Shown piece by piece: positions 1 to 24,892 of a DNA stretch of 24,892 nucleotides (positions within the stretch are counted from its first letter, which is position 1; each line of letters begins with the position of its first letter). This DNA comes from a virus, in IMG/VR virus record IMGVR_UViG_3300025433_000017, positions 1-24,892 of that record. One strand, given 5' to 3'. The notes under the pieces are model-generated. The model was not told where the DNA came from. It did no database searches and saw only the letters and a program-made list of their open reading frames with translations. A program made the translations under genes and the position numbers.

Positions 1-807
1 TGGCAAAGTCCAACCATCACCAAGTAAACTACCTGCTTTTGTTTGTTTTAATGTATCACAATAATTGTCAGGAAACCCCTGTAATCTACACATTTCAATT
101 TTGTTACAAGTCCTAAATTCTCCTTTATCTTCAATCAGTGTTATCATTCCAGTTGTTTCGTTTCTGTGTTTCAAATATCTTTGCGTTCCACCAGTTCCAC
201 TACCAGTATTCAAGCAAGTATGGTTTTTAGCATCACTTTTACCACTTGTTAAAATATCATTTAAAATAATTCCTTTGTCTTTTGGCTCAGGAATATCTGT
301 AACAGTATCAAACATAGTTTCCTTTGTTCTAATGTTAGTCCAATAATACCTATCTCTTAATTGCGCTGTTACCAAACAGCTGTTCATGCGAACAGGATAA
401 AGCCCTAAAGCCCTACTCATAACTCCAACATCTTTTTTACTTGCACTTCCTACATTTTCCTGAAGAAATAGTACATTTGAATTTAGTTTTTTAACGTGTT
501 CCAATATTTCAACAAACACAAAAAACAAACTACTTCGACTTCCGTTAATCCCTGCACGTTTTCCAGCTGCACTTAAGTCTTGGCAAGGGCTTCCGCTTCC
601 AATAAAATCAATACTTTTCCAATCAATATCCCATTCTTTCCAATTTTCAATATTACCAACTTGTATAACATCTGGAAAGTGGTGTTGTTGTAGTTCGATT
701 GCATAGGGTTTTATTTCACTTGAATAGTATTTGTCAACTTTTATATTTAAGTCGTTTAGGGCTTGTCTTAAAGTTCCCATTCCGTTAAATAAACTTATTA
801 CATTCAT
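1..807 (-). CDS. C5-cytosine DNA methyltransferase, 3' end outside window
   Basis: The frame starts at the ATG at 807 and stays open to the window edge, giving 269 residues and lacking only the C-terminus. It would transfer methyl from AdoMet to C5 of cytosine in DNA. Visible motifs: SLFNGMG at residues 5-11 (AdoMet loop, motif I), GSPCQDLS at 72-79 with catalytic Cys75 (motif IV), ENVGS at 117-121 (motif VI), RDRYYW (motif VIII) and CRLQGFPDNYC (motif IX). The last visible residues, GDGWTLP, resemble the start of motif X. No partner restriction endonuclease is visible, which suits a phage orphan methyltransferase protecting its DNA. It follows three other methyltransferase genes on the same strand. 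Family assignment is firm. Target sequence is unknown. Confidence 0.93.
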   Translation of the reverse strand, partial: MNVISLFNGMGTLRQALNDLNIKVDKYYSSEIKPYAIELQQHHFPDVIQVGNIENWKEWDIDWKSIDFIGSGSPCQDLSAAGKRAGINGSRSSLFFVFVEILEHVKKLNSNVLFLQENVGSASKKDVGVMSRALGLYPVRMNSCLVTAQLRDRYYWTNIRTKETMFDTVTDIPEPKDKGIILNDILTSGKSDAKNHTCLNTGSGTGGTQRYLKHRNETTGMITLIEDKGEFRTCNKIEMCRLQGFPDNYCDTLKQTKAGSLLGDGWTLP

Positions 808-826
808 ATCTTTAATTTTTTCATAA

Positions 827-985
827 TTATTTTTGCCCTCGCTCTTTACTGTTTTTCAAACCGTTTTGGATAAGATACTGAATGTATCCAGAAAGGTTTT
901 CCTTTCCGAATACTTCAATACTATCTTTTTTAGCTTTGTCCTGTTGTTCTTGGGTTAAGCTAATTGTTACTTTCTTGGTTGCCAT
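827..985 (-). CDS. small ribbon-helix-helix-like protein
   Basis: A 52-residue frame starting MATKKVTISLTQEQQDKAKK. A short beta-like stretch (KKVTISLT) followed by two helices (residues 11-25 and 30-43, the latter GYIQYLIQNGLK) resembles ribbon-helix-helix DNA-binding proteins. The frame is open further upstream, but that part overlaps the preceding gene and looks non-coding, so the internal ATG at 985 is chosen. It ends 20 nt before the cytosine methyltransferase start and begins 2 nt after the 83-aa gene stop, so it is probably co-transcribed. A regulatory role is inferred only. Confidence 0.6.
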   Translation of the reverse strand: MATKKVTISLTQEQQDKAKKDSIEVFGKENLSGYIQYLIQNGLKNSKERGQK

Positions 986-986
986 T

Positions 987-1238
987 CTACTCCTTTTTGT
1001 AGTTAATAATCCACCTAGCGCCAGCAGCAAAACTATATGGCTCTGCACCATCAAGCTGCCTGCGTTTTGCCTCACTAAGTATCTCTTTTTCGCTAGGAAA
1101 CTGATATTCACTACTATTGCGGGCGTTAATCTTATCTTTTTTAGCTTGTTTTTTTGGATAATAAAGTGGACATTTATCAGTTTCGCAATAATGTTCATGT
1201 GAATTTGCGCAGTTATTAATCAATATGCATTTACTCAT
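987..1238 (-). CDS. hypothetical phage protein with Cys-rich N-terminus
   Basis: An 83-residue protein with ATG at 1238. The first 26 residues contain Cys4, Cys10, Cys18 and Cys23 plus His14 and His16, which could bind a metal. The C-terminal half is helical with charged residues and ends in AAGARWIINYKKE, a type of ending common in small Bacteroidota phage proteins. It sits 2 nt upstream of the ribbon-helix-helix-like gene. I do not recognise a named family. Confidence 0.6.
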   Translation of the reverse strand: MSKCILINNCANSHEHYCETDKCPLYYPKKQAKKDKINARNSSEYQFPSEKEILSEAKRRQLDGAEPYSFAAGARWIINYKKE

Positions 1239-1295
1239 AATCTTCTATTTGTTGTATTAGTTTCATTTTCTCCTGTGCGTAATAAACAATAAAAA

Positions 1296-1523
1296 TTATT
1301 CGCTCAAATCCTCTATGTTACCATCTTGTATCCAAGCTCCATTTTCATCTGCACTTACACACGAAATGAATCCGCAATCGGCAGCACACTTTGCATCTTC
1401 TCCATCTCCAAACCATTGCTCAAATTCAGTGTCATTTTCCTCCGCACAATCAGTACTTACTATTATAGCATCGCCACAGTTAGGGCAATTTTCTGCTATA
1501 AATATTTTCTCGTATTTTGCCAT
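1296..1523 (-). CDS. small acidic protein with CPxCG zinc-ribbon-like motif
   Basis: A 75-residue, strongly acidic protein with ATG at 1523. It carries CPNCGD at residues 13-18 and further cysteines around residues 26, 46, 50 and 55, so a zinc-ribbon-like fold is plausible. Asp and Glu are abundant throughout, including the last ten residues. Function unknown. It lies downstream of an unexplained 180-base gap that contains a hairpin and a GTTACCTG box. Confidence 0.55.
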   Translation of the reverse strand: MAKYEKIFIAENCPNCGDAIIVSTDCAEENDTEFEQWFGDGEDAKCAADCGFISCVSADENGAWIQDGNIEDLSE

Positions 1524-1584
1524 AATTTTAAAAGTTTAGAACAAAAGCTAAAAACAAAAGCCTTTGTAAGTTTATAATTTCAAT

Positions 1585-1630
1585 TTATCTGTATTCGGTC
1601 GGCTTCAATTTTTAGCCAGACCGTTACCTG
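1585..1630. repeat. attC-like boundary F (weak): hairpin plus GTTACCTG box
   Basis: On the plus strand a hairpin (GGTCGGCT, 9-nt loop, AGCC-A-GACC with one bulged base) abuts GTTACCTG at 1623-1630. The box pairs with AGGTAAC at 2292-2298, beyond the 1705-2184 gene, as expected of the two ends of one integron-type cassette. The 10 bases TGCAAGTGCT that follow the box also follow the GTTGTATGC box at 2345. The spacing differs from the three better sites, so this is a tentative member. Confidence 0.3.
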
Positions 1631-1680
1631 CAAGTGCTACATTTGTGCTTAATTCAAAGGTCTGTCTGTATTTACCCATT

Positions 1681-2240
1681 ATTAAACATTTTTTGCCAAC
1701 GCTTTTAATACGTGTAATTATCACCGAAATGTAATAAGTCATTCCATCTATATTGCTTATTTCCACACATATGTTTGTCTACTAAATCTTGATTATCTGA
1801 AAAATTCAAATCATTAGCATCGGCTTCAAAATCTGTCATTGCGGGAGAATTTGAACGCAACCAAGTATGCTTTACTATAATTGTTGGTATTCCCCAATCA
1901 CTTTCTTTTTTTGCAATTTCAAATTCGTTTTTAGCATCTTTCAAATTGTCTGCTAAAAACCTTTTATTCCTAAAATATCCGTGTTTTTCAGACCATCCGC
2001 AAACAGAATATCCTATCCGCTCATTTGGCTTATTTTTATCAAGCAATTCAATTTCAATTATCTGTTTATGAATTTGATTTAATTCTTCACTTACTGCTTT
2101 TTCTTTATCAGTCCAAGTAATTCCAGATTTCCAAAAACCTTTAATTTGGTTTCTTAATTTTTCTCTTTTTTCAAATAGTTCCATCGTGTATGTTTTGCTT
2201 CCTATCGTCAGCAATTTGCCAACGCTAAAAAATGTTTAAT
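1681..2240. repeat. 14-bp inverted repeats enclosing one gene
   Basis: ATTAAACATTTTTT at 1681-1694 and its perfect reverse complement AAAAAATGTTTAAT at 2227-2240 flank the 159-aa gene. Just inside each is a direct repeat, TTTGCCAACGCT, at 1692-1703 and 2215-2226. The element is 560 bp long. No transposase is present. It could be a second layer of cassette boundary, since TGCCAAC resembles an attC outer box, or an insertion footprint. Confidence 0.5.
1705..2184 (-). CDS. hypothetical protein, 159 aa
   Basis: The frame is open from a TTG at 2214, but the upstream part runs into the TTTGCCAACGCT repeat, so the ATG at 2184 (MELFEKREKLRNQ) is preferred. The first ~60 residues are predicted helical and charged (coiled-coil-like). 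The C-terminal part is mixed, with aromatic and acidic residues, ending LLHFGDNYTY. I do not recognise a family. The gene stands alone between inverted repeats and attC-like boxes, like a single-gene cassette. Confidence 0.5.
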   Translation of the reverse strand: MELFEKREKLRNQIKGFWKSGITWTDKEKAVSEELNQIHKQIIEIELLDKNKPNERIGYSVCGWSEKHGYFRNKRFLADNLKDAKNEFEIAKKESDWGIPTIIVKHTWLRSNSPAMTDFEADANDLNFSDNQDLVDKHMCGNKQYRWNDLLHFGDNYTY

Positions 2241-2291
2241 AATTAGTTTATTGCTTTATCAAAGTTCAATGCTGTCTAACCGCACCAGTCA

Positions 2292-2353
2292 AGGTAACAC
2301 GGTATAAAAATCAGGCAGAAAAAGCCCGCTTCTTATACCAATTCGTTGTATGC
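2292..2353. repeat. attC-like site E
   Basis: On the plus strand: outer box AGGTAAC (2292-2298), 2-nt spacer, stem arm GGTATAAAAATCAGGC (2301-2316), 7-nt loop, arm GCCCGCTTCTTATACC (2324-2339), spacer AATTC, then outer box GTTGTATGC (2345-2353). The stem pairs at 13 of 16 positions. The spacing and an A·C mismatch just inside TATAA/TTATA match the sites at 3975 and 5015. The AGGTAAC box pairs with the GTTACCT box at 1623 across the intervening gene. Confidence 0.5.
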
Positions 2354-2429
2354 AAGTGCTTAGTTCAGTTCTTTTAATCAAGTGTGTACTAATTTGACCA
2401 AAAAGAAAACCCACCGCACTTCTATTTTT

Positions 2430-3107
2430 TCAAAATAGTTTAAGTTGGCGTTTGTACATATCAAATCTATTTATAGCGTTTTGGAAGTATCCTATATCTA
2501 TTTCTGTAATATCAACATCAAATCCTTCCATATCAGCAGCAATCGCAATACTCATTGAACCCCCGTGGGTATCAAATATTTTCCATCCATCTTTAGCATA
2601 GTTTTGCAAAAGCCATCTATATAAATGAACTGGCTTTTGTGTTGGGTGTATGTTTTTACCTTCCTTATTCATAAATCCCTTATCCATGCCGTGACATCTT
2701 ACAAACTTTTTAATCTGCACATCGAAACTTGTCCATATTAATTCATCGTTTACAACACTTAAATTATCGCCCATCTTATCCCAAAGAATCCAGCCTCTTG
2801 TCACTGGTAAATTGTCCGTGAAATAATTACCACCGCAAACTATTTGGTTTTTGCTTACTCTAAATAATTGTTCCCAATACTCTTTCTTTGGTGGTTCGCT
2901 ATTCCACTTTTTCCCATTGTACATAATTGCAAATCCGTTGCTTTTGTTTGGCTTAGTCTCTTTGCGTAATGTATTTTTGCCAAAACTATAAGGTGGGTCA
3001 ACAATAGCAAGGTCGTAATAATTATCAGGTTTAGTTTTCATAAACTCGATATTGTCGCAGTTATAAAAACAAATCCCTCCCCTTTTTTCTTTTTTACATT
3101 CGTTCAT
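2430..3107 (-). CDS. DNA amino-methyltransferase, beta-type order
   Basis: A 225-residue AdoMet-dependent methyltransferase predicted to modify N6 of adenine or N4 of cytosine in DNA. DPPY at residues 37-40 is the catalytic motif IV and precedes the AdoMet-binding motif DTHGGSMS at 179-186, the order of the beta class. HPTQKP (around 154-159) is a family hallmark. Motif I is slightly unusual, with THGGS in place of the common FxGSG. It is clearly related to the gene at 4363-4995 (shared LFRVSKNQ, GGNYF and HPTQKP). No partner endonuclease is seen. An anti-restriction role is inferred. Confidence 0.9.
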   Translation of the reverse strand: MNECKKEKRGGICFYNCDNIEFMKTKPDNYYDLAIVDPPYSFGKNTLRKETKPNKSNGFAIMYNGKKWNSEPPKKEYWEQLFRVSKNQIVCGGNYFTDNLPVTRGWILWDKMGDNLSVVNDELIWTSFDVQIKKFVRCHGMDKGFMNKEGKNIHPTQKPVHLYRWLLQNYAKDGWKIFDTHGGSMSIAIAADMEGFDVDITEIDIGYFQNAINRFDMYKRQLKLF

Positions 3108-3178
3108 TTAATCAATATTAGTGGTTAATAATCGCACCAGTCCTTTCGACTTTCATTTTTGTTCCCAGCCTTCAAAAA

Positions 3179-3319
3179 TTAAAATTCTTCATCTTCATTG
3201 CAATCGCAACAACACTCTTCCTCAAACATAGCTAAGCAAGAAGCACAATAATAAATCGAATACATAGCAGATATATAATCTTCATCCTCAAAATAAATAT
3301 CATTTTTACACTCTTCCAT
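3179..3319 (-). CDS. small acidic, cysteine-rich protein
   Basis: A 46-residue frame from ATG at 3319. It is very acidic and contains Cys4, Cys25, Cys28 and a CCCDC cluster near the C-terminus, ending in NEDEEF. The CxxC followed by CCxC suggests metal binding. It fills most of the space between two methyltransferase genes, in the same orientation. Short length and absence of a recognised family keep confidence modest. Confidence 0.45.
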   Translation of the reverse strand: MEECKNDIYFEDEDYISAMYSIYYCASCLAMFEEECCCDCNEDEEF

Positions 3320-3349
3320 AATTTTAATTTTTAAATTCTTACACAAAAA

Positions 3350-3381
3350 CTAAACTGCGTTTAGACGCAACGTTGTAAGTA
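3350..3381. repeat. attC-like half site D
   Basis: A small hairpin (TGCGT, loop TTAG, ACGCA at 3356-3369; alternatively CTAAAC/GTTTAG) is followed by GTTGTAAGTA at 3372-3381. That box is the exact reverse complement of TACTTACAAC at 3975-3984 on the other side of the 184-aa methyltransferase, so the gene is bounded by 10-bp inverted boxes. No full second arm as in sites A, B and E is visible. Confidence 0.4.
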
Positions 3382-3387
3382 ATACTA

Positions 3388-3942
3388 CTATATCCATTCT
3401 ATTGTAGGTTTTCCGCAGTAGCCTTTTTCCCATACATACCAAGCATAGGCTATCATTCCAGAGTTTTTCATTTTTACCCCATCTTTATATAATGAAACTC
3501 TTTTACTAAATTGGTAAACGGTTTTTAATGGAAATTCTTTATCCTCAAACATAGTTCTTCTTTTCTCGCTTTCTAAAAAAACGGTTTTTAAGAACATTGC
3601 TATTTTGCCATTACTTTTTTTCTTTGCTTCATTTACAAATTCAAGCGCATATTTAAAAGGTGGGTTTGTAACTATATTATCGGCTACATATTCAGCATCA
3701 AAAAAGTTTTCTACTATTCCATAATCTCGGTCTATTAAATCACTACTTCTTACTTTAAACCCTTTTTTTAAAAAGACTTCACTTATAGCGCCATCACCAC
3801 AGGCACATTCCCAAACATTCCCATTAAAAACCTCACGTTTCAATAGTTCATCTACTGCATAACTTGGTGTAGGGTAAAAATCATCCTTTTCCCTTTCGCC
3901 ATTGCTTCGGCTACTGCCTACTATACTTAATGCTTTTGTCAT
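3388..3942 (-). CDS. N6-adenine-type DNA methyltransferase with NPPF motif
   Basis: A 184-residue protein. YPTP at residues 23-26 is followed by AdoMet motif ECACGDGAIS (45-54) and catalytic NPPF (93-96), the order typical of gamma-like N6-adenine methyltransferases in phages. There is no visible target-recognition domain or endonuclease, so it is probably a stand-alone modification enzyme. The gene is bounded on both sides by a 10-bp inverted box (3372-3381 and 3975-3984), as a mobile cassette would be. It is not closely similar to the two DPPY enzymes next to it. Confidence 0.85.
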   Translation of the reverse strand: MTKALSIVGSSRSNGEREKDDFYPTPSYAVDELLKREVFNGNVWECACGDGAISEVFLKKGFKVRSSDLIDRDYGIVENFFDAEYVADNIVTNPPFKYALEFVNEAKKKSNGKIAMFLKTVFLESEKRRTMFEDKEFPLKTVYQFSKRVSLYKDGVKMKNSGMIAYAWYVWEKGYCGKPTIEWI

Positions 3943-3974
3943 ATTTATTTAGTTTTGTTATTAATTTACCGTAC

Positions 3975-4034
3975 TACTTACAACAACGTATAAAGTGCAT
4001 TGAAAAAACGCACCTTATACAATTCGTTAGGCAC
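3975..4034. repeat. attC-like site B
   Basis: On the plus strand: outer box TACTTACAAC (3975-3984), 3-nt spacer AAC, stem arm GTATAAAGTGC (3988-3998), 11-nt loop, arm GCACCTTATAC (4010-4020), 5-nt spacer AATTC, outer box GTTAGGCAC (4026-4034). The stem pairs at 10 of 11 positions with one A·C mismatch. GTTAGGC fits the integron R' consensus GTTRRRY. The unequal 3/5-nt spacers match site A. An ordinary terminator would not explain the outer boxes pairing across the neighbouring gene. Confidence 0.55.
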
Positions 4035-4036
4035 AA

Positions 4037-4279
4037 TCAAAGGCTTTTAATATAATGGTCTGCCATGCCCTCAGGTACTGGCGAAGCTATTCCGTTATGT
4101 TGATTGTTCCAACGGATAAAAGCCTTTAACTGTTCGCTTTGCGGCATAACATCGTGCATAATTAATGTTTTACCTGTCATCAGTTTAAACATCTCTGCCT
4201 GTAATTCTTTTATCTGTTTTTGCAATGGTTTAATGTACTTGTCATCAATCATTTGCTCTGTCACATTTTCGTTATACAT
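4037..4279 (-). CDS. hypothetical coiled-coil protein, 80 aa
   Basis: ATG at 4279, 80 residues. Residues 5-35 are charged and heptad-like (IDDKYIKPLQKQIKELQAEM), suggesting a short coiled coil. The second half contains FIRWNNQHNG and a Pro/Gly-rich linker. No known family recognised. It lies between attC-like site B and half site C and is probably one cassette of the array. Confidence 0.5.
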   Translation of the reverse strand: MYNENVTEQMIDDKYIKPLQKQIKELQAEMFKLMTGKTLIMHDVMPQSEQLKAFIRWNNQHNGIASPVPEGMADHYIKSL

Positions 4280-4326
4280 ATCTATAATTTTAAGTTAATA
4301 TTTTCAAATCCGGTGAAAAACAAACC

Positions 4327-4351
4327 AACGCATACACTTAACGTTAGGCAC
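4327..4351. repeat. attC-like half site C
   Basis: ACGCATACAC, spacer TTAAC, then GTTAGGCAC at 4343-4351. This has the right-hand arm, 5-nt spacer and outer box of sites A and B, but no matching left arm is found upstream. The outer box is the reverse complement of GTGCCTAAC at 5015-5023 across the 210-aa methyltransferase. It may be a site that lost its left half. Confidence 0.4.
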
Positions 4352-4362
4352 AATAAAAAATA

Positions 4363-4995
4363 CTACCATAGTGCTTTCTGCATCGTTTGTTCTTTAAATC
4401 GCTTACAAGCTGCATCGTAGTAATCCTTATCAATTTCATATCCTATTAAGTTTCGTTTCATATAATGACAGGCTATGGCTATGCTTCCGCTTCCTAAGTG
4501 AGTATCTAAAATCAAATCGCCCTCGCTTGTGTATCTGTCTAAAATCCACCTATAAAGTGCTATCGGTTTTTGTGTTGGGTGTATTTTGTTTTGTCCTGTT
4601 TCGTGTTTACACGCACTACCACACCAATTAACACGCTTTATTCTCATAGGTTTATCAAAAGAACCCCAACACATTTCACCATCAGCAAAATCACTTTCGC
4701 CATTATTTTTATCCCAAACTATCCAAAACCTAGAATTAGGTAAGTCAAAATAATTACCACCCCAAATTAATTGATTTTTAGAAACCCTAAACAACTCTTT
4801 AAAATATGCTTCACTAGGCACTTCATTGTCCCAATCTTTTTCTTTGCTTTTTAGTTTCTTTTTTGCGTTTCCTAAAGTCATCTTAGTAACGTCTATTCCG
4901 TAAGGTGGGTCTACTATTGCTACATCAAAATGATTATCCGCATAGCCTTTTAACGCTTGCAAGCTATCTCCGTGTATTAAGTTTATTCCTTCCAT
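4363..4995 (-). CDS. DNA amino-methyltransferase, beta-type order
   Basis: A 210-residue AdoMet-dependent enzyme for N6-adenine or N4-cytosine methylation. Catalytic DPPYG sits at residues 29-33 and the AdoMet motif DTHLGSGS at 164-171, with IHPTQKP at 138-144. It is a paralogue of the gene at 2430-3107 but has a more canonical motif I. ATG at 4995. The gene is enclosed by inverted boxes GTTAGGCAC (4343) and GTGCCTAAC (5015), as expected of a mobile cassette. No endonuclease partner is present. Confidence 0.92.
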   Translation of the reverse strand: MEGINLIHGDSLQALKGYADNHFDVAIVDPPYGIDVTKMTLGNAKKKLKSKEKDWDNEVPSEAYFKELFRVSKNQLIWGGNYFDLPNSRFWIVWDKNNGESDFADGEMCWGSFDKPMRIKRVNWCGSACKHETGQNKIHPTQKPIALYRWILDRYTSEGDLILDTHLGSGSIAIACHYMKRNLIGYEIDKDYYDAACKRFKEQTMQKALW

Positions 4996-5014
4996 TTAAT
5001 CCGTATTTTAAAAA

Positions 5015-5070
5015 GTGCCTAACAATGTGTAAACGGCATTAAAACGACCGCTTACACTCAGCGTTATGGC
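5015..5070. repeat. attC-like site A, junction with phage backbone
   Basis: On the plus strand: outer box GTGCCTAAC (5015-5023), 3-nt spacer AAT, stem arm GTGTAAACGG (5027-5036), 11-nt loop, arm CCGCTTACAC (5048-5057), 5-nt spacer TCAGC, outer box GTTATGGC (5063-5070). Nine of ten stem pairs form, with an A·C mismatch at the same relative place as site B. The outer boxes pair with one extra base on the right. No GCCATAAC partner is seen to the right, so this is probably the edge of the array next to replication genes. Confidence 0.55.
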
Positions 5071-5086
5071 TTAATCTCGCCCTCCT

Positions 5087-5440
5087 TTATCGATATTCTC
5101 TCTTTTCCGGCCACACCAAATTATTAAAGAATGAATTTGTTTTTTTTCTGAATGATGGGCTTGTTTCCCGCAAATTTCTCACAGTCTCAAAAGCGTGTAA
5201 AACGGTCGCATGGTCTTTCCCAAAAAAGCTACCAATGCTTGAAAAAGAGCGCTTATTACCATAATGAAGCCTAATAAGTGTCATGGTAATTTGTCGTATC
5301 TCAACAAAATCGCGAATTCGCCTTTTTTTCATTTCATTAGATTCTTCTACGGATTTACCGTAACAGTCACAAACCTTTTTGTAAATTTCCAATTCGGTTG
5401 GAGTATGAGCTTCTATACCTGGAACTACGTATGGATTCAT
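5087..5440 (-). CDS. DnaA domain IV-like DNA-binding protein
   Basis: A 117-residue protein whose centre (about residues 38-95) resembles the C-terminal DNA-binding domain of DnaA: RDFVEIRQITMTLIR, then SIGSFFGKDHATVLHAFETV, matching the DnaA signature around (K/R)DHxTVxHA. It lacks the AAA+ ATPase part. Phages use such short proteins in replication initiation or regulation, probably by binding DnaA-box-like DNA. It lies at the head of the accessory region and just downstream of the replication-type genes, with a 6-nt gap to the preceding gene. Confidence 0.8.
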   Translation of the reverse strand: MNPYVVPGIEAHTPTELEIYKKVCDCYGKSVEESNEMKKRRIRDFVEIRQITMTLIRLHYGNKRSFSSIGSFFGKDHATVLHAFETVRNLRETSPSFRKKTNSFFNNLVWPEKREYR

Positions 5441-5446
5441 AATTAT

Positions 5447-5779
5447 TTAATTAAATAGTTTAGTGGCACTTACAGGGTTAACTCCCCAAACTCCTTTTTC
5501 TGAAGGTTTATAAAAAGCTTCCTCACAAATTACATTTACCTCGTGTTCGGTTTTCCACACTCCGTTTATTTTAGCTTGTACTTTAAATGCGAATATTGAC
5601 GGCGATGCAGACTGGCTGTGGCCAATTGAATAATCGTCTAAATTAAGCCCCTTAAACCGTAACTCTAAGTCATTTTTAGAGTGGTTACTTTTCCATGTAA
5701 TCTGCGAGAACTTGTACATTTTAAGATAGTTCCCGGCTTTCCAAGCTTTTAGAAAGCGATCGAGTGTTAGTTTTGCCAT
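5447..5779 (-). CDS. hypothetical phage protein, 110 aa
   Basis: ATG at 5779. The N-terminus (LDRFLKAWKAGNYLKMYKFS) is helical. The remainder alternates beta strands, e.g. FAFKVQAKING and HEVNVICEEAF, a layout that recalls NTF2-like or cystatin-like folds, but I cannot assign one. No signal peptide. It is 3 nt downstream of the ASCH-like gene and 6 nt upstream of the DnaA-like gene, so it belongs to the same operon. Confidence 0.6.
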   Translation of the reverse strand: MAKLTLDRFLKAWKAGNYLKMYKFSQITWKSNHSKNDLELRFKGLNLDDYSIGHSQSASPSIFAFKVQAKINGVWKTEHEVNVICEEAFYKPSEKGVWGVNPVSATKLFN

Positions 5780-5782
5780 TGG

Positions 5783-6307
5783 TTAATATTTTAAATTTGT
5801 CCAGTGAATTATTTTACCTGTGAAATTGTTATTAAACCAGTCGAAAAAATGGTTAACCGAATCGAACCCATCATTTTGTGCAAGCAGTTTAACTTGTTTG
5901 GGCTTTAATATTTTCCCGTCAACTTTCACGTAAGGTTCATAAAGCCCATTGGCGATGTATAAGTAGCCTATTTCAACCTTCTGAACCGATTTAACTTCGA
6001 TTACCGGAGCAAACTGAAAGCGGTTTTTAGTTCGGTTAAAAACTACCATGTGAATTTGTCTGCCTGGTTTCCATAGATTCTTTTCGTCTTTTCGGATTGT
6101 ATGAATTTTTTGTACAGAATCAAGAACTTCAGAAGTTAAGGGCAAAATATCCAGTATTTTTTGTGGAGTCCCTATTATAAAATTCAGGATATTGTTTTGG
6201 TGCATATACTTGTTTAAAATCAAACCCTTCCATATTTTTGGAATAAAATTAGTTGATCCTTTGCCCATACTCATAGGCCATTGTGTACTAAATCCAAGTG
6301 TTGCCAT
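5783..6307 (-). CDS. ASCH/PUA-like domain protein
   Basis: A 174-residue protein. HTIRKDEKNLWKPGRQIHMV (about residues 69-88) followed by strands FAPVIEVKSVQKVEI resembles the ASCH/PUA-like fold found in many Bacteroidota phage proteins, where His-Thr-Ile-Arg followed by a Trp-x-Pro-Gly turn is common. The C-terminal part (LAQNDGFDSVNHFFDWFN, then KIIHWTNLKY) is also typical of these. The fold often binds RNA. Actual function here is unknown. Start and stop codons abut neighbouring genes (1-nt overlap at 6307). Confidence 0.6.
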   Translation of the reverse strand: MATLGFSTQWPMSMGKGSTNFIPKIWKGLILNKYMHQNNILNFIIGTPQKILDILPLTSEVLDSVQKIHTIRKDEKNLWKPGRQIHMVVFNRTKNRFQFAPVIEVKSVQKVEIGYLYIANGLYEPYVKVDGKILKPKQVKLLAQNDGFDSVNHFFDWFNNNFTGKIIHWTNLKY

Positions 6308-6624
6308 TATTTTAGTTTTTTAAATTTTAGTTTTCCACTTTTAATTATTAGCTCTTTTTTTTCTCCATAAATGGTTTTATTAATGGTTTCTATTCTGAAA
6401 TATGGGCTATAATCGAATAATGTATCTGAGTCGAAATTTTTAATAGCATAGCCAAAATTGCGGAGTACAATCGAATCAACAGTAGCTTCGCTTTTTACTT
6501 TATGAACGGAAATATTGTGAAGTTTCCCGGCTTCAACTGTAACCAGATAACCGTACACTTTTGGTTGATGCTTTAATGCTGTGCATCCTGACAAAAACAA
6601 AAGCAAAAGGATTAATTGTTTCAT
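6307..6624 (-). CDS. small predicted lipoprotein
   Basis: A 105-residue protein with a short signal sequence (MKQLILLLLFLSGC) ending in a lipobox LSGC, so Cys14 would be lipidated after cleavage by signal peptidase II. The mature part is basic and beta-rich (VYGYLVTVEAG, YFRIETINKTIYG). Placement inside a replication operon is unusual for an envelope protein. Superinfection exclusion or host-surface alteration is a guess. It starts 2 nt after the upstream gene stop. Confidence 0.7.
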   Translation of the reverse strand: MKQLILLLLFLSGCTALKHQPKVYGYLVTVEAGKLHNISVHKVKSEATVDSIVLRNFGYAIKNFDSDTLFDYSPYFRIETINKTIYGEKKELIIKSGKLKFKKLK

Positions 6625-6625
6625 A

Positions 6626-7174
6626 TCAAATCAACTTTAACTGTTTATCCGTGCTCATTTTCGTTAAAATATTCCCGCGCTCTTTCCGGTACTCGCGGCA
6701 GGCTTTCAGTATTAATTGCCCGTTAAAGCGTCCGTAAAAATCACCGTATTTCCCTTTTTTAATTCGCTTAAAAAGCAGGGTTATTTCTGCGATATTCAGC
6801 ATGCCAACCTCCTCAAAAATATATTGAGCGGTTTCGCGGGCTTGCTGGTCGGTTATTTCGAACCCCATAAAAGTTGAGAGGTTTACAAGCCATATTTCCA
6901 TTAAAGAAACCGGGGTTTGCCTGTTGTATATTTCTGCCAGCTCGCGAAGTTTTACCATTTTAGTTTCAAGAGCTAATTCCGCAGTATAGTACGGCTCATA
7001 CCTTTTTGAGCAAAAATCGAAATTGAATTGAGTTAAAAAAGATTTACCGGTTGAGCATGCTTTTTTAATCCCGTCAAACTTGCGTTTCTTCAATTCTGGT
7101 AAGAATGCTTTCGACTGTTTTTGCGGTTTCAGCTCCTTTACTGCTTCTGGCATTATTTGATTTAATTTTTTCAT
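6626..7174 (-). CDS. phage protein of the replication region, 182 aa
   Basis: Helical protein following the probable replisome-organizer gene. Its 5' part overlaps that gene by 101 nt in another frame. After a basic N-terminus it contains EIYNRQTPVSLMEIWLVNLSTFMGF (about residues 81-105) and a C-terminal motif around residues 135-168 (LFKRIKKGKYGDFYGRFNG, then CREYRKER). Proteins of this kind occur next to phage replication genes in Bacteroidota. A primosome-accessory or helicase-loading role is inferred from context only. The true start could lie inside the overlap (e.g. a later Met). Confidence 0.6.
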   Translation of the reverse strand: MKKLNQIMPEAVKELKPQKQSKAFLPELKKRKFDGIKKACSTGKSFLTQFNFDFCSKRYEPYYTAELALETKMVKLRELAEIYNRQTPVSLMEIWLVNLSTFMGFEITDQQARETAQYIFEEVGMLNIAEITLLFKRIKKGKYGDFYGRFNGQLILKACREYRKERGNILTKMSTDKQLKLI

Positions 7175-7787
7175 CTATCCATTCTGATTTAAATCCGGCC
7201 CAACTATTTTCAGCGGCATATTTTATGCACTCGTTAGCAGTTAAGCTTGAAATATTAATTTGATTAGCTATTGCTGTAAAGGCGGTTTCTGAGTTGGTAG
7301 CGTGTTTTTTAGCTCTTGCTTTTAACCAATCAGAAGCAATCTTCTCCTCAACACCTAAATCTAAAAGCGATTTTTTGAAGTTGAATTTTTCCCCCACACC
7401 CCCTTTAGGAGTTTTTTCATTTTCATTTTCATCTTCATTTTCATCTTCATTTTCTAAAGGCTTTTTTTGGGTTTTTATTTTTGGAGGTCTTCCCCCTTTT
7501 TTCCCGTTAGATGCCTGTCTCTCTTTAAATTTTTTCCTTTTTACTCTTTCGTCCTCAAGCCTTTGATTCCAAATGAATTGCTCGTCTGATTTAAACTTTT
7601 CTTTTAACTCATCTGAGAAAATATCCCAAACAATATTTACAATAAACCCAAGCCTTTTTTTGGGTATTTTCCCTTTATCCCATTGAACAGCTAAAAGTTT
7701 AATGTATTTACCAATATCGGAGTCGTCCATAAACATTACTCCTATAATAAAATCCTGAGCATATAAAGGGAAAGCAGGGTCTTTCAT
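7074..7787 (-). CDS. replisome-organizer-like phage replication protein
   Basis: A 237-residue protein. The N-terminus (MKDPAFPLYAQDFIIGVMFM, then DIGKYIKLLAVQWDKG) resembles the winged-helix DUF1376-like/replisome-organizer start of phage replication initiators. A basic linker with NGKKGGRPPK (about residues 93-102) is common in such proteins and may bind DNA. It is followed by an acidic repeat of Glu-Asn-Glu-Asp units (residues ~113-124, encoded by an imperfect CATTTT/CATCTT repeat near 7417-7455). The C-terminal domain includes ENSWAGFKSEWI. Role in origin recognition is inferred. Confidence 0.65.
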   Translation of the reverse strand: MKDPAFPLYAQDFIIGVMFMDDSDIGKYIKLLAVQWDKGKIPKKRLGFIVNIVWDIFSDELKEKFKSDEQFIWNQRLEDERVKRKKFKERQASNGKKGGRPPKIKTQKKPLENEDENEDENENEKTPKGGVGEKFNFKKSLLDLGVEEKIASDWLKARAKKHATNSETAFTAIANQINISSLTANECIKYAAENSWAGFKSEWIDEKIKSNNARSSKGAETAKTVESILTRIEETQV

Positions 7788-7789
7788 AA

Positions 7790-8053
7790 TTAATCTTCTT
7801 TTTTAGCCATTTCCTGTACAAATACGGGCTTTAAACAACTCCCGAAAATAGGCTGCAAAGGCTCATTAAAAGTGAGCACACTTAACCATATTTGCCCGGT
7901 TTCCATAATTTGTTTCAACTCATCTTTATCGAGTTTAAAACACATGGTTACTTCTCCTTTTTTCCCTCCGGTAATATGTGCTGGCAGGGTCTCGTACTGT
8001 TCCTGGTTTTCGGCAAAACGTACGTTCACCGCTGGAAATTCAATTGCTTTCAT
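7790..8053 (-). CDS. hypothetical phage protein, 87 aa
   Basis: ATG at 8053 overlaps the stop of the SNF2-like helicase (ATGA), indicating translational coupling. It has a beta-rich start (MKAIEFPAVNVRFAENQ) and a central stretch FKLDKDELKQIMETGQIWLSVLTF that looks like a common small-protein family of Bacteroidota phages. No catalytic motif seen. Possibly a helicase companion, by position only. Confidence 0.65.
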   Translation of the reverse strand: MKAIEFPAVNVRFAENQEQYETLPAHITGGKKGEVTMCFKLDKDELKQIMETGQIWLSVLTFNEPLQPIFGSCLKPVFVQEMAKKED

Positions 8054-9720
8054 CGTTTTTTATTAAAAAGGTTTATAATGCCATCCAATACACTCTCTTC
8101 AACTTTGTTTTTTGCCCCGGTAATTTCATCCGAGACTTTGCGTTTTTCATCAATTATCTGATACACCCATTCGTCGATGGTATCTTTCCCGAGAAAGTAG
8201 GTGCACTGTACACTATCTTTTTGCCCAATTCTGTGACATCTGTCCTCGCATTGCTCCGTATCGGCAGCATGCCACGGTAACTCTACAAATGCAACCCGCG
8301 AAGCTGCTGTAAGGGTAATACCCACCCCGGCGGCTTTTATCGAGCAGATAATTAGCTTTACATTAGGGTCTTTTTGAAATATATCGACATTCTTTTGTCG
8401 GGTGGCTCCGTTGTCGTTTCCGAATATGGTAACTGCTTTTGGAAAATGGCTGTGGATATGCTTCTGAACTTCGCGTAAATGGGTAAATAATACCAACTTT
8501 TCTCCTGAGGAAATAATATCGTTTACATACTCTATTACATCTGCAAGTTTTCCACGGGCGGAAATATTTTTAAGTACTCCGATTTTTACCATTACCTCGC
8601 CCCGCATACTTCTTTGAACCTGTTCATCGGTGGCGGCTTTGTACTTCTTGAGATAAATTTCGAGGTCGTTTAAAGCATCGTTATACTCTTTACGGGTATT
8701 AATACCACATAATACTATTTGCCTCATTTTATCGGGTAGGTCTTTTAAAACGTCTTTTTTTTCGCGCCTGTAAAAGCAGGCTTTATTTAGCAAATAATTA
8801 AGTTCGCCAAGGTTCGAGTGCCCATCGCCGCCTTCGCAGTAACGGTCAACAAAACGTTTATAACCGCCAAACTTTCCGAGCTGGTCTATTATACCTAATT
8901 GGCTGATTAAATCGCCTGGCTTGTTTACAACCGGGGTTCCTGTTAAAGCAAGAATCCACTCTTTGCCAGTACAAATTCCTTTAGTAAATTTTGTTTGTTG
9001 TGTGCGGGTATCTTTTACGCGGTGGCTCTCGTCGATAATAATCGATTTGAAAACATTAATATTGGTGTTGAATTTAATGTGATTTAACCTCAGTGGCCGA
9101 CCTTCTGGCTTGTCTATTTTTGAAACAAAGTATTTTTTTAGGCTTTCATAATTCACAATAAATATATCGGCAATGGCTTTATCTCTAAAAATATTATGCT
9201 CGGCTTTTGTAAACATGTGCCAGGTGCCTTTATTCCGGTCGGAAAGGAGCATGGCTTTATGATCGCCCCACATGTGCCACTCGCGCTGCCAGTTGAGTTT
9301 TAACGAGGCCGGGCAAATTACCAAACACGGGAAAGCCTGTGCCGCAATAATTGTTGCAATTGCCTGAGCCGTTTTTCCAAGTCCCGGCTGGTCGCCAATT
9401 ATTACCCGTTTTTTTTGCAGATTGTAAGCCACTCCTCCAGTCTGAAAAGGAAATAATTTCATTTTTAAAGGGATATTTATTTTCAACTCGGGCAGTGGAG
9501 GTATTTTATACTCAATTGTTTGTACTGGCTGGCTGCTTGCCATTGCAAAACCAAATCTACGCGCAAAATGCTCAACCGTGGCACGTTCTGAAACTGGCAC
9601 CGTCCACGTTTTATTTACATAATCGAAACGCCGTCCGGGTAATGCCTTTACAGCATTTACAATGTAAGGCTTGTATTGAAAAGCAAAGTGGAATAAGTTA
9701 TTTTGTTCTATAATTCTCAT
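8050..9720 (-). CDS. SNF2-family DNA helicase/translocase
   Basis: A 556-residue superfamily-2 ATPase. Walker A is GDQPGLGKTAQA (residues 109-120), motif II is DESH (230-233), motif III is TGTP (260-263). The C-terminal RecA domain ends in the SNF2 signature region with AAGVGITLTAA and CHRIGQKD. The first ~65 residues (FHFAFQYKPYIVNAVKALPG) resemble the HARP-like N-terminus of SMARCAL1-type annealing helicases. It probably remodels forks or recombination intermediates for the phage. It shares one base with the NinG gene stop (TAATG) and is coupled to the 87-aa gene. Confidence 0.92.
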   Translation of the reverse strand: MRIIEQNNLFHFAFQYKPYIVNAVKALPGRRFDYVNKTWTVPVSERATVEHFARRFGFAMASSQPVQTIEYKIPPLPELKINIPLKMKLFPFQTGGVAYNLQKKRVIIGDQPGLGKTAQAIATIIAAQAFPCLVICPASLKLNWQREWHMWGDHKAMLLSDRNKGTWHMFTKAEHNIFRDKAIADIFIVNYESLKKYFVSKIDKPEGRPLRLNHIKFNTNINVFKSIIIDESHRVKDTRTQQTKFTKGICTGKEWILALTGTPVVNKPGDLISQLGIIDQLGKFGGYKRFVDRYCEGGDGHSNLGELNYLLNKACFYRREKKDVLKDLPDKMRQIVLCGINTRKEYNDALNDLEIYLKKYKAATDEQVQRSMRGEVMVKIGVLKNISARGKLADVIEYVNDIISSGEKLVLFTHLREVQKHIHSHFPKAVTIFGNDNGATRQKNVDIFQKDPNVKLIICSIKAAGVGITLTAASRVAFVELPWHAADTEQCEDRCHRIGQKDSVQCTYFLGKDTIDEWVYQIIDEKRKVSDEITGAKNKVEESVLDGIINLFNKKR

Positions 9721-10418
9721 TAATGATCTTGTGTAATTTCAATTGGTGTAATTTGGTATATACCAAGTCTTTCATTCAGCTCGCGGCGGGTGAAATCGCT
9801 ACCAGAGAGTATCTCTTTTTTAATAGCCCGGGCGATGGTAATTTTTTCTATTAGCTCGGGTATGGTTAAATGAATGGATTTGAATTTTGCAGGGAGGCTT
9901 TGAACTATTTCTAAATTAGCAGCTCCGTAATGTTTTAGCAATCCTTTATCGTAGGCTCTTTCGTTTCCCGATTTATAATTGTTGCAAATACTGCACTGTT
10001 TGAAAATGTTTGAGAAATGGAAGCGTAAAGTAGGGTTACTGCCTACGGAAATTCTGTGTCCGGCATGAAACTGGCGGGTTATTTTTCCACCCCATCCGTG
10101 GTCGCAACTAATACAGCCTTTTTCGATGTCAATTAGCCTGACAATTGCATTTACTTCATCCTGCAGCTTTCTTATATAATAGCTTCTTGTACGTGCCTCC
10201 TCTTTTTTATTACGGGATTCGGCTTTGCTAACACGCTCCGACTGCTTTTTAGCACGTATTTGTGTCGATTCTAACACTTTCTTACCCTCGGTAGTACCAA
10301 ACAGCCACACTTTAAAACAATTTAAACAAAGCCCGTATCTGTGGATATAAGAGGGCACTCCGCAACCGTTGTTAATTGCGCGGCCAGTACCTTTACATTT
10401 TTTCTTCTTACGTTCCAT
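9720..10418 (-). CDS. ninG: NinG-like recombination protein
   Basis: A 232-residue protein with the lambda NinG (Rap) layout: a basic central helix (residues ~55-90), then a zinc/HNH-like core with CISC (102-105), HAGH (118-121), SVGSNPTLRF and QCSICNNYKSGN (141-152). NinG/Rap is a structure-specific endonuclease that resolves recombination intermediates in RecT/Beta-type pathways. There is an additional N-terminal Cys cluster (Cys8, Cys19, Cys31, Cys34) that may form a second zinc site. It is located between the helicase and the RecT/exonuclease module, as expected. Confidence 0.88.
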   Translation of the reverse strand: MERKKKKCKGTGRAINNGCGVPSYIHRYGLCLNCFKVWLFGTTEGKKVLESTQIRAKKQSERVSKAESRNKKEEARTRSYYIRKLQDEVNAIVRLIDIEKGCISCDHGWGGKITRQFHAGHRISVGSNPTLRFHFSNIFKQCSICNNYKSGNERAYDKGLLKHYGAANLEIVQSLPAKFKSIHLTIPELIEKITIARAIKKEILSGSDFTRRELNERLGIYQITPIEITQDH

Positions 10419-10437
10419 TTTTACGGGCTTTGATTGG

Positions 10438-10977
10438 CTAAAATGAGCCAGATTCTTTTACACTCTCCAGCTCTTTGGCATCCTGTGAAACCGGGTTTTC
10501 CTCAAAATCAACCTCCATGACATCATCGCTTTTAGCTGATTCAATCCTCTCGTTTGGATCGGTGGTTTCTTCCTCCCTGCCCTCAATTACCTCGGCGTTA
10601 TACTCCTGATACTGTGTCCAAAGGTTGTAATCCATGGAGTTCATTTTTTCGGTCCACTCCTTACGCATACCGTCGCGGTTTTCATCGATATCCAATCTTG
10701 TTAGGGTTTTCACCCCCTCTTTTGGAACATGATATTCTACCTTGCAATCAATTTGCCTTAAATCATAACCGGAGGCTACTTTATTGGCCGCCTGACTAAT
10801 TTGCTCTTTTGCCTCGTTAATACGAGAGCCGTAGGTTGAGGTAATTGATTTTTTTTCATCCTCAAGCGACCTTTGCTCCTGCGTTTTGTTAGCAAGCTCG
10901 GTGCTGATTTCCTGTAACTCGTCCCGGGTGAAAACATATTTCAAACTCCGGTTGTCTTTAAATTCCTGTTCGTTCAT
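10438..10977 (-). CDS. coiled-coil phage protein in recombination operon
   Basis: A 179-residue acidic protein. The ATG at 10977 (MNEQEFKDNRSLKYVFTRDE) is preferred over an open upstream extension that overlaps the previous gene. Residues ~17-65 are a coiled coil (LQEISTELANKTQEQRSL). The C-terminal ~50 residues are highly acidic and probably disordered. Such proteins sit beside RecT/exonuclease genes in Bacteroidota phages. Role unknown. Confidence 0.65.
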   Translation of the reverse strand: MNEQEFKDNRSLKYVFTRDELQEISTELANKTQEQRSLEDEKKSITSTYGSRINEAKEQISQAANKVASGYDLRQIDCKVEYHVPKEGVKTLTRLDIDENRDGMRKEWTEKMNSMDYNLWTQYQEYNAEVIEGREEETTDPNERIESAKSDDVMEVDFEENPVSQDAKELESVKESGSF

Positions 10978-11003
10978 TTGAATTATTATTTTAAAAGTGA
11001 ATG

Positions 11004-11435
11004 TTAATATGGTGGCTGATTTCCATGGTGACTTCCTGAAACACCCCCGGCTGCATATTGATCTGCCTTGGCCTTGCTTACTACGGTGCGGCACCATTCT
11101 AATTGGTGGGTAGCTGTTTTATTTAATCGCTCAATCCAGTTTACCTGATAATTTGCCTCTTTACAGGCGGCTTTTACAAGCTCGTTAACAGTTGAAGCCG
11201 AGAGCATCTGTTTTGCCGAATCGCGTAAAACGTCCATTATCTCGGTTTTTAAAAGCTCATCTTTGTGGTACTTGGCATCGGCTAACATTTTACCTGTTCT
11301 AGAGATGTAAACAGATAAGTCGTTACCCCTTTCAATGGCCTCCTCCGCCTCCTCGCTCATGGTTAAATCCAAAAAATCATGAATACCCTCTGCCTCGGCT
11401 TTTAGCTCCTGCGGCGTGTTAATATTGTCTAACAT
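11004..11435 (-). CDS. helical phage protein, 143 aa
   Basis: ATG at 11435. Almost entirely helical, with acidic stretches (MSEEAEEAIERGNDLSVYIS) and a central segment with KYHKDELLKTEIMDVLRDSA, ending in a Gly/His/Pro-rich tail (SHHGNQPPY). It sits in the recombination operon, overlapping the preceding 57-aa gene by 7 nt. No motif identifies a function. Confidence 0.65.
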   Translation of the reverse strand: MLDNINTPQELKAEAEGIHDFLDLTMSEEAEEAIERGNDLSVYISRTGKMLADAKYHKDELLKTEIMDVLRDSAKQMLSASTVNELVKAACKEANYQVNWIERLNKTATHQLEWCRTVVSKAKADQYAAGGVSGSHHGNQPPY

Positions 11436-11602
11436 ATTACGGTATAATTAAGGTGAACACTTGTTGCCTGAAACCTTTTTATTAAGCTGCCTTTATACTC
11501 TTTCAGGTTATTGGTTTCGTCTTGTGTTTTAAAAGAGTAGCACTCATCTTGTCTGCCCTCGTGCCTTCTAATTAGAGTAACTTTTGTAATCTTGTAAATC
11601 AT
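11429..11602 (-). CDS. small hypothetical protein, 57 aa
   Basis: The start codon overlaps the exonuclease stop in an ATGA arrangement, and its end overlaps the start of the next gene by 7 nt, which argues for real coupling. Sequence begins MIYKITKVTLIRR and is basic with predicted beta strands and a central EGRQDECYSF turn. No family recognised. Confidence 0.6.
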   Translation of the reverse strand: MIYKITKVTLIRRHEGRQDECYSFKTQDETNNLKEYKGSLIKRFQATSVHLNYTVIC

Positions 11603-12231
11603 AGCATTATGCTCCAGTATTTAAAAGCCAGCTCCTGATATTGCTTTTTTCCTTCGCTGTAGAAATCATCGCCCCGGCGGATGGAAATTTTAAATATTTT
11701 GAAATTGACTTTTGAAATGAATAATAGAATGTCTTTCTCGCTCCCGGCAATATCCATATACCAAGCCCTTGAGCGCGGGTAATCGAAAAACCTCGCGGCA
11801 TCTTCACACTGCTTTTGCGTGGTGGCGGCAGTACTTTTAATATCTCCGCCCCAACCTAATAAGGGCATGTATAAATCCCATTTGCAACGTGCCTGAAGGC
11901 TGAACGGGAACCCCAAATGTTTAATGTGGAGTTCCTCTGCCATTACCTTTTGGAAATCCGATTTATCAAGTATCTGTTTACACATTGGGTCTTTCATAAA
12001 AGCCTTTTTCATTTGTTTGGCTTGCTCAAATTGCTCAGCTGTATATTGCTCGCCATCGCAGGTAAGGTTGAAGTAATTAACCTTGTGATTTTCCGTAATC
12101 ATCATATCGATTAATGTTCCAAACTTATAGGCCTCCGTGGGATCTGATTTGTCCTCGCGTGGGTATAAATACTCCTTTAAACTCGATAAATCGGAGTTGG
12201 AAACCTCCGGGCGTGAAAAATATGGGTCCAT
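11599..12231 (-). CDS. PD-(D/E)XK exonuclease, RecE/YqaJ-like
   Basis: A 210-residue nuclease. The core shows KWDLYMP (about residues 117-123), GWGGDIKST with the D-x-K motif (~126-134), and then RSRAWYMDIAG as the Q/Y-containing helix of this fold. This is the layout of the RecE C-terminal/YqaJ type exonucleases that resect double-stranded ends. RecT lies one gene upstream in the same operon, supporting a RecE/RecT-like single-strand annealing system. The segment before residue 60 (VSNSDLSSLKEYL, then FGTLIDMMI) also fits this family. Confidence 0.82.
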   Translation of the reverse strand: MDPYFSRPEVSNSDLSSLKEYLYPREDKSDPTEAYKFGTLIDMMITENHKVNYFNLTCDGEQYTAEQFEQAKQMKKAFMKDPMCKQILDKSDFQKVMAEELHIKHLGFPFSLQARCKWDLYMPLLGWGGDIKSTAATTQKQCEDAARFFDYPRSRAWYMDIAGSEKDILLFISKVNFKIFKISIRRGDDFYSEGKKQYQELAFKYWSIML

Positions 12232-12235
12232 GCCT

Positions 12236-13444
12236 CTACGCTTTAGCCACGGTTTTAAAAGTCTCTTCGTATTTCACATAAGGCGAGGTGATTTTCTCAC
12301 CATCTTTCAAGGCGTGTTTTTCAGCCCAGCCTTTCATCTGGTTTAAGCTTTTGCGCCCCAATACATCAACCCCAAGGTTTTTGCCCTCTTTTTCGAACCA
12401 CAATTGGAAGATGGTAACCCAGCCTGCAGGGTGAGTAACAGCAATATTATAACCGCTGCGAACCTGGGCTTTTGATTCTGGCCGCGCGGTTTGCTCCACA
12501 TTATCGAACATGCTGTCCATGTCAGATTCTTGTTTTTTTGCTTCTGCATTGGCAGCCTCGTTTGCCTCACGCTCGGCGGCCTCATTTTCCAAACGTTTCT
12601 TTTCCTCTGCCTCACGTTTTTCGCGTAAATCCTTCAAACGTTGAGCCTCAACTGCATCCTCTTTTTCAGCCTCCGCAATGGCCACCAACTCAGTTTTTTT
12701 CGATGGGAGTTTATCCAATAACTCAACACGGTACTCCTCAATTTCTGTAGAAAAAAGTTGAGCATAATAGCCATGTTTGGTATCTAAAGCCTGTTTGATA
12801 ATTAAATTAGCGTCATCCGTTGAAATATGGTTTACAAAAAACCGGAGTGTAAACTTGAAGTAATGCTCGTTATTTAAAGCCAGCGAATAGTTCTCAATGG
12901 TTTCGGCAACGTCCAGAAAATTTTCTAAGGTAACGTTCTCGAAAAGTTCATACAGCAGACTTTTGCACTTGGTAATATGGGTATTAAAATACTCGCTCAG
13001 TTTAACCTCGGCCTCTGCGGCAATGCGTGTTTTTTCCTTTTCAATATCCAACTTCCTTTGAGCCTCAATTTCGCGCTGGCGCTGCTCTTTTGCTTTTTGT
13101 GTTGCAAATGCATCTCGTAGCACTTGAATTTGCGCGGGAACGCTTTTTCTATTGGTTTTTGATATAAGGTTTTCCAATCCGGTAAACTCTTTCCGAATGG
13201 TATCAAAAATTTGAGTTACCGGATTTCGTCGCGTTTTCAAAACCGTTTCTGTTTCGCGAACCCGCACCAAATAATTGTTACACTTGGCGTCCAACTCATT
13301 GCTCATGCCCTCGGCCTCGATGGTGTCTAAAATAGTCTGCCCGAAGTCAACCGCACCGGAAACAGATTGTTCGTTTTTTATTAATGCCGATTGTGCCGTT
13401 TCAACTATGGTTACAAACTGCTCGGCTTTTACTATATCGCTCAT
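12236..13444 (-). CDS. long coiled-coil protein between RecT and exonuclease
   Basis: A 402-residue protein with ATG at 13444. The N-terminal ~100 residues are helical. A charged coiled coil spans about residues 110-150 (FATQKAKEQRQREIEAQRK), and a second very charged Lys/Glu/Ala-rich helix spans ~255-305. The C-terminal ~75 residues (WVTIFQLWFEKEGKNLGVD, ending FKTVAKA) look like a separate small domain. Similar proteins occur with RecT in Bacteroidota phages. An architectural role in recombination is inferred. It has 4-nt and 18-nt gaps to its neighbours. Confidence 0.65.
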   Translation of the reverse strand: MSDIVKAEQFVTIVETAQSALIKNEQSVSGAVDFGQTILDTIEAEGMSNELDAKCNNYLVRVRETETVLKTRRNPVTQIFDTIRKEFTGLENLISKTNRKSVPAQIQVLRDAFATQKAKEQRQREIEAQRKLDIEKEKTRIAAEAEVKLSEYFNTHITKCKSLLYELFENVTLENFLDVAETIENYSLALNNEHYFKFTLRFFVNHISTDDANLIIKQALDTKHGYYAQLFSTEIEEYRVELLDKLPSKKTELVAIAEAEKEDAVEAQRLKDLREKREAEEKKRLENEAAEREANEAANAEAKKQESDMDSMFDNVEQTARPESKAQVRSGYNIAVTHPAGWVTIFQLWFEKEGKNLGVDVLGRKSLNQMKGWAEKHALKDGEKITSPYVKYEETFKTVAKA

Positions 13445-13462
13445 GTCAATAAATTTTATAGG

Positions 13463-14380
13463 TTAAAATGCTCCTTGCTCATCTTCCTCCTCTGGGGAGG
13501 CTTCAATTACTATTGTTTCGGGCTCGACGACGTCGGCCTCAACTGGCCCAAAAGCCTTAGTAGTTACATCCTCGGCTTTGGTATCTTCAATACCGTAATC
13601 GATTGCTTCTGGCTCGGGATCATCAACTTTCGAGAAATCGCCAATTTTAATTTTTGGATAAGAGGCAAAAGCGTGTTTAATTGTTTTAGCAATTAGAAAG
13701 CCTTTGTCGATTTGACCTTTGGGGCCGGATGAATAAAGGGCATTTGCTTTGCCTTTGTTTTTCCTTTCAGAATAACCCTTTAAACGGAGAAAATCATCTT
13801 GCTCCAAAAAAGCAAAGTCAACAGTTCCATCTGGTTTAACCATTCTCATAAAACAGGCAATAATAGTATTGTCTGTTACCGGGTGGGCAGCTGTATGACT
13901 AATGATAGTACCTTCTTTCCCTGTGGTTCGCTCGTATTTATCGGAGGCAAAAACTACAACCGGATTATCGGCATGTTTTACCTGCCCTGCGCGAATTCTT
14001 CGAACCAATTCCCCATATCCGGTAATGCTCAGGCTTGCCCGCTTCTCGTAGCTTGGGTTTTGCCGTGTACCAATATTAATACTCCCCGGCAATAAGTATG
14101 CGTGGGGCTTGGCTCCAGACTCTAAAGAAAGGCCGTTGTAAGCCACGTCGATAAAGCAGCCGTATAAACTAAGCTTAGAGCATTTTTGAAGCTCCGGGCT
14201 TTCTTGAATCAGCTTCAGGAAATTGAACTTTTCCTTTGCGTAGATTTGCGCCCCTAATTCGGAGCCGTGAAATGAATTATAAAGCGTGACAAACTTATTC
14301 TCAACCCGCTCATCTTCTACAAGCTGGGTTGCTGTCATTCTGCTTAATTCATCAATTTTTAATGCAATTTTGTTACTCAT
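13463..14380 (-). CDS. recT: RecT-family single-strand annealing protein
   Basis: A 305-residue protein. ATG at 14380 is chosen because the open frame further upstream reads through the tRNA. GCFIDVAYNGLSLE (about residues 73-86) and SLSITGYGELVRRIRAG, ~117-133, are characteristic of the RecT/RedB-like annealases. GFLIAKTIKHAFASYPKI lies before a disordered acidic C-terminus (DDPEPEAIDYG to the end). It pairs complementary single strands after exonuclease resection. The partner exonuclease is at 11599-12231. Confidence 0.9.
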   Translation of the reverse strand: MSNKIALKIDELSRMTATQLVEDERVENKFVTLYNSFHGSELGAQIYAKEKFNFLKLIQESPELQKCSKLSLYGCFIDVAYNGLSLESGAKPHAYLLPGSINIGTRQNPSYEKRASLSITGYGELVRRIRAGQVKHADNPVVVFASDKYERTTGKEGTIISHTAAHPVTDNTIIACFMRMVKPDGTVDFAFLEQDDFLRLKGYSERKNKGKANALYSSGPKGQIDKGFLIAKTIKHAFASYPKIKIGDFSKVDDPEPEAIDYGIEDTKAEDVTTKAFGPVEADVVEPETIVIEASPEEEDEQGAF

Positions 14381-14399
14381 GTCAATAAGTTTTTTTAAT

Positions 14400-14434
14400 C
14401 CCGGAGCCAGTCTGGTTAACTGGTTTACTCCGGG
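14400..14434. other. stable hairpin between recT and tRNA
   Basis: CCCGGAG (14400-14406) pairs with CTCCGGG (14428-14434), with an inner CCAG/CTGG pairing. On the minus strand it lies in the recT leader, 20 nt before the ATG, and is followed by A residues rather than T residues, so it is not a minus-strand terminator. It may mark the processed 3' side of the tRNA or fold in the recT leader. Confidence 0.55.
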
Positions 14435-14457
14435 AGGTTTTAATTTTAAGAAATTAG

Positions 14458-14529
14458 TAGCGGGAAGGGGATTCGAACCCCCGACCTGCAGGTTATGAGT
14501 CTGCCGAGCTACCACTGCTCTACCCCACA
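14458..14529 (-). tRNA. tRNA with CAT anticodon (Met or lysidine-Ile)
   Basis: A 72-nt cloverleaf: D arm GAGC-AGTGGTA-GCTC, anticodon loop CTCATAA, T arm GGGGG-TTCGAAT-CCCCT, discriminator A, no encoded CCA. Acceptor pairs 2-7 form (two of them G·T), but the first pair is T·T. The anticodon stem closes with an A·C mismatch (GCAGA/CCTGC). The stem lacks the three G-C pairs of initiators, so an elongator Met or an Ile2 (CAT) identity is likelier. It sits directly upstream of recT. Confidence 0.85.
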
Positions 14530-14532
14530 ATA

Positions 14533-14559
14533 TTCAGGTTCTTAACTCCCCAACCTGAA
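14533..14559. other. hairpin immediately 5' of the tRNA
   Basis: TTCAGGTT (14533-14540) and AACCTGAA (14552-14559) form a perfect 8-bp stem with an 11-nt loop, 3 nt upstream of the mature tRNA on the minus strand. The same AACCTGAATATT sequence recurs in inverted form at 14703-14714. It could be part of a larger tRNA precursor or a processing signal. Confidence 0.5.
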
Positions 14560-14687
14560 AGCGGATGCTTAACTTGGATTTTCAACTGCCATGCATCTAC
14601 GGCTTAGGCTCCAAATTGCCTCTGCGTTTATTTTTGTGTCTTATTTTCCATTCGCAGCCAACACTTCCTTTTGATGGTTTGTCCAAA

Positions 14688-14768
14688 AACCGAGGCACTG
14701 ACAACCTGAATATTACGGGTGTAATGCTCTATACTCAGGTGCGCCATGTACACCCTTACGCCTCGGTT
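14688..14768 (-). ncRNA. candidate structured RNA (nested 9- and 7-bp stems)
   Basis: AACCGAGGC (14688-14696) pairs perfectly with GCCTCGGTT (14760-14768). Inside, GGGTGTA (14717-14723) pairs with TACACCC (14749-14755). Read on the minus strand, the closing stem runs into GGTTTTTGG, a weak T tract. No open frame of note covers it. It may be a small phage RNA, a degenerate tRNA-like relic, or an unusual terminator. The stretch 14560-14970 has no gene, only these structures. Confidence 0.4.
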
Positions 14769-14794
14769 TATTATTTTTATACAGAAAAGAGGAA

Positions 14795-14863
14795 GCGGAG
14801 AGACAATGGATTAATTCAACTTGCTTACCCTAGAGAATCCAACTAATTAAGTGGCCTCTCCGC
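14795..14863 (-). ncRNA. candidate structured RNA closed by GCGGAGAG/CTCTCCGC
   Basis: An 8-bp perfect closing stem (14795-14802 and 14856-14863) encloses a 53-nt loop with a nested TTAATT/AATTAA pairing. Size (69 nt) and closing stem recall a tRNA-like element, but no T-loop or anticodon arm is recognisable. On the minus strand the stem is followed by TTCCTCTTTTC. No coding frame covers it. Confidence 0.35.
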
Positions 14864-14893
14864 ATTTATTTCAATATTTTAAAGAACTCATTC

Positions 14894-14946
14894 AAAAAAG
14901 GGGCGGGTGTACAAACCCTGAACAGACGCTTAAAATATCCCGCCCC
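14894..14946 (-). terminator. intrinsic terminator after the 57-aa gene
   Basis: On the minus strand GGGGCGGG (14946-14939) pairs with CCCGCCCC (14907-14900) and is followed by six T residues (14899-14894). The 31-nt loop is long but contains a further GGGT/ACCC pairing. It lies 24 nt past the stop of the gene at 14971 and would end the regulatory operon before the tRNA region. Confidence 0.65.
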
Positions 14947-14970
14947 CGTTACAACCTAAACCAACTAAAC

Positions 14971-15144
14971 CTATCCTAACCCGGATGCGTATTCCTCCGT
15001 ACGGTATTTTAATTTTTCAATCCTTTCAAGCTCCTCTCTTGCCTCCTCCGTATCTGCCTCTCTAGCCCAAACACCCGCATAACTCCAGTCTATAGGATTT
15101 AATCTGCGTGCGGCCTCAACTCTTTCTTTGTCTTTTTCTGTCAT
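14971..15144 (-). CDS. small charged helical protein, 57 aa
   Basis: The ATG at 15144 overlaps the upstream TGA stop (ATGA), so this start is preferred to one four codons earlier. Sequence MTEKDKERVEAARRLNPIDW is followed by a Glu/Arg-rich helix (EEAREELERIEKLKYR). No family recognised. A terminator follows 24 nt after its stop. Confidence 0.6.
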   Translation of the reverse strand: MTEKDKERVEAARRLNPIDWSYAGVWAREADTEEAREELERIEKLKYRTEEYASGLG

Positions 15145-15338
15145 CACGAGCAGCATATTTGGTTTAAACTTGTATTTCTGCTAAATCCCCAAAACATATC
15201 TACCATCCCCTCACGGATATATTCAGCATGCTCATTATTCAAAGCATAGGTTTCTTTCACGGGATTCCCGTCGAGCTTTTGGCTTACCAAAATCCCGGTG
15301 CTGTCGGTCTCAATTTCGAATGTTGTAATTCCCTTCAT
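15144..15338 (-). CDS. small hypothetical protein, 64 aa
   Basis: The ATG at 15338 (MKGITTFEIETDSTGILVSQ) is preferred to an earlier in-frame start, because the upstream part lies in a GC-rich hairpin. It is beta-rich at the N-terminus, then helical (NNEHAEYIREGMVDMFWGF). It is coupled to the next gene by an ATGA overlap. Function unknown. Confidence 0.55.
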   Translation of the reverse strand: MKGITTFEIETDSTGILVSQKLDGNPVKETYALNNEHAEYIREGMVDMFWGFSRNTSLNQICCS

Positions 15339-15359
15339 AATTTTTTTTGCTTTAAAGGC

Positions 15360-15395
15360 GGGGGGCGTACACGCCATGTAGTACCCTTGCCCCCC
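15360..15395 (-). promoter_or_regulatory. GC-rich leader hairpin, possible cis-regulator
   Basis: GGGGGGC (15360-15366) pairs with GCCCCCC (15389-15395), or alternatively GGCGT with ACGCC inside it (around 15364-15375). The two pairings exclude each other. It lies about 20-55 nt ahead of the ATG at 15338 on the minus strand with no T tract directly after it, so it may act in the leader. A switch role is inferred. Confidence 0.35.
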
Positions 15396-15463
15396 TAACC
15401 TTGGCAGTAAAGCCCCAATAAAAGTGGTATTATAGTCCTATCGAGTGTTTCCACTCTTCGTAT

Positions 15464-16264
15464 TTATCTTTTCGTATTAAAAGCAGCCTCCCCTTTTATT
15501 TTATTGTGAATAAACTCGCGACCTTTTTCGGTCCATACGGTTTCCGTTTTAGAACCCGTTGAGCTGTCGGAACGAACAAAAGTGTAAGTGCGGGTTTTGG
15601 TATATTTAAGGCCTTGAAATTTGGAGTAAAGCATCCACACGCCACTTTGTTTAAACTGAATAGACTTTTGGTATAAAAGGCGGTTCAAAGCCTGACCACT
15701 AAGCCCAAGCTCTTTGGCAATTTGTGTGGTTGTGTAAGTATTTACACTTTGTAAAACCTTGTCGTGGTATTTTACTTTTGGAGATTGTTCTACAATGGTT
15801 TTGTTTGCGAAATACAATTGATTTTGGGCCAATTCCTTCTGGCGGCGCTCCTCTTTAAGCTTTGAGGCCATCCCGATTATAAAATCAGGGTTGTTCATCA
15901 TTTGCTCCAATGCTGCGGGTGTGGCTGTAAAACCGTGTTTCATTAACTCCTTAATCCGGTCGTTACACCAAATTGCAAAGCGTGGGTTTAACCAACGGGC
16001 AAACTCAATTGCCACATCTTCGTGCATCCAGGTGCCCTGATCACCATTCCCGCCTTTTATAACTTTCAGTAAATCAACCGATGGGATTTTTCTCCCTTCG
16101 CCTAGAAGGTATAAAAACTCCTTGGCCGATTGTGTTTTTATCCAATCTTTAGCAACTTTCCCGAAAGGCTTTGCCATTTCAGTGGCATTTACCATTATCT
16201 TATTGCTCTCAGTTGTGGCGAACGTTATTTTAGTACCGTTGTAATTGAATAGTTGTGTGCTCAT
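15464..16264 (-). CDS. KilA-N / ANT (KilAC) phage antirepressor
   Basis: A 266-residue protein. The N-terminal KilA-N domain (residues ~1-110) includes IMVNATEMAKPFGK, GNGDQGTWMHEDVAIEFARW and LNPRFAIWCNDRIKEL. A helical linker follows. The C-terminal part (from about 162) reads YHDKVLQSVNTYTTTQIAKELGLS and matches the ANT/KilAC antirepressor DNA-binding domain, with GREFIHNKI near the end. Such proteins counter phage repressors during induction or early development. It is coupled to the 59-aa gene by an ATGA overlap. A GAGTG/CACTC hairpin follows its stop. Confidence 0.9.
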   Translation of the reverse strand: MSTQLFNYNGTKITFATTESNKIMVNATEMAKPFGKVAKDWIKTQSAKEFLYLLGEGRKIPSVDLLKVIKGGNGDQGTWMHEDVAIEFARWLNPRFAIWCNDRIKELMKHGFTATPAALEQMMNNPDFIIGMASKLKEERRQKELAQNQLYFANKTIVEQSPKVKYHDKVLQSVNTYTTTQIAKELGLSGQALNRLLYQKSIQFKQSGVWMLYSKFQGLKYTKTRTYTFVRSDSSTGSKTETVWTEKGREFIHNKIKGEAAFNTKR

Positions 16265-16440
16265 GCTGCGTATTTTTTAAGGGTTTCGGAACGCACGATA
16301 TAATACTCCTCAAACTTTTGCTCGTTGCTCCAAGGCATAAGGTCGATCTGAACTTTAAATTGTTGCAAATAAGCCCCAACGCCCATCTGGCGAATTTTCA
16401 GGTCTTTTGCTTTTTCGAAGTCGAAATTTTGTGATAACAT
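16261..16440 (-). CDS. small protein upstream of the antirepressor, 59 aa
   Basis: ATG at 16440, with a stop overlapping the antirepressor start (TCAT on the plus strand). The sequence begins MLSQNFDFEKAKDLKIRQMG and includes WSNEQKFEEYYIVRSETLKK. No motif identified, but gene-like spacing and the overlap support it. Confidence 0.6.
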   Translation of the reverse strand: MLSQNFDFEKAKDLKIRQMGVGAYLQQFKVQIDLMPWSNEQKFEEYYIVRSETLKKYAA

Positions 16441-16467
16441 GGCGTGTTATTAAAAAGGTGAGTAGAT

Positions 16468-16731
16468 TTAATCCTGCAGTTGTTTGATGTATTCGCCGGT
16501 CCAGGCATTAATATTGTGAGCCTCAAAAGCGGCTTCGATAACAGGAGCCTCAAGAATTGTAATAGTGGTATCACCTTTCCTTTTTAGGTGAAATGTAAGC
16601 TGCGATTTCCAGTCGCATTTTTGCATAATCTCCAATCGAACCGGAGTTTGGTATTTGTGCGGAAGCATGCCGTAAGCCTCTTTGAAATTGTTTTTTACCT
16701 CGATTGAGGTATTGTTTCCCTCGTTTTTCAT
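16468..16731 (-). CDS. small phage protein, first gene of the leftward operon
   Basis: An 87-residue protein with ATG at 16731. Its core, KYQTPVRLEIMQKCDWKSQL then FHLKRKGDT, is a recurrent pattern in small early proteins of Bacteroidota phages, possibly DNA-binding. It lies just downstream of a Bacteroidota-type promoter (16779-16811). Position opposite a divergent HTH gene suggests a Cro-like place in the switch. This is inference. Confidence 0.6.
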   Translation of the reverse strand: MKNEGNNTSIEVKNNFKEAYGMLPHKYQTPVRLEIMQKCDWKSQLTFHLKRKGDTTITILEAPVIEAAFEAHNINAWTGEYIKQLQD

Positions 16732-16778
16732 TACTATATTTTACATTATGTTTTTATATGTGGTGTATAAATTCAGTA

Positions 16779-16811
16779 CAAATATATGAAAATATTTCGC
16801 CTTTATGCAAA
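16779..16811 (-). promoter_or_regulatory. Bacteroidota-type promoter for the leftward early operon
   Basis: On the minus strand TTTG (16811-16808) is separated by 21 nt from TATATTTG (16786-16779). This fits the -33 TTTG / -7 TAnnTTTG sigma-ABfr consensus with permitted spacing. Transcription would start around 16770, about 40 nt before the ATG at 16731. The region also separates the divergent HTH gene, so repressor sites probably lie here, though none is obvious by eye. Confidence 0.65.
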
Positions 16812-16859
16812 TTATTCATGTAATAAATCCGAATTATTTTCGTGCAATAGCATAACAAT

Positions 16860-17072
16860 TTGAATAACAATAAGTTAGACATACGAAAAATAAGAACATC
16901 CTTAGGGATATCTCAGATAGAGTTTGCAAAAAGGTTGGGGGTTACTACCAGAACCGTACAAAATTACGAGGAAAGAATGGAGGCTCCTCTGTCTATACAG
17001 AAACTTATTCAACACGAATTTTATTCGTCTGTTAAAAAAGGATTGGGGACGGCAATAGCGGTTAAACTTTGA
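16860..17072 (+). CDS. Cro/CI-type HTH regulator, the only plus-strand gene
   Basis: A 70-residue protein starting at a TTG. KIRTSLGISQIEFAKRLGVT plus TRTVQNYEERMEAP (residues ~10-43) is a clear XRE-type helix-turn-helix. It lacks a C-terminal dimerisation/cleavage domain. The divergent layout with the antirepressor operon suggests it controls the switch between the two transcription directions. Its 3' end overlaps the convergent small secreted gene (17021-17185). Confidence 0.8.
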   Translation: MNNNKLDIRKIRTSLGISQIEFAKRLGVTTRTVQNYEERMEAPLSIQKLIQHEFYSSVKKGLGTAIAVKL

Positions 17073-17185
17073 CAATCTACATAACTGTCAACTTCGGCAA
17101 TTAGGTTTGCCGGTTCCGGGGGTGGATCTGCGTAGCAAACCACCGCTAAGAGAAATGCAATAAATGCAAATAGTAAATTTCTCAT
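17021..17185 (-). CDS. small Pro-rich secreted protein, possible o-spanin-like
   Basis: A 54-residue frame from ATG at 17185. A signal sequence (MRNLLFAFIAFLLAVVCYA) is followed by a proline cluster (DPPPEPA). Short, exported, proline-rich proteins at the end of lysis operons recall Rz1-type outer spanins. The AVVC motif is not a standard lipobox, so lipidation is doubtful. The last 52 bases are antisense to the HTH gene. It lies 54 nt past the stop of the holin-like gene. Confidence 0.45.
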   Translation of the reverse strand: MRNLLFAFIAFLLAVVCYADPPPEPANLIAEVDSYVDCQSLTAIAVPNPFLTDE

Positions 17186-17239
17186 AGCATGAAATTATAA
17201 TTGAACTTGATTGATTGGTTTTCATTAAAATATAGACGA

Positions 17240-17623
17240 CTATTTATTTTTCGATAACTGAGCGCCTACAACTGATAGAATAAGTTTGACCGTATCAGAT
17301 GAAAATATACCGTTACTTACCAACCCAATACCAAACCCGTAAACAATAGCAATATACCACTGAAGACCTTCGAACATTCCAATCTTCAGGAACCAACCTA
17401 CTATTGCCAGAACAATTGCCACAGCCCAACTTAACCACCTGGCATATTTACCTGTAACTTTTAAGGCTGTTTTTATCCAGCCGGTCAAAAGAAGCGTAAG
17501 GGCGGAAGCTGCAGAGAAAGTTGCAAGGCTCGCCGTCAAATCAAAACTTACCGGCTCACCCCCTTGGGCGAACACCATAGCTGCTGTAAAAAGCAACATT
17601 AATGTAAAAAATAATTTTTTCAT
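17240..17623 (-). CDS. membrane protein with signal peptide, holin-like
   Basis: A 127-residue protein. The signal peptide MKKLFFTLMLLFTAAMVFA ends before QGGEP. Three hydrophobic segments follow (about residues 33-53, 62-80, 87-110; e.g. LSWAVAIVLAIVGWFL). Size, membrane segments and location next to a cell-wall hydrolase fit a holin or related lysis protein. A cleavable signal sequence is unusual for a holin. No family named with certainty. Confidence 0.65.
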   Translation of the reverse strand: MKKLFFTLMLLFTAAMVFAQGGEPVSFDLTASLATFSAASALTLLLTGWIKTALKVTGKYARWLSWAVAIVLAIVGWFLKIGMFEGLQWYIAIVYGFGIGLVSNGIFSSDTVKLILSVVGAQLSKNK

Positions 17624-17647
17624 TTTGTAAAATTTAAGTTAATAATA

Positions 17648-17989
17648 TTATTCCTTGTGGAATAGTTTTTGCCAAAAATTTGGCGTTGTTGTTATCGTTG
17701 TTGAATCTATCATTATTGAATCCATTGGCATAAGCTGAATGTGATTCAACTTATTATCAAAGTCAAGAACAATACTCCCGTTCTTTTTTGTCCTCATTTT
17801 TTCAAAATCATTTGAGATTGAATAGCGTGGTTGCATTGCAATTTGAATAACTGAATCCTGTAATTTGTCAAACCTTTTTTCTATTGGTTTTACCACAAAA
17901 ATATTCATGAAGAAAAAAGTTAGTCCCACGTAAATAAGATTTTCAATTGTGTTAATTGGGTTGTAATTTTTAAGCAAATTTTTAATCAT
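17648..17989 (-). CDS. single-pass membrane protein of the lysis region
   Basis: A 113-residue protein with one transmembrane segment (about residues 17-34, IENLIYVGLTFFFMNIFVV) and a ~75-residue soluble tail beginning KPIEKRFDKLQDSVIQIA. This layout is that of inner-membrane spanins or other lysis accessory proteins. The start overlaps the hydrolase stop by 4 nt (ATGA). Function inferred from context only. Confidence 0.6.
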   Translation of the reverse strand: MIKNLLKNYNPINTIENLIYVGLTFFFMNIFVVKPIEKRFDKLQDSVIQIAMQPRYSISNDFEKMRTKKNGSIVLDFDNKLNHIQLMPMDSIMIDSTTITTTPNFWQKLFHKE

Positions 17990-18675
17990 AATACTGATTT
18001 TAGATAATTGTCATATCTGTTTATAAAGTCTTTCCCTTGTAGACATTTATCCGCAATTACATCTATTTCATAGTATGAATGTACTTTCGGATAAAACCCG
18101 TCACCTTCGCGTTCTGTATCTTCATCCATGTCTATCATTTCGAAAGTAGTCGGGTCGAATATCCCTCTATCAGAAGTATTACCTTCGTAACAATACAACC
18201 TTTTATCAGAAGCAATTACTAGCAATGAAATATGCCCATACCTTTTTAATTTTGGGTAGTAAAACCCCAAGCTCATAGCCGGCTTTAAGTACTGCTTAGG
18301 TATTTGAATATTCCATTCCCTTTCCCAAACTACATTTGATTTAAACCAATCAACCACCCGTGCTGAAATTACTGTATTAAGCCCAGCATGATCGAATATC
18401 TCTGAATGGCTTGATGCACACCACGGATAACCTTTGTTTCCTGACAGCCCGCAAAGTTTCATAGACTTCGTAATCATCGGATGGTCATTATGTCCCGTAA
18501 TTTCACGAACATCTAACCAACGTGCTGCTGATTCGACTATTTTGGCTCGCAGTTGCGTTTCTCTAATTTCCTTTTTTAGAACTGAGCTAGATAGATTATC
18601 GCAAATGCTATTATTAATATCCACCGTTCCAAGCGTAAGGATAAAAACTGTTGCCAAGGTGATAAATTTTGCCAT
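17986..18675 (-). CDS. Cys/His cell-wall hydrolase (endolysin), TIGR02594-like
   Basis: A 229-residue protein with a hydrophobic N-terminus (MAKFITLATVFILTLGTVDI, probably a signal or signal-anchor). WLDVREITGHNDHP (residues 53-66) and GYPWCASS with Cys86, YGHISLLV with His148 and EGN (164-166) give a Cys-His-polar triad of the NlpC/P60-CHAP superfamily. It would cleave peptidoglycan peptide bonds to release phage. The signal sequence suggests export independent of a holin hole. The first 100 nt overlap the preceding membrane gene in another frame. Confidence 0.82.
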   Translation of the reverse strand: MAKFITLATVFILTLGTVDINNSICDNLSSSVLKKEIRETQLRAKIVESAARWLDVREITGHNDHPMITKSMKLCGLSGNKGYPWCASSHSEIFDHAGLNTVISARVVDWFKSNVVWEREWNIQIPKQYLKPAMSLGFYYPKLKRYGHISLLVIASDKRLYCYEGNTSDRGIFDPTTFEMIDMDEDTEREGDGFYPKVHSYYEIDVIADKCLQGKDFINRYDNYLKSVL

Positions 18676-19025
18676 TTTTCGTTTTTTATTCGCATTAATG
18701 AATCGTTGTAAACATCATGATATTGAAAAAAGTAATACGATCTAACCAAAGTCATCATCAGAAGGAACACGACAAGAGACGGGACTATATTACCAATTTT
18801 AACGTCGTTCAATGTCGGCATTAGGTTCAATTGAGCTGTAACCTCAGCCTGCCATTTGATGAGGAAAATAGCAAGTGGAACCATCCAGAAATCTGATAAA
18901 ATGCCCCTAAACAAAGCCCATATTCTTTTACAGATTGGAACTATCAATAAGTACCACACGCTCAATGACGTTGTTACTACCCACATTGCAGCATCCAGTA
19001 GCGCATTTTTAATTGTGTTTTTCAT
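18576..19025 (-). CDS. polytopic membrane protein, holin candidate
   Basis: A 149-residue protein with four hydrophobic segments: ~13-30 (WVVTTSLSVWYLLIVP), ~46-59 (FWMVPLAIFLIKW), ~83-96 (VPSLVVFLLMMTLV) and ~134-148 (WILIIAFAIIYLAQF). It overlaps the hydrolase start by 100 nt and abuts the gene before it (4-nt overlap). Because the other holin-type gene at 19574-19810 is truncated, this may be the working holin. Assignment is by topology and position. Confidence 0.6.
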   Translation of the reverse strand: MKNTIKNALLDAAMWVVTTSLSVWYLLIVPICKRIWALFRGILSDFWMVPLAIFLIKWQAEVTAQLNLMPTLNDVKIGNIVPSLVVFLLMMTLVRSYYFFQYHDVYNDSLMRIKNEKWQNLSPWQQFLSLRLERWILIIAFAIIYLAQF

Positions 19026-19387
19026 GGTGTTTTTGCTTCTTGATTTTTAATATACATTTCAAAACTAGACGCTGTTTTTGTAAGCTCCACAATCACAGTT
19101 TCTAGCTTATCAAATAGTTTCCCGTGGTCTTCCCTGTTTTCAGCATGTAGCCCAGATATTCCAGCTGCAAAATCTTTTTCAAGTTTTGATGCTGTCAAGT
19201 CGTGTAATTTTTTCATAGCCATAATGTCTCTATCCATTCTTACAATTTTTATGTAGTTAGACTGAATTTTAATCGCATTTTCTTCCCGGTCTTTCGAGCT
19301 TTCCTTGTTCATTTTGCGTAATACAATTAAAAAAGTCAATACGGCGATTAATAAAACGCCCAGTTCAATAAAATTAGCTACGTCCAT
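19022..19387 (-). CDS. membrane-anchored coiled-coil protein
   Basis: A 121-residue protein. Residues ~7-24 (IELGVLLIAVLTFLIVLR) form one transmembrane segment, followed by a long charged helix to the end with heptad-like spacing. An inner-membrane spanin or similar phage lysis-timing protein is plausible. It overlaps the following gene by 4 nt (ATGA). No named family. Confidence 0.6.
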   Translation of the reverse strand: MDVANFIELGVLLIAVLTFLIVLRKMNKESSKDREENAIKIQSNYIKIVRMDRDIMAMKKLHDLTASKLEKDFAAGISGLHAENREDHGKLFDKLETVIVELTKTASSFEMYIKNQEAKTP

Positions 19388-19401
19388 AGTATTGTTTACT
19401 C

Positions 19402-19623
19402 TTATATTTTCCTCCCAGTTTTCAAAACCTTTTTATCTTCCTCTATTTCTGTTCTGTCAAATCCGAATTTACGTAATACTTTGGGGTCCGTAACCCTATT
19501 CATTAAAGTAATTACGGCGGCCTCCCGGCTGCGTAATGCAATAACTTTATCCTTCGTTTCCTGTGCAATAGGTTCACCTAAAACAAGTTTTTCCAGCACG
19601 CCAATTTTTAAAGCATCCATCAT
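19402..19623 (-). pseudogene. duplicated C-terminal fragment of the 164-aa tail-region gene
   Basis: A 73-codon frame beginning MMDALKIGVLEKL that matches the C-terminal half of the gene at 23959-24453 with about 80% residue identity (shared LRSREAAVI, LRKFGFDRTEIEE). The N-terminal ~95 residues of the parent are missing. The frame itself is open and starts with ATG, so it may still be translated. It is part of a 195-bp duplication that broke the holin gene upstream. Confidence 0.75.
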
Positions 19624-19632
19624 TTCGGTTTC
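19438..19632. repeat. copy 1 of a 195-bp direct duplication
   Basis: This stretch aligns without gaps to 23986-24180, differing at about 27 of 195 positions (roughly 86% identical). Both copies end at the same base of CATTTCGGTTTC, after which homology stops sharply. Same orientation, 4.5 kb apart, bracketing the DGR. Confidence 0.85.
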
Positions 19633-19810
19633 TATCTGCCAGATAACCGTAAATTATATCCACCAAAAAGAAAAACAATACCAGATGCGCTATATTTTTC
19701 AACGGACTGAAATAGCCTAATACACTTAAAAATACAGCTGTAAAAAACTCCCAAATTTTCGTACTTATAAATCCTTCTATTCTGTGCATTACATTTATTT
19801 TATAGTCCAT
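19574..19810 (-). pseudogene. truncated phage holin gene
   Basis: Residues 1-60 (TKIWEFFTAVFLSVLGYFSP, then HLVLFFFLVDIIYGYLADR) resemble the two N-terminal membrane segments of the holin family common in Bacteroidota phages. After DR the frame enters the 195-bp duplicated sequence out of frame (RNDGCFKNWRAG) and stops. The normal C-terminal half, with a basic cytoplasmic tail and further membrane segments, is missing. Probably inactive unless the short form retains a role. Confidence 0.65.
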
Positions 19811-19942
19811 TTAATTAAAATACCGTTGCCAAAACTATTGCAGCTTCATATCGATTAAGTTATCATCATCAAAAAACAAATACCCAAAATAACCAGAGAT
19901 ATTAAAACTCCAACTTTTAGTTCAACAAGTTCCAAAGGTGAA
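19811..19942 (-). other. 132-nt gap with remnants of a small transmembrane ORF
   Basis: On the minus strand a frame without a clear ATG reads LELVELKVGVLISLVILG, then continues sensibly only after a -1 shift as YLFFDDDNLIDMKLQ and a stop. This looks like a broken or unusually started small membrane protein of the lysis region. No other feature is seen here. Confidence 0.3.
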
Positions 19943-20719
19943 CTAAATCCAATCTTTTACAAATTTCCAACTAATTGCACCATTCCCATCTATCGCGGGT
20001 TGAATCCAAGTGTGTGTTAATCCTATTACTTCCCAAACTTTGCCACTATCAAATACCTGATAACCCATTGTGTAATTTCCCCAATTTGCACTAACCCATT
20101 GTGGGGGTTTTATGTCAGGAATAACAACTATAACTTCATTCCAAAGCACGCTTATTGTTAATTTAGGATTCCATGTAAATTGTGTTTGGTGAGCTTGAAC
20201 AACTTCGTATTGCTTACCGTTGTACATTCGTTTCCATCCAACTTCAACCTTTTCACCCTCAATCCAATTTAAATTATCTGTATTGTTTCGCCAAAATGAA
20301 AATAAATCAGGTGTTTGCTCGGGAGTGTAGATAGTTCTGGCGTGAGGTTGTACAACCATAACCGCACCATTGTCGTGACTATATATTGCACCTTTTTTTA
20401 ATTCACCAGAATTTGGTAGGGGTTCAAAAAATGTAGTTTCAATTTTTGCATATTCTGGCTTTGTTTCAATTGCTGGCTTTCCATCAACTTCTATGTTATT
20501 AATTACTTTCTGGTCAAGTTCTACATCATTTGTCATTCGCGTAAATGCGTAAATAGCATCTTCCGCAGTAAGAGAATCAACAATTGTAAAATCAGCCTCA
20601 AATTTCTTTCCTTCATCATCTTCTGATATTACAGGATTTTCCTTCTGATTAATTGCTATTAACATTTGTTGCCCTTTCCAAAGTTGGCTTTCAATTGGTC
20701 TGTTACTATATATTTTCAT
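19943..20719 (-). CDS. tail-associated protein with two chitin-binding-like modules
   Basis: A 258-residue protein with ATG at 20719. Residues 1-130 form an unassigned N-terminal domain. The C-terminal part has two Trp/Tyr-rich modules, GWKRMYNGKQYEVVQAHQTQ (~162-181) and YTMGYQVFDSGKVWEVIGLT (~217-236) with a following TW and W, matching the YxxGxxVxxxGxxYxxxxxHT pattern of CBM5/12 carbohydrate-binding modules. It probably binds host surface glycans as a tail-fibre or accessory adhesin. It lies 2 nt downstream of the small gene after the RT. Confidence 0.65.
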   Translation of the reverse strand: MKIYSNRPIESQLWKGQQMLIAINQKENPVISEDDEGKKFEADFTIVDSLTAEDAIYAFTRMTNDVELDQKVINNIEVDGKPAIETKPEYAKIETTFFEPLPNSGELKKGAIYSHDNGAVMVVQPHARTIYTPEQTPDLFSFWRNNTDNLNWIEGEKVEVGWKRMYNGKQYEVVQAHQTQFTWNPKLTISVLWNEVIVVIPDIKPPQWVSANWGNYTMGYQVFDSGKVWEVIGLTHTWIQPAIDGNGAISWKFVKDWI

Positions 20720-20721
20720 TT

Positions 20722-21024
20722 TTATTTAAATTCAAAATGTTCACCTTCTTTAACAATTGTACAAATAAAAGGGAAATCTTCCTTTTTCACTTGCCTTATC
20801 ATATTAATTAACACGTCACTACCCGTAAAAACAACCCTCTTTTCACCTCCCAGTTGAATTTGAATACAAAGGCATTTGCCTGACTTATTTTTCTGAAACT
20901 TACTATCGTCAATCCTGTGGTTTAATACGGTAATTTCCCGGTTTAAAACTTTTGTTATTTTAACCTTTTCTCCAACCATTGTATCAGAAGGAGGCTTTAC
21001 ACCTAAGTCGCTAAATTTTTTCAT
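20722..21024 (-). CDS. putative DGR accessory protein, 100 aa
   Basis: The ATG at 21024 overlaps the reverse transcriptase stop (ATGA), so the two are translationally coupled. The protein starts MKKFSDLGVKPPSD and consists mostly of beta strands (EKVKITKVLNREITVLNHRI, CLCIQIQLGGEKRVVFTG) with a basic surface, which suggests an OB-like nucleic-acid-binding fold. It has none of the four-helix character of Avd. A role in template-repeat RNA handling is inferred from position. I recall similar proteins beside DGR reverse transcriptases of Bacteroidota but cannot verify it here. Confidence 0.7.
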   Translation of the reverse strand: MKKFSDLGVKPPSDTMVGEKVKITKVLNREITVLNHRIDDSKFQKNKSGKCLCIQIQLGGEKRVVFTGSDVLINMIRQVKKEDFPFICTIVKEGEHFEFK

Positions 21025-21971
21025 GCGCATAGTTTATTTAACAGGTTTATACTATTACAATGTTTGCACCAACCCCAGTAAGCGGCAAACGAGTAATTGT
21101 TTTCCGGTTTTTTAAAAGATTTTGCAAGTCTCTTTTTTATCGTTTTGCGCAATAATACATGGGTGTGGTAAAAAACATATCCTAAAAAATCTATACCACG
21201 GGCAGAAACTGGAAATATCTGGTAGTTACTTTTTATCTCGATATTCAAATTATCTGTTAAAAAGGTTTTAATTTCTGCAAAAATCGCCCATAATTCGGCT
21301 TTCGAACCCGACAGAACTACCATATCATCGGCATAACGGTAGTAAAATTTAACTTGCAACACTTCTTTTATGTGGTGGTCTAAATAAGCCATGTATAAAT
21401 TCGCAAAATACTGGCTCAGGTAATTACCAATAGGTACACCATTTGCACTGTCTATTATTTTGTCGAGCAATTCCAGTAAATCAGCATCTTTTATTTTCTT
21501 TCGTATTATTCTCTTTAGTATTACATGGTCTATTGTTGGGTAAAACTTTCTAATATCTAACTTCAAACAATATTGCGTGCCATTCAAATCTTTTAAATCG
21601 TGCTTTATTTTCTTCACCGCTGCGTGTATCCCTTTTCCTTTTATGCAACTGTATGTATCGGCAGTAAAAATACTCACCCAAATAGGTTCTAAAAGGTTCA
21701 TTACTGCATGGTGAACAATTCTGTCGGGGAAATATGGCAACTGATAAATTTCGCGCTCTTTTGGCTCATAAACTTTAAACACATTATATCGTGAAGTTTT
21801 AAAAGTTTTCTCCTTTAAAATTTTATTCAGTTCAATAATATTAGCTTCACGGTTTTTGTCGTGTATAATTACACCATAGCTTTGCCGTTTGCCCTTACGG
21901 GCTTTCTCGTCAACTAACTTTAAGTTTTCGATGCTGATTATCTGTTCATATAAATTACCAATTCTTTTCAT
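21021..21971 (-). CDS. DGR reverse transcriptase
   Basis: A 316-residue protein from ATG at 21971. A TTG start 15 codons earlier is also open. Motifs: KLDIRKFYPTID (137-148), IGNYLSQ (181-187, the DGR-type replacement of QGxxxSP), YADD catalytic aspartates (213-216), GIDFLGY in the thumb-side region. It makes error-prone cDNA from the template repeat by misreading adenines. It lies 106 nt downstream of the template repeat and is followed by the putative accessory gene. The length is normal for DGR enzymes. Confidence 0.97.
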   Translation of the reverse strand: MKRIGNLYEQIISIENLKLVDEKARKGKRQSYGVIIHDKNREANIIELNKILKEKTFKTSRYNVFKVYEPKEREIYQLPYFPDRIVHHAVMNLLEPIWVSIFTADTYSCIKGKGIHAAVKKIKHDLKDLNGTQYCLKLDIRKFYPTIDHVILKRIIRKKIKDADLLELLDKIIDSANGVPIGNYLSQYFANLYMAYLDHHIKEVLQVKFYYRYADDMVVLSGSKAELWAIFAEIKTFLTDNLNIEIKSNYQIFPVSARGIDFLGYVFYHTHVLLRKTIKKRLAKSFKKPENNYSFAAYWGWCKHCNSINLLNKLCA

Positions 21972-22077
21972 TATTTTTCTTTGCTTTATATAAGGAATCT
22001 TCCTTTGCAGTACCAATACCTTTTATAATAAGTTTGTTTTTTGCCAAGAGGCAGGGTTTTTGTTCCCGTAAAAATTT

Positions 22078-22192
22078 AAAGCATAGCTGAGACCTGATAT
22101 TCGCATTCGCATTCGAAGGAGTGTTATTCGAGTTCGAATAAACGAAACCTGCATTCGCACTATTATTCGCGTTACCACTAACCAGGAGCGTT
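22078..22192 (-). repeat. DGR template repeat (TR)
   Basis: 115 nt aligned without gaps to the variable repeat at 22260-22374. The coding (minus) strand has 31 adenines. Twenty of these differ in the VR, and all 84 non-adenine positions are identical. Its implied peptide contains ten Asn (AAC/AAT) codons, the usual design for broad diversification. It lies between the VP gene and the RT and is oriented like both. No GC hairpin follows it, unlike the VR. Confidence 0.97.
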
Positions 22193-22243
22193 GGAAACAA
22201 ACAACCTAAGTATTTCAATTAACGTTTTTTTTATTAGCCTCCG

Positions 22244-22256
22244 GGGGCTACGCCCC
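22244..22256 (-). promoter_or_regulatory. DGR target-site hairpin at the end of the variable protein gene
   Basis: On the coding strand GGGGC-GTA-GCCCC forms a 5-bp GC stem with a 3-nt loop. It begins 3 nt past the last base of the VR and includes the TAG stop codon. It is followed by A residues, not T residues, so it is not a terminator. A hairpin/cruciform just downstream of VR promotes retrohoming in the Bordetella phage DGR. Position and exclusivity to the VR side support the same role here. Confidence 0.7.
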
Positions 22257-23576
22257 AAGAAAGCAAAGCCGAGACCCGATATACGCAGCCGCAGTCGAAG
22301 GAGCGTAATACGAGCGCGAACAAACGAAACCCGCAACCGCACTATAAATCGCGTAACCACCAACCAGGAGCGTTCTAAGGCTCTCTCCACTAGCTGGTGA
22401 ATTTGTATAGAAATAGTCGCAATAATATGTTGCACTGTCTCCGGTGGCTACCTTCGGTAAAAATTCGCCACCAGCCCCGAATAGAGCTTCACTCATATAA
22501 CCATTGGCACGCGATAATAATCCTTTGTTTTCGTAATTGGTATAATTGCTGTCGTTCCAATCGGAAGGATTATCAGCAGTCCACACCTGACTTTTATTTC
22601 CATCGGCAACGGCTTGTATTTTTATATTAATACCGTCAATATTTTTCCATATATGCCCAAACGGCATCTCTATTCCACGATACCTGTTTACCTTAAATGT
22701 TCTATCAACTCCAACACCGCCAAAATCGGCAATAACAGTATCCACTTCGCCCGAATTGTTACCAAGACTGTTAGATACGCCACAATTAACAAATGGGTAG
22801 TAACCCGAAAAATTACCCCATTCGGTTGGATTGGCAGTTGTAACACCATTACCCAAACCACCTTGCTTGTAGCCCTCTGCTGTTAATGTTGCATTAACAG
22901 GTGATTGGCTATTTCTGTTGGCAAACTCAACAATATACAGCCAAAATAGAGCTTTATGGGCATTATAGAAATTCATTTGCCAGCCCGTACCGTTATTACG
23001 TGCATAAGTTCTATAATTTGTTCTTGAAATAGCAGTGGCGGGTTTTCCCAGTAACGAGTTTGCCGCAGCATCCAACGCAGCATTGTTGTTGCCACCTCTG
23101 TAATCGGCAGAAGTATTAACTACACTTGACAACTTGCTATTGGTTCTATTTAAGGATGCCTCGTAAGCTGAAATATACATTTTAGGAATTTGAATAAACC
23201 CTGCAATTGCTTTTACAGAAAATTTTACAGAACGAGTATTCCCATTGCTTTCAAATTTAGCATAGTATTTGGGTAGTTCAACCATTACGTTTCCATCTGT
23301 GCCATCTAATACGCTTGCTGTGTCATCTGCTTTTTTAGTCCAATCATTACCATTAAGGTAGTAATTCACCGTACCATTGGCATTAAGCAAACAACCTTTA
23401 ATCGCAGATTGAATTGGCAACGAGGCGTGTAAATCCATTGCAACCGTAGAACTGGCAATTCTGGTAACGCTTGGTGATGATTCAGTAATGTCCCACTCTG
23501 CACCATACCATTGGTTCAACAATGACCCTAGTCGAACCCTTTGTGGAATTCTTCTATGATTAATTAAATTTCTCAT
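22248..23576 (-). CDS. DGR-diversified receptor-binding protein (variable protein)
   Basis: A 442-residue protein with ATG at 23576. The N-terminal ~130 residues (LGSLLNQWYGAEWDITESSP) look like a trimeric phage-attachment domain. The C-terminal ~300 residues are rich in Trp, Asn and Gly (GWQMNFYNAHKALFWLYIVE, YRGIEMPFGHIWKNIDG) and end in GSRLCFLGA, typical of C-type-lectin/FGE-like DGR target proteins. Residues 402-439 are encoded by the VR. They would form the ligand-binding surface, so diversification likely alters phage host range. It lies next to LamG and other adhesion genes, so it is probably a tail-tip or fibre adhesin. Confidence 0.92.
   Translation of the reverse strand: MRNLINHRRIPQRVRLGSLLNQWYGAEWDITESSPSVTRIASSTVAMDLHASLPIQSAIKGCLLNANGTVNYYLNGNDWTKKADDTASVLDGTDGNVMVELPKYYAKFESNGNTRSVKFSVKAIAGFIQIPKMYISAYEASLNRTNSKLSSVVNTSADYRGGNNNAALDAAANSLLGKPATAISRTNYRTYARNNGTGWQMNFYNAHKALFWLYIVEFANRNSQSPVNATLTAEGYKQGGLGNGVTTANPTEWGNFSGYYPFVNCGVSNSLGNNSGEVDTVIADFGGVGVDRTFKVNRYRGIEMPFGHIWKNIDGINIKIQAVADGNKSQVWTADNPSDWNDSNYTNYENKGLLSRANGYMSEALFGAGGEFLPKVATGDSATYYCDYFYTNSPASGESLRTLLVGGYAIYSAVAGFVCSRSYYAPSTAAAYIGSRLCFLGA
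22260..22374 (-). repeat. DGR variable repeat (VR)
   Basis: The 115-nt 3' segment of the 442-aa gene. Compared with the TR it shows A to G nine times, A to T eight times and A to C three times in the coding strand. This changes 15 amino acids, including all ten template Asn codons (to Tyr five times and to Ile, Val, Arg, Thr, Ala once each), plus two silent changes. No indels and no non-adenine changes occur. Confidence 0.97.
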
Positions 23577-23581
23577 AGCTA

Positions 23582-23914
23582 TTAGCTTTCATCATCATCT
23601 ACAACATCTGCTCCGCCTCCCCAATACACATCGTAAACATCTAGGTCAATCCCGTCAACCTCAATTCTTCGAAGTGCCGGAACGTCCCAACAATTCGGAG
23701 TAAATGGACAGTCTGCAAAACCATCACCCTGGAAAGTTTCACAACTCACCAATACAGGATCGGTACTTTGCTCCAAGGGAATGATAAAAAGCGCAAATGG
23801 TGTATTTCCATCATTCACTTTAAATTCTTCTGTAAGGTCTGTTACCTTACCATGTGAAAGAACCCTTCCGGCTCCCATCTCTGTATTTACATAACCTTTT
23901 CCTCGTTTTGTCAT
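23582..23914 (-). CDS. hypothetical tail-region protein, 110 aa
   Basis: ATG at 23914. Starts basic (MTKRGKGYVNTEMGAGRVLS), then beta-rich (FALFIIPLEQSTDPVLVSC), with cysteines around residues 58, 69 and 75, and ends with a very acidic tail (DVVDDDES). It precedes the variable protein by 5 nt. It may be a structural or chaperone partner of the adhesin. No family identified. Confidence 0.6.
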   Translation of the reverse strand: MTKRGKGYVNTEMGAGRVLSHGKVTDLTEEFKVNDGNTPFALFIIPLEQSTDPVLVSCETFQGDGFADCPFTPNCWDVPALRRIEVDGIDLDVYDVYWGGGADVVDDDES

Positions 23915-23958
23915 GATTTCTATTCTTTAGTTTAAAATATATTTTTACACATTAAATG

Positions 23959-24453
23959 TTAAATTTCCAGCTTCAATAAGTGATTTTCCTCTATTTCTGT
24001 TCTGTCGAATCCGAATTTACGCAATGCCTTTGGGTCTGAAACGCTATTCATTAAACGAATTACAGCGGCTTCTCTGCTGCGTAATGCAAGCAGTTTGTCT
24101 TTTGTTTCTTGTGCAACTGGCTCACCTAAAGCAAGTTTTTCAAGTACGCCAATTTTTAAAGCATCCATCATTTCGGTTTCAATAATCTGCTCAAACTCTT
24201 TCAGCTTTTTTGTGCGTTCCGTTTCAAGGTCAATAACCAAATCAACAACAGGCTGTGTGAATACTTTATTTTTTTCGTCAAAAAAGAACTCTCCTTTTTT
24301 TTGCAAATCGCTATCTATTACTGGAATTTCAATTTCATAAAAACCTTCGCTTTCATGAATCACTGTTGTTTGTTCGTCAAAGTTCCCTGCCCAATGCTTA
24401 TAATACTTTGGCAATCCTCTTACTATTTTGCTGTTTATTATTTTTGCTTTCAT
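23959..24453 (-). CDS. tail-fibre-associated protein, 164 aa
   Basis: ATG at 24453. Residues 1-95 form a mixed domain (HESEGFYEIEIPVIDSDLQK, then a Lys/Glu-rich helix TERTKKLKEFEQIIETE). Residues 96-164 are helical, with ETKDKLLALRSREAAVIRLM and LRKFGFDRTEIEE. It follows the LamG adhesin by 4 nt, a usual place for fibre assembly chaperones, but that role is inferred. Its C-terminal half is duplicated at 19402-19623. Confidence 0.6.
   Translation of the reverse strand: MKAKIINSKIVRGLPKYYKHWAGNFDEQTTVIHESEGFYEIEIPVIDSDLQKKGEFFFDEKNKVFTQPVVDLVIDLETERTKKLKEFEQIIETEMMDALKIGVLEKLALGEPVAQETKDKLLALRSREAAVIRLMNSVSDPKALRKFGFDRTEIEENHLLKLEI
23986..24180. repeat. copy 2 (parent) of the 195-bp direct duplication
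   Basis: It lies inside the intact 164-aa gene and aligns gap-free to 19438-19632 at roughly 86% identity. Being part of a complete gene, this copy is taken as the parent, although the divergence means the other may have come from a related phage. Confidence 0.85.
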
Positions 24454-24457
24454 AATT

Positions 24458-24892
24458 TTACCAATTTACATACGCTAAACCATTATTTGAATTATTTAAT
24501 GTAGCTATTTCCTTTGTTGTTAACTCCTTACTCCATACCGCTGTTTGGTCTAGTAATCCATCAAAATATCTGTGTCCATAATAAGCAGAGCCTCCAATAT
24601 CTGCACGTGTTTTTGTTGTCCAAGTAGCCGGGAAAGTATCATCCTTTGTTGAATTACTTACTAAACTCCCATTTATATATAGTTTTGCTTTTGCCGAAGG
24701 AATTACAACGGCAACCAAATGAACCCATTCATTTGCGCTTATAAGCCCACTTGCAGACCTTGCTGCCTTATAAGTGCCATTAGTAACCCCTACGTCAAAA
24801 ATATCACCAAGTAATCTAATATAAGTAAAGTTCGTCCCATACTCATTAATTAAATATCTAGGGTTAGTTGTCGAAAACGTTGTTCCACCAGA
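24458..24892 (-). CDS. LamG-domain tail adhesin, 5' end outside window
   Basis: The last 144 residues of a frame that enters from the right edge. EWVHLVAVVIPSAKAKLYIN followed by GSLV, ADIGGSAYYGHRYFDGLLDQ and AVWSKELTTKEIATL is the LamG/concanavalin-A-like jelly-roll pattern (Trp-His-Leu-Val, Tyr-Ile-Asn-Gly, Gly-x-Leu-Asp-x-x-x-Val/Trp). Such domains in phage tail fibres bind host glycans. It precedes the 164-aa gene by 4 nt. Confidence 0.85.
   Translation of the reverse strand, partial: SGGTTFSTTNPRYLINEYGTNFTYIRLLGDIFDVGVTNGTYKAARSASGLISANEWVHLVAVVIPSAKAKLYINGSLVSNSTKDDTFPATWTTKTRADIGGSAYYGHRYFDGLLDQTAVWSKELTTKEIATLNNSNNGLAYVNW

Follow-up and report, generated by a model that had tools for sequence, protein, structure and literature searches.

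A phage diversity-generating retroelement without a recognizable avd encodes a predicted OB-fold protein as candidate accessory factor of its reverse transcriptase

We describe a diversity-generating retroelement (DGR) in IMG/VR virus record IMGVR_UViG_3300025433_000017 (positions 1-24,892, a 24.9-kb linear fragment, here called the window), in which no avd gene is recognized and in which the gene for the reverse transcriptase (RT) is overlapped at its 3' end by that of a small protein, P0003. We propose that P0003 assists the RT as its accessory protein, as Avd does elsewhere. The explanation as a whole, that of an avd-less phage DGR with a structured RNA of the RT-17 type in the spacer between template repeat (TR) and RT, a variable repeat (VR) that is rewritten and P0003 in Avd's role, is one that we regard as probable. 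That the element is a DGR, as the initial annotation had it, is nearly certain, because the family of the RT, TR/VR differences at adenines only, a C-type lectin target and a hairpin past VR all agree. The parts of the cassette are as follows:

20722-21030, minus strand: P0003, DGR-associated protein with a predicted OB fold, 102 aa, overlapping the 3' end of the RT gene
21021-21971, minus strand: DGR-type RT, with an ATG at 21971; the reading frame is open from a TTG at 22016
21977-22058, minus strand: TR-RT spacer RNA, Rfam RF03020 (RT-17), 43.9 bits against a gathering threshold of 40.4
22078-22192, minus strand: TR, 115 nt with 31 adenines
22244-22256, minus strand: GC hairpin GGGGC-GTA-GCCCC, beginning 4 nt past VR; candidate IMH-associated element
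22248-23576, minus strand: target gene, 442 aa, tail protein with a predicted C-terminal C-type lectin domain that contains VR
22260-22374, minus strand: VR, 115 nt, at the 3' end of the target gene

The RT carries the motifs IGNYLSQ and YADD, from which it had initially been recognized as DGR-type, and this assignment is confirmed by matches to PF00078 (1.3e-23) and to PHROG 1423 (reverse transcriptase; 9e-118). Its closest PDB chain is 8ub7, 'Reverse transcriptase' (E = 3e-51), which we take to be the BPP-1 DGR RT. TR and VR lie at an offset of 182 nt and align without gaps over their full 115 nt. They differ at 20 positions, each of them an adenine of TR (20 of 31), and at none of the other 84 bases, so that our recount reproduces exactly what the initial annotation had reported; the changes from TR to VR comprise nine A>G, eight A>T and three A>C, and the probability that all 20 differences hit adenines by chance is 7e-15. 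No third copy of TR or second VR was found in the window; even the best remaining position has 47 mismatches at bases other than A. The hairpin past VR (GGGGCGTAGCCCC) is strong; hairpins of comparable strength occur in 12 of 72 VR flanks of relatives, as against 1% of shuffles, and many relatives have only a weak one. Comparison of TR/VR pairs in related phages, proposed in the initial annotation as a check, shows A-biased pairs beside RT in most of 77 related loci, placed just upstream of the RT gene and often with two VRs. The element had been called complete and placed at 21021-22374. Completeness holds for the core, but the cassette is without avd and reaches on to 20722; likewise, those limits enclose RT, TR and VR but not the hairpin, the gene at 20722-21030 or the greater part of the target gene.

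The target gene product matches PHROG 5302 'tail protein' (E = 1e-118) and is 43% identical to the tail protein of cr55_1. An AlphaFold (AF2) model built on an alignment of 14 relatives (mean pLDDT 74, with low confidence in the VR stretch) finds its best match in the solved structure of the DGR variable protein TaqVP (VIA Z 17.4 over 253 residues, again with the VR stretch of low confidence), followed by formylglycine-generating enzymes (Z 8.5) and Mtd (Z 5.5), proteins that have the C-type lectin fold in common. The model thus suggests that the target bears a C-type lectin fold at its C terminus, with VR at the end of it. The terms used initially, a tail adhesin whose variation diversifies receptor binding, draw on PHROG 5302 and on this predicted fold, and both would fit such a function. 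A classification of the target (P0001) as a tentaclin was considered and rejected; its VR and lectin fold sit C-terminally, unlike in tentaclins, where the lectin domain is N-terminal and is followed by Ig domains (PMC10743442).

Nine loci, counting the window, have a mapped TR, and in every one of them RT-17 lies 10-36 nt after it. In an alignment of 32 spacers (A5), which shows two covarying hairpins, compensatory changes are present in 11 of 11 base pairs, 94% of the cells are paired, and covariation reaches 0.587, whereas the maximum in slid controls is 0.146. In BPP-1 the spacer brings in RT-Avd and serves to prime the synthesis of cDNA (PMC12875486). Because RT-17 follows TR in relatives and covaries, and because the BPP-1 spacer recruits RT-Avd, RT-17 probably makes up the 3' portion of the template RNA in this group of DGRs; an RNA so far named merely for its association with RTs would in this way gain a role. 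RT-14 probably likewise represents the 3' half of template RNAs in DGRs. A match to RT-17, and weakly to RT-14, also coincides with the TR-RT spacer in loci L004, L010, L011, L013, L014, L052 and L056.

Two IMG/VR contigs from different datasets, L002 and L003, encode an RT identical to that of the window and permit a comparison over a short evolutionary distance. L003 is 99.7% identical to the window over 7481 nt. Of 22 differences, 16 fall within the 115 sites of VR and six among the 7366 other sites, a 171-fold enrichment in VR, and none falls in TR, spacer or RT. TR is the same in all three sequences and VR differs from that of the window at the same 16 sites in both contigs, the VR of L002 being identical to that of L003; the comparison therefore concerns one alternative VR haplotype, which itself has two non-adenine differences from TR. 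Fourteen of the 16 VR differences lie at TR adenines (P = 6e-8). Since they lie mostly at these adenines and the rest is nearly unchanged, the comparison supports the view that VR is altered by adenine mutagenesis, on a short time scale, while the rest of the genome has barely changed. Homing would not be constant, however, because L002 and L003 carry one identical VR in spite of their different datasets. The initial claim of recent activity is thereby strengthened by the clustering of the differences in VR and at TR adenines, evidence that is indirect and against which a VR common to two datasets has to be set.

Two other readings of the VR differences have to be considered. Recombination or an assembly effect, in place of DGR activity, could have set the VR of the window apart from that of its relatives, and L002 does contain, in the target gene upstream of VR, a mosaic block (22777-22959) that does not stem from the DGR. 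However, neither the adenine bias of the VR differences nor the flanks of VR in L003, with no further difference for 1.8 kb downstream or in the 130 shared bases upstream, agree with such an origin, which we find scarcely credible. The mosaic block itself, with 16 synonymous and 18 nonsynonymous codon changes, looks like ordinary recombination and would represent a second, non-DGR route of tail-protein variation. The element could also be decayed or dormant, the TR/VR differences being the old imprint of an element now immobile; the VR shared between two datasets and the existence of a relative that is a mere DGR remnant with a deleted RT (L174) would fit this. Yet every part of the cassette is intact, TR and VR of the window show no non-adenine difference, and it is VR that has changed among otherwise near-identical phages, so that dormancy is, to our mind, very improbable. 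We thus retain the reading of an element active in the recent past.

P0003 belongs to PHROG 19665, annotated as unknown, and no credible sequence relatives were found in Pfam, NCBIfam or the PDB. Even so, 69 of 79 loci have a homolog within the cassette. Nine other genes of the window, from outside the cassette, were tested in the same way; each is found in at most 3 of 75 relatives, the seven flanking ones in none of the 75. When the search is made from the side of P0003, a DGR RT is found immediately upstream in 80 of 80 viral contigs, which correspond to 34 distinct sequences at 90% identity, and RT adjoins P0003 in 11 of 12 loci of bacterial genomes, the twelfth being a DGR remnant from which RT has been deleted. 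In this remnant (L174, positions 3000-4160, Dysgonomonas sp. 216), what is left comprises two VRs, a TR and the 3'-terminal part of the P0003 homolog, and the deletion that removed RT enters P0003. Among 395 Bacteroidota genomes only two encode P0003, both adjoining a DGR RT, and in the archaeal viruses ANMV-1 and vir525 the homolog comes directly after RT. Moreover, in-frame fusions of P0003 to the C terminus of RT occur in L008 and, separately, in the group of L055, L056, L062 and L063, the two lineages standing apart on the RT tree. The order in L189 is VR, P0003, TR, RT, which places P0003 in the slot that avd occupies in BPP-1; in L007 it likewise lies between VR and TR. The distances of P0003 and RT are correlated (Mantel r 0.69, equalled in 0 of 2000 permutations). 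In the collections searched, P0003 thus appears to be linked exclusively to DGR RTs, as judged from its genomic neighbourhood.

P0003 is missing, with no evident substitute, from some relatives of the DGR RT, namely from L047 and from the crAss-like cr52_1, cr60_1, cr56_1, cr53_1 and cr6_1, in which lysis-type genes follow RT; it is therefore not universal even among avd-less DGRs. A collection scan with the P0003 sequence alone returned the two near-identical contigs and nothing else, and profiles A1 and A2 varied too much to be of use in such scans. An additional small ORF (about 100-200 aa, with motifs in common) separates RT from the P0003 homolog in L004 (6862-7236), L006, L017, L052, L064, L068, L072 and L171-L173, and similar-looking small ORFs come after RT in cr55_1, cr50_1 and Versailles. 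P0003 has not been named before, although an earlier description of it, or of a role for RT-17, may exist in the literature.

P0003 is modelled (pLDDT 92) as a small beta barrel into which a helix is inserted. Its matches by VIA-align to the external domain of RuvB-like-2 and to bacterial SSBs have Z 5-6.6, with Z 5-6 to SSBs; these values are modest, and the arrangement is a common one. Foldseek alone against the PDB returned no match with E < 0.1. The best matches among viral models (BFVD) are C-terminal domains of viral RTs, including that of the crAss-like cr7_1. An OB fold as modelled would suit binding of RNA or of ssDNA. C-terminal extensions of 90-97 aa are present on the crAss-like DGR RTs of L182 (cr7_1), L084 (cr55_1) and L085 (LMMB). 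They could not be identified as P0003 by sequence, since those of LMMB and cr7_1 gave no significant profile match and that of cr55_1 a marginal one; therefore, just the fold match of cr7_1 stands. Possibly, an OB domain is fused to crAss-like RTs too, past the reach of sequence recognition.

No match to PF22296 or PF05635 (bAvd, 23S_rRNA_IVP) was found in the 24.9-kb record. Across 50 related records, bAvd is present in five of the six that lack P0003 and in none of the 44 that have it, a split confined to one group of related RTs (L073-L077), so that, the five bAvd records being related, it possibly reflects one swap and not five. In these five records, bAvd lies upstream of TR wherever TR was mapped. 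The fold of Avd is helical, whereas P0003, which has no Pfam match, is modelled as a beta-barrel OB protein. Nonetheless, P0003 resembles the accessory proteins known in DGRs, Avd, HRDC and MSL (PMC10053308), in that it too is a small protein encoded in the cassette beside a DGR RT. In the absence of a Pfam model, P0003 would be missed by neighbourhood surveys based on Pfam or CDD (PMC10053308; PMC8934634). We lean towards the view that P0003, with the PHROG 19665 family, constitutes a second class of DGR accessory protein, structurally unrelated to Avd, which replaces it in many DGRs of Bacteroidota phages and prophages and of archaeal viruses, located in the avd slot, after RT or fused to it, and working with a template RNA of the RT-17 type. 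If so, many DGRs now counted as 'avd-less' would not be accessory-less; PMC7290462, with reference to earlier surveys, puts the share of DGRs that lack an accessory gene at about a quarter. An accessory role would also assign a function to PHROG 19665, a conserved partner with a predicted OB fold, fused to RT in two lineages and exclusive of Avd in the records examined, would make priming and mutation by avd-less DGR RTs directly testable, and P0003 cassettes could become small tools for targeted protein diversification.

P0003 could instead be an ssDNA-binding or morphogenesis gene of the phage that travels with the RT of an ordinary avd-less DGR in need of no accessory protein. OB folds are frequent among phage genes and the models of P0003 resemble SSBs, certain related DGR RTs do without P0003, and the crAss-like avd-less DGRs in PMC7290462 were described without an accessory. 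A gene that merely travels along, on the other hand, accords poorly with the linkage in all 80 contigs found from the side of P0003, with two fusions to RT and with relocation to the avd slot while still inside the cassette. Moreover, no other neighbouring gene tested is conserved, P0003 is found in viruses of both bacteria and archaea, and just two of the 395 Bacteroidota genomes have it, each time next to a DGR RT. We thus consider this alternative unlikely and favour P0003 as an accessory factor of the RT.

With P0003 as such a factor, the element would work as follows. The error-prone RT would copy a transcript of TR and the structured RT-17 spacer into cDNA and insert wrong bases opposite the adenines of the template. 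With the common 3' end and the GC hairpin beside VR as guides, this altered cDNA would take the place of VR, so that about 17 codons in the C-type lectin tip of the tail protein would be rewritten. P0003 would be the accessory factor of the RT, as Avd is in BPP-1, most likely by binding the RT together with either the template RNA or the cDNA.

The gene content of the record is that of a phage: besides genes for replication and recombination there are methyltransferases, lysis-like genes and an anti-repressor; three ORFs that match DNA methyltransferase families form one cluster (2430-4995), and a tRNA gene is located at 14458-14529. Relatives of both the RT and the target gene are found in crAss-like phages and in Bacteroides phage Versailles, those of the target gene also in Polaribacter phages, and prophage-type relatives are located in Bacteroidota. 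Given phage and prophage-type relatives of this kind, the host is likely to be a member of the Bacteroidota. A nucleotide search with the cassette gave no match among deposited phages. A direct repeat of 201 bp, part of a short gene, is present on either side of the cassette (19435-19635 and 23983-24183; 172 of 201 positions identical), as if it were the trace of a duplication or insertion.

Among known systems, the DGR of crAssphage LMMB, with an RT of lineage 3, the order TG-VR-TR-RT and no avd (PMC7290462), shares with the window the order target-VR-TR-RT, the absence of avd and a target of the tail-fibre type. The two are homologous in target (phmmer 3.7e-35) and RT (49% identity), and TR and VR of LMMB differ by 21 A-to-N changes plus two non-A. 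In contrast to the window, LMMB has no separate P0003 gene, and its RT has a C-terminal extension of 95 aa. BPP-1 (mtd-avd-TR-brt) has in common with the window a related RT, adenine mutagenesis, a C-type lectin target, a hairpin past VR and a structured TR-RT spacer; the window differs in being without Avd, in encoding a predicted OB-fold protein with the RT and in having a spacer of the RT-17 type. In ANMV-1 (PMC4372165), as in the window, a P0003 homolog comes after RT: AJP62065 (hhalign 98.5%) begins 2 nt behind it. ANMV-1 is, however, a virus of archaea, and the figure legends of that paper label small ORFs as Avd candidates by their size and charge. As a DGR, that of the window is thus a member of an avd-less type already known, and what is new in it is the accessory candidate, P0003.
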